NCBI GenBank assembly: GCA_950295325.1
Contig: OX485806.1
Location: 12,650,001-12,714,000, forward strand
Source: Polytrichum commune
Taxonomy: Eukaryota; Streptophyta; Polytrichopsida; Polytrichales; Polytrichaceae
Direction of reading: 5' to 3'
Length of the DNA stretch: 64,000 nt
Shown here: piece after piece, positions 1-64,000 of the stretch
Position numbering within the stretch: the first letter of the stretch is position 1
Layout: each line of letters starts with the position of its first letter
Program-made: the position numbers and the translations under genes
Notes under the pieces: generated by a model
Seen by the model: the letters and a program-made list of their open reading frames with translations, nothing else
Told to the model about the DNA's origin: nothing
Database searches by the model: none

Positions 1-672
1 GTCCCACGTAAGAGGTCTATTTTGCGTGGGACGACTTCATGGGACGACTTCCATGGTCCGAGTTACTAAAATATTAGTTTTCATGGTTCATGGGCCCTTC
101 ACTAGGTGTAAACCGAATGTGGACCATGAAGAATGACCATGCGGCAAGAAGTGGATGTGCTGATTTTTTTTAATATAAGCCCAAAAAGGGCAGTTTTGGG
201 GGAAAATGAAGTTTGAGCATTTTGTTGACTTCAATTTGCCTTCACTTGCCTACACATGCCTTCGCTTATCTTGTCAATTAGTTTTTTCTTCTTTTCACCT
301 TAAAGTTTGATCATTCTCTTGTCATCTCTTGGGCTTCAACTGTCTTCACTTTTTGTTAAATGTGTCGAAGATGTGGCTTGCAAATCTTCTCACAACAATT
401 TTTACAAAAAAAAAATGAGCGATGCAATTGTACATGTTCAATGTAATTTACATGTGACATGTACCTTGTGTTTCACTACACTAAATAGGATATTTAGTGT
501 TTGATTATATATGATGTTGTTACCACCCAACCTTCCTCAACACTAAATTTCAATTCTTTGATAATTAATGTTAGAAGATTTCCCATTGCGCTTCTTTTGA
601 CCACCCTGATCTACAGTCACTAAACGACTATGTATTTTCTTATTTCTTTTTCAACTGTATGTTTTAAAATTT

Positions 673-742
673 TTGGAGCGTGTAATATACCGTTGGAAAG
701 GTATTTTCAAGACCTTTCCAATGGTATATTACACGCCTCCAA
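673..742. other. Near-perfect 30-bp inverted repeat (hairpin)
   Basis: The left arm at 673-702 starts TTGGAGCGTGTAATATACCG. The right arm at 712-742 is its reverse complement, apart from one extra base and one G·T-type mismatch. The loop is 9 bases (ATTTTCAAG). It could be a small foldback element or a microRNA-like foldback; the sequence alone does not decide. Confidence 0.6.
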
Positions 743-948
743 ATTCCAAACATTGCAGCTGGTAGACCAAAAAAACAAATCTGCACTTGAATTCTTGAGT
801 TCTAGATGTCCTGCGTTGTTTGATGAAACACGTGTAAGCGGGTTTAAAGGGTAGGGCAAGGTAGTGCTGTTGTGTCTCATGGGCTATAATATAATTAAGG
901 CACGTAAAAGGTAGATTCATTAAAACATTCGTGAAATGGCATTTCTCT

Positions 949-1196
949 GACATGGGCCCTTGCCTTTTCCTACCAGACCACCTTTTCTTGCCTCTCTCAA
1001 CGAAAAACCCGTTGGACCATGTCAGTGCATTTATTAGGCCTTAAAAATTATATTTTGGGGACCTCAACCTCCGTGGTCCCTTTGCCATTTTTTCCTTAGT
1101 GTAAACCGAAGTTGTCCCGGGACAACTTCAAGAACCAATCAGTTGCCTTGCAGAGCCCTGGTCCAACTTCATGGTCCATAGTGTAAACCGCCCCTT
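949..1196. mobile_element. MITE family A, copy 1 (right part)
   Basis: Aligns over its whole length with 21146-21393. Shared blocks include CTGTTGGACCATGT-like, GTGTAAACCGAAGT, CAACTTCATGGTCCAT and the end GTGTAAACCGCCCCTTA. The end looks like a Tourist/PIF-Harbinger terminus (CCCC next to TTA). The left boundary is unclear; a GTGTAAACCG plus GGACCATGAAG segment at about 107-131 may be its other end. The element follows exon 6 of the minus-strand gene by about 20 bp, so it lies in that gene's next intron. Confidence 0.55.
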
Positions 1197-1215
1197 ATGT
1201 GTTGTTAGGGAGCAC

Positions 1216-4200
1216 CTGTTTCTTGAGCTTTGCGGGAGCACCTTCAAGCTCCTCCAACTTGTTGGCTTTCTCTGCAATGGCCTCCTTTGTTAAGCGGATG
1301 GATTCCAAGCATTCGACTTGCCTGGTTTTGTGTTCCTCGATCTGCCAAGTTCATCACCACTTAAGTTAGGGCCACTTCACACACAAGGCTGAAGGCCCTC
1401 GACCACGGCAATGTAAGAGCTCTCATTGGTCGAAAAGGCGGAGACCATCCAAGTTCACTTCACACCAGGAGGTGAAGGTCTAAAGGCCCTAGGAAAAGTT
1501 CGTGGATGAAAAGTGTACATGGAGTCCTACATAGTTGGTTGTGGATAAGGGTGCATGGTCTACCAGAATTTGCGTCAGACCCACCTCTAAGAGGTGGGCT
1601 TGATGCAAATTCCGGGAGACCATGACTTTTTTAATATTTTTTTCCAACAGGACAGATTTCATGACAAATTGCATGGTAGATTCCAGAACAGATTCTAGGA
1701 CAAACAAACACCACCAAGTAATTATCTTAAATTGATAAACTTGGAGACATATTATATTAAACCAAATCCTCCCCTCTTTTTCCGCCAACAAAATATGCAA
1801 TGGTCCCGCATAATGGTTCATTCTCACTTCACACTATGCTTGAGGGCCCAAGACTACATAAAATGGCTTTCCCAACACCCATGGTACGGCCTTTGGATGA
1901 GAGTCAAGGGTCCTCACCATTACAAGGTCACGGCTCTTGGCTCATTTGTGAAGTGGCCCTTAGTAGCCAAATCTCGTGACAAACAACTTTAAACCTCGTG
2001 TGTCTTAATATATTTGGAGTCTTGTCAAGTGTGGCAGATGTGCATATAATATAAAAGGTCACTTGAGGCTCCCAAAAAACAAGGGAGACAATCCACGTGG
2101 ACTTTAACTTGAAGTAAGTCTAAGTGTTGGTTATGACAAGAGAAGAGAAGAACTTTGACATGTAAAACCGCATGCATGAAAATAACTTTGGGTCTATTTT
2201 CTGATAAATGGCAAAGGATGTTGATCCAATGAGGGTTAATTTACACCACCGACCAGTGACCATGACCAACGCTTTTTAAAGTCTCTCATTGGTTGAGAAA
2301 TGAGTGGCGGTTCCATTTTGTGTTACACGAGGTCATAAAAATAAGCGTGAACGTGGGTGAGGACATCAGAAAATGAACGGGAAAGTGACTTAGAATCCTA
2401 CATGTCCAGAAATGGACCATGTTTGGTGGTCACCCGGATTTTGCGGCGAGAGAACCCACATATGTTGTCTCAATGGAAAATAAGGTGATTATATCATAAG
2501 AAAAAACAAATTTTAGCAACATTGTGTTTTTTTAGATGTCTACTTTAAAGTAGTTTCTAAGTACATATTTTAGTATTTCTTATTCTTCTTCATTAAACAT
2601 TGTATGCCCATCTAATGCCCCCTTCCCACCTGACTTTAGCTAAGACTAAAAGTTGGTTCTAACAAATGGGCATTCACACCATCGACAATATCTAGTGCCG
2701 AGCCTAGGTGGCAAATGATGTGGCATGGAGGTTTTAAGCCTCAACCACCGACCCTCCCATTGGTACCTAAACATGAGGCAAGAATATAGGAGCTTTAAAA
2801 GTGTCGCCTCCCACCCTTGTGATTGGTTGCTTTTTAGTCTTAGCTATGAGGGCACGAGGAGCCCCATTAACAAAAACCGATGGTAAGATAGGTGAGTAGT
2901 AAGGCATTTGGGGATGGGACAAAAACTATCCAACATTCATTGCTTGGTAGATAAAACCATGAACATGTGCTAAAACCTACTTAAAAATCTCCATAGCAAG
3001 TTCTTGTAGGTGCATTGGGATAGTCGGATGCCTCCGCTATAACCGAGGGAGCTTTCCCCGGTTTTTAGAAAATACTTTGGGTCTTAGCTAAAGTCAGGTG
3101 GGAAAGGGGCATAAGTCCACTTTAAACTCTGTCCCATGACCAAGGGTTTAAAAAATCTTATGGATTTCTCTTGGTCATGGTCTTCAGACCGTTGACCGTG
3201 ACCGCAAGAATTGCTAAAGCATCTTTTCTCATGGCCCTTGGTCGCACGTGTATAACAACCCTCAATCCGATGGACATCTTTTGGTGAGGAAATTATTGTA
3301 TATGCGCGTGTCTATGATCCATTCAACATAAAACTCGACCTCATGTAGGTTTGTTGCCGATTCATCTCAAACGACCTTGAGTAGACTAATTTGGGGCCTT
3401 TAGAACAATGTCAAATCAATCTAAAAAGGTAAGCTTTGGGCTACCACACTCTTTCATGGCTTTTATGTTGGATGAATGAGAGCACATGCTCATACACAAT
3501 ACTTCCTCTCTCCATCTTTGGTGGGTTGACTAAAAATTAAACCAAGCATACTGGACTTTGATTGAGAGCATGATCACACGTTGTATACTAACAACTAACA
3601 AAATTGGGTGCTCAATGGGGAACACATTATTTGAGAGGGGAGTAGTCTCATTATGTGTCCTACACGCTCACTCTATACAAGCTTCATAAAATTGTGGATC
3701 CCATGATCAAAACTAATATCTTATAATATATAAGACTTCACATTGAAATAGTCGAAGCTAGGATTTATTTGGTCAAAGATAATGCGGTATGGATTCTCTT
3801 AAAGAGGAGTTGAAAGTTGGGATGCACCATACCCAAGCTATTATAACGTGGAAGGGTTTTCCGAACCCCACCAACATGGGTCCAGCTCACATGCTAAACT
3901 TGACATTGTCCCATTGCGGGACCATGTATTGATAACATGTGAACATCCTCCAATTATTAACATTATTGTAGATTGAGAACGACAAAGGTTGTCACAAGAA
4001 TACATGAGTGGTTGCACCTCCTTGCTACATTGCTTTATTTTCTCAGCCCGCTCCAAGCATTCTTCGGATTCGATCTTGATTTCTTGCTATGGAAAACACA
4101 AAACCAATGCTTCAAGAAGAACCCCATCAAAAGTTGGAGGATGCAATTACATCAAATGGTTTAAACTATGCAACTCCAAACTACAATTCACACTAATTGA

Positions 4201-7018
4201 AACTAAATGGTGTGGCTCACTTCATCCCCCTTTCGAAATGTAAATTAAGGTCACTTTTCATAGCATGATAAGAATCAAGTTTTGTGAGGACTATGCAACA
4301 CGTGATGTTGCGAAAGAAATTTGTGACATCCAACATATTTATGGAACAATGTGATTCATTGCGTATTGATAGTTTGTATCAAATTTGATGAATAGAGGCA
4401 ACCTCCGACATAAGACATCAACACTTGGCCCATAGCTCAACCCCTAAATTTGTTCACTTGTTCATACTAATACGTGTTCTCTTTTTATACTAATATGGTT
4501 TCAGTTGAGCATTGGTGAAATACACGAAACTCGTCTCATCATGGACTCTATGACACTTGGACTAAAAATTATATGGATTTTGATTGTGCTGGAAAAAATG
4601 ACCCGTGTTTGCCAAGAGTGACATGAACTATACAATCTCTTTATCCACATGCTATTGAAGTTGACACACATTAGCATCATATATACCAACTTGCAAGCGC
4701 GCAATAACCGGCTCCAAGGCGGCCGCGTGTTCGCGCTTGATCTCTTCAATCTTCTTCTTGTTCTCCTTGCGTATTTTTTCCATCTCTTCGGTTAACAATG
4801 CCAACCGGCCGACCTTCTCACTGCACCAAAAATTCAAAATAAAATTAAAAAAAAAAAAAATGACGCGGTGGATGCAAATTAGTCAACTTTAAGAGGATCG
4901 TTTCACAAAGTTGGGATTTAAAGTCGAGCCTCAAAAAGGAGAATGCAGTTCAAAAATGTTCCTTCAGAACTTGTTGTTGATGATGTGATAAGTGTTTTGG
5001 GCAATCTGTTGTGTGTGGTTACCATGGGCATCTCAATTTAAAGTCTAAAGGTCCACACTGTTAGGAAATATATTGTAGTAGATTTCATGCAATCCTTTTA
5101 CTGTATTTATTGCATCCATTCTTGTTTCGTATACCTTGTGTATCATAAATTACACAATTATAACCGGAGACCTAAAAAGCTATCTTTAGTGGCAAAGAAC
5201 CAATGGCAACGATCCACATATCCTTGTAATGATTTCAAATCACATAAATTTCATTTTTATATTATATCGTTGATTGATATTTCAACGTGTGTGTGTATGT
5301 GTGTGTGTATATATAAGTCTTGGAGTAGAGGTGAACATGGCTATGGCAGCTTCAACATCAGCTTGATCTAAATCTTCAGTCACAATAGTTATCATCTCTT
5401 TATTTATTTCTTCCTTCTTTTCCAACTTTTTTATTGTTTCCGCATCACCCTAAAACCCATGAAATGAGTATGTTAGCATTTTATGATTATTATTCATTTT
5501 ATAGCAATGATAATCTTATCCATTTTCAAGAGGTTATTGTGCGGATCCCACAATTGAGGTATTTGATTTTAATGGAATGCCAATAGGAAATGGGATTTTT
5601 TTAACATAACTTGGACATGAAACTTATGTCAAATGGATTGTGTCAAAAGAGATTATTTATCTCTTGGTATGAATATGGAAAGATAGTTCCAACTCCATCC
5701 CATATCCAATTGTTGATTGAATCCAAGGAGAATCTAATAATTATGCAACATCATCATTAAATATTTTTCTTATAATCATTGAAGTTACTTGGATTAAGAA
5801 AATAAAATAAAAATTAGGACATTGATAACATGACTTAGCCATCCTACTAAGGGCTTTGATTCCATGAATTTAACAAGAAGCTTTCCCACATAATTTTCTC
5901 GGAATTCTCACAAGCACCAAATTATGGATATTTGACGAGCTAAATTCTCTAACCATGTGTAAGAAATATCTATTATAGAAAGGGAACACTCCCTTCAAGC
6001 TACATGTTGATATGTTCGTATTATCGATGAAAACAAATAGGCCATCTCACTTCTATCAAATGTGGACTCGCAATCATACTGGAAACAATTCAAACCTTGA
6101 TTTGAGTGATCCACTCTGCACTCTCTGAAACAAGCCGCCTCTCATACATGAGTTTTTCACGAAGAGCTCCTCGTAGGTCTTCAAACCTAAGCTCATCCAT
6201 GCAATGCAAACATATGACTCTTGTTTATTATTATGAAGATGTCAACATAATCTATCATTTTACTAGGATTCAAGCACCTTACAATTTCAAGCACAAGTTG
6301 AAAGTTGACAAATCAACACTATAAACAAATTGACACAAGTGAGCTTCATTGCAATTAATTAGCGGAGGTAGAGTGACTTCCTTCAAAGGTGAGAATGTTG
6401 TCAAAAACTTTATTAATTCTCAAAGATGTCGGGACGATCTCATCTCATTGGATATTTGAAACGTAACCATATTGGTCAACACTCAAGTGCTTGAGATTGA
6501 AAGACGCAATGCATCTTATATACCAAGAGAATTCCATTTTGGCTATACCATAACTTTTTCAAGCAATTAATGATAATGTATCAATTTTGATGCATTTTGT
6601 GAGCATATTTGTGTGTGTGGGGTAGGTTATCAATCCCTCCAAATCAACAACAAAAGTCATATATGTTAACTTAGGGCTAAACAAGCATACTAACCCTATG
6701 GAAATATAACTAACACATATTAGGTTTTTTTGGTATTGATCACAAGTTTGTGTTTAGCAAGGATGAATCCTTTGTTTGAAGCAACAAATATAACAAAGAG
6801 CCTTTCACAAATAGTCCTCCTTCAATGTTGGACATAGTGTATGCATTTGAAATACAACAAAAGAATGCTTACTTTTTCTTGAGGTAGTCGGCTTTGTCGG
6901 CTTTGATAAAACCTTGAGTCAATTGTTGTGCCAAAAATCCATGAACGGCATCTATCTTCATCAAGCTTTGTTGGCAATAAAATTCGGGATTCGTAATCTC
7001 TCCTTGATCTTTTGCCAT
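1216..7018 (-). CDS. CCDC146/MBO2-like coiled-coil protein, 5' part (6 exons, continues off left edge)
   Basis: This gene is assembled from six short exons on the minus strand: 7018-6873, 6186-6096, 5449-5337, 4820-4691, 4086-4018 and 1341-1216. All introns have GT and AG ends and every junction keeps phase (2,0,2,0,0). The exons sum to 675 nt, giving 225 residues without a stop. The start ATG at 7018 has an in-frame TGA nine bases upstream. The product is charged and heptad-like, a long coiled coil from about residue 40. Residues 1-48 include FYCQQSLMKIDAVHGFL, followed by DYLKKKFEDLRGALREK. Exon 6 ends in ELEGAPAKLKKQ. The pattern of a short lead, then 'G.I...K...LK.K+..L', then 'E..P.+..KQ' fits my memory of CCDC146, a ciliary/centriolar microtubule-associated protein (MBO2 in Chlamydomonas). 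That identity is inference. The last exon ends at a GTGCTC donor, so the C-terminal part should lie left of the window. Intron 5 (1342-4017) carries two MITEs. Confidence 0.7.
1369..1959. mobile_element. Tourist-like MITE family B, copy 1, with TTA target duplication
   Basis: The ends are GGGCCACTTCACACA and its complement TGTGAAGTGGCCC, flanked by TTA on both sides (1366-1368 and 1960-1962), as expected of PIF/Harbinger-type MITEs. The middle (about 1557-1622) is a second hairpin built on GAATTTGCGTCAGACCCACCTC-type arms. A second copy lies at 19901-20399. The element sits in intron 5 of the coiled-coil gene, only 26 bp upstream of the exon 6 acceptor. Confidence 0.8.
2616..3111 (-). mobile_element. 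Tourist-like MITE family C, copy 1 (496 bp), TSD TAA
   Basis: The inverted ends start TGCCCCCTTCCCACCTGACT and continue for about 30 bp to CTAAGAC. TAA duplications lie at 2613-2615 and 3112-3114. The internal sequence is the reverse complement of the copies at 33.3 and 57.5 kb. It lies in intron 5 of the coiled-coil gene. Confidence 0.88.
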
Positions 7019-7637
7019 GATGTATCACACTCTAACCTCGTGACAATAATTCTTCAAAGTGATTTGAATTCTACCAACAATATTGTGTAGGGTTGTAAAC
7101 TCCCTATAAAGCTAGTTTTGATAATCTTGACATTTCAACACAATGGTATGAACCCACAAAACAATGCAAAACAAATGTTTATTACAAAGATATATGCACA
7201 AAGATGTGGGGATTTTGACCTTATTTTGGGTGCTAAACCCTAATGCACCATTATTTTGACTTTTATTTTGGGAAGACGAAGCCCAAAACACTCTAGGCAC
7301 TAATATATGTATGTTTAATACACTTTGAAAGATAAGAAAGAATGGGAGGGGGGTCCTACTACCCTAGAGGGTGCTCTATTTCATATTTACTAGTGACATT
7401 ATTTTTATTTCCACATGGAATTTAATTAGGTCTCAAACATTGTGGAAATCACATTTAACAAAATTTGAGGAAAAAAATTACAAAATTCTATTGAAGTAGA
7501 GATTCCTTTACAATATAATCATATGCTTTGTATAATCTTAACTCTTAAATGCTCATCTTTGATTGATAATTTGAAATTACACCTTCTTGCACAAATCAAC
7601 ATGCAAATCGTACCCAAATCATTCAACTCTTCACGTT
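7019..7637. promoter_or_regulatory. Upstream region of the coiled-coil gene
   Basis: AT-rich sequence between the start codon of the minus-strand gene and the TIR transposon. A possible 5' UTR acceptor (GAGGTTAG) lies 20 bp upstream of the ATG. It should hold the promoter; no TATA box or other site can be singled out. Confidence 0.35.
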
Positions 7638-7939
7638 CATACCGTACGTTAAGGGCAGCTTCGGCACAAAATAATTCTAAAAATAGACGCCGAAAATTTT
7701 GGAAAATTATTGACATTTTTTGCCGAATATAAAATTAATTAATTTTCAAAATTGCCGAAAAGTAAGAAATTTTAACTTCTCACTAGAATTTTACTTACAC
7801 TGGAAGCATATATGAATTCTGAAGGAGAGAAGGTGCTCCTTTTGTAATCAAGCTCACTTACATTAGTCCACAAAGAATATGGGTTAAGAAGTAGCAAGAC
7901 TCTAAGTGAGGCTTTTCAAATGTGTTGTACATAATTTTT

Positions 7940-8500
7940 TGGAGTCCAATTGAGCATAGAAGATGAAGTTTTATAGAATTTTGTCCAACTAACAAAAGTT
8001 GAGAAATCAAGTAATCTTCCACCTCCAACAAGTTTTGTGTCAAAATAAGTCTTTATGCGAAAGATATGGACAAAACATTGCAGCCGTGTAAAGATCAAAA
8101 AATTAAAATGCGTTCATAACAGTTTTTCAGAGCTCATTTGTGCATAGAAGATCAACATTTTTGGAATTTTGTTGCTCTAAGAAAAGTTTAGAAATCAAGT
8201 AATCTTCCACCTCCAACAAGTTTTGTGTCAAAACAAGTCTTTATGCGAAAGATATGGACAAAACATTGCAGCCGTGTAAAGATCAAAAAATTAAAATGCG
8301 TTCATAACAGTTTTTCGGAGCTCATTTGTGTATAGAAGATCAACTTTTTTGGATTTTTTTTGCTCTAAGAAAAGTTTAGAAATCAAGTAATCTTTCACCT
8401 CCAACAAATTTTATGTCATTTGAAGACTCTATGCAAAAGTTATGCGTGTTATAAAAATGAAGTCTAACTAGGTGCTTCACCTCAAACTTTACATATCCCA
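7940..8500. repeat. Tandem repeat, 188-bp unit, about three copies
   Basis: The block AATCAAGTAATCTTCCACC begins at 8005, 8193 and 8381 (the last as CTTTCACC), exactly 188 bp apart. The first two units share ACAAAACATTGCAGCCGTGT and are nearly identical; the third is diverged and incomplete. The array lies inside the 28-bp-TIR transposon. Confidence 0.9.
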
Positions 8501-8517
8501 TATCCATTGTTGAACAC

Positions 8518-8518
<1 letters not shown>

Positions 8519-8560
<42 letters not shown>

Positions 8561-8915
8561 AACTCCGGTCCCTTTTTCAAGGGGCCGGCGTGAATAAAGT
8601 GTCCGTTCGTAATGCCAATGACCCGATGCCCACTGGACAAGGGGACATTGGGACAATACTACTCTCCCCTTTCGAGGATGGACACTATAGTGACACACTA
8701 TACTAGTTCCTAGCTAGCCACTAGTGCCTTGAAGATACCGGACATGGTATCCCCCCAAAGGGCTTTGAGGTACCCATACAACAAGGTCCAAGGACCCCCC
8801 ACCATAGTTGGGTGGACTGAAGTGGTGAGCACCACGCCGGCATGGGGAATAGAACCCACAACCTCCTCATTGGGGGCCATGAGCCCTAACCACCAAGCCA
8901 AGGCCCGTGGTGCCT
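8519..8915 (-). mobile_element. tRNA-derived SINE, full length, with (TCTA)n tail and 12-bp target duplication
   Basis: On the minus strand the element starts at 8915 with AGGCACCACGGGCC. It then has an RNA polymerase III A box (TTGGCTTGGTGGTTAGGGC) and a B box (GGGTTCTATTCCC) about 33 bp on, as in a tRNA head. It ends in a TCTA microsatellite tail (GATA on plus, 8519-8561). The 12-bp duplication TTGTTGAACACA lies at 8507-8518 and 8916-8927. A 5'-truncated copy is at 62373-62458. The short open frames seen here are not genes. Confidence 0.92.
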
Positions 8916-9211
8916 TTGTTGAACACAACTCCACTCTACTTGTATAAAGCACAGAGCATTCTCAACTCTTCACAAAATCGTGAAAGATTTATATCTTTTG
9001 TAAAACTCTTCACACAAATTGTGAAATCGTGAATGAACATCCTTGTTTACTGTTAGATAATAACTTCTTGGATGTATTCCGAAATTGCATTATTAAACTA
9101 TTTAAAATGTTGAAATTTTTAGTAATTTTTTTTTGCCGCCGAACACCGTTTTTTTACTTTTAATAATTATTCGGCAAGAGAGCGCCGAAGCTGCCCTTAA
9201 CGTACGGTATG

Positions 9212-10140
9212 TGTCCAATACATGGGAAATCACCAAAAGCCCCAAGAGTACAAAACCCCAAATTGTACGCTATGACACAACAACGACATAAACATATGGT
9301 CGAACTTCCTTTCACACTGATATTTATAAAAAGAGATCACCTAGAAGATCTTATAATATCAAGACACAACATTGTCATACATCAAACAACAAATTTCCTA
9401 AAAGCACCCCAACAAGTGCATGCACCTATACCCCCCCCCCCCAAATGGCTACTAAATTGCACATGTAACACCCCACATGTGGTTGCTTAGCTCGACTTCA
9501 CATGCACAACTTGACATCTCGTGCACAACAAGAGCACTAACCAACCACTTCACCAACCTACAATGATATTAAATGCCGGCTCCATATGGGGCGAGTGCTA
9601 CCTTGTGAGCGGTGAGCAATGAGCGGTAATTTGTGAGCAGTAAGGAAGGCCAAATATTTGGTAATAGGCCCATTAGTATCCCTATAACGGTGGTATTTTG
9701 GCATGAGAAATAACAATTTTAGGGTTTAATAATAAGAAGGGTGGGGAGGATAAACAACATGCATACTAGATTGTGAGCAGTGAACAATGAGAAAAATACA
9801 ATATGTACACGACTTTGGACATATATTTATCATATACAAATTTTCATAGTTGTATTATATGCTCTATGACTATGAAATGAACAAAGTTGAAGTGGTGATA
9901 ATCATTATCATTGACATTCATAGTATGAACAAATTAAAAAGTGAAACAAAACAAATTGGAAAGGATACTTAATTTTACAATAGGTCTATGATACCACGCA
10001 AATAAAGAAAATGCAAAGAATATAGATTTGAGCACAAAACATGTGTAACTCCAAGGAAGTGCATAAGTGAATGTATATTAAAGAAATTATACTAATATTG
10101 AAACCTTCCTTTATGACAGTTTCATATGTGTCAACAAAAA
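9212..10140. other. AT-rich intergenic DNA
   Basis: No gene recognised. Contains a 12-base C run (9431-9442) and scattered GTGAGCAGTGAGCAATGAG-like repeats near 9600-9800. Confidence 0.4.
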
Positions 10141-13100
10141 CTAACTAACACTATAACTTGTTGAAAATGATTCCGCCTCTAATTCTATGAACTCCAATAT
10201 ACGCCGATCATAAAGTCTAGCTTTTCTATGGGTTGAAGAAGAGGAAGATTGAGCAGTTTGAACAAAAACCATAGTATGAGCATAGATAGGGAGGCTTCCT
10301 GGGCGTGATGGACTTGCTAAACATCTTGGATCTTCAAGAAAAGACTGCCAACATCTGCGCCATTGTGGTATCACATTGCCGGCACACGATAGCATAGATG
10401 TCTTAATAATTATTGATGTTTTGATAAATATTGATGTCTTTATAATAATTAAAATTGTGTATATGTACAATATGCTCCAAGTAAACATTATGAAATCGAC
10501 CAAATGAAGCATTTAAACAAAATAAACAAGTAGAACATACTCACAAAATAGATTGATGGCCTCATGATTAAGAATTGGAGATCTTGAGTCTTTAGATACG
10601 ATGTCTATGCCAATAGCTAAAGGGGACTTTGTAATCAAACGCTTCAAGACAAAATCAAAAACATCTTTGCACCTTCCAAGCCAAGTGGTGACACTTCAAA
10701 GTGCGGCCAACATGTATAGAAGGTGCTATCAAAGAGAAAATACACAATTACTAAGTGAAAAATCAATGAGAGTGTCAAATTTGTGCCAAAATAAAAATCA
10801 AAAATCAAAAATCAATGAGAACATGTTAGTTGGTATTGAAGCTATATCAAGTTTTATTTAAAACAAAAAATAATTTGATCCATACTAGTAGATGTAATGA
10901 GGTCTGCCACAATGCCTTCAAGTTTTGATAAAGCATCAATCGAAACTTGAAAGAACAATGGACGTTTTTCTCTAAGGCCCCTCCATGGTGTGACACCATC
11001 ATCTTTCATCCATAAAGAAGTAACATCCGTGAAGTTATATAAAATATCACCATCCAAATTCATATCATTCTCCAAAAGATCTTTGTTGATCTTCATTTAA
11101 AAATGCAAAGGTAGGCATTTCAAGATGTAGGTATTACCAAAAGAATGAACAACTAAGAGAGTTTTGAATATGATTATCTATAAAACAAATGTAAAGTGGG
11201 TTAAATAAAAAAACAACAAAATATAATGTACATGAACAAAAATGATTCGTGAAATTGAGAAAAATAGTGAACAAAAAGATGTGTGAAACTAACAAATTTG
11301 TTAGAATTGTGACAATTGGGCAAACGAAGTGGATTCATGCAATTCTAGGGTTCATAACCAACCTTGAAATTGTAATTAAAACCATAAGAAGACAATTCTT
11401 TTGTCCACTTTGGATCTTTAGGGTAAAATACCAATATAGCAACATTGTCATAGAGATATTCTATGAAAAATAATAAAATAATAAAATCAAATTATCATTT
11501 TTTTCATTTCAAACAGGTAGTTTAAAAGGAAGCAATGAGATTCTAGGCACATAAAGTTCCTTTGAAATATATGGAATAACCAAATTAAGTGTTGGTATCG
11601 CCTTCTGAACACCTTGAAAGTAGATTGTATGACATGCGCCAATCTATACAACAAAATTATAACCCATGTAAGTTTAATATATTTTTGAGCAACAAGGTGA
11701 AAAGATCTCCATTGATAATTCAATATGTATTTTAAATGAATCGGCAAAAAAATACCTTTGTAAAAAATGCATTGATGTTCGTGAAGAGATTGAGGTCAAG
11801 TCTTGGTATTTTTTTTGACATTCAATATGTTGAAAAATGAGTCATTCAAAATGAACTCTAATGAAATTTTATCATATTTATATTTTGTAAGATGAGGATT
11901 TTTAGTTTTGATTATCAATAAGCAAAAAAAACTCCAAAACAATGTAAAGCACATGATTGGTATCGGGTGGAGGTGCATGCTTAAGGACCTTAAACTTGTC
12001 ATCACAAGGTTCACCACTCAAGTTGTAATTGTCTTCAGTTTATTCAAGCACTTCAATAAATTTTTTATTCTTTCTTTCCATGAGTTCTCTAGATGGTAAT
12101 TCATTTTCCATTGTAGGTGGAACAAATGTGGAATTAAGACGATCATGCATTTCTAATTTGAAATGCGGAGTTTACTATTTTGGAAATCCAAATACCATTC
12201 ACATTCTCCTAATGGACTTCATCCCAATGTATGTATATTTAATGAATAAGCATATAATTTTTCAGTTGGACATCCTTGAATCTATAAAAAAAAATTGGAT
12301 AGCTTGTCCAGAACAATGAATGGAGCTAATAGATGTTTTTGTAAAAATCATTTGAAGTGAGAACTATAAGAGTTGTAAAAAATAAAACAAGTAACAGGAG
12401 TATTAAACATCAAACATACAAAATAAAATGAGTATCCATGAGCAACCTACCTCATAGTTGGAACTTAGAGTAGCTTAAAATTCATGAAGTTGCTTATCAA
12501 AAGTTTTATTTTTCATAAAGCTATGATTTAACTTGAATATTTAAAAAAATTATTTGATAACAAAATACCATACAAGACTCAATATAATCAATAAAAATGA
12601 CAAAGATTTTGTTATATTTTAGATGACCTTGTGGGTGATGTTCATTTCAAAATTTGTGGAATCATAAATCACAAAAACAATTTAGCCAAATGTTGCACAA
12701 AAAAATCCAAATAAACATAATATCCAAACGATACCTAAAAATATATATGGAAAAAAACATATTTTCATGAGACTTTTATAAATGACTCCAAGGTGTTGCT
12801 CTTTGTAACCAAAGATTTAAAAACCTCAATGACACCTAGAATACATATTTTTATTATTTCAAAGTTCAACTACTTGACCTTTTCTCGGAGGTGTACCTTT
12901 GATATCACAAGTTTAACCGTTTAACTTAAGCCAAAAACTCATGACCTAAACTAGGATATGCAATGAGTAAATGTTTTGCAAGGCTAGAATTTGTATTTTT
13001 AAATCTTGATAATTTAACATATGTTTAACATTCATTGATATATTCATAAAATCAATGACATGTTCTTTGTCATTTTATGGAGTGAGCTCAAAAAGTTTTT

Positions 13101-13690
13101 TTCGGGCAAACCTCATACATCAACAATCTTTTGTTGAGAAAATATATATTATTAATGAATACAAACAACACGATACAACACATGAAGTTCATAAAAAAAT
13201 TCGTATGAATTTTATATTATATAATAATAATAAAATATTATGTAAGTGTGTAATATATTACACATGCATCAATAAATTCTCTAAAAATAAACTTTCAATA
13301 ACTTGTAGCTAGTACAATTGATGAAAAAATTGGTCTTCACATGTGAATGTTCAACATAACTAAAACAAATAATATTAATTAATTAATTAATTAAAAAATA
13401 TATATATGGAAAGAGAACTTACATGCTTAGGTTATCCATTGTAGTGATTAGCACTACAATATTGTAAGATGTATTCAACAAAATTGAATTCACTGGAATG
13501 TATCAAGTATTTTATCCATATGAATCTTATTGATAATTGATCTCAAAATTGCAAACGATGATTTCCATGCCAAATAAAAACCATCTTGTCCATAAATATT
13601 TTGAGATCTTCGTATTTTTCCAAAATATCATCAAATTTTGCACTTGTTTTCTTTTTCAATGCGTACTTCACTTGTCTATTGATTATAAAG
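10141..13690 (-). pseudogene. Decayed multi-exon gene, ParB-like/DNA-methyltransferase family suspected
   Basis: Coding-like segments on the minus strand appear in order. 13690-13543 has KYEDLKIFMDK then GNHRLQ, recalling the ParB-like 'DGNHR' motif. 12150-11902 has CDDKFKVLKHAPPPDTNHVL after an in-frame TAA. 11096-10854 has DGVTPWRGLREKRPLFFQ and IVADLITST, the layout of an N6/N4 methylase SAM-site region. About 10735-10545 has VFDFVLKRLITKSPLAIGID, where a one-base loss seems to shift frame after GLEG, then a good GTGAGTATG donor. About 10390-10141 is a terminal exon rich in Ser. Stops and frame breaks indicate a pseudogene. The family call rests on remembered motifs of large gene families in non-seed plants. 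Confidence 0.42.
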
Positions 13691-14661
13691 TAACATCATG
13701 AGTTTTCATCATTGTTGTCTAGTATAATAAAAAAATACTACGCTTCCAATTTTATACCCATGAATAAGTTATTTCTCCAATTTTAGAACAATTGATATCA
13801 AAGTAGGCCAAACTAAAAGAATTGAGAACAAATAACATAAGAGAATGAAAAACCTTGACTGTAAATGTGGTAGAAACCAAAGCTTCTCAATCATTGATTT
13901 TATATTAAACATATAATATAATATTAAAATGATCTTGTTTTATAAAAATGGTTGTAGAATAAACAACAATGATCGTGGCCTAATTTATTTGATTCATATT
14001 TAGGAATATTTCAAGTTTTTATAGACACTCAAAATATCATAATTGGAAGATGTATTAAAAAGGAAAAACAATTAAGTGTACATAGGATTACAAATCTAAA
14101 TCGCAACAAAAATAACAGACTTTAAAAATTAACATTGATGCATAAAATCATATAATAGAATGGTTATATTTATATGCTTTAAATATGTATGTATATATAT
14201 ATAATTATCAAATATATAATTATCATTTTCTAAAATATAAATCTACTAGAAAATTAAAATAAGTGCACACTTTATAATTATGTGCCACTCCATCGTTCAC
14301 ACAAATCAACAACACTATGTAATTTGTAATTTGTTGATAATTAGATATTGGTGGTACCGCCAATACCCTAGAACTTCTTTTCTGAAAATCAAAATTTGGT
14401 TATTATAACATTTTTCTTTATTTTCTAGTTCAAAGTTTGATTCTCACAATTGCAAGCGTATTGGCAACGCTGTGAATACCCTCAAATTATAAATCAACAT
14501 CAAACTTGGAATTCTACGATATTTTTAAATTCCTTCTCTAGTATGATGGATTTCTTTACCAAGGTATTGGTGGCATCTCTATTCCAAGTCCAAGAGTTTT
14601 AATTCATTAGGGATTGCAATGACAAGAGGATTTAAAACAATGGTCATATAGCTCAATTAAC

Positions 14662-14837
14662 CTTCTCACATGTGTTTGTCTTGAAGCAAGACATGCTAAT
14701 TTATATGAATACGGTGTGGCATTTAAATTGGCGTGCCATGTTGATTAGAGAGGTCTTTGGGAATGTAATGCAAAAATTACACCCAATATTTGTGATCAAG
14801 ATGAAGTTTCGTGTAGTTATGCGAGTACCTTTGTGTA
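14662..14837 (+). pseudogene. Exon-like cysteine-rich open segment with one internal stop
   Basis: The frame through TGTCTTGAAGCAAGACATGC reads CLEARHANLYEYGVAFKLAC, then one TAG, then RGLWECNAKITPN and ICDQDEVSCSYASTF. It ends at a consensus donor (TTTGT|GTAAGA). Its composition and cysteine pattern are unlike the shuffled surroundings. I do not recognise the family. It may be a captured gene fragment or a chance frame. Confidence 0.3.
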
Positions 14838-15118
14838 AGATCGGCGTTGACAAGATGAACTCGCCTCGCATCTTTTCGTTGTGGAAAAATCATGAAGAAT
14901 AGAAGAATCCTTCCTTTGGATTTAAAACTCCAAATTTGGAATAAAGATGCCCCAATTAATACTTACTAGTACCAATATACAAGAGAAATCACACACTATC
15001 AATTCGAATTTGCACCCGTCATTAAAAAAATCAGTTCTTATATTTTAAAACATGAAGTAGTGCTTCAAAAGAGGAAGGTAGAAATGTCTTGCCACATATT
15101 GATACTACCTTGATATCA

Positions 15119-15530
15119 AGGGCCGGTTGACATGGTTTCCAAGTCCTAAGTCCTAAATCATTTGAGGTCGATCTGTGTAATCTCAGCCATTGAGAGCATG
15201 GAAGATGGGACTTAGCACTTCATATGATTACCCAAGCCTTAAGTCTCAAGTATCACATGGATGCCTTCATCACAACACTTTTTGGAGGTGAGACTTGGGA
15301 CTTGTGTTAAGAGTTGGGTCGAACAAAATGCTAGACCCAACTCTCAACACAAATCCCGCCAATATATTTTGCGTGAAAAAATCAAGATGCAACTCTGATG
15401 ATGATCAATTAACCATGTTCAACGGTTTCTCAAGGCTCAACATTTGGGACTCTGCCTCCATGTTGGGACTCTGCCTCCATGTTGGGACTTGCTAAATGAG
15501 TGGCACTTGGGATCCCATGCAAACAAGCCT
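15119..15530. mobile_element. Foldback-type repeat with internal hairpin
   Basis: A strong hairpin at 15297-15356 has arms GGGACTTGTGTTAAGAGTTG / CAACTCTCAACACAAATCCC. It lies between weaker complementary ends (CAAGGGCCGGTTGACATGG at 15119 and CCCATGCAAACAAGCCTTG near 15529). Two direct copies of TTGGGACTCTGCCTCCATG stand side by side near 15446-15483. Target duplication not resolved. Confidence 0.45.
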
Positions 15531-15594
15531 TGAGTTATCATTCTCGATCCTACTCCTGTAGTATCTATGAACCAATGAGTAAGTTCATGCTCAT

Positions 15595-15746
15595 GCCCTG
15601 ATCACACCAAACTTTCCGTGCGATTCCAGCCGTGAAAATTGTTGGAGATTATGTTCAGAAAGAGATGTTGACCCACCACTTTTCACACTATTACAGCCAG
15701 AGATGTTGACGGACGGTGCTAGAAGTGGTTGGTGTGATCAGCCCCT
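15595..15746. mobile_element. Short MITE family L with GCCCTGATCACACCAA ends
   Basis: Left end GCCCTGATCACACCAA; right end TTGGTGTGATCAGCCCC. The total is about 150 bp. A partial relative begins at 18513 (GCCCTGATCAAACCAACTTTCC) and runs to about 18605. No coding capacity. Confidence 0.55.
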
Positions 15747-16514
15747 CGGACTTTTTGCCTTGCAAGCAATGACATAAGGTAGGGCTGGCAATTTCCGTGC
15801 GGGTCCTAAAGTCAACCCCTATGTCGGAAGCACCTTTTTAGGTGCTTTTATTTCATTGGCTGCCAGCGGTCGGTTTTAGAAATCCACCCTGTGGATATAC
15901 CACGTACCCTATGTGCGAGTGTTGGTCACTCTACAAGGTTTCCTTTAAAAATTTGTAGAAAATCATAAACATGTTGGAGATTTTTGATTTTTTTCATAGT
16001 TGCTCTTGCACCAGCTTTGCAGAGCGCTCAAAATTTATAAAAAAATAGTTTCAGCATCCCAACTAGGCACATCTGAAATTTGGACGGAAATTGCCACCCC
16101 TACCTTATCGTGTCCATGGAGGAGGGAATATTCTTCTCTTATCGGCTATCATAACCAACATTAAATGTACTTTACATTCCTGCAGACAGACGTTTAGCCA
16201 GTCTAATTGTGACTCACGTTTCTAAGTTAAGTAAGTACAGTAAATTAAGTTAGTACTTGGGGGGACTAATTAAGTTCTACAACATTGATTGATGAAATGA
16301 AAGGAGATGATGATAAGAAACATGCGGTGAGCGGGTTTGAAAGCTAGTGGCGATCGATGAGCTCGTACAATTTGATAGCGGATATGAGGGTACTATCTAT
16401 ATATGTACCCAAATATGAAGAAAGGAATGGTACTTTGACATCCCTCGTGATATTATTGCACCAATGTTGTACGGACATACAAATGTTGCATGCGTAAGTT
16501 GCCTTCTCGACATC

Positions 16515-16700
16515 CATGGCCATGGAGATTTTCGGGCATAATCGGTCAAAATCCTAGGGTTTCCAAGTCCAACTGGTTACATGTTGTGATCTTTTGGTTT
16601 TTCTTTATTAGTTCGGGTATATTCCATAGATTCCTCTAAAACGATTGGCAATTTTCAACCGGTTCATCTATAACTAGTAGTTGGTTCTTTTTTTTCATTG
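16515..16700 (+). repeat. Dispersed repeat family J, copy 1
   Basis: Shares GGCATAATCGGTCAAAATCC, GGTTTCCAAGTCCAAC and the CCGGTTCATCTATAAC block with copies at 34425-34600 (inverted), 35848-36060, 52585-53010 and a fragment at 63600-63640. It serves as an empty site for the MITE inserted in the 52.7-kb copy. Confidence 0.6.
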
Positions 16701-17019
16701 CCACACATGCTTGAGTTATTATAGAAGTGTGTGTGTGTATATATAACTCTTCTATGATAACTACTACTATATAAACACAAAATAATATATTTGGGTGTTA
16801 TTTGGTTTGTTTTTCACATTTTGCAACTTATACCAACTACGTTTACACAATAGATTTTGTGGTGCATTAGCAACTCTACTATGAAGAATTGGCAAAAGTT
16901 AGATTGAGAATTGGACCTCCCTGATTTACTTATTCGTTATAAGAAGCGCATGTTTGTGGATATATTAATTGAATACTTGGTTCCTCCCAATTCTATTTAG
17001 TATTTGAGTGTGGAGGAGT

Positions 17020-17260
17020 TTATAAAGATTGAAGATATAGTCCAATCTCTTTTAAGCATGTGTCTTTATGGTGTTTGTTCAACGATCCTTACCTTATCAC
17101 AAACCAATCAAATATAGGTGTCCATTTAAGGAAAGTAACCAAATAACACCCAAATACATTACCCTTTCTTTGATGAGGACATTCAACATAATCAAATTGA
17201 ATTTGCACTGGTTGCAACATCCCATACTTATACTCTTGGGGCCCACCTGACAAACGCACA
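17020..17260 (+). repeat. Dispersed repeat family G, copy 1
   Basis: Contains ATAGTCCAATCTCTTTTAA, an AAATATAGGTGTCCATTTAA block and AAGTAACCAAATAACACCC. The same order of blocks occurs at 24400-24545, 37690-37920, 56085-56310 and 58600-58825. Type unknown; no coding capacity. Confidence 0.6.
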
Positions 17261-19017
17261 CTACTTAATAATGTTATCAACGCGCATATTGTAGAGGGGG
17301 CTCTATTTCATCTTTGCTCATGTAGGTATTTAGTTTTAGGAGGTTTCAACTAATGTAGGATTGACGCATGGCAAAACTTTAAGGAAGTATAGTTAGATGT
17401 TGTTGGAATACATGGCTCTCTACGGTGCATTACAACTTACAAGTAAGGTAGATGTACCCATTTTTGTTGATTGTAAGCAAATTCATATAAGCGTAGCACA
17501 AGTGTGATACTAGAGTGATTTTGCACATGCCTTGAAATTGATATCACAACATTTAACAAAAAATCACAAATTTATTTCCAAGTTTTGAAACTACCATAAA
17601 GTTCCAAAGTCAAGATTCTCTCCCAACCCATATTCACATCATAGGACAACTTATTCCCCATAACTAGGAGACACAAATTTGAGCACAATTAGTGCCCTTT
17701 TCAAGGAACGTGAATATGTGGCCTTTTAACTTACTATTTCCATCACTCTCAATGTGACAACAACACGTGTGGAACTTCATGGTTTTTCCATCACATCGGA
17801 AACGAATGGCTACATGTGTGGGAACTTCGTGGCTTAAGGGGGCTCTAAGTATTTAGATTGGGAAAGAGGGGGTTATCAAGAATGGGATTGTTTGCCATAT
17901 ATGAGTCATGAATAATTGACATGCATCATTGGATAATTGTCATGCATTTCTAAGATATTCATAAATCTATCACAATGACATATTTATATAGGGGATTTGT
18001 TAAATCAACCACACACCAGTTAAAACAACCACATAGACGCATACATGAGCATTGGCCAAGTTGTTTAATTCATTTAGTTGGCCAAATTCATTAATTCTAA
18101 CATGAAGCTTATACAATGTTCTTCTTCATGTGTGCGATGAAAAATCAAATTTTGACAAGTCATGTGACTGTGCGACGTGTCTCTGTGATCGTTTTTAACA
18201 AATTACACGGTTGATTTAACAATCTCATGTGTGTATCTATTTATAATGGACAATGTGGGGGTGGCGATGGTTTAGGGCGTCACCATGCCACTCCTCACTG
18301 CTCCCCATCATTCCCCACTATTCCCACCGCACGTTCCCACCGTTCTCCATCCTTCTATAAAGGTGAGAGGATGATGTGTCATATGTACAGGTGCAAAGGG
18401 CCGGGACGGCATAGGCCCATACTAGTTTCTTCCAGTGACACAAGATGATTGTGGAGAACTCATATATTGGTAGTGATAGATGAGTATCCCAATAAAGTTG
18501 TGATAGGATATCATGCCCTGATCAAACCAACTTTCCATCTACTTCCGGATGTGAAATAGTTGGGGATGCCACCACGGCCGGATGCCAAGTTGTTCACACC
18601 AACATCTTGGCTTGCTCAACATTTTTGTTGTGATATATAACTGCTTGCTTGGCTACCCTACCTCCCAAAGGCTAATAATAGATACAATGCAACAAAGTCG
18701 GGCCATGTGGACAGACCACACATATATGGTGATGGGCCCATGTGTCTGACGCGTGTTCAAGTGTGGACATCAAAGTGCAGTTTATGACCATCTCAAACGC
18801 CATCATATAGGTTGGATGGTGATGACCCATTATGAAAGTCGATGTGGGAGACTAATTCACCTACAGAAAACACACTTTCAATTTACCGTGATGAGAGCAT
18901 TAGCTAGTGGAATTGCAAAATTAGAGCAAGTTCACACCACCCATGAGGGGTTAGTTATGTTAATTAAGTTATATATGATTCAAGGTTGTATTGAACTTAA
19001 TATGTAGTCCGTGTTAG

Positions 19018-19668
19018 TGTCGCAACCCTTTGCTAGCGCCCCTTAACCATGTTGACCATTTCTCAATTCTAGCAAGGGTCACGAGTGCTAACCCTTTGCA
19101 TTCCGCCATGCGAATGGTTAACTCCCCATACCGCAAACCTCTTTAGCTCATAGGTGGGGAACCAACCCTCCTAGTTTGCATTTGGGACTCTCCCCTTAAT
19201 CGGTAACGAATGATCTCTGATGCTCACATGCGACCACTCCGTTGTCATCTACGTTTCACGTAAATGTTGATGGGCTCCTGGCTTGCCTCATCTGGGCAAG
19301 TATTAAGGAAGTTATGCCTATTCAAACCTTGGCAGTCGCGGGAGCCACTCCCAGGGCTCTGCTCTATCATGGTGTTGTCCCAAGACAACGCCCCACTCAA
19401 ATTGCCATATCTCCTAGCTCACACCTCCGATTGAGATGTTCTTGAGCATTCTAGAACCTGCACGCCATAAGTTATGCATAGCTGATGGCCTTACCCTCGT
19501 GACTCCTAGTCTTCGTGGGTGCAGGGCATTCCCAACGCCTAGGGCCCCCAACCACACTAGGATCACTTGGGCCCTCTCACCAACGGTGCCACAAGTCCCG
19601 GGTGTCACTCCAGGGTCCCCCTTGTGTCCATGGTGTTTTGGGCACTCTTCATGGAGAGATGTGCGACA
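19018..19668 (+). mobile_element. Solo LTR (651 bp) with perfect 5-bp target duplication
   Basis: Begins TGTCGCA and ends TGCGACA (TG...CA inside a 7-bp inverted repeat), flanked by GTTAG at 19013-19017 and 19669-19673. It aligns with 61587-62664, but lacks about 330 bp in the middle, including the TATA-like CCATATAAGTCTC. No internal retrotransposon domain adjoins it, so it is a solo LTR left by recombination. Confidence 0.88.
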
Positions 19669-19900
19669 GTTAGGTAAGCGCATTATAATTGGTGTAGTGT
19701 TATAGAGGGTTGAGATAATTGTGAACTAAGATTCATCTTTGAGAATCGTGGAAGGCGGGATTTAGGTGTAGTGTGGGGGCGCATATGGGGTTGTGATGGA
19801 TGAAATGCAGTAGACATGGACACTTCATGATATGTATATACTTTCCTCATGTTGAAGCCATGTCAAAGTTGCTAGATTTCCTAGAAAACATAACAGCCTG

Positions 19901-20399
19901 GGGCCACTTCACACACGAGACTGAGAGCCCATGACCAATACACTACAATCACTCTCATTGGTGGAAATGGCGGAACTGGTCCAAGTTCGCTTCACACTAC
20001 GCTTGAAGGACCAATGGACTATGTGAATGCAAGATGGGTGTAAAGTCTATGTGGATTCTTACTTGGCATCCAATGGATCATGTTTCGTGGTCACTTGGAC
20101 TATTTTCAAAAACCACCTCTTGGAGGTAGGCCTAACACAAAATTGAGCGATCATGGTATTCCAAACGTTCACAACCATTGGTTTATTATATTTTATCATG
20201 TGTGAGGACCCGCATGAATAGAACTTCATTGAAATACCATTTGATTGAGGGCCTAGTGTCATATGACTTCACACTACACTTGAGGGTCCGTGACCACAAT
20301 ACATGATTTTGGAGGTGTGTTGACACAACCTTTGCACACTTTCTTTTGGGCTCTCACAATTTCATGGTCACAACTCTTGGCTCGTGTGTGAAGTGGCCC
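19901..20399. mobile_element. Tourist-like MITE family B, copy 2
   Basis: Begins GGGCCACTTCACACACGAG and ends CTCGTGTGTGAAGTGGCCC followed by TTA. The left TTA has mutated to CTG. The interior matches copy 1 in ACTCTCATTGGTGGAAA and CCAAGTTCGCTTCACAC blocks. A B-like fragment is also visible at about 2230-2470. Confidence 0.75.
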
Positions 20400-20489
20400 T
20401 TATGAGCAATTATGGAATGTAAAGAGGCATAGTTTACCCCCCCCCCCCAAAAAAAAGGCACATTGAATGTTGTTAAACTCTTTTAGAAA

Positions 20490-20795
20490 AAACTAACACA
20501 ACGGAAGTGGCTGGGGATTATACGGTTGACAAACAATCATGCAACCTATTGGTCGAAAGCAAAAATTTGGACTCAAGGAATTTATACTAGGGTTGTGTCC
20601 AAGGTGGGGGGGGGGGAAATGAAGTGGCAGTATCGTGACATCACTTTCCTAGTAAAGTTTGGTGGTCTTCGCTCAAGAAAATCTCCTCCTAGCTAGTTTG
20701 AGGGACCAATCTTGAGTTTGAAAGTAAGGTCCATGAAGAGGTAATGTGGACCCCAAGCTTCTTGGACTTGCACCCTAATGTAAACCCACCTCGAG
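20490..20795 (+). mobile_element. Element family K, copy at 20.5 kb
   Basis: Shares CTATTGGTCGAAAGCAAAAA, AAATGAAGTGGCAGTATCG, CCCAAGCTTCTTGGACTTG and the end CTAATGTAAACCCACC with the copies at 39870-42392 and 44794-45105. It is uninterrupted and so shows the empty site of the LINE in the 40-kb copy. Confidence 0.55.
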
Positions 20796-21145
20796 ATCTA
20801 ATTAAAACAAGTTAATATTGTAATAGTACCTTAACCATGTTGTCTATTTATAGACAACATATATATTATAATTTCTTTTTAATAATACAAAATCCCGGAT
20901 TTAAAATGAGAATTGTTTTTTTCCCATATTAATGTTTTAGATTTTTTTTAAAAATTCCAACAAAAGTGGGTTTTCTAAAAATATTTTAAGTAGTGCCGAA
21001 GTGCCAAAGTACTACAGGAATATACCAGTGCAACGACATGAGGGGGACAATGTGGCGGATTCTATTGGAGGATTGTCTTCTATTTTCTTCATCTTCTCTT
21101 CCCCAAAAGAATTTCATTACATTTCTATTATAACATCATTTATGT

Positions 21146-21393
21146 GCCATGGGCCCCTACCTTTCTCTACGAGAACACCTCTTTTGCCTCTCCCACCACA
21201 AAACCTGTTGGACCATGTTAGTGGACAATGTAGGCCTCAAAAGTATGTCTTCTGAGAACCTCGAACTTCATGGTCACTATGACATGTTATTCCTTCGTGT
21301 AAACCGAAGTGGTCTCGGGACAAGTTCTCCAACCAATCACAAATTTTACAAAGCCTTGGGACAACTTCATGGTCCATGATGTAAGCGACCCCT
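21146..21393. mobile_element. MITE family A, copy 2
   Basis: Diverged copy of 949-1196 in the same orientation, ending GTAAGCGACCCCTTA. It lies about 170 bp upstream of the GC-rich PRMT4 promoter. It has no coding capacity. Confidence 0.5.
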
Positions 21394-21559
21394 TAGGACA
21401 TGGGACCTGTATGAACCAACCCTTTGCCTTTATCTCACGGATTTACTACAATCTACTACTCTAGAGAATTAACCTTCTTGACATCAACTTGATGTAAGTA
21501 AGGTACTTCCATCTAGTCCCATAAGCCTTTTAGCTTCCCAAGCATTAATAAGATCAATT

Positions 21560-22527
21560 TCCATTCCATTTCATTCCCTTCCAGGGAAGCGTGGGCCCCG
21601 CCTAGCTCTACCACCAGTTTTGCACAAATCCACGAAATCTACGAGAATCAAGGAATCCGTAGATGTAGGTGGGGGCAGTGTGGAGGAGAGGTCCAAGGAG
21701 GGGCGCTGCGTGGAGGTGGGGACTAGAGCCCTGGAATGTACCCACGAGGGACATTCGAGGGGAAGAGCGGCGGCTGGGACGGGACGACTTTCCACACGTC
21801 CACTGAAGGCAGAGGAGGGAGCGAGGGAGCGGCAGCGGGAGGCACGCAAAAGAGTTTGTCGATTCATCCTGCGAACTCTTTTTTGATCCGACGTGAGTCC
21901 CTTTCCATCCGAATCAGCTGCACAAGCGTACCAGAAAACCTCACATAAACACACGCATGGCCATCATCACCCGTCGGAGCTCCTGACAAACTTTCATACG
22001 TAAGAAAAAAAGTAGCAAGTACTGAGGTTTTTGTGGCATACCCTCCCCTTTTCTTCCCTTCCCTTCCCTTAGTCCGAGGAAAGCAAGCCTGGGGCGATCG
22101 GACGGACGGAACGCAATCCTGCCTGCCTGCCTGCTTCTGTCTGTGCAAGGGGACTGACTCGAAGCAAACGGAGCGGAACAAAACGCGAGGTGGATTTAAT
22201 TGTGCAGCTTTGGTATGACCGGGGGTTTGAATCGGGTTGCTAATTGTGGAACGAACGGAAGGGCGCGGGGAGGGACATGTGAGTAGGTAGAGAGATAGAG
22301 AGATAGAGATAGAGAGGTAGAGAGAGAGGGAGAGGGGAGTTCAATTCGGCAGTCCGAGGAGGTCTTGAGGTGAACATTGAATTGGAGAGAGTGGAAACAT
22401 CGGGAGTGTTTGGTGAGGGTTTAGTGTACAGTGCTCGGGGTTGGTGAGCCGCATTATGGTTTTTTTGGAACTTCGCACGGGGTGAAGAAGAAGAAGAAGA
22501 AGAAGAGAAGAAGAAGGTGCGGCGTCG
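21560..22527 (+). promoter_or_regulatory. GC-rich promoter and upstream 5' UTR of PRMT4
   Basis: About 1 kb that is clearly richer in G+C and CpG than the flanks, lying just upstream of the leader array. It contains CCTGCCTGCCTGCC, a purine run of GAGATAGA units at about 22288-22340, and a GAA trinucleotide run at about 22484-22516. GA/CT-rich tracts near transcription starts are common in plants. No single TATA box stands out and the start of transcription cannot be placed. Open frames on both strands here (for example minus 21954-21571) look like by-products of base composition. Confidence 0.5.
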
Positions 22528-23892
22528 AGTGTGAAGTACAAGAGCTTCGCTGAGGAGGTGGTTTCATCACATTGCTGTGACTGCTCTTTTTGCGTTTCGT
22601 TCCTTGTCGATATTGCATCAGGGCTGGTAAGAAGACAGAGTTGTTAAGTTAAGGGAGAGTAGGTAGGCGTGGAGCAATGATAGGGATAGGTGAGGTTGGA
22701 GTGAGCGTTAGGGAGATTCATGAAGGCCGAGGAAGTGTTGGTTGATTTTAGACGTGAATATAAATATTAATTTCTTTGTGTAGGTTCTGAACTTTTGCAC
22801 ACCCAAGCTTTTGACCAGGAGGTGGTTTCATCATCACATTGCTCTTGCTGCGTTTTTGCGGTTTGGTTTGTACTTCATTTATATGGTAGGGCTGGTATGA
22901 TTACAGAGTTGTCAAGTCGAGGGAGAGTAGACGGGATAGGTGAGGTTGGAGTGAGCATTAGGGAGATTCATGAAGTGTTTCATTGATTTTGGACGTGAGC
23001 ATAAATAATTATTGTTTGTGTAGGTTCTTAACTTAAGTTGCACACCGAAACTTTTTATCAAGGGGAAGTAGAAGAGCCTCGTTGTTTTGAGGAGGCGGTT
23101 TCATCGTTACATTGCCCGCACTGCGTTTTTCGTTTTCATATTTTAGGGCTGATGAGAAGACAGACTTGTTAACTAAAGACAGAGTAGGCGGGGGGAGCAT
23201 CTGATATTTGAGTTTTAGTGTGAGCGGTAGGCAGATTCATAAGGGCTGAGGAAGTGATGGTTGATTTTTTAGATGCGGGCATAAGTATTACTTGTTTGTG
23301 AAGGTTCTGAACTTTTGCACGCTCGAGCTTTTTACTAGGGGGAAAGCAGAAGATGGTGGGGAGGTGGTTTCATGACATTGCTCTTACTGCGTTTTGCGTT
23401 TTGTACTTCGTTGATATTTTAGGGCCGGTGAGAATACACTTTTGCAAAGTTAACCAAGAGTAGGCGGGGAGAATTTGATACGTGAGGTTGGAGTAAGCGT
23501 TTGGGGAGATTCATGGGGGCTGAGGGGAGTGTTCGTTAATTTTTAGACGTGTGCATAAATATTAATTGTTTGTGTAGGTTCTAAACCTTTGCACACCGAA
23601 GTTTTTGTTTATTAAGGGGAAGTAGAAAACCTTGTTTTTGTTGTTGAGGAGGTGGTTTCATCATCACATTGTTCTTGCTGCGTATTAGCGTTTTGTACCT
23701 CGTCGATATTTAGGGCTGGTGAGAAGACAGACTTGGTAAGTCAAGACAGAGTAGGCGGGAGCATTGGATACGTGAAGTTGGAGTGAGCATTAGGAAGATT
23801 CACGATTTTAGACGTGAGCATAAATAATAATTTGTTTGTGTAGGTTCTGAACTTTTTGCACATCCAAGCTTTTTATTACTAAGGGGGAAAGC
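22528..23892 (+). repeat. Tandem 5'-leader array: six copies of an exon-intron module upstream of the PRMT4 start
   Basis: Imperfect units begin at about 22528 (partial), 22784, 23024, 23304, 23578 and 23844, spaced 240-280 bp. Each unit opens just after an acceptor-like TTTGTGTAG (GTGAAG in the fourth) with GTTCTGAAC, followed by a GAGGAGGTGGTTTCATC segment. It then reaches GGGCTG or GGGCCG, directly followed by a donor-like GTAAGAAG, GTATGA, GTGAGAA or GTGAGAAG at 22627, 22895, 23428 and 23719. The unit starting at 23024 has lost its donor (AT for GT). The rest of each unit, with GAGATTCATGA and GACGTGAGCATAAATA, would be intron. The last copy runs into the coding ATG. The simplest reading is a tandemly duplicated non-coding leader exon with its intron. 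Confidence 0.85.
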
Positions 23893-26800
23893 ATGAGAGA
23901 TATAAACTCAGTCTCGGTGCCGTCACCGAATGCTGCTGCCGCGGCGACTTTCACTGGCATTTCTATTTTCCCATTAACAGAGACAGTTGTCGATGGAACG
24001 TCGGAGGTGTGGCCTACGTTTGGCCGACCTATCGGTGTATTTGCACAGCTCAAAACGGATAAGCAAGGCGCGTTTGTGGAGTTCTATCGTGTTTCGGAAC
24101 CTTCAGCTGTTGGTGACAAGGGAGCTTCACTTTTCCGGAGATGCTATTTGCACCTCTCCCAGGTCCCTTTTTCTTATCCCGCATTTCTGATTTTGATTTC
24201 TCTGCATCTAAGGTGGATGGGCCTTATTTTGTTACTTTTTGCTGTTTGCTACCTTATACTACTCGGATCCTAGAAGCCAGGATTAATCTAAGAAAGTTTT
24301 GGATCTAATGTCGCATCGTTATGAATCATCAAAGTCCACTGCCAGCGAGCCATAAGAAGGCCACATAGGTCCCACTAATTATGTTGAGTATTGAGCCTAG
24401 GATCGTTAACAATATTTGAGCACGTCATTCAATCTCCTTTAAACACATGATGCCTTGTTGATGTCCGTTCTTAGATCTGCACCTCCCCATCCACCACTTA
24501 AATATAGGTGTCAGGTTAAGGTAAGTAACCGAATTAGGCCTGCTTACCTTAGTAGTGATATTGGACTTTTCATGTTAGTCTCAGAACCTTCATAGGATAG
24601 CAAGCTTTAGCTGAAAGTTGTAGGATTTTTAGTCCGTAGTAATAGCTTCATTCAATGTGCAGAATCTGACCGGCTTCTTCATATTTGAATCCCTTTTCCA
24701 CTTTCACTTCTGTTGTTGCCTATGCGTCGGTAGACTTTGATGATTGATACTAAATGAGGGTGAGAATCTAGTGTACCCACACTTGGAGAATATAGGTTTT
24801 GGGAGAATATAGGTTTTTATTCAATTCTTGGCTCTCTATATACAGGTGGTTAAAGTAGGGCCAACACTCCAAATCTGGGCTGTGGATGAATCACATGCAG
24901 AAGGCTTGTCAAAGGTATCTGTTCATGCCCAAGTGGACCATTTTAAATCGTTTTGAGTTGTGTGAACTGTTTTTTTTTCTACCTCTTGTTATCTGAGATT
25001 GTTACTTCAGTATCTGCTTTGTCTTTTCTTGACCTCTTGATATAGTACTGCTCCTTACCCTTTTCATTCTACCCAGGATGCATTCAAATTTTCTTGTTCC
25101 CCCTACAATTTCTATTACTGTATTCATGCCAGGTCCATTTGGCACTGGTTCTTTGTGTTTGCTATGTAAGAGGTGGTCAATATTCCTGTGTTGCAGATGA
25201 CATCCTTTGGACTTCAATTTACTTTGCAGAAAGGGAATGATAGTTTTTATAGTGCGCTTCTTGACTACAAAGTTGATGCTGTAAAACAAGGTACCCTAAA
25301 CCCTTGCATAAATTGCGGGGATTAGTTTCTAGGTCAAGGGTCTTATTGATGAGTTCTGTTAGTTTCATATGTGATAGCTCTAATGGATGTGGATTCAAGA
25401 TGGATCTGGTACAAAAAGCAAGTTGGTAGAAAACAAGCCATGGATGCTTTTGGGCTTAGAATTGTCAATTTAGTATCTGCTTAAGCCAATTCTCTGAATG
25501 ATAGGTTCTGACCTCATGCAGAAGTTGTAGATTCCAATGAGGACAGTCTTATGACTGTAAGCAAGTTTGAGAAAAAGATTGAGCCATCATCAGCCAAGAT
25601 GTACTTTCATTACTATGGCCAACTCTTGCATCAGCAAAACATGATGCAGGACTATGTGCGTACAGGTGTGCTTAGCTATCTCCTTTTTGGAGTCCTATAG
25701 ATACCAAAGAACCTCTACATATCAAAGTGCTGAAGGTCCATCTAAAACTGGAAGACGACCTTTGGTTGGATTTTGGAATGTGATATATTATTGGTGTCTT
25801 CATTGTATGTGTGATATATATTTTCTTTGCCTATTCTACTTCCTGCCTTGTCATGTGTTAAACATTGGTCTACGTTTACACTCTAAATATGTGAATTATT
25901 CTGGTCTTGCCAGTCCACACGCAATGTGCTTACTGTGAGTGAGCTATTGAACTTACTTTCATGACTTTCATGGTTGCTTGGGAACCAGGCACGTATTATG
26001 CAGCTGTGATTGAGAATCACACAGATTTCCATGGTAAAGTTGTGGTAGACGTTGGCGCAGGCAGTGGTATCCTTTCTCTCTTTGCAGCACAGGCAAGTAT
26101 TAACTGTCCTTCTGAATTGCTGATATTGTGATATTTTGATAGTGGTAGCTTACAAAACTTGTCAAAGAGAGGTGTAGTTCAGTGTGGAAGAGTCTGCTTG
26201 AGTGATTTTCTTTCTGAATGAAATTATACTCGTGATGAGCTCTTGCCCTAGTGATAATAAGGAATCCTTTATGGCATGGTAGATGTCTTCTACATTCTAT
26301 TATCTTTCCATGATTATTCTGGTAATGCTTGTAATAATTGAAGAGCATGTCATGAAAGGATCTGGATAATTTTACGTGTCTGTACTCAAAGTGCAGGGTG
26401 GTAGCTCCTAGAGTCAATGACAATACTGTTGTATTTTTAGAAAGATCTTGACCTACTTGGGTTTAGGGTTGATGGTGAATGTTGGGTGTTAAATATGACA
26501 GTAACACATAAATTTTCAAGTTGGAGGAGTAAATCAATGTGCCCCTGAACCTATTATCTCAATGCGTGTACTCTCTTGAGTACTCTCTTCCTATTCTATG
26601 CTACCAAGGTTTGGGTATTGTGTTTACATTCCATGGTCCTGTACAGGCAGGAGCAAAGCATGTTTATGCAGTGGAGGCATCAGCAATGGCAGAGTATGCC
26701 CGCAAACTAGTGGCTGGAAATCATCCACTGTCTCAGCGAATTACAGTAAGATATCTCAACTTTGACTCTAAGAGAACATTTTTTGGTATCTCAATTGAGT

Positions 26801-29800
26801 CAGCTCGCATGACTTATGAAGGATTGTCTCATCATCAAACTTTTATAAAACAACACATTTGTTGCTCTCTCTTTCCTGTAGCCTTTTTCCCTACTGGACC
26901 TCAATGGACTTGGTGGCTTTGGGGCTACTACGGGAAGTCATGAGGAAGCAAATAGTGTTATTTTGAAGTACATACAGAGATATATGCTATAGTCTGGCTT
27001 TTAACCAGGAGACTGTATATTTTTGCAATGCTGGAGTGAATTTTTGTCAAGAGAGTCGTTATTGCCAATGATGTGTTGATTCTCAGGGACATCAGGATCA
27101 GAGTCTGGCTAATGCAGCACAGTCTGTATATTGTGCTCTATCTTAGTGTAGCACGTTCAAGGGTCCCGGATCCTCAGAACAATTGACTTTTGCTTATCGA
27201 TCACCGCAGACTGTTTAATTGGTACAATTGTTTCTATGTGTGAACTGGTTCATATTAGCAACAGTTAGTTGAAGCTCTGAACACTCTGGTCGTTTGAGGT
27301 AGGCAGCATTGTAGTGCAGTAGGGTTGAGAGTACTTATATTGTTGCAGGTGATCCATGGCAAAGTTGAGGAGGTTGAGCTGCCAGAGAAAGCAGACATCC
27401 TAATTTCAGAGCCAATGGGTGAGAGCTTAGCTATGCTGGTACATCTCCAGTGAATTCTTGGAAAGTGGAAAATCAAAGATTCCAACGTGATCCATGGGGA
27501 ATGGTCTGGGAAAATTTGAATATTATGATTGATAGAGGGTGAATAAACATTTCCATCGAGATCACTGAGAGGTTCAGATGTTCACCTCGTAAACAAGACA
27601 ATGCATACCTTGTCTTTGAAAGTGCAGTGGCTAAGAGGTTTGAAGTAAGTCTGGTGTTCAGTGCACCTGTTGGGGTGAATTCTGAGGGATCACTACTAGG
27701 ATAATCAGTCAACTCTACACAAAATCCACCTGCTACTTTATATTTTGCCTATAGTTTGACTTTTTACATAACAAGTCCTTGATCAAGGACCCAATAAAAT
27801 TGATGAAGAGGCGGCATCTGGTTGGCAATAACTTCATTTCTGCAATTTACATTCACTTATCCATTATGTTCCTACAATTGTTGAGAAGAACATCAATATC
27901 TTGGGTTCAGTAATCTGTTCACAGATGTGTTCTTCAAATTATTAAAATCTATTCATGTATTAGTCTGTTCTCAATTACCATCAAACACAGTGAAGATTAT
28001 TAATATCTCAGTTCACATCTTCATGCAGGAACTTTGCTGGTGAATGAGCGGATGCTTGAATCCTACATTATAGCCCGTGATCGATTCTTGGTACCTAATG
28101 GGAAAATGTTCCCCTCTCAAGGAAGGTTAGAACTTATTGTGCTTGTGTACCTCTATCCCTTGGTTGTCTTTGTTTCAGTCAACTTTTTTTTGTCTTGTGT
28201 CTTTTGTCAAAAGTGCACTGTCTTGTAATGGCTGCCCTTATACTGCTCAATGTCAATGATGTCATTTCTATCCAAAATATGTACATGTTTTGGTGCTGCT
28301 GTGGCCTTATCTTCTGGACATTTGGTTAAAAGGCCTTAATATAAAACTTGGATACCTGCTACTTTCATGTACAACAGGAGGTTCAGAACAAAAGGCTTTG
28401 ACACTAAACATGGAAGCCTCTTTTTTGACAAGTTTTTGGTTGAACTCTTGGTGTCATCAGAATACACATGGCGCCTTTCAGTGACGAGTATTTGTATGGT
28501 GAAATTGCAAACAAGGTACATATTTATCTACTTTCGTGTACTATTCAAAGTTACACTTCAAAATGGAAAAGCAAGGTGTGTAAATACGATCAGGTTCATT
28601 AGAAAATGTGCTTGCACTTTTTTCAGTCAGTTCAGCGGATGATTTAGTTCTGTTTTTCTAAGCTTTTGAACTGTCTTGAACTTCTGATGGATATTTGGAA
28701 ACTGTTCTTAGCATAAATGCTTCACATTGTGGATTGATGTGCTAGAGAGTGATGGCTGTGAATCCTGGTCATACTATGCTATTCAGAGGAGAAGTCAGTT
28801 GTGCAATTATTTTCACCTTGTTCTCTCAGTGGATGAAGTTATGCTAAGTTGGATTTGGTGAATATTTGCAGGCTTTGTTTTGGCATCAACAGAGCTACTA
28901 CGGGGTTGATCTTACCCCTTTGCGGGATACTGCTTTCCAAGGTTACTTCTCACAGGTGGGAGCGGTTTGGATCCGCGAACGTGGAGTTAGATTTTATTTC
29001 ACTCTTTGCATAGAAAATTCCAGTTTTGTTAACATTGCATGCACTACTCAACATTTTTCAACCGTTTTTTGATTTGGATGGGCCATATGCTCAAAATTAG
29101 TGCTTTTGGTAAATTATAATAAGTTTGTTCTGAAAGTCAGAAAATGAGTATTGCTGTCAAATATCCCAGCGAATATAGTAAAACTTGTGTGGATGTTTGT
29201 GCAGCCTGTAGTAGATGCATTTGATCCTCGACTCCTTGTTGCACAGCCTATTATTCACGTTATCGACTTCCTAACTGCCAAGGTATTCCTTGTCCTTTTT
29301 CCACAAGTTGTGAACATGGCCCTCTAATGTGGCCTATATGGATCCTGTGTGCACTCTTAGCGCTTGTTGAGCAAAGTCATGAAGTACTTCTGGTCAGGTT
29401 GTTCTGGTCAGGTTGTTCATGGTAGTTGCAGTTCACAGGCTCATTAAAATTGTCTCTGACAAATGAGGTTGACGACTGGAATCTATCCAATTCTTTTCGT
29501 TATCAGAGGCTATGAAATGTGGTAAATTAGCCTCTGGTGTTGATTTAGATTATCCCTCAGAAAAATCATGGTATCGTTAAATAACTTTGGCGAATTATCT
29601 GCGTGCTCAATAGGAGGAGGATCTTTATGAAATTGATGTGCCTCTGGATTTTAAGTCAGCAGTTGCTGCACGCATACACGGCTTGGCATGTTGGTTTGAT
29701 GTACTGTTTGATGGCAGGTAATACCTCTCTGACTGAAGCCATTGTCTTCTCATCTTTTGTAGCAATCGAGCGTGTTATCAAGTAGTGTCCTTTCATGCCA

Positions 29801-31400
29801 GATATGTTTGGTGAATCCTACATGAATGGCAGGATTTTAGTTACCTCATTTATTTTGAGCTTACCTGGTGTTTGGAAAAACCTCCTTTTCATTATTATTA
29901 TTATTATTATGATTTTCTCCTCTTCACTTGAAGCAATATCTAAACGGGATGTTCATGAACAATCATTTTGATTCTGCAATTCTTGTGAAGTTGATATGTT
30001 GCAATGCCAGAGTGATGCTACTATGGCAAATTGTCTACAAAAGAGCATTGTTTTCTAGATGACAATTGTGTAGCTGTGATTGTCCTGTGAAGTCTCACCT
30101 CAACAAAGTTGACTTGTTTTTAGCATGTCAACTCGACATTCAGATTCTGAAGTTGTCAGTACTGATATATTGTTGACTTCTATGTGATACAGTACTGTAC
30201 CAAGGTACTTGACCACTGCACCTGGATCTCCCACCACCCATTGGTACCAGATTCGATGTGTTCTTTCGCAACCATTATATGTTCTTGCTGGTCAATCCAT
30301 CACAGGCCGGCTCCATTTGATTGCCCATAGTTCACAAAGCTATACCATCCACCTTACTATGTCTGGTAGGTGGTCTTTGCCACTATGCTTACTATGCTCT
30401 CCCGCTTTTGATTTTGACATTTTTCTTGTACTATTAGCCCCTAAGAATCTGGGCCTCTCTTTGCACAAGAACGTGTATCTGAGCTACATGCTTTTCATTT
30501 TTAGCTGATTATGGCAAAAGAGACCCTATCTTAAATCAACTCATTCTTCAAATGCCCTTTTCAAAATGGTTCAATACCTTAATGTCATTGAAGATTTGGG
30601 TTCAAATACACAGCCTAGGCGCCCTTGGACGCACTTACATACTCACATAGTATGAGTATGTTTATTGTCTCCTTTTGACATATGATAATGCATCATATAA
30701 AGCTTTCAACCCATAAATATAATGCAGATGGTTTTAAGACTACGCGAGGCTGGTAAAAATTGTGTCTATAGGTTGTACATTGAGCCCCTTGGTTCTTCTA
30801 CTTTAATGACTGAAGGGTGTCCCAATTTGCAGAGACAATGAATTGAACTCGCCAATGTCAAGTATTTGAGTATCTTTTGTTTGCAACATAATTTTTCTGT
30901 GAATTGATTCTGAATGTAAGAATCTGCATTGTTTTTGGATGTGTGCAGCTTCAACAGCTTCAAATCGCGGAGTCCTCCAAACATCCACTGCGAAGCTGGA
31001 CTTGAAAGAACCGTACTACCGCATGACACAGTCTCCTGCATATGCATGGTCCCAACAAGAACAGCATGCTCAACAGCAGGTTATTCCTCAACTGCTGTTG
31101 TGAGTTATTCAGTGAAAAGTTTGTTGGTGTGTATGATAAGACGTTTCAAGAATGAGGAAGTCATGTGGGGTTACACTTGAACACTTTTTTGCAACGTAGG
31201 TTGAAGAAACCACTGCCTCCCAGCAGGGTGTAGTCTTCATTCAACCGCCACCTCCCCCCGACAGCGCAGATGCTAACCATGAATCCACCCAAGCTCTCCT
31301 ACAAAACCAGCAGTTCTCAGTATCGAGTGTTTCTCAGCTCCTGCAACAGTCGCCTCAGCAGCAACAGCAGTTATACCAGCAAAATTATTGGGCCTCATAA
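23893..31400 (+). CDS. PRMT4: Protein arginine N-methyltransferase PRMT4/CARM1 type, 15 coding exons, complete
   Basis: Type I arginine methyltransferase that makes asymmetric dimethylarginine on histone H3 and other nuclear proteins. Coding exons: 23893-24162, 24846-24914, 25197-25290, 25522-25665, 25989-26092, 26647-26745, 27349-27418, 28029-28125, 28461-28515, 28872-28955, 29205-29282, 29614-29717, 30193-30365, 30949-31079, 31200-31400. All phases agree; the total is 1773 nt, 590 residues plus TAA. Visible motifs: [12 protein letters not shown] (172-183), SAM motif I VDVGAGSG (212-219), acidic post-I VYAVEAS (E237), double-E loop SEPMG/NERMLE (E281, E290), and THW loop TTHWYQ (438-440). 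The N-terminal 110 residues correspond to the PH-like domain of plant PRMT4. The C-terminus is Gln/Pro-rich and ends NYWAS. The start is the first ATG of the last leader repeat and gives a plausible N-terminus. One intron (after 26092) has a GC donor. The usual plant KMWGPG segment before the LDLKEPYYR strand is absent. Confidence 0.96.
24400..24545 (+). repeat. Dispersed repeat family G within PRMT4 intron 1
   Basis: CATTCAATCTCCTTTAAACAC through AAATATAGGTGTCAGGTTAA and AGTAACCGAATTAGGCC match the family. It lies wholly in the 683-bp first coding intron and leaves the splice sites intact. Confidence 0.55.
26093..26646 (+). other. GC-AG intron of PRMT4 (intron 5 of the coding region)
   Basis: The exon coding [16 protein letters not shown] ends in GCACAG and is followed by GCAAGT instead of GTAAGT. 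The next exon starts after TGTACAG with [12 protein letters not shown], so the join is fixed by the protein. A GT donor four bases downstream (GTATTA) would add four bases and break the frame. The rest of the donor matches consensus, as is usual for GC-AG introns. Confidence 0.85.
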
Positions 31401-32698
31401 CCTTAGTAGCATAGATCCTTTGTTATCAACTTGCTGCTCATTGTGCAGAACATGTTGAAGTGATCAATCACTCTGACTCCTGGAAGATTCCACATACGCT
31501 ATTTCATTGCAGATGTGGAGTTTATAGAGGTTAGGATTTCCAAGAAGCCAAAGGGAGAGCCTCAAAAGCCATGTGCATCTTTGAATTTGGAAATTGAGGC
31601 CTTGAGAGGTGTTGACGAGTGCTAGTGAGTTGAAATGATCTCACGACACTTTGGTTTAGCAAAGTTTGAGAAGAAAAACAAGTCATTCAACTACACATCT
31701 TTACCACAGTTGATGTAGGGTGTGCCGTCAATGGGTGGATGGATACGATTACAAGTCTAGATCAATATATTTCATCTGGTTGCTTTATTTGCTATTACCT
31801 CATCCACACTCCACATTGTGATAAGAGAGAGAACAGCCTCGGAGGATAAGGCGTCCATGGGGAAACTTCATTCATGGAAGACAATATTTAGCAATTGCTT
31901 GGCCCGAACCAAATCAATAATCGGACCCAAACATGCTCAAGACTCACTCTAAAGATTCGAGATGTATTTTCCAAAAAGCAATAAAGTCCTCACAAAGTAA
32001 AGAGTGCTGGTAGGTAGGTAACTGTCTATATATTCACCGAATGCCATTTGCAGTTAGTATTCAAAGCAATTGAACCAAAGTAAGGACTCAACGAGAATAC
32101 ACACAATCAACTTCAAGTTCTCAGTTTCCTCTTACAAATCCATATATACACGTGTGTGTGTGTGTGTGTTGGCCCATCCTCATGAGGATGATTAAGGGTA
32201 GAATATGCACGATCCTCAATTGCCCTAGACTCGAGTTCTAAGATCTAGGATAGTGCCTATTCTAGGTGACTGTTCATTCAAGCCATGCCCATGTTAAATT
32301 GGACGAACGTTGAGAACCTCCACAAAACCCCAATCATGGGATAATGTGCGATAGGACTCCGAGCCCTAAATTAGCAAACTTAGAAGCGAGCGTTTGGATG
32401 AGTTGATGCCTTGGGCTTTCGTAGGTTGAGGTAGTAGTAGAATTGGGTGGCTTGCTTTGGTAGAGAACGAGGCACCTTGGGAGGCCCATCTTCCTATTAT
32501 TATTCCATGGCTCGGGCAAGGAAAAGCGGGGGTGCTCGTACCAAAAGGCAGCATGGGACAAATATTATAGCTATGATATATAGGTGGTCCCCCTAATTCC
32601 CAGCCCCAGATTCCCTACCGCCATCTCATGACACTCCATTCCCCTTCCCTTTCCCTTTCGATGGCCCTTTGCCCTTTTTCCCGACGGGACTCGTTTTT
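31401..32698 (+). other. PRMT4 3' UTR and downstream intergenic DNA
   Basis: Follows the PRMT4 stop. Unique-looking sequence continues to about 31.7 kb and should contain the 3' UTR. The only clear AATAAA-like signal seen is AATAAAG near 31980, which may be too far downstream, so the poly(A) site is unresolved. A GT dinucleotide run sits at about 32153-32170. No further gene was recognised before the 74-bp satellite. Confidence 0.4.
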
Positions 32699-33138
32699 TA
32701 CCCCAGGGGTAAAAACATCGTCCCGTAACTCCGTGGCTTTCTTGGGACTTGGAAGGAGGGGTTTTAATTTTTTGCCCCGGGGGTAAAAACATCGTCCCGT
32801 AACTCCGTGGCTTTCTTGGGACTTGGAAGGAGGGGTTTTAATTTTTTACCCTGGGGGTGAAAACATCGTCCCGTAACTCCGTGGCTTTCTTGGGACTTGG
32901 AAGGAGGGGTTTTAATTTTTTACCCCGGGGGTAAAACCATCGTCCCGTAACTCCGTGGCTTTCTTGGGACTTGGAAGGAGGGGTTTTAATTTTTTACCCC
33001 GGGGGTAAAAACATCGTCCCGTAACTCCGTGGCTTTCTTGGGACTTGGAAGGAGGGGTTTTAATTTTTTACCCCGGGGGTAAAAACATCGTCCCGTAACT
33101 CTGTGGCTTTCTTGGGACTTGGAAGGAGGGGTTTTAAT
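32699..33138 (+). repeat. 74-bp satellite, six units
   Basis: The units start CCCC(A/G)GGGGTAAAAACATCG at 32701, 32775, 32849, 32923, 32997 and 33071, exactly 74 bp apart and almost identical. Each contains the palindrome TTTTTACCCC|GGGGGTAAAAA and the block CTTGGGACTTGGAAGGAGGGG. Units repeat without unique spacers, so it is not a CRISPR array. Confidence 0.95.
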
Positions 33139-33319
33139 CACCAGAGAGCGGCTCTCGTCCAAGCTTATTGAACCTCCTTCATGCACGGGCGGGCGGGCGT
33201 CCTCGATACCTTGATGAGTCGTGAAGTGTTCCGCATCTCGAGAGGTGGTTTGACAAATTTTGAGGACTTTGAGATCATCTTATGTTTGGGAGCTTTCCAC
33301 CATTCTATCGTGTTGCTAA

Positions 33320-33833
33320 TGCCCCCTCCCCACCCGACTTTACCAAATAACCAAAGTCTTTCCTAAAAACTGGGTAAAGCTTCCTCGGGCATAGGGGAGG
33401 CACCTGGCTATCCCAATGCACCTACAAGAACTTGCTCCAGAGATTTTCGAGTAGGTTTTAGTTGAGTAGCTTTCACACATGTTCATGGTTTTATCTACCA
33501 AGCAATGAATGTTGGATAGTTTTGGTTCCATCCCCAAATCTCTTACTACTCATCTATCTTACCATCGGTTTTTGTTAATGGAGCTCCTCGTGCCCTCGTA
33601 GCTAAGACTAAAAAACAACCAGTCACAAGGGGGGGAGGCGACACTTTTAAAGGTCTTATATTCTTGCCTCATGTCTAGGTACCGATGGAAGGGTCGGTGC
33701 TTGAGGCTTAAAACCTCCACTTTCAAACCATGCCACATCATATGCCAACTACGCTCGGCACTAGATAATGTCGATGGTGTGAAGGCCGTGAACCAATTTT
33801 TAGGCTTAGCTAAAGTCAAGTGGGAAGGGGACA
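33320..33833 (+). mobile_element. Tourist-like MITE family C, copy 2 (514 bp), TSD TAA
   Basis: The ends are TGCCCCCTCCCCACCCGACT and AGTCAAGTGGGAAGGGGACA, flanked by TAA at 33317-33319 and 33834-33836. The interior is full length and closely matches copy 3. The open frames found in it are chance. Confidence 0.88.
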
Positions 33834-34084
33834 TAATTTCAACCAAGGACATAACTCATTCTTATTAGAATAACGACTTTTGATCGTTATGATGAAATTC
33901 CAAAGTTTTTTTTACTTCTAGGTTCACTACGAGTTTGTTTTTATATACTTTTAATTATATAGATGTGGTCCTTTGATGGTGCCTCACAGCTTCTCTTTTG
34001 TGATAGTTTTCAAAAGGACATTCAGAAAGTGTTATTCTACATCACATCCCAAGGAATGCTTTACCTCTCATGCATGGAGGATGC

Positions 34085-34400
34085 AATCAATGTAAGTGGT
34101 TATAGCCACATGAGTGGGGTTATGCACTCAATGGATGGTGGATGAATTCATCCATCATTGGCCAAAACCCAGCTTCTATTGTCAACAACTTGTGATGAAA
34201 ACGTTGTCATGGATGTTTGAAATTTGGATGAAAAATCACTTAGTCAATGACCGTAATGGCAACACTGTAAAAATCTAGAATCCCCCAAAAGTTTAAAAGG
34301 AACGACAGTTAATGTGGAGTTAGCATTTAGTGTTGGTGGCACTATACCACGGTTTACAATGAATATTGAGCAAGACAATTAGAAGTGGTGACACTAAATA
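34085..34400. mobile_element. Partial copy of the 400-bp family I relative
   Basis: Shares GTCAACAACTTGTGATGAA, GGCAACACTGTAAA and GACACTAAATATCATATT with 49140-49446. The left end is missing or decayed. Confidence 0.55.
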
Positions 34401-34424
34401 TCATATTCAAAGTGGTTACAGATG

Positions 34425-34600
34425 GAACCGGTTGAGGTTGAGAAATAAACGCTTGAAGTTCAAGACTTCAGGAAAATTGCCCATCATTTTAGAGGAATCT
34501 ATGGAATATACCTCAATTTAATAGAGAAAACCAAAAAATCACAACATGTAGCCAGTTGACATGGAAACACTAGGATCTCAACTGAAGGGTTAATTTGTTC
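34425..34600 (-). repeat. Dispersed repeat family J, inverted copy
   Basis: Reverse complement of family J: AACCGGTTGAGG, AAATTGCCCATCATTTTAGA and GGAATATACCTC in reverse order of the other copies. Only about 1.3 kb from the direct copy at 35848, so the two form a loose inverted pair. Confidence 0.55.
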
Positions 34601-35847
34601 CCATTAGTAATTGTGGGTCTCTTCAGGCTAATGTGCTATTAAATCAGCTAACATTCAAATCACTGAGTTCCTTCAGTTCCATACGTTCCTGTATCAAATG
34701 ACACGCTTGCATGATGTCACAAAGAGATTCTACATTGATATGTGCAATGAGGTCACCCCACGTTACTTTATTCACATTCCACACTATTTAGAAATACGTA
34801 CTATCACAGTAACAGAACATAGTAAGTTTTCATTCTATTTTATTGGAGTTGCTATATGGATGAATGAATGAAGTTATAAATTTAGTGATATGGTTTTGAC
34901 CTAGGGTAATCTGCATGGGTAAAGAGGCAATCTACTCGCAAAGGCGATTTAATTGCACATGTTAGTGTGCCTCTCATCCATCCCCACTGGAAACATATAT
35001 ATCCTCAAACTTCATGATTGATTTCATAATAATAGAACTCATTAGACATAAATGCACATCGAAGAACCACATGCCTATGAGGTTTGAATGCTAATTCTTG
35101 TGTCAAATTAACTCACATGGTAGTTCCCACTTTGACATGGTGCATCGTCTTTGCACTAGGTCAATGAGAGATACAACTCGGGCTTCGTGGCGTCTATGTA
35201 AAGTCGTTTATCATGGATGAAGGGGTCACATTGAGAAATTACCCCCCTATGTAAGGTTAAGGCTGATTCATTTCAATTGGGCCCCGATAGACCAATCCAT
35301 AGTTTATGGTGTCATTTTAGGAGTTCAATTGTCTAGAAATGCTCATATCCAAGCTATAGTGGATGAGTTTATGTAGACATCACATATCCTTCGCTGAGAG
35401 ATACACTTGATTGAGTGTTGAGACCAATGCATGTGAGTTAAGGTATGTGGGCCTTATGTGGTCACTCTTTGTATTTGGACATCTATATCTGAGAGGTATA
35501 TGACAAGGCTTGTAATTGAGAATGGAGATAAAAAAAAAGTAAAAAAAGTATAATGAGATTGGAGTAGGTGTATGCTCAAAATATAGACACCATCATGGGT
35601 TCAAAAATCGACACGATTGGAAGAATTTGTGTGATAACCTAGAGACAAAGAGAAACTTCACTTTGATCTCTTATATTTTGTGCATTTCAACTCCGATTCA
35701 AAAGCTTAAAATGAAAAGGTTGGAAATGAAAATCTCTTGTGATTCGTAAAATTGGTAATTGGTGAGACAACTCCTAATCTGATCCAATGGCCAAAAGTGT
35801 TGGTGGGGTTGGAAGTGCCCACAAAAAGGCCTCATACCCCATGTCCG

Positions 35848-36060
35848 GAGAGGATTTTGAGCATAATCAGTGAAGATCCTAGAGTACCCAAGTCCAAACA
35901 GATGCATCTTGACATCTTCCAGTTTTTCTTTATTGATTCGAGGTATAATCTATACATTCCACTAAAATGATGGGTAATTTTCATGAAGTCTTGGACTTCA
36001 ACTGGTTTTTCCTCAAATTCAACCACTTCATATGTAACTTACGGCCGGTTCTCCCCGTTC
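35848..36060 (+). repeat. Dispersed repeat family J, copy 3
   Basis: Direct copy with GAGCATAATCAGTGAAGATCC and, at its end, CATATGTAACTTACGGCCGG, the intact equivalent of the site where a MITE sits at 52776. Confidence 0.55.
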
Positions 36061-39000
36061 ATTGCTCATGTGGAGGGCCACACACGTTCAAAAATGTTGG
36101 GTTCAAGTAGAATTTTGATAAGCCAAGGTAAAAGAATTTTGGCCTTCACATGTGCGCCTTAACTTCCATGAGCTTGGTTTCAAGGTCCATCCCTCTTTTA
36201 TTGAGTATAAATATTTGTTTTCAACTTTGATCCAAGACAACGGTTTTGGAATGCTTAAAACCCTCGTTTTTGATCGGAGTTGAAAACGGACGATGCTAAC
36301 CTCAAAAAATAAAAATAAAATGCAGAGAGACCGACCTTGAAACCAAGCTCCTTGAAATTAGACACACGTGAACACCAAACTTCCTTTTACGTTAGCTTAC
36401 CAAACTCTTTTGAAATTGGGGTTTTCGAACGTCTTTGGGCATCCCCTTCACACCTCCTCATGTGGGAAGATGACTATGGTGAGGAATTGGACGGCACAAG
36501 GTCTTGGCACACAAGGCCGGTGTGCTTCACATTGGGCCTGCACCATGTTGATAAAGCTCCATTATATTAATCAAGGTCCGCTCTTATCTACAATGAGGTC
36601 CTTGTTGATCCTATCATCTCATCCATCTTCATGGCATTTTCTAGCACTCGTACAATGTACTTGTGAGGCCCGCTTGTCATTTTTGGGATGCCCATTCAAT
36701 ATATCGAGTGTGGGTGTTTGTTTTGTTGTTTGTCGCACACAAGCCTCCCAAACCGTGGGCCCATGGCCGTGCTCCTTGTACTATTGGGAAGCCCCTCAAT
36801 GATTAGGGTTGCATTTGTCGTGGTTTCATGTGTTTTGAACACTCACTTGCAAGTCATAACACCTAATCTTGAGTACGTAGTTCTTAGCAATAAATTTTTA
36901 AAACTCATGGAGGTGCTATTTATGATGTGATATCAAGCTTGCCCACTAATTATGGAGGCCAAGGGTCTTCAATGTATGATATGGGGAGCATGTGTCTCAC
37001 CTTTTATTTTATTTTGTAGGTTTGCGAATTATGAGGTGTATGTGTCCAAATCTTGATGGCAAATTTGGACCTCATATTTCTTCAAAAGACACATAGTTTC
37101 CTAATGTATGATGGGACCAATGAATGTGCAAAATGGGTATTTGTTTGTTTGTTTGTTTGTTTGTTTTTTCTTTTTCTTTTTCTTTTTTTCTTTGCTTTGA
37201 CAATGCTTAGCTTACATGAGTGTAGGTCAACCCATGTAGTTGTGAGGCATTTATTGCATATGAGTGTACCTCTCATTCATCCAATGAAAACAATGGAAAG
37301 TATCTACCTAAAGCCTTTATTTTTATGATATTTTGACAAGTTGCATAAGTATCATAGATCCCAAAATGGTTTCAGGGTGGAATTTGGATGGATGAATTCA
37401 CCACAAATACATAGGGACAAGATTTTTGTTTGAATGGATGAGACGTAGCACTACTAACACATGAGTCCCAAAATACCCCTTGTGAACTTGAAAGTTATAA
37501 TCTATGTCAATGGTGGATTTACAAGATTTTCATATGAGTAAAAATGTGCATTGGGACTCTTAAGCTAATAAGGTAGACTGGGCCACTTCTCTTACTTCTC
37601 TCAGGACTGAAACATGTGATTAGAATAGTATGAGATGGTTAGCAATTCAAAGTGAGAGCGTAACCGCTTTCCTCATGGTCTTTGGAGCTCATACGAAGGT
37701 GGAGATCCTCATGCTTTGCCAAATGCTCATATAGGTACCCCCAATTATGTTGATTATTGAACCTAGAATGGTTACCATATTTTGAACATGTAGTCCGATC
37801 TCTTTGAAATACATGTCTAATTAGTATATGTTTTTGGAGCAACACCTAACCACATACCATTGAAATATAGATGTCCAAGTGAGATTAGGAAGTGAATAAG
37901 CACATCTACCTTAGTGTAGGCTTGTGTGCAACAATTTCCCTTGGCCAAGTTGCACTAGCATGTTCCGGACGATCATAGCCTTTATGTTGATGTTGGTACA
38001 CTCATTTGTTGTGTATTCAATTTTGGTTAGGTGCCATACCCTACAATACTTATTGCTTTAGTTTAAAATGATTTTGTTCCATGGCTTTGTGTGTACTTCT
38101 TGTCGTAGCAATTGATTGGCAACTCATTGAGGACAATACACCTCGCAAAATTGAGTGTTTAGGGATACTTTAAGGAGGTCATCAGTGTTCTAAGGGTGCT
38201 TCTCCACTTATGAAGCTTTGTTTTGGTAAGTTTCAGCACGACTTTCGGTTTTAGGTTTCATTTCCTATGTGCCTTTCTCTTTCCATTACCTCACCCTTGT
38301 ATTTGGACTCATAATAATTTTGGACAACTTGTTCGACTATGAAATTGATTTTTGGGATTTTTTTTCTTCTTCTCGTGAATGTGGTTTCATTCTCTATTCA
38401 TCTGAATATACTTTCACATAAGTTCACATTTCCATTTGTGATATTTAAAAAGATATTAACCACAGAAACAATGATTTTAAATTTGGTGACCTATCAGTAA
38501 TATCTAAGTCTTGAAATAGGAATGAAACATCTTGTGAAATGTTCGTGCTTCTTCATAAAATATAATTGTCAAAAAATCCTTTATAATCTAGATGAAGTGG
38601 CCTACTTTTGGGTGAATATGCACAAAACTAGATGAAATCTTGTATAATCATTCATATGTGGCTTCTTCGCTTGAAGGATTGTAGTCAATGCTCCTCCCTT
38701 CAATATCTGAGAAGAATAAATTAAGTAAAAAATCATTACACACAAATGAACAAAATGACATGAAAAAGAGAATTGCATCTCACATGGTTCGGATTTGATG
38801 GCCCACATTCGAAGGCCAATGATCTCCAGGGCAATGATTTATATTAACCAATCAAGCTTTTAGGTACCTAATCACTTTCCATAAGATTACTCAGGGGACC
38901 TTCCTTATTCCATGGGGCCAACAAATGCCAGTAAGTTACTCAAGAATAGTGTTATGGGTTGATCATAACTTAGTCTTAATTTGAGTCTCCTGTCACTGTT

Positions 39001-39866
39001 GGTCATAAATAAAAAGAAAATAAAGAAAGGGGTTTGAGTAATGTTATGTCAATCTTCGGAGCTCAAATGTAGTTGTCATCAAAAGTTATGTTTTCCCCAA
39101 ATAGGCTCACATGAAATGGCCACAAATTCAACACGCATATATGGTGGCTTTAAAGTGTTCTTTAAAGCAAGGAGGTAGTCAAGGTGGTACAGTGTAGGGC
39201 ATGTCAATAAACAAAGTACACTTTTGAATGGCCCACCAAGCAATCCTCTCCTTTGGAGCGAGGGAGCTCGCTCGTCTACCTAGTCTAACTTATTTGGAAG
39301 AAGGTGCAATATATATAGATAGTTGTTTTTCTCCCACTCGTGATTTGAAAAGGACACTTTATCGATAAAGTGTTTGATGACAAATAATGTCCACAACTTA
39401 TTTGGGTCTTTCCAACATATTTGCGTCTTGTGACACCTTCGAACCCTTGCCTTGTCAAATTCCCACTCTTGCAGTCTACAAGTGGCTAAATCAAACCCCA
39501 AAGATGGGGATTTAAATATGGTAGATGGGTCCTCAATGGTTTTTTTGTTTGATTAACCTATTTCTCTTTGGGGGGGGGGGGGGGGGTCACTCCCTTATAT
39601 TTAGTGGAAACACATGAGAACACAAGGTGTTTTTAGGGGGGGCAGGGGGGGGGGTATTTTATTGGAGAAGGTAAATATTATGAACCCTACTACTTTGTAA
39701 TTTTTTAACATCCATTATTTCTTTTACTTCTATCTTTGGGAAAATGACTTTAGGACCTAGTACTAAGTCTTTCACTTGAATCCATCTCATTTTCAAAACA
39801 CTTGGATCTTGAAATTAGGTGTTTGACAAGGCAACAAACTAGATTGCGTAAATCGGATGACAGTCT
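36061..39866. other. Intergenic DNA
   Basis: Holds repeat G (37690-37920), a GTTT microsatellite (37141-37166) and a 17-base G run (39570-39586). The open frame at 36368-36802 (144 codons) shows no domain and low-complexity composition; not called. Confidence 0.4.
37690..37920 (+). repeat. Dispersed repeat family G, copy 3
   Basis: TTGATTATTGAACCTAGAATG, AACATGTAGTCCGATCTCTTT and GAAATATAGATGTCC follow the family order; very close to the 58.6-kb copy. Confidence 0.55.
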
Positions 39867-39869
39867 TTA

Positions 39870-42392
39870 GGGTGGGTTTAAACTAGGGTCCCATACCAAA
39901 GAAACTCCAAAACTGAGCAAACATATTGGTCAAGAGTAAAAATTTGGACTCATGGGGATTACATCTTTAATTTAGTGAAGTGGCTTCAATCCAAGCTCAC
40001 ATATGAGTATGTGGTTATGATCAAGGTGAAGTGTCCCTTATTCACGCCAATATCAAGGTGAATCCAAAGTATGAGAAAATGAAGTGGCATTAATGTGGCA
40101 TCATTTTTTTTACCTTTTTTTCTTTTCTTTTTTTCCTACTTTTTGGATACAATTGAAACAAGTTTATTCCAATGCCAAAAAAATTAAATCATACAACACC
40201 ACCGGCTCCCCAAGAAGACAGCTTGGCGGACTCTCTTGGGTGCACATGATGGAACCACAAGACCCCACGTTGAGTAAACAACCTAAACATGATCAACTAA
40301 GCCCATACTAGGCGCTCTTATTCTCCATTGCATAGTCCTAGTGTTATCTCCATGGTAGAGAAGTTCATTCCCTCCCCAAATTTTATGATAATTTCCAAGT
40401 GTGCCATCATAGATAGTTGTTTGATCTACATCTTTGGAGGCAATGTCCCAAGCGTTCCTAGCATATTCAAGAAGGCCTTGCCAGATCACTTGTGTGCACA
40501 AGCATGGTCAAGTACACAACTCCATTACTTTGCATAGGTTTAAGTGAAAGTGATTCGAAAAATATACTAACTTTGAGTTTTGTGAAGAAAAAAACCATAA
40601 ACATTTGAAAAGCACATTGATCTACAAAGCCAAGCAATTTATGTTGACCAAAAAAATTCAAGAAAAGTCTACACATTTTAGAAGACGGTGCAAGCGGTGT
40701 GCAAGTAGATATAGTAAACACATAATTGTCTAAAAATTGAAAACAAAATTGAAAAAAAACATTAAATCGATGTTTTTCTACAAATTTATGTAATGGTGCC
40801 CTCAATTTTAATAACAAAATTTTTAGGAATAGGAAAAAAAATCCAACTTAAGGTCATGAAATCTATGTCGAAGACCAAATTTAACCAATATATTTTGAGC
40901 AATACTTTTAATGATAAGTTGTGAAGATCTCATCTTGATATTCTCTATTTGAGTGCGTAACACAACAATAGAGGGCACCATGATTTTTTTTTGAAAAAAA
41001 CAACAACACTTTGCTACTACTTTTAAGTGTTTGACCAAAAAAATTTGGTTTTAGTATACCGGAGATTTTTTTTTCGTATACTTGACCGTGCTTGCTCCCA
41101 AATTACATTTTTTTGACATACCATTTCTAGTTATTGAATGTAAGATCAATCTTTTCCACCCAAATGGTCTACAAAGTAATGCCTCTCAAGAGAAGCCAAA
41201 CCCATGAAATTTTGCTCATTGACGATGGAACAATTTCCCAAAGATACCATGTTACCGATCCAAAGGCTGCCATGGTTTATTTATTTATTTATTTTTAAAT
41301 CTTGGTTTAGCTTTCATGGAAATTCCAATGGAGTAGTCCCAAGCTCTCCAAGCAATTATGGAATCCCAAAATTTGTGTGCAATGGTTTCTAGTGTGTCCA
41401 CCATACACATGAGACATTTGTCATCAATGTCTTTGATAAACCTACTCCTCCAAGAATTAATCATAGTAGCTTTATGCCAAATGGAGCAAATGTATTCATC
41501 ATCTTTACATTTGCAAGTTTTATCCCAAATGTTCCTCCATTTGAGTTTGAGACTCGGGGTAAGAATGCCATGCCATTTGGTCATAATGTTTTTTGGTGCT
41601 TACTAAGGAGAAGATTCCTTCCCATTGCATAGGTGAAGTTTAAGAAATCTTCACACATCTTCCATTTGAGCCGAGTAGGGTCCATGTCTAAAGAATCTCT
41701 CCTCCCAACATAAACATCTAGACTAGGGTTATTTTGGGTTCTTGCTAATGATACATATTGTTATTAGTATGAACCACATGTTTCTAACCGAACCGACAAG
41801 TTGCACTAGTGTAGTCGTATCTAAGATGCAAGTGCTGACTAAGATGTAGAAGATGTTAAGAGTGGGGGGGGGGGGGGTATGCCCTCGTCAAGGATTTGTC
41901 TAGAAAGTCTACTTTGGAAGTTGGTTATTGGGTGTGCATCAATTGATCGTTAGATTCGATACTCCCTACCCAACTTCTAATGGGTGTTTGAATATTCCAG
42001 TTTTGAATGGGGCTTAGCCATTGGGTAGGGATTGTCATGGTTTCAATGGCCCTCAGTTCTTTATTGTCTAGTTTGAATTTATGTGCAATTTTCCTATCAC
42101 TAAGGGGTTGGTTATGCTCAAAGTCCCAAAGGTTCTTTACATAGCTAAAGCCCTTTTTGTCAAGCTAAGTGGCCATGTTACTGGAGATGCCATATCCAAT
42201 GCCTTTAATGCTTGGGCGCTTGAAGGAACCAACTGAATCATGTTGGGTCTCAACTCAAGAAAACACTACACCCAATTTAAGACACCTAATTTCAAACTTG
42301 GGTCCAATCTCAAATCCAAAAGCGAGGTCCATTAATGGGGGTGTTTTGAACCCTAAATTTCTTGCAATCATAAATCTAATATAAACCCACCC
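39870..42392. mobile_element. Element family K interrupted by a LINE
   Basis: A 14-bp inverted pair, TTAGGGTGGGTTTA (39867-39880) and TAAACCCACCCTAA (42382-42395), encloses two halves of K. The left half runs to about 40104 (AAATGAAGTGGCATTAATG). The right half begins at about 42237 (GGGTCTCAACTCAAGAAAAC). Together they match the unbroken copy at 20490-20795. Confidence 0.65.
40105..42236 (-). mobile_element. 5'-truncated LINE retrotransposon, degenerate
   Basis: On the minus strand, 42236-41940 reads KGIGYGISSNMAT, a stop, then FSYVKNLWDFEHNQPLSDRK and IPTQWLSPIQNW, like the C-terminal thumb of plant LINE reverse transcriptases. 41584-41285 reads a zinc-knuckle zf-RVT-like segment (YICSIWHKATMINSW, CLMCMVDTLETIAHKFWD). 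Frames are broken by stops. A T-rich run on plus at 40104-40136 is the poly(A) end. A short ATCAT lies at both borders. Protein identity is from remembered family patterns. Confidence 0.68.
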
Positions 42393-42395
42393 TAA

Positions 42396-42626
42396 ATACA
42401 CTAAATATGATATTTAGTGTGACTTACTATTTGAATCTATGCAATGCTATTTCTATTTATTGTATATCTCGTATTTTACCAACAAATGTTAAATTGGTTG
42501 TTTGGACATTTTATAATATCCACAATTTTACTTGGTAAAAAAAAGTTACATCAATAGTATAAAAATATAGCACTGTGTAAATCCAAATAGTAAGTCACAC
42601 CAAATATCATATCAGTGTAGTGAATC
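42396..42626. mobile_element. MITE family I, copy at 42.4 kb
   Basis: The left end ATACACTAAATATGATATTT continues AGTGTGACTTACTATTTG. The right end is CAAATAGTAAGTCACACC followed by CAGTGTAGTG. The ends are themselves palindromic around ACACTAAATAT. It abuts the right end of element K. Confidence 0.75.
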
Positions 42627-44793
42627 GTGCAGTCTAACCTCATTAATACAAAACTTGTGTATATGCCGCCCTTGATATTACAACACATATATTATGGCAT
42701 ATTGTGAGACCAAACTTTGTAGTTCAAAACTCCCTCTTTTATACGACTACGAAACTCAATAATTCAACATTTAGAATCTCCGTTTTGTCATATCAAAGAG
42801 GTAGTTGAAGCTAAAATTCCTTTCATCTATGCTATGTACATCTAAAATACATTCATTTTCACTTGGGAACTACATGGGAACTTCACTTATCATTGGGAAC
42901 TTAATGATAATCAGGGTCACTAGTGTAGAATGGACATGGTTAGGGTTAGAGTGGCTTCCTGCCTAGCATGTTGCCTTGTACACATGTGATATAATATCAC
43001 CAGTATCTTGATGCTAAACATCATGCATCATTGTTATCTAGTTTCTCATTAGAGAACTCGTTATATTTTGGTGTTAATGAAATTATTAGTTTTCAAAAGC
43101 TAGTAGAGAATATAAATAAGATGACAATTACTAAGTTGGGTAGGCAACACCAAAGATCTTTGAAACCTGATTTCAAGAGTTCTTGAAAATATTTGTATTT
43201 GTTAGGAGTTATAAGTTATTATTTCATACCACCTATATTGCTTAAACTCGTTGTATGCATTGTAAAGCTCATATTACTTATGTTTTCATATTCCCTCAAT
43301 AATACGGCAACTTTACACCATTTGTCATATTACTGAGAAGACAACACCACGATAATACGACTTTTTTTTTCTTTTTTCTTTTTTCTTTTATTGTGTTTCC
43401 CAAACGTGCCATACTAAAGAGAGAATATTATTCCAAAGAACGGAAGCATTGATGTGGTTCTCAAGTATATATATATATCTTGTGAAAATTTCAATAGGAG
43501 GTCATCATGGTGATCATTGAGAAGGTGTGAAGTACGCATCATCGGATTTTTCTCATCTTGGAGTCAATCATGGGGAAACTCATGTTGGTACTTGGGCAAG
43601 GTTGACCCCGGAGTCAAAATGAAAAAAATGCCTCGCTCACCTCCCTCCCACACATATTATTATTCTTTTGGTCCAACTTATCATGAGCCCCCCCCCCCCC
43701 CAAAACAAGCCCATCATCATGGGCTACAAAAAACATTATGTAGTTGTCGGGGTTGACACGGTGTGAACGGTACCTCCAACATATGCTTGCGTGGACGTGT
43801 TCACTTGCCCCAATTTTGGGCTCACTCCCATTTGCGGGCCTCCCCACTTGGTGGCCTCAATTTAGCCTCCCTTCATGTTGTGTTGCCGACTTCCTTCAAC
43901 AACTTATTGGGGAGTATTTGAATGACTTGAAAGTATGGTCTCCGTAATTCCTTCAATTGAATTTGTGTTCTCATTTCTTTCTTTGTTACATGGTAACGCG
44001 ATATCCTTGAGGAGGTGAATACTCACAATACTTATGGAGACGGAGGGTGAGCTGGAGGAGGGGAGATTGAAAACGTTGATTAATGTTGGTAGAGTCCATG
44101 TGTTGTTCTTTTTAGCTAAATTTACTACTAAATTGGAATCAGCCACCTCAAATCAGTCTAGTAAGCCTAAATTTGGGATGAACGAGCAACCAACCTATAA
44201 GGGCTTGATTTCTACTATTACCTCCTTAGTAGGTGTAAGGAAACCAAATTGCTTACAGGGGTTACGTCTCTCATCCATGTGGGTGTTCAGTCTTGATGTT
44301 TATCATTGCGTATAGGGAAATCTTGTGTTTACAACATAAATTATTGTCCACCTCATTTCAATGGTGAGGACCATTGTCATGTTTGGTATCACCATATTCG
44401 ATACCAACCATTCTATATTACTTCAATGTGAACATGATCACTATACCTATTTTTGGTATCATTTAATAATTCTCTCCCCCCCTTCTAATATCATGTGGGT
44501 ACATGTAATTCAAGAGGGAATATTTTTTCCTTTGTTATTACATCTAGTATGGACCATGAGATGATCTCAATACTCGTCCATATTTATCAATATGGTAGTG
44601 AGCCTAGTATTGAGTCTAGTCAACAAACCTCTTCAATCTTCTTATTAAGAAAATGGGTGCCAATCTTTGCATGGTATTGTGATTCTTATCATCAATTGGG
44701 TATGTCTCCACATGCCATTGCAACAAATCTACGTAAGACCTTGTATGCCCACACAACAATGTTAAGGATGCACATGATGGAGGTTTTAAGATC

Positions 44794-45105
44794 AAGGGCG
44801 GGCTTACACTAAGGTTCAAGACCAAAGAAACTCCAAAACTAAGCAATTCTATTCATTGAGAGCACAACTTACGACACGAGGAGATTACACTAGGGTCCAA
44901 GTCCAAGGTTTGAAATAATGAAACAATGCAAAATATGGGATCGTTTTCTTGCAACATCTTGTCAATGTCAACTCAAGGAAAATATTTTGCTTCATTTGAG
45001 AAATTGATCTCAAAGCTTGGGTACAAACTTCAGACCAGCCCTATGAGGTGTTTTGAACCCCAAGTTTCTTGGACTCGAACTGGGACACAAATCCGTCCTA
45101 TGAGA
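44794..45105 (+). mobile_element. Element family K, copy at 44.8 kb
   Basis: Begins AGGGCGGGCTTACACTAAGG and has CAAGACCAAAGAAACTCCAA; ends TTTCTTGGACTCGAACTGG then ACACAAATCCGTCCTA. The ends are more decayed than in the 40-kb copy. Confidence 0.5.
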
Positions 45106-46281
45106 CTCACCTAGTGTGATTTTTGGGCAAGTCTACAATTGCACGTAGACTTAAATCATGAAACTTACAATTATGAGCATTGAGCTTAAAACTTTAGCAA
45201 GGTAGACAACCCTTATTCAATTATTCTTCTTACTAGGACACTCATATTTGGGTGATATGTCGTTAGGTGTGGCTCCAAGAACAAATTCCAAGAAAAAAAA
45301 TGGTGTTAAAAAGAAGAAGATTGTGTGCTCGTGCAATGTGATTACCATTCTAGGCTCAATAGTCAACATAAGTGGGAAGACCTATATGACCACTTAATGA
45401 GCACAAAAAATCCTTCAATTTTATCATGAACAAGACATTCATGTGAGCTCCAAAATCATGAGGAAAATGACTACAACCTCAATATGGATTTGTTGGCCAC
45501 CTTGGACTAATCACACTAATTAGGCGTTTCATATCTTAGGAGAAGTGGGCTATGTGGAAAATGTAACTAGTTAAGAAGCTACTACCTTATGTTAAAAGAA
45601 GTCAGGTGACTCAGATTATCAATAAACCCAACTTGCAACATGAGATTGCATTTTAGCTATGCCAATAATTAAGGTAGAGGGTGCTATAACCAACACCCAC
45701 CTAGGGGCAACGCCTGTGCGTGCCTCCTAATCCCTTTACCCGGAACACACCTAAAACCATTTACATGCCTTCAACGCAAAGCCGGGGCGGATCCTAGAGA
45801 TATGCAGGCTTAGTTTTAGATGAAAGTGGGATTGGTTTTGGGCAAGAGTTGGAACGTAGCAATGATTGAGTAGATTCTCATGCGCACTTCACTATAATGT
45901 TGCAATTACTAAGTGGATTTGCATCCAAATTTCAATCGCCCATGTCAATATTTCATTAAAAATTTGTTAAGATGGAAAACTTTGTTTTTGAATAGGATGC
46001 ATTTGGATGAACTAAAAGCAACTTAGGATGACAATACTTGTAAACTTTTTCATAAGAAATGTCACTAGAAAAGTTACCACAATGACATAAAATACCACAT
46101 GACACTAAATACACTATTTTAGTGTAGAGCTTGGGTTTACATGTACAACATTAACACGCCCTGAGGTCTTTTGTATTGGAATTTCACCATGGAACATAAC
46201 TTTCCATTCGTATTTTTACCGGGGCTGCATGCAGGAATATATATGGCTCGAGGAGTTAGATTACTACTTCTATAAATAATA
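45106..46281. other. Intergenic DNA
   Basis: Nothing recognised except a palindromic CACTAAATACACTATTTTAGTGT-like MITE I terminus near 46100-46125 without a partner end. Confidence 0.35.

Positions 46282-46332
<51 letters not shown>
46282..46332. repeat. Compound microsatellite (CT)n(TA)n
   Basis: Uninterrupted CT dinucleotides for about 25 bases pass into TA dinucleotides for about 26 bases. Other short tandem tracts: GT at 5289-5314 and 32153-32170, GTTT at 37141-37166, ATT at about 29893-29910, GTGTTT at 60067-60090, CT at about 63000-63015. Confidence 0.9.
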
Positions 46333-46894
46333 GATTTCTTGTACTTAGTATGTAGATTAGGGCATTTACATGATGGAAGGACATATACTTCTCACCTGGA
46401 GAGGCATATATCCCAACACCTTTTGGACAAGAGTGAATAAAGGGGTCAGTGAATGAAGAGGCAAATTGCATGATACTTGAATGTAGGTAATATTCTTGGC
46501 TTTTAAGTTAAGTGGAGTAGGCATGAGAATCCACTCCATCATGCTATTTTCGAAGTGGTGGATTGGGGTTCTGTGGTGTTTGTGTAAACTCGTTCGTCGT
46601 GAAGGAAGGGGCCCTAGTATAAATAAGTCTTTGAGTATAAGATTGAGGGTCATTTTATTCCGACTAGATCCCACTACATTAATTTAGGGGTTTTGATGTC
46701 ATTTCCGAAGACAACTAAGATGAACATAACTTCATAAAATGATTCGATACATTTTCACCTATCTAATGGATGGTTTTATGTAGACTCCACAAATCCCTAG
46801 TCTTATGAAAGGGGAGATGGACCTATCGCGTATGAGTTGACTTTCATTCATCCAACACAAAAATAGACAGCTTGGGTTTGTTGTTTCGGGTTGA

Positions 46895-47147
46895 TTTGAC
46901 ACCGGAATTCAATTGAAAGACCCAAATTAGTCTAATCCAAGTCATTTGAGACGAATCGGCCACAAACCTTCAAAATAACATAGGGGTATTTATTGCATAC
47001 AAGCGTAACTCCCATTCATCCAACATGTAAATCTTTCAATAGCATGTGTTTTTTTCTTCTATTTTTGGTTTATTAAACATTGAAGTCAATTTTAAAGACC
47101 CCAAAGCAATCTACTTCAAGTCGTTTGAGATGAATCGACCACAAACC
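46895..47147. repeat. Pair of direct repeats, family O
   Basis: CAAGTCATTTGAGACGAATC with GGCCACAAACC (46895-46971) recurs as CAAGTCGTTTGAGATGAATC with GACCACAAACC (47075-47147). An inverted relative lies at about 3355-3430. The second copy adjoins the foldback element. Confidence 0.5.
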
Positions 47148-47161
47148 TATAGGGTGGAAAG

Positions 47162-47519
47162 GCTCTAGGCTAGATCACATCTTCATGTAATTGGGCCCTG
47201 CTCCTCCCAAGCCTCCTTCACTACCCGATCTTCCCACCTGCACATGCATGGGAACTCTACCTAGTTGGGAACCAATGTGACAATACCCAATCACTTAAGC
47301 CATTAAGCTCCTTTGGCATGTGAAGGAACTCTATCAATTAGCTTGGAAATAATGAAAGTGATGTCAACTTGAATAGTTGTAATTTTGACCAGGTATTGTC
47401 ACATTGGTTCCCAAGGAGGAAGAGTTCCCACACAAGTGCAAGCAGGGAAACCAGAGAGTGAAAGAGACTTGAGAAGGGCGGGACCCAACCAAATGAAGAT
47501 GTGATCTAGCCCGAGACGA
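47162..47519. mobile_element. Foldback MITE (358 bp), hAT-like, with target duplication
   Basis: Two arms of about 130 bp are inverted copies: left GGCTAGATCACATCTTCAT ... GGGAACCAATGTGACAATACC, right GGTATTGTCACATTGGTTCCC ... ATGAAGATGTGATCTAGCCC. The spacer is about 90 bp. TGGAAAG lies at 47155-47161 and 47520-47526 (7 of 8 bases with the preceding base), fitting the 8-bp duplications of hAT elements. Confidence 0.78.
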
Positions 47520-48719
47520 TGGAAAGTTTTGATGTTGGATGGATGAGAGGTGTGCTTGTATTCCTCTCTCTCTCTCTAAAGTTCGTATCAACATGAACCA
47601 CGACCTACATGATAACACCATTTGCTCCTCGATCGGATTTAATTAATTTACTCTTATGAATTTTTTTAAAGTGAGTCTCACCACTCCGGTGAGCTTTTCG
47701 TTTCCTTTTTGTGGTCTCGTATCATGAACAGGTCGTCCAACAAGAACCGCCTTTTTTGACAAGGTCCGGAGACAACGAGCATGACAAATCATATCATGGA
47801 CGGCCTACAGAAGACAAAAACGGAGACAATAATGAAGGAAAGCAATTTACATACAAACGACCCTTCCCTATTATTATAAAGGACCACCGGATGATTGTGG
47901 ATGTCGTCGGTCTTCCTCTTGGAGCCTCCTCCCCCCCCCCCCCAACCCTCCAATCTCACCTTGAAAGGTGGAAAAATATGAAATAAATCGACTATATATT
48001 AGTCAACACTGTGTTAGAATACATAAAACTATAAATTTCAATTGATTTAATTTTGAATTTCGTATCAAAGACTTCGAATTAGTCTAGCAGAGTCACACTG
48101 GAGTTTATGAACTTCGAACCTATTGGAGGGCATGTGTTTTATTGGATTGTGTTATGTCTTGTAACTTGATGGTGACCTAACTTTGAAGAACAAGACATTT
48201 AGTTGTGTCCCTATGGAGACATGCATACAATATTTTAAAGTGATCACCAATTGATTGCGGATTTCTTGTTCTTGCAACTGGGCCCCACCAATTTATCCTA
48301 AAGTGAACATTGCAATCAACTGTACTAAAACTTGCAAATGAATTCATTGAGTTGGAATTGGCATCAAAGATTCCAAATTAGTGTGGCAATTACCTTACAC
48401 TAGTGAACAACAAACCTATTGGAGGGGGTGGGGGAGGGGGGATTTTTTTTCCAGTGGACTCCTTTTACCTATTGAATATTGAAATTGGCCTAACTCCAAA
48501 TAGAAAGACATCGTTATGGCCCCATGGAGACACTAAATATAGCATATGCTTGCAAAATCCGATAAATGTCTAAAAGGATGAAAATAGAAGAAAAAAATTA
48601 AAAAATAAAGAGAGCACAAGGTCATCAATTGTGTGTGGGAATATCTGGGTACAACGTGGAATATCGTCATTCAGCCCCACATAAGATTGTTATGGATCTG
48701 AATAATGTTATGCATTTCA

Positions 48720-49760
48720 AGAGGCATGTTCATTCATTAATTGCATCAAGTGATCTGCACGGTGTTAGGCATGTGTATTCAATGTTCCTTTTAGGTGCTC
48801 CACTCAATGTAATCTCGGGAACATTTTTTTCATGTTGTGTTGTTGTTTTGATTGCTCTTGGACCTAACATTGTACAATAGTATTGTTGAAGGGCTCATTT
48901 TGTGACACATGGGCAACACATGTTTATTCATTGTTCATCATAGGTGCTCCACTGTGTGCTAGTCAAGGAGAAAAAAACTCTTCATACATTTTTCTACCAC
49001 ATTTTTCTTGTCTTTTTCTTTTAATTGCCTTTGACTTGACATTGTACAATACTACACTAAATATGATTTTTAGTGTGATATGGTATTTAATGTTGCTATG
49101 GTAACTTCTCGGGTGGCACTTCTTATGAATAAGTGAACAAATATTGTCATGGATGATGGATGAGTTCATCCATTGGTCCAAACCCTACCTTCTCTTGTCA
49201 ACAACTTGTGATGAATATATTGTCATGGATGATTGATATTTGGATGAAAAGTCACTAGGTAAGTGACAACAATTGCAACACTGTAAATCTATAACCCCCC
49301 CCCCAAAAAAAAAAAAAAAATTACAAGGAGTGACAAATAATGTTGGGTTTAACATTTAGTGTTGGTGACACTACACCGTGGTTTCCAATTAGTATCAAGC
49401 AAGACAATTAGCATTGGCGACACTAAATATCATAGTTAGTGTAGCGTTGAGGAATTTTTATGCAAGGTGAGTTCATTCCATGGTTGTCTCGGGTGCTAGC
49501 CGCAACGGTAGATGAGGATATTTTATTTCATCTTCTTTCTTACATTTTATAATCGATCTTTGTGCTACGATTGCCTTTGGACTCTAGTACTTGCCTTTGT
49601 ACAATACAAGTGTTGGGAGGCTCATTTTGTGAGGCATTGTTATTCAACGTTATCTCTAGGTGCTCCACGCGATGTTCGCCTCCTCGGGATATATTTCATG
49701 CTATTTTTAGTTATTTAATGTCGTATTGAATTTCTCATTGCATGCGGAACTATTCATGTA
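48720..49760 (+). repeat. Three imperfect direct repeats (~170-200 bp) split by a MITE
   Basis: The module with GGCATGT(A/T)CATTCA..., TAGGTGCTCCAC, CTCGGGA and GACTTGACATTGTACAATA recurs at about 48720-48880, 48880-49048 and 49560-49755. The family I relative (49049-49446) inserted right after the second ACATTGTACAATA. Short frames in the modules share VYS..(L/I)GAP by repeat descent only. Confidence 0.55.
49049..49446. mobile_element. Longer relative of MITE family I (about 400 bp)
   Basis: Left ACTACACTAAATATGATTTT; right GACACTAAATATCATAGTTA then GTGTAGCG. The interior, including GTCAACAACTTGTGATGAA and TTTAGTGTTGGTGACACT, matches 34085-34400. It interrupts the direct-repeat module at 48720-49750. 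Confidence 0.65.
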
Positions 49761-49876
49761 CAATATTCATGCTCAAGGGTTTGGTTTCTAACGCTTGTTT
49801 GTACATCATAGCTTTGTATGAAATTGTTACGAGGTTTAAGAGATTGAGGCTCACTGTGGCAAACCGCCTCAACACT

Positions 49877-50086
49877 CCACTACATACGATATTTAGTGTC
49901 ACCTACTCTTTAATGTTACACAATGCTATATGTTTTTTTTTTATTGTTGATGTAATTTATTACCAAGTAAAGTCGTTAATGTTCTATAATATCAAAAAAA
50001 TCAAAAAATGAGATATACAGTAAGTAAATCTAGCATTGCGTGATTCCAAATAGTAAGTGACACTAAATACCATATTTAGGGTAGTA
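49877..50086. mobile_element. MITE family I, copy at 49.9 kb
   Basis: Left CACTACATACGATATTTAGT; right AAATAGTAAGTGACACTAAA then TACCATATTTAGGGTAG. The middle holds the TTACCAAGTAAAG block common to the family. Confidence 0.7.
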
Positions 50087-50089
50087 CCG

Positions 50090-52584
50090 CACTTTTTTTT
50101 GTGATCGGAGTGTTCATATGAGATTGGTATATAATTTTGGAGATTGAGCTTACCGTCAAAGACTCCCTCAACACTAGTGCTTCAACGTACTACCCTTGGA
50201 GGCGAGTTCAATAGGAATTGTTGAGGAGATAATTTCATCAATATCGAGAAAGAACATCAATGTTTGAATTGGAGGTCGTACCGAGGTTGTATATATTTGT
50301 GATCCAATTTCATGTGGAGGTTGTGAAAGAGGGAACCCGTGCACAACAATTTTGTTTCGTAGGCCAATGATGATAGAGATTCGAAGGAGAAATGTGGTCA
50401 ATATCGACAAAAAATGTTGTTGAGAACGAAGTTGGTTGTGTGGACATGTTAGAGAATGGTAGACGGTGGAAGGTCTCATGGAGGGTGTGGTGGAGAGATT
50501 GGTATAGGTGGTAGCACTTTCTCTTTGGGGGGTTGAAGTTTAGACTCAAAATTGGAGGAGGATTTCTTTTATGATTATTTTGAGGTACAAATTTTGATAA
50601 CAGAAGTTGGCTCCTTGGTTTGTTCTTCTTGAAGATACATGCGTTTGAATCCTTCACGTTTGTATCTATTGTGTATAGAAACCACCTTAGTCCTATGTAT
50701 GGTTACCCTTCTATTAGTGGTGTACACTTATTGCAAAATATTAAACCTCCATAGGTGATAATATATGGAAAAGGGTTAAGAGAAGTGCACCATCCTTCAA
50801 GAAGAGTTTCATTGATTGTTGTGTGGGGGAGCGTGAGGGGGGGGGGGGTTCACTCCCATTTGTCAAGTTCCAATACAAAGTAATATTTCTAAGATGCATC
50901 ACCAAAATGGATTAACATTTGATCATTGTTTTTCTCATGACTAGTAGTACATATTTATTGCATTATAGACATTGTTGTGTTTTTGTTTTTTTGGGTACAA
51001 AACACATCATTTCTAATCAGAGTGGCACAAAATTCAATTCCAACGATTACTGGAATAAATTGATGATAAGAAAATGCTTGATTCCACAATAAGTATAGCA
51101 ACGCATTTAGATAATTTTGTGGCTCATTTCATATTTTGCTTTATCGTAATAGATGCTTCTCTTGTTGTTGGCCACATGCTTGGATAACAATCGAATTTCT
51201 TTTCCCTTTACATGAAGCTTTACAATGCATTAATGAAAATATTTTACAGCATGTGGATGTTGTTGGCAAATGACCTTGGCAAATGATGGCAACAATATTA
51301 GATGGGAGCAGTGATTATGGTCACGCCTTGGTCATACACTAAAAATCCTAAAAAAAACATAGTATGAGGAGAAACTCCATCAATTTCCCTCAAATCCCTT
51401 GCCTTCAATTTCTTCATACGAAGAAGCAAACATTTTGAGTTGCCAATTGCATTCACTGCACCAAATATATTTATATTTAGCATGATACATGGCTTTATGT
51501 GGTCACTCTTCTTGATTAGATACTACGATTTGAGTAGTATGTGACAAGCTTTGTAGTGATGAATGGACAACATAATGACATGTCTTACACGAACAAACTA
51601 TGTGCTCAAAATGTAACAACCATTCTAGGTTCAATATTGAACACAATCAAGAGGGCGTGTGTGATCACTTTAATAATAATAATAAATAAATACATTAATT
51701 TATTTTCTTGGAACTTTTGCTTGTCGGCACAATCATTGTGATTCGTGATTGCTAACTAGAGGAGACAATTTATGATTTGATCAAACAACAAAAGTTGTAT
51801 ACATGCTCAGGGGGGGGGGGCAGTGTGTTAAAAAGTTAAGGATATAGGTGCGAACAACCACTATTTTATAGGGGGGTATTACTTTCAATTCTCTTCTTTT
51901 TTCACATGCTATCATTATGTAAATTAATAGAAAAATGGCTTGCATTACTTATAATTCCAAATTACCTATTATTCCATACCCTATAGTACTTTAAAGATGT
52001 CCAGTGCCATTTTTGATACCCTATATTACTCTTAAGTCCAATTATAATTTTTTGCCCCCATGTTTTTAAAATACCCTATCATTTGTTCGCACGTATATTG
52101 CTACTCCAACCAATGACTACCCCCCCCCCCAAGTATACATGGAGTTGAAAGTTGCGCATCCCACCCTAAGATCTTGCACAATAAGTACATATCATATTTG
52201 AGAATGTCCACCCCCTTCACATCAATAACGAGTCTCCAATATTGGGTTTGAGTCATCCACCACTAACAATTTCAAACCCTTATAGCTTTTGCATATGGAA
52301 TTCAAATTATGCAAACTTTGGTGCATTGGAATCCCATGTCGACTACTACATAACGGAAATCACTTAGAAGTTCAAATTTGGTAACAATAGATATGAAATT
52401 TGGGTGAACCAACCCATACACTCATTCCTTGTTGGATGTCTAAACCCTTGCCCTCAAGGAACCAATGTACAGGTTGGTTTGCCCCAACCTAGATACGATC
52501 AACACTTTAATTTTAACATCACTTGCCTTATGTGAATCCTAAGAGCAACTTATGAGCATCGTTTTCATATGTATTTAATCATGG
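50090..52584. other. Intergenic DNA
   Basis: No gene or complete element recognised. Contains G/C runs at 50837-50848, 51810-51820 and 52120-52130 and a short segment at 51480-51650 related to 35440-35520 (TTATGTGGTCACTC). Confidence 0.35.
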
Positions 52585-53010
52585 TCAAGCTTTGGACACG
52601 ATCGGTCAACATCCTAGCGGTGTTTCCAAGTCCAACCGGTTACATGTTGACATATTTTGGCTTTCATTCAACGATTTGACATACATTCTCTAAATTCCTC
52701 TAAAATGATCGGTATTTCTCCTAAAGTCTTGAACTCCAACCGGTTCTTCCTCAAACTCAACCGGTTCACCTGTCACTACACTACATGTGATCTTTAGTGT
52801 CACTTACTATTTGGATTTACACAGCGCGATATCTCATCTTTTCTTTACTATGGATGTAATCTTTTACCCAGTAAGATTGTTAATGTTCCGTAATGTCCAA
52901 ACTACCAATACATAGATTATACCATTGCGCAATCCCCAACTAGCAAGTGACGCTAAATGTCCTATGTAGTGTAGCGGCCGGTTGGTTCTTTCCCGGTCAT
53001 TGAGCTGGGC
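52585..53010 (+). repeat. Dispersed repeat family J, copy 4, interrupted by a MITE
   Basis: Family J sequence from CACGATCGGTCAACATCC to AACCGGTTCACCTGT resumes as CGGCCGGTTGGTTC after 52974. The roughly 200-bp interruption is MITE family I. Confidence 0.65.
52776..52974. mobile_element. MITE family I with palindromic ends (199 bp) inserted in repeat J
   Basis: Starts CTACACTACATGTGATC and ends with CCTATGTAGTGTAG; the inverted ends extend about 45 bp through AGTGTCACTTACTATTTGG. Compared with empty copies at 16.6 and 36.0 kb, the insertion replaces a few bases and no clean duplication remains. Confidence 0.75.
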
Positions 53011-53454
53011 TAAGATTGAGTGCGGCTAAGATTGTGATCCCCATAAGTGAGTGTTTTAAGCTATAACTTATATGGCAATTGTGGATATGGGCAGCCGGGC
53101 ACGCAAGCCAAGATTATTCCTCCCCATCAAATTTGTGCCGGGGAATGAGAGCCGCCTGGCCATGGCCTGCAGGAGAGGAGTAGTGGCCTCCTTGTTTCCG
53201 ATGCCAACTAAGAAATGGGTCGGTGGCCCAACATCTTATCGACTTGATTTAGGGTCCCACGCCCAGCCCGATACCTTATTTCCCAACCGCAGACTTCTGA
53301 TAAACATCAAAAACCCTACTAACTTAACTTATTCTCATCATCTGCCTCATCTCATCATCGAGCCACCATGCACACCAACATGCAATTTCTAACCTTCTAA
53401 ATGTAGCAACTCCGGCGCCCCCCCCCCCCCCCCCTGCTACTGCTAGCTATGGTG

Positions 53455-54900
53455 GGCAACTCAAACTCCACGGCCGTTCGATCGTCGGATTGGGGGATTG
53501 TATGGTGAAGATTGATTGTTGATTCAAGGCTCCGAGTTAGAGTTGAGATGCACAAGCTACAAGAGATCAAAGTGAAGATTGCCTTTCTCTTTGAATGATC
53601 ACACATGCCGTCCCAGTTCTGTTAACGATTGAGCCTAAAAGAATGTCTAGCTTCGGTATCTTGATTACATTGTCTATTCTCATTCTGGTATGTGGTTTTC
53701 TGATGTTCGGTCCTTACTAGAAACTTTGTTATATGCGTATATATACCCCGCTCAAATGTAGGTGTCATATCAAGAAACGTGACCACATAAGGTTTACACA
53801 CTTTAAATCGAGCCTGTGATTTAGGGGTTAGGGCAATTCAAACTCCACGGCCGGCTTCGCCCGTTGGATTGTTGGATTGGGGAATTGTGTTATCAAGATT
53901 GTCGATTCAAGGCTCCGAGTTAGAGTTGAGATGCACAAGTTACAAGAGATCAAAGTGAAGATTGTCTTTCTCTTTGAATGATCACACATGCTCTCCTGAT
54001 TTTGTTAACAATCGAGCCTAAAATAACGTCTAGATATGGTATCTTGATTACATTGTCTATTCTCATTTTGATACGTGGCTTTCTAATATTCGTTCCTTAC
54101 TAGAAGCTTTGTTATATGTATATATATACACCACTCGAATATAGGTGTCATGTCAAGAAAAGTGACCACATAAGGTCTACACACTTTAAATTGAGCCTAT
54201 GGTTTAGGGTTTAGGGCAATTCAAACTTCATGGCCGGCTTTGGCCATTGGATCGTCGGATTGGGGAATTGTATTGTGAAGATTGTCGATTCAGGGCTCCA
54301 AATTAGAGTTGATTGTCTTTCTCTTTAAAGGATCACACATGCTATCCCGATTATGTTAATGATTGAGCCTAAAAGAATGTCTAGATACAGTCTCTTGATT
54401 ACATTGTCACTTCTCATTTTGGTACGTGGCTTTCTAATGTTTGTTCCTTCCTAAAAGCTTTGTTATATGTGTATATACACCACTCGAATATAGGTGTCAG
54501 ATAAAGAAAAATGACCACATAAAGTTTACTCCAACATTGTAAATCGAACGTGTGGTTTTATTGTAAGAGCTTGTAACTCCACATACAATTTGATATGCTC
54601 GATCAAATTGAGAATTGCCTCACCCAGTTAAAAATTGCGAATTACACACATCGTCATGAATTGAAATGCAAATATCATAGGAGGTCAAAGTGAATGTCGT
54701 CTTACTTTTTGGACGACCATGGAAGCCCTCCCGATTATCTAGTATAAGTGTATCCTAATACGTTTTGAATACATTGTCCAAGTGAATTGTAGCACGTGTC
54801 ATTCTGATGTATGTTGTTAGCCCCTTTCAAGTGTTACCATATATACATACCACTCAAACCTATGTGTCCAATTAAAGAAAAGTGACCCCAAAAGGCCCAC
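53455..54900 (+). repeat. Tandem array of a ~380-bp unit, about four copies, related to family G
   Basis: The block TCAAACTCCACGGCCG begins at 53461 and recurs at 53838 and 54221 (377 and 383 bp apart). A fourth, diverged copy starts near 54560. Each unit contains GATCACACATGC, a TAGATTACATTGTC-like block, a TATATATACACCACTCGAAT block and TAGGTGTCA. The third unit has an internal deletion. Confidence 0.85.
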
Positions 54901-55159
54901 AAATATACCCTATCGGCATGTCGACATTCATTCCACTATGTAACTTATTAATTGACTCTCTCTCTCGGGGGCTCGATCGGGACGTTGGAAGGTGTGAGTT
55001 TGATTCTAAGGAGAAGAGAATAAGGGCACTCATTTGCTTTAACTGCCGGGCGGGTGGGCTAAAATGCGCGCGGCTGATTGAAAGTGCCTCACTTCAAGGG
55101 AATAAAAAACTGTGGAGTACGGAAGTCACCCACAATAATAAACCCTTGCTTTCTGCAGT

Positions 55160-55220
55160 GGATGCGGAGGAAAGTGAGGCAAATTTGCATGGATTGAAAC
55201 TGGTGTCCAAGAAGAAGTGA
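55160..55220 (+). pseudogene. Isolated terminal-exon-like fragment
   Basis: A strong acceptor (TTGCTTTCTGCAG) ends at 55159 and is followed by an open frame reading VDAEESEANLHGLKLVSKKK then TGA. The open frame extends upstream to 54882, with a donor-like GGAAG|GTGTGAG near 55010. No partner exons or known family were found; it may be a captured gene end. Confidence 0.3.
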
Positions 55221-55348
55221 CCCCCTTTTACACAGCTTTCCAAAAATCTGGGAAATTTTTGGGAAGAAATCGGCCCACTTTTGTGAAAAATGAAGGGGAA
55301 TGAGATTCACCCATTCGTATTTAGGTATCTTCCGTTGTTCTCCATCTT

Positions 55349-55535
55349 TTTCTTTTTTTTTGAGACTGAAGGCCGACATGCCAGCGTCAAAGCACAGGAG
55401 GCAGTTCACCCCCTGGCAAGTTTTCCGTCAAGTACAGAGGAGATTTCACAGCCGGGATTCGAACCGCCAACCTCTTCCTTGAGATTTGGGTATCCCTCTA
55501 CCATCACCCGGTAGTTTAAGGTCATCTCGGACCAT
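55349..55535 (-). mobile_element. Second tRNA-derived SINE family (187 bp), poly(A) tail, 16-bp target duplication
   Basis: On minus it starts ATGGTCCGAGATGACC, has an A-box-like GTGATGGTAGAGGGATACCC and a perfect B box GGTTCGAATCCCGG, and ends in an A-rich tail. The 16-bp CGTTGTTCTCCATCTT lies at 55333-55348 and 55536-55551. The tail type and length differ from the first SINE, so it is a separate family. Confidence 0.92.
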
Positions 55536-56084
55536 CGTTGTTCTCCATCTTCTGTTGATCGGATTTGTGTCCTCACTAGAGTTGTTCGTAATGTAAAGCA
55601 AATCAAATCATAGGTTGAGTCCCAAACCCTAAGTTTATGGCGATTAACACAAGATCACCAAAGTTTTTCTCAATACTTAGATTACCATACACGACGAGTG
55701 GTGCCGGGCTATTAAAAACCGGCTTTCTAGCTTGTTCTCTTGAGATGGGTGGGCCAAGCTAGCCTCGCATTCGCTAATCCAGGATATAGGACAATGGGTC
55801 TCATGTGCATACCTATTTTAAATCGTAATAAGCTATCAAAGTTTGAGAGGTGGGAAGCGGAGGTCCCAGAGAGTTCACCCAACTTTCCATGATCAACTAA
55901 CAAGCTCTTAATGAGGAAATTTCTCAAAGAAGGATCAAATCCACGGTTTGGTCCCTCTTTGAGGGTTTTGTAGATCACTCTACCATGTATTGTATTTGCA
56001 AATCTATGATGAAACATCAACAATGATCAAAAGGAAATTCCTACCTCCCATGATTTAGTCAAGGTTATGATTGGAAGTGCATGT

Positions 56085-56310
56085 GTGTTGGTTCCTTGAA
56101 TGATAACACATGTCCCCCCAATTGTGTTGATTAACTAGTGTAATTATGATCATTTTCAAGACATAGTCCGATCTCTTTTAAACACGTGTCCTTTTGGTGT
56201 ATGTTCTTAGATCCACACCCAACTTGACATCGTTCAAATATAGGTGCCCAATTAGGAAAAGTAATCAAATAACACCCACGTACCTTATGGTGTATGTACT
56301 CCAACATCTT
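56085..56310 (+). repeat. Dispersed repeat family G, copy 4
   Basis: CCCCCCAATTGTGTTGATTA, ACATAGTCCGATCTCTTTTA and CAAATATAGGTGCCCAATTA match the other copies. Confidence 0.55.
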
Positions 56311-56812
56311 GGCCATCATGACACATTTGAGTAAGGTGTGTGGCTCTATTGTAGCAGTTCGTATAATACAATTTAGGCCATTGGGTCATATTGGAAATCA
56401 TTTCCTCTATTCAATAGTTGTCATACACAAAGATTGTCATTTCAAGTTTTAGAATCAAACTTCGTATACTAAATCATAAGAGTGCACCCAATTTTTTTTT
56501 TAATCTTGAATGATCATGCAAGTCCTCCCAATCGTGTTCATTATTGAACCTATAACAATGTTTATATCATTTGTGGTGTTGACCTTATGGTCTTGTGTCT
56601 CAAGAACAAGTTAAAATGAAGGTGTTTATATCTTGAGAAAATAGTCCACTTAAATATAAAGGCACCTAGCTCACTACAAGAAGGGTGACATGTAGCCTTG
56701 TTTCATTATAGATACATGAGCTATTTCATTATTATTTTATTGTTTTGGCTTCATGAGGCCAAACTACACGAAAAATAATGAGGTGATACTTGTTTCCCTT
56801 GAAAACCAAAAC

Positions 56813-57030
56813 TACTACACTAAATATTGTATTTATTTTCGCTTGCTATTTGGAATACACAATGTTCTAACTGTTCATTGTATATCTCATTTTTTACCAA
56901 CAAAGGTCAAATTGGTTGGTTTGGACATAATAGATGATTAACACCTTTACTTGGTAAAATCGCATTAATAGTAAGAAAAATACAATCATGTAACTCCAAA
57001 TAGTACGTGACAATAAAATATAATAGTTGA
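56813..57030. mobile_element. MITE family I, copy at 56.8 kb
   Basis: Left CTACTACACTAAATATTGTA; right CTCCAAATAGTACGTGACAA. The middle has TTTTTACCAACAAAGGTCAAATTGG, close to the 42.4-kb copy. The right end is more decayed. Confidence 0.65.
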
Positions 57031-57534
57031 TGTATCACATGTAATACTAGCGTCTCCCTAATGGCCTATCTCCAATTCAAAGAAGAAGAAAATTACAATC
57101 TACTATCAACTTCAAATTTAAATGAAATAAAATGAAGAAAGCATATGACATTCTTCATTGTGCATTGTGCAGCCAACATACTCGTAATACCAAAAAGTAA
57201 AGAACATTGAGGAAACGAATGAGCAATCAAACTCCCATAATTTTGGACAAGCCGAGTGGGTCGAAGGGGAGTGAAGACAATCCACATGTGCAAGCAAAGG
57301 AAAGCAAATTCAAGGGAAGCAAGCAAGGGCCCGATCTCACTTCTTCAAGGGCCCAATCCCCCAATTTCCTTGGTTTTTGAGCTCTAGGGAAGAGGACAAG
57401 CCCGGAAGCCACTCCAAAAAAAAGTAGTGTGTGTTTTTCACTCCAATACTATGCTTTTTGTCCAATGAGTGTGGGTTACAATTCGGATTTACGTGTTGTT
57501 GTGTTCTTACCAACATTGTTTTTTTCACCCATTA

Positions 57535-58046
57535 TTGCTCTCTTCCCACTCGACTTTACCAAATAACCAAAGTCTTTCTTTAAAATTAGGTAAAGCTCGG
57601 AGACATTTGGCTATCCCAATGCACCTACAAGAACTTGCTTTGGAGATTGTCAAGTAGGTTTTAGTTAAGTAGCTTTCACACATGTTCGTTGTTTTATCTA
57701 CTGAACAATGACATAATGGATAGTTTTCGTCCCATCCTGCCTTATTACTCATCTATCTTACCATCATTTTTTGTTTGTTTGTTAATGAAACTCCTCGTGC
57801 CCTCGTAGCTAAGACTAAAAAGCAACCAATCATAAGGGCCGGAGGCGACACTTTTAAAGGTCCTACGTTCTTGCCTCATGTCTAGGTACCGATGGGAGGG
57901 TCAGTGGTTGAGGCTTTAAACCTCCACTTTTAGACCATGCCACATCATATGCCAACTAGGCTCAGCACTAGATAGTGTTGATGGTGTGAAGGCCGTGTTT
58001 TAGAACCAACTTTTAGGCTTAGCTAAAGTCAAGTGGGAAGGGGACA
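57535..58046 (+). mobile_element. Tourist-like MITE family C, copy 3 (about 512 bp)
   Basis: Begins TTGCTCTCTTCCCACTCGAC and ends AGTGGGAAGGGGACA, followed by TAA (58047-58049). The left flank is TTA, so the duplication or first base has mutated. The interior matches copy 2 over its whole length. Confidence 0.82.
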
Positions 58047-58599
58047 TAAGTCATACCGTATTCTTCAGTGTGCATACTAACTACGCATGCTATTTGGATA
58101 AATAAATAAGGACACTCTCGATAAAAACATCATAGCAATGCATAACTCCCACATGGTAACCCACACTAATTAGACAAAAAGGTGTAGACAAGGATCTAAA
58201 CACTTATATAAGAAGCAACACTTATTACCATGCATGGAGTCAAAAGCCGGTCATCCCAACGTGTGGGAGCCTAGCCTCCAAGGTTATCGTCCACTTGGTG
58301 GGCCCAATTGTCCAAAATGGCAAGCTACACTTTAAAACCCAAACATTAAGTTCCCAACGCAACTGGGTGGGGGGTGTGAAAGATTTGTGGGGATTTGGAA
58401 GAGTGTGTGGTAAACATTGGAGGAGTGTGTTTGGACACTTGTCACCATGGGGTAGACGAGGTTTCTCACTTGGACCTAAGGTAGGCATTTGTTAGTTGGA
58501 TACGTTTCTCTTTGAGGTGATTAGCCAATCCAAACCATGCCCTTAGCTAGTTGCCTCATGATTTCCGGAGTTCATATGAATATCTGATTTGTCATCGAA

Positions 58600-58825
58600 G
58601 TGAAGATTCTCGTGCTCGTTAAGTGGTCATGTAGGTCCCCCAAATCATATTGACTATGGAGCTCAGAATGATTATCATATTTTGAACATGTAGTCCAATG
58701 TCTTTTAAACACATTTTTTTCTAGTATGCATTCTTAGATCCACACCTAATTACATACCATTCGAATATAGATGTCCATAGTATTGGTATGTTGGAATAGG
58801 CACATCTACCTTAGAGTTAGATTAT
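58600..58825 (+). repeat. Dispersed repeat family G, copy 5
   Basis: GTAGGTCCCCCAAATCATAT, AACATGTAGTCCAATGTCTT and CGAATATAGATGTCCATAG match the family; ends in CACATCTACCTTAGAG as does the 37.7-kb copy. Confidence 0.55.
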
Positions 58826-58829
58826 GTCC

Positions 58830-61586
58830 CCTTGGGAGGGGGGCCAAGATCTAATTGCTCAGCATGCATGTTCATTACAAGGTGAGTTTAAAAGGTTATG
58901 CATGAAGACATTCTAACATGATCTTCAATCAAGTCAATCATCTTGGAGCATGCACCTAGGAGATCGAATGTATGGTTGATAGCTTATCGCAAATCTTATC
59001 ATTGGTTTGAGATTGAGTACAAATATGCAAGCAATCTAAGTTTCTTCATGCAAATCCTTGTTTATACACATGCAATGCATTAGTCTTTGTCTACATACTA
59101 TGTTATTTCATGTATGACACTTGTTTTTATGTGCAACACATGCTTCTTGGTTTGGTTCGCAAATGCAAGACCCAGGCATCGTTTGCCTTGCTTTGAACCA
59201 AGAAAATATGTCAAAGAGGCACCGGATGTTTATTCTGGTCCCTCTTTGAGAGACATTGTGGAAATCTATCTAGTGTGTGGGAGCCCCACTTCACCTCCAA
59301 GGGGGCATCCACTTGGCAAGTTGGCAAGTCCATGTCCATAGGCCTAATGTACACAATGAAATGCTAAATGTTAAAATGGAGTGAATGTTCACAACACTTT
59401 CCAAGGGGAGAAGGACACATGGGAAAGGAGGATGAAAACTAATTACTAATATAGAGCCCAAGATTTTTATTTTGAATGATCCCCTAATTCCGAATAAGAA
59501 ACCAACGTATAGGGGGTCGGGTGTTAATAATACCCCCTATATAGGTTGTATAGGGGATAATGAAAATCAGTGTGGTAACCGGCCTATGGGAGATCCACTG
59601 AAGGGCCCCGTGATCTTCAAAAATTGAAGATTATGAACACATACCCATTGACCTAGCATTTGAATATAGACTAAGTAAAGGTAAACCACTTGTGATGAGT
59701 GTTGTTGTTCGCTTGTACTTAAAGCAATGTTCAATTGTTTTGAATTTAGGGCCTTGCAATGGGACATTGTTGGGTCTAGCCCGGGAGATGAACACACATG
59801 TCATGCCCAACCGTTATTGTAATGATGCCCGGGTCCAAAAAGCTCTCTTGGGCCAGTATAGTTTAGGTCTATTGCGGCCCAACTTTCAACTCCTTTATAA
59901 GAGAACAAACTATCAATACCTTGAAATCTTTGATTAAATAGAATCTTAGCTTCAACTATTTCTATGCAAAGCTTTGTGTATTATAAGATGTTAGTTTGAT
60001 CACGGGACATAGAACGAGACTACTCCCCTCTACAACAATTAATGTCACCCAAATTACCATTGCTTTGTGTTTGTGTTTGTGTTTGTGTTTGGTGTACAAC
60101 ATGTGAACATGGCTTGATCACGCACTCATTGCCGGGTGGCTAACTCAATTAGGTGTTTGCGAAGCAATGGAGAGTTGAAGGCTTCACTCGATGGGGAAAT
60201 CCTCCTTCCTATAATTGACTTGGGGAAGCCCAATGTTGGACACACACACTACAAAATATGTCAACCCGGAGGGTTTCAAGGAGCACATCCGGCGCCTCCC
60301 ATGCCTAGTTTGGCTCGAGGTGCCTTAATCTATCCTCATCCGTCACATGGAAGTGTCGGCCAACATGGAATATGTTGGGAACCCGTGAGTATAATAATGC
60401 GGGTCGCTTCCACGCACCCAATGAGGGGGCGCCACGTGTCATTCCAACCCGATGGAGCTCCCCCTCAACCGGCTTCATGACCCATGATTTGACCGCCCAA
60501 TTGGAGCCGTGGCCCAATTGGAGGGGCACCCAATTGCAAGGTTCCCTTTAATCGGTTAGCATTGGAGTAACCCGATTGCAAGGTTCCCTTTAATCGGCTA
60601 ACATGGAATGGCCCCACGGGGAAGGAATCATCACTGTGGGTGAATGGAAAACCCATCCATATGACAGGCCGCATGACTGAGAAGCCGCACTTTGAGCCCC
60701 ATGTTCCCCATCGGTTCCCAAGAATGCTCCCACGAATCATTTGACGGCCTTCGTAGCCTCGCCAACGTAGACCTAACTTACATATGGTGTGTGGCATTCA
60801 ACTCTCGTCCCGTGGGCCCTCAACGTATGACAATGGGATGTTTGAAAAGTTGTGCAGGGGTACTCAGATTCAAATTGAACTCCTAGGATCCCACTTTTAT
60901 ATTCTGAGGGCCCACATTGCTGCGTGATGTTTTGATATTGTTTGGCTTGTGTTTTGATGCTCTTCAACTTCTACCGATTAGATTTGCATAACAAAAGTCG
61001 TGTTGCATTAGCAAATCTGCGATGAAACATATACAAAAACCAAATTATACACATCCTCGATAAATTTTGTGGGGGCACGATGTGTGTTTTGAAACAAAAT
61101 GGAACCATGTACTTCATGAAGTTTATGAGAAGGGTTATACTATGCTTGTTCTCCTATAAGTCTATTACTACTATTAATTTTGTAGCACTTGTCTATGAAA
61201 TTCATAGGGTGGTGACAAAGTGATATGATTACTCAACATGTTGTCCAAGTCCTCGCAAACCCATGTGCTTTCAAACCTTGAAATTCGGGGAGATCGCATT
61301 CTTTTACGTTTCATAACCACGTGCGATAATGGGGTATTTAATGGGGGGATATTTATGCACCTCTCAATACTTTTCCCTTCCTATGTGTAGATGTAAAGCT
61401 ACTTTGACATATTTTTTAGAACCCTATATTTATTTGTTATTGTTTAGAGAGGCTTATTTTTGGCACAACATTTTTTTTGATAAATCATACAAAATCATTA
61501 CTTTGAATTGTGTCCATGAAGTGGTACTCACCTCCAAGGTGTTGTCGTTTACATGCCAAATCTTCAACCACCTCGTAGAGGACAGG
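58830..61586. other. Intergenic DNA
   Basis: Besides the 42-bp duplicate and a GTGTTT run, only chance-like open frames are seen (59087-59341, 60136-60480). None has a recognisable domain, splice context or repeat partner in this window. Confidence 0.35.
60533..60612 (+). repeat. Two direct copies of a ~42-bp unit
   Basis: ATTGCAAGGTTCCCTTTAAT followed by CGGTTAGCATTGGA recurs immediately as the same first block followed by CGGCTAACATGGAA. The surrounding 60.1-60.8 kb is GC-richer than average but shows no recognisable protein. Confidence 0.7.
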
Positions 61587-62664
61587 TGTCGCAATCCTTG
61601 CTAGCACCCCTTAATCATCTTGACCATTCTTCAATTCTAGCAAGGGTCACGAGCGCTAACCCTTCGCATTCCACCATGTGAATGCTTAGCTCCCCATACC
61701 GCGAACCTCTTTAGCTCATAGGTGGGGGACCAACCTTCCTACATTTGCATTCGGGGCTCTCCCCTTAATCGGTAACCACTGACTAGATGTGAACTCCCAT
61801 CCATGGAAGTCCAATCTTTAGTTGATCATCGTGTTGCCGAAGCAATAATACAACAACCCATACCATATTAGGCAACTATACCCCCACGTTGGGCCAATGC
61901 CCGTGGAGGCCGTGTCATTCGGCCTCGGGTGGTTTGGTCGGCCATGCCGCCTCACCCATATAAGTCTCTAGGGCTTTTGGCAGGGCCCCTACCCCACCGT
62001 GAAGAAACTTTTTGTTTCTCTCCCAAGGGTTGGGACCAAGTAGACATTTTCCTTTAGCCGTTAGGGCTAGAAGCCCCCAACAGCTTCAAACCACCATAAC
62101 TTCTTTGTATGATCTTTGATGCTATCAAGCAACCACTATATCAACATCTAGTCTTTGCGTAGATGCCAATGGACCCCTCACTTGCCTCATTAAGGCAAGT
62201 ATTGAGGAAGTTATGGCTATTCAAACCTTGGCAATCATGTGCGCCACTCCCAAGTCACTATTGTCCTAGGGCGCTGTCCCTAGGAAGCGCCCCACTCAAA
62301 TTTTCATATCTCCTAGCTCACACCTCCGATTGAGGTGCTCTTGAGTATTCTCAAATCCAGACGCCATAAGCTAGATAGATAGATAGAAACTCCGGTCCCT
62401 TTGAAGGGGCCAACGTGAATAAAGTGTCCGTTCGTAATGTCAATGACCCGATGCCCACCGCCATAAGCTACTTATAGCCCATTGCCAAACCCTTGTGACT
62501 CCTAGTCTCTGTGGGTTGGAGGCGTTCCCAACGCCTGGGGCCCTCACTCACACTAGGATCACTTGGGCCCTCTCACCAACGATGCCACAAATCCTGAGGT
62601 GTCATTCCGGGCCCCCCTTGTGCCCATGGTGTTTCAGGCATTCCTCATGGAGAAGTTCGGAACA
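61587..62664 (+). mobile_element. Second copy of the same LTR, fuller length, with nested SINE
   Basis: Begins TGTCGCAATCC; a probable end is TTCGGAACA. Flanks ACAGG and ACACG differ by one base, compatible with an old 5-bp duplication. It keeps a central part missing from 19018-19668, with CACCCATATAAGTCTCTAGG as a possible promoter. Removing the 97-bp SINE insertion gives about 980 bp. No polyprotein remains beside it. Confidence 0.75.
62373..62458 (-). mobile_element. 5'-truncated SINE (86 bp) with 11-bp target duplication
   Basis: On minus it reads GTGGGCATCGGGTCATTG through to GGGACCGGAGTTTC and a short TCTA tail, matching the 3' part of the SINE at 8519-8915. The 11-bp CGCCATAAGCT flanks it at 62362-62372 and 62459-62469. 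The other LTR copy near 19470 has CGCCATAAGTT once, i.e. the empty site. Confidence 0.93.
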
Positions 62665-64000
62665 ACACGGATCGTGAAAACCTTATCATTTAGAGAATTT
62701 GACAAGATTTGGTGTGTGAAAGGCCTCATTGTTACTCATATCGGTTTAGTGGTTACTTGAAAAATTAGGCCTTGGATGGGCATTATTTCTTGAGTTCCCT
62801 TAGCTCCCGGTTTCTCCCAAGGTGTTTTATCAATTTTCCTTGCAATTGATTTGGTTTCAAATTGTGCGAATTTTTTTAATAAAAAAACACAGACAAACAA
62901 AAAAGAAAAAGAAAAAGAAAAAGAAAAAACAGAAACTACAGTAGACCTTCTATGTATAGTATTAGTTTGGACATGCCCCCCCCCCATCCGTTGCACCTCT
63001 CTCTCTCTCTCTCTCATATGACAATGACTCAAACCAAACAAATTCATACAAAATTGCTGATTTCACACAATGAATCCATTAGTACAGTCCGCAACTAGAT
63101 GAGAAGCAAGCACATGCTTGAAATTTTGGTGATATCATGATCTCCCCAATACAATCTCAAAGCACAGGGAAGGGATGGGATGGCACGCCCCTCATTCATG
63201 AGAACACACACACCACATTCAAATTAATTTCACAAAAAGCTACTAAGCTCAAATTTATACTAACATCTCAGTCATAATTCCTATTTTTTCTAGTATTGAC
63301 TGTTTTCAATACCTAAATACGAGTTCAAGTTACAATTACATGCATACATGTGAGATGTGAATGGAAAAAGTTGGGTTCTTATTCTTTTGACTTGGTAGAC
63401 TTCACCATAGATTTGTTTTCAATGAAAGCATGTGAAAATCATTGGATAGGAGGATGCTTGGTCAGGAATTCATTGGTCTACATAAGGTGCTTCTTAAGAT
63501 AAGTCAAGTCTTTGTTGATAAGTCATATATAAGCAGATGATAGTTTTTGGCCTGTACGTATATAACAAAGGTTTGGAAACACATCAACCAGTGTGTAGGG
63601 AGGATTTGGCATAATCGGTCAAACTCCTAGTGTTTCCAATAAATAAAAAGTAAAAAGTAACGCATGTAGCTAGCTAGGTACCGGCGTGACTGTGAGCCCA
63701 TTAGTTTGTTGTTGATCACGGTCATTCGTGATGCAGCATGAGGTGTGATGCCTCTTGTGAGGTGGGCTTGTTTAGTGTACAAATTATTCTAGTTCATTAA
63801 GATGGTAGAATAGGTGTTTGTTTGTTTTCAAGTTTCCTTTTGTTTAGGATAAGGTATGTGAGGTATGTGATGGCATTTTGGTGGATATTTTTCATGAGGG
63901 CTTTGAAGGTTGGTTATGGATATTTAGGTTGGTAAGTTTGTTAATGGAGTGTTTGTGTATGGCGCCTCTTACCCCAGCTGTAATAGTAATAAGGGGGTTG
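62665..64000. other. Intergenic DNA to the right edge
   Basis: Holds a GAAAAA-type purine run (62905-62930), a 10-base C run (62976-62985), a CT run and a family J fragment at 63600-63640. No gene recognised. Confidence 0.35.

Follow-up and report, generated by a model that had tools for sequence, protein, structure and literature searches.

A probable second gene of the flagellar MBO2/CCDC146 type, diverged and apparently intact, in the genome of Polytrichum commune

The window, a 64-kb stretch of the Polytrichum commune genome (C4:12650001–12714000, C4 being contig OX485806.1), was analysed against the whole assembly of 408 Mb in 64 contigs. On its minus strand lie the first six exons of a gene that we call gene A (Table 1). 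In start, end, size range (69–146 bp) and count they are as the original prediction had described them, and they join in phase into 675 bp, that is 225 stop-free residues, between window positions 7018 and 1216. AG precedes exons 2–6 and GT follows all six, in keeping with the splice sites and phases proposed earlier, and the counterparts of exons 2–6 in a second gene of the same contig, gene B, are equal in length. Charged heptads of the coiled-coil kind had also been noted in these exons. Hydrophobic residues indeed recur at the heptad angle with a z of 3.2 in the six exons (reached in 2 of 1000 shuffles) and of 6.9 in an 814-residue draft of the gene (0 of 1000 shuffles), a periodicity that is not the same thing as structure.

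Table 1. Positions of the exons, genes and repeats described in the text (window positions, unless a contig is named)
Feature	Position	Length	Strand	Remark
Gene A exon 1	7018–6873	146 bp	minus	ATG start at 7018; B counterpart 140 bp
Gene A exon 2	6186–6096	91 bp	minus	B exon 2 91 bp; 13/30 residues identical
Gene A exon 3	5449–5337	113 bp	minus	donor weak by eye; B exon 3 113 bp, its donor in the model being GC
Gene A exon 4	4820–4691	130 bp	minus	B exon 4 130 bp; 19/43 residues identical
Gene A exon 5	4086–4018	69 bp	minus	B exon 5 69 bp; 6/23 residues identical
Gene A exon 6	1341–1216	126 bp	minus	last in window; B exon 6 126 bp; 13/42 residues identical
Gene A exons 7–19	C4:12648491 down to 12631958		minus	left of window; TAA ends at C4:12631958
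Gene A exon 17	C4:12633411–12633259	153 bp	minus	153 bp in B; score 77 vs maximum 42 in 200 shuffles
Element in gene A intron 6	C4:12649971–12651194 (window 1–1194)	1224 bp		spans left edge of window
End pairs related to that element	C4:12636582–12637096 and C4:12628991–12629544			less perfect
SINE-like repeat	8560–8910		minus	TATC tail
PRMT4/CARM1-like frames	26533–26940 and 28848–29069		plus	presumed resemblance
zf-RVT-like piece	41288–41599		minus	E 0.0041; 18.2 bits, under cut-off 27.5
Gene B	C4:24726353–24742689			19 exons, 856 residues
Truncated copy of B	C4:58989737–59005128		minus	near contig end
CFAP58-type gene	C2:25.124–25.130 Mb			rough exon join
CFAP58-type gene	C7:0.358–0.373 Mb			rough exon join, cut at 3' end

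Further exons had been expected to the left, and 13 more (exons 7–19) were found beyond the edge of the window. Complete, gene A has 19 exons of 69–198 bp, set in long introns, and encodes 865 residues with one terminal stop; the donors of exons 3, 4, 8 and 18 appear weak by eye. In length and heptad periodicity the protein has the character of CCDC146/MBO2, which is likewise a long coiled coil, with some 900 residues. Full-length A was used for the Pfam score, the PDB match, the trees and the residue-retention counts. Periodicity, the codon-position test, the ranking against CCDC146 and the profile search with A and B are based on all or part of the 814-residue draft, and the stop simulation starts from B.

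Several other features were noted in and around the window. The element in intron 6 has perfect 29-bp terminal inverted repeats with TTA at both flanks and has the appearance of a MITE or other DNA transposon; related end pairs lie at two more places. The SINE-like repeat, with tRNA-like boxes recognized by eye, was scored at 40 genome places including its own, all 98–100% identical, out of 1786 rough candidates, and is thus young and abundant. Two open frames resemble what we take to be a plant arginine methyltransferase, PRMT4/CARM1; taken as single pieces they gave no Pfam match at E 0.01. The piece with a weak zf-RVT match is perhaps a retroelement remnant. A search of Rfam over the 64-kb window gave 0 families at the gathering threshold.

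Gene B also has 19 exons, of which 15 (exons 2–15 and 17) equal those of A in length, while exons 1, 16, 18 and 19 differ by 6, 3, 15 and 3 bp, each a number divisible by 3. The two proteins are 40% identical over 857 columns and 26 to 53% identical per exon in exons 2–15. Local alignment of A's 225 residues with the first 222 of B scored 362, against a mean of 58.7 and a maximum of 95 in 500 shuffles of B. How independent are the two exon models? In gene A, the edges of exons 2 and 5–14 were settled before B was known; for exons 3, 4, 15 and 17, B was already available when they were placed or detected, and exons 3 and 4 then fitted the 225 residues of the original prediction. In gene B, the edges of exons 2, 7, 11 and 15 came straight from the scan. 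For the other 15 exons, A was already known when they were detected or when one of several nearby splice sites was picked, so that equal lengths there are partly a matter of choice. With edges partly chosen in this way, the one-to-one exon match strongly backs the exon model of gene A without RNA. The six window exons are confirmed, at the level of sequence, as genuine exons.

The family could not have been named from these six exons by themselves. A 217-residue draft of them gave no significant match in Pfam or PDB profile searches, PF21771 included, and a genome-wide search with the 225 residues found, besides the query itself, only B, weakly and in two places (E 0.107 and 3.32). Profile searches with the complete protein were informative: full-length A matches the CFAP58_CC family of Pfam (PF21771) with 38.6 bits and B with 66.5 bits, both above the curated cut-off of 27. 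The best PDB match of full-length A was Chlamydomonas FAP58 (8glv chain LP, E 1.9e-18), nearly end to end over residues 37–816, rather than a kinesin or myosin tail; gene B matches the same chain, also nearly end to end, with E 2.7e-37. The other PDB matches of full-length A at E < 0.01 were CFAP58 of 9fqr (4.9e-9), CFAP58 of 8j07 (3.6e-6) and seryl-tRNA synthetase (0.0077). With 15 of the 19 exons, the same search had placed FAP58 (E 0.013) behind seryl-tRNA synthetase (0.0066), too weak for placement. These results support the assignment of gene A to the flagellar CFAP58/CCDC146 (FAP58/MBO2) family of long coiled-coil proteins, and the family proposed in the original prediction appears to be correct, though it was drawn from thin evidence.

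The genome holds other members of this family. Searching with FAP58 (606 residues, most of the Chlamydomonas protein) yielded 21 matches with E no higher than 10: eight at C2:25.12 Mb, eight at C7:0.36 Mb, two at C4:24.74 Mb (gene B), one in gene A and two further weak ones at C2:59.3 Mb. The C2 and C7 genes are of CFAP58 type and, as rough joins, 47% identical to each other; in the alignment, the conserved RNDEL stretch of the family is altered in the C7 gene. A single FAP58 ortholog is said of most species in the excerpted text of PMC11151096. A search with B returned 35 matches under the same E limit, of which 19 fell in B, eight in A, three in the C2 gene and five at a third C4 locus. In the 27 kb examined there, this locus proved to be a truncated copy of B that retains only exons 3–6 and most of exon 9 together with pieces of intron, the genomic pieces being 95.7–98.3% identical.

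To which branch of the family do A and B belong? Both share with CFAP58, FAP58 and FAP189 the CFAP58_CC domain and near end-to-end colinearity, but they differ in identity: over the aligned part A is only 26% and B only 30% identical to FAP58, whereas the rough joins of the C2 and C7 genes reach 50% and 48%. As a CFAP58 ortholog, gene A was ruled out by this comparison. Since the C2 and C7 genes are so much closer to FAP58, the best reading places A and B in the sister branch, CCDC146/MBO2. Orthologous to CCDC146, MBO2 is 920 residues long and 33.5% identical to FAP58; best matches to both MBO2 and FAP58 are reported from moss, that to MBO2 being PNR44978.1 (all from the excerpted text of PMC11151096). 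With 865 and 856 residues, A and B are similar in coiled-coil length to MBO2 of Chlamydomonas, and like MBO2 and vertebrate CCDC146 they belong to the CFAP58 family yet probably stand apart from CFAP58; a difference is that the Polytrichum commune genome would have two such genes.

The only reference for this branch in our trees and matches was a provisional, unverified human CCDC146 row of 955 residues. With this row included, CCDC146, A and B separated from six CFAP58-type rows with support of 100/99, and a clade of A, B, C2 and C7 was rejected (p-AU 0.0001). Among the rows tested, the provisional CCDC146 matched B best (E 1e-40) and FAP58 next (1e-26). Its match to A was poor, with E 8.7e-14 for the 814-residue draft and rank seventh among eight other rows. 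In the alignment, the C-terminal tail looks shorter in A and B than in the provisional CCDC146 sequence.

Alternatively, A and B could be a lineage-specific offshoot of CFAP58, that is third and fourth CFAP58-type genes and no orthologs of CCDC146/MBO2. Without the provisional row, A and B group in the tree with C2 and C7, at weak support (76/74). Every named family member matched in Pfam and PDB is a CFAP58, and FAP58 gives full-length A a higher score (103 bits) than the provisional CCDC146 does (82 bits); for B the two scores are 164 and 151 bits. Moreover, CCDC146 and the stem of A and B are long branches, so that attraction between them is possible. Among 289 columns in which three CFAP58 rows agree and the provisional CCDC146 differs, A has the CCDC146-type residue in 43 and the CFAP58-type residue in 50, and B in 52 and 64, respectively; the excess of CCDC146-type residues among departures from CFAP58 is significant for B (p 0.0045) but not for A (p 0.13). 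A profile of B and the draft of A did not reach, at E 1, the PDB chains 9e5c_1b and 9y6s_9Z, which are possible MBO2 references. We consider an offshoot unlikely, given that the corresponding clade is rejected when the provisional row is included, that this row prefers B to FAP58, that a separate MBO2 match is reported from moss and that genome searches, with the best candidates scored, gave besides A and B only C2, C7 and the truncated copy of B. Most likely, then, A and B belong to the CCDC146/MBO2 branch, a best placement reached by elimination and with the provisional CCDC146. The CCDC146/MBO2-like identity first proposed for the six exons is supported by profile matches as far as the family goes; its narrower part, the MBO2 branch, is the likely placement.

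Is gene A intact and under constraint? We estimate at roughly three in four the probability that it is intact and codes for a protein, as a diverged paralog of gene B, itself of the MBO2/CCDC146 type. Several features of the sequence point this way: (i) the frame runs through 865 codons without a stop or frameshift, at about 60% protein divergence from B; (ii) over 627 codons of exons 2–15, A and B differ most at third codon positions (0.43, 0.35 and 0.64 at positions 1, 2 and 3), with pS 0.80 and pN 0.39; and (iii) A preferentially keeps family-conserved residues, namely 77 of the 124 common to B, FAP58 and the CFAP58 of 9fqr, against 190 of 532 in columns where B has the residue of neither (p 8e-8). 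When stops were simulated from the coding sequence of B, 0.1 unconstrained substitutions per site produced a mean of 10.9 stops and no stop-free run in 400; with 0.02 per site, 35 of the 400 runs stayed stop-free. Together, the open frame, the retained residues and the simulation argue that A was constrained through most of its history; they leave room for a short recent spell without constraint.

These same features make it very unlikely that A is silent or in decay and simply retains an open frame. Such decay would account for conservation below that of B (tree branch lengths of 1.31 for A and 0.41 for B) and for the several weak donors, and the truncated copy of B shows that broken copies do occur in this genome. 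However, relative-rate (Tajima) counts with four outgroups gave chi2 values of 0.63, 3.90, 2.56 and 2.17, only one of them just past 5%; the faster rate of A suggested by the tree branches finds no clear support in these counts. That the exons of A are chance open stretches, or belong to an unrelated coiled coil such as a kinesin or myosin tail, has next to no probability: the absence of a significant match for the six exons alone would fit, but the exon-by-exon agreement with B, the CFAP58_CC membership and the FAP58 match already contradict it.

Gene B, the nearer of the two to other family members, and the more diverged gene A represent one kind of gene, which is already known. The novelty lies in the extra gene: beside two CFAP58 genes, the genome most likely carries a second member of the MBO2 type, diverged but apparently intact. 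Among the titles listed in literature searches on MBO2, CCDC146 or CFAP58 in bryophytes, none concerns such a plant gene; the moss match to MBO2 is in print (PMC11151096).

Consistent with a flagellar function, the genome has matches to other families known from axonemes. The dynein heavy-chain stalk (PF12777) gave 19 matches at 8 places, in which axonemal and cytoplasmic dyneins are not told apart, and the radial-spoke head (PF04712) gave 5 matches, 4 at one place and 1, weak, elsewhere. DRC4-type (PF13851) and CCDC96/113-type (PF13870) proteins gave 3 matches at one place and 4 matches at 3 places, respectively; among 14 control genomes, 4 likewise had matches to these two families, 0 of 14 above the cut-off. 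From these matches above cut-offs we infer an organism with motile flagella, as expected of a host of CCDC146/MBO2; taken with the frames that resemble a plant arginine methyltransferase, they suggest a seedless land plant.

What could gene A do in such flagella? The proposal for Chlamydomonas is that MBO2 pairs with FAP58 as a coiled-coil heterodimer within an L-shaped structure, by which inner-arm dynein b is linked to regulatory complexes, and that FAP189 forms a complementary homodimer (excerpted text of PMC11151096). In mouse and man, loss of CCDC146 causes male infertility with sperm defects, according to the excerpted text of PMC10942651. By analogy, the protein of gene A would be made in sperm-producing tissue and would pair in a long coiled coil with a CFAP58 protein, for which the C2 and C7 genes are present. 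Running along the outer doublets of the sperm axoneme, it may then belong to an L-shaped filament that would anchor both inner-arm dynein b and regulatory complexes, thereby shaping the beat. Gene B would have the role of MBO2/CCDC146, and A a related, perhaps specialised one. The divergence of A from B suggests a specialised site or a subset of doublets, comparable to what is proposed for FAP58 and FAP189 in Chlamydomonas. More tentatively, if both partners of the MBO2/FAP58 filament are doubled in this plant lineage (A and B; C2 and C7), the sperm could conceivably assemble L-shaped doublet filaments of two sorts, with each pair assigned to its own doublets or flagellar regions, or to the basal apparatus of the coiled sperm.

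Small exons within long introns, as in gene A, mean that such a flagellar gene is easily missed, and an exon-by-exon comparison with a paralog can back a gene model of this kind without RNA. A second, strongly diverged gene of probable MBO2 type, together with two CFAP58 genes, would make Polytrichum commune a concrete case for specialisation of the axonemal scaffold in plant sperm.
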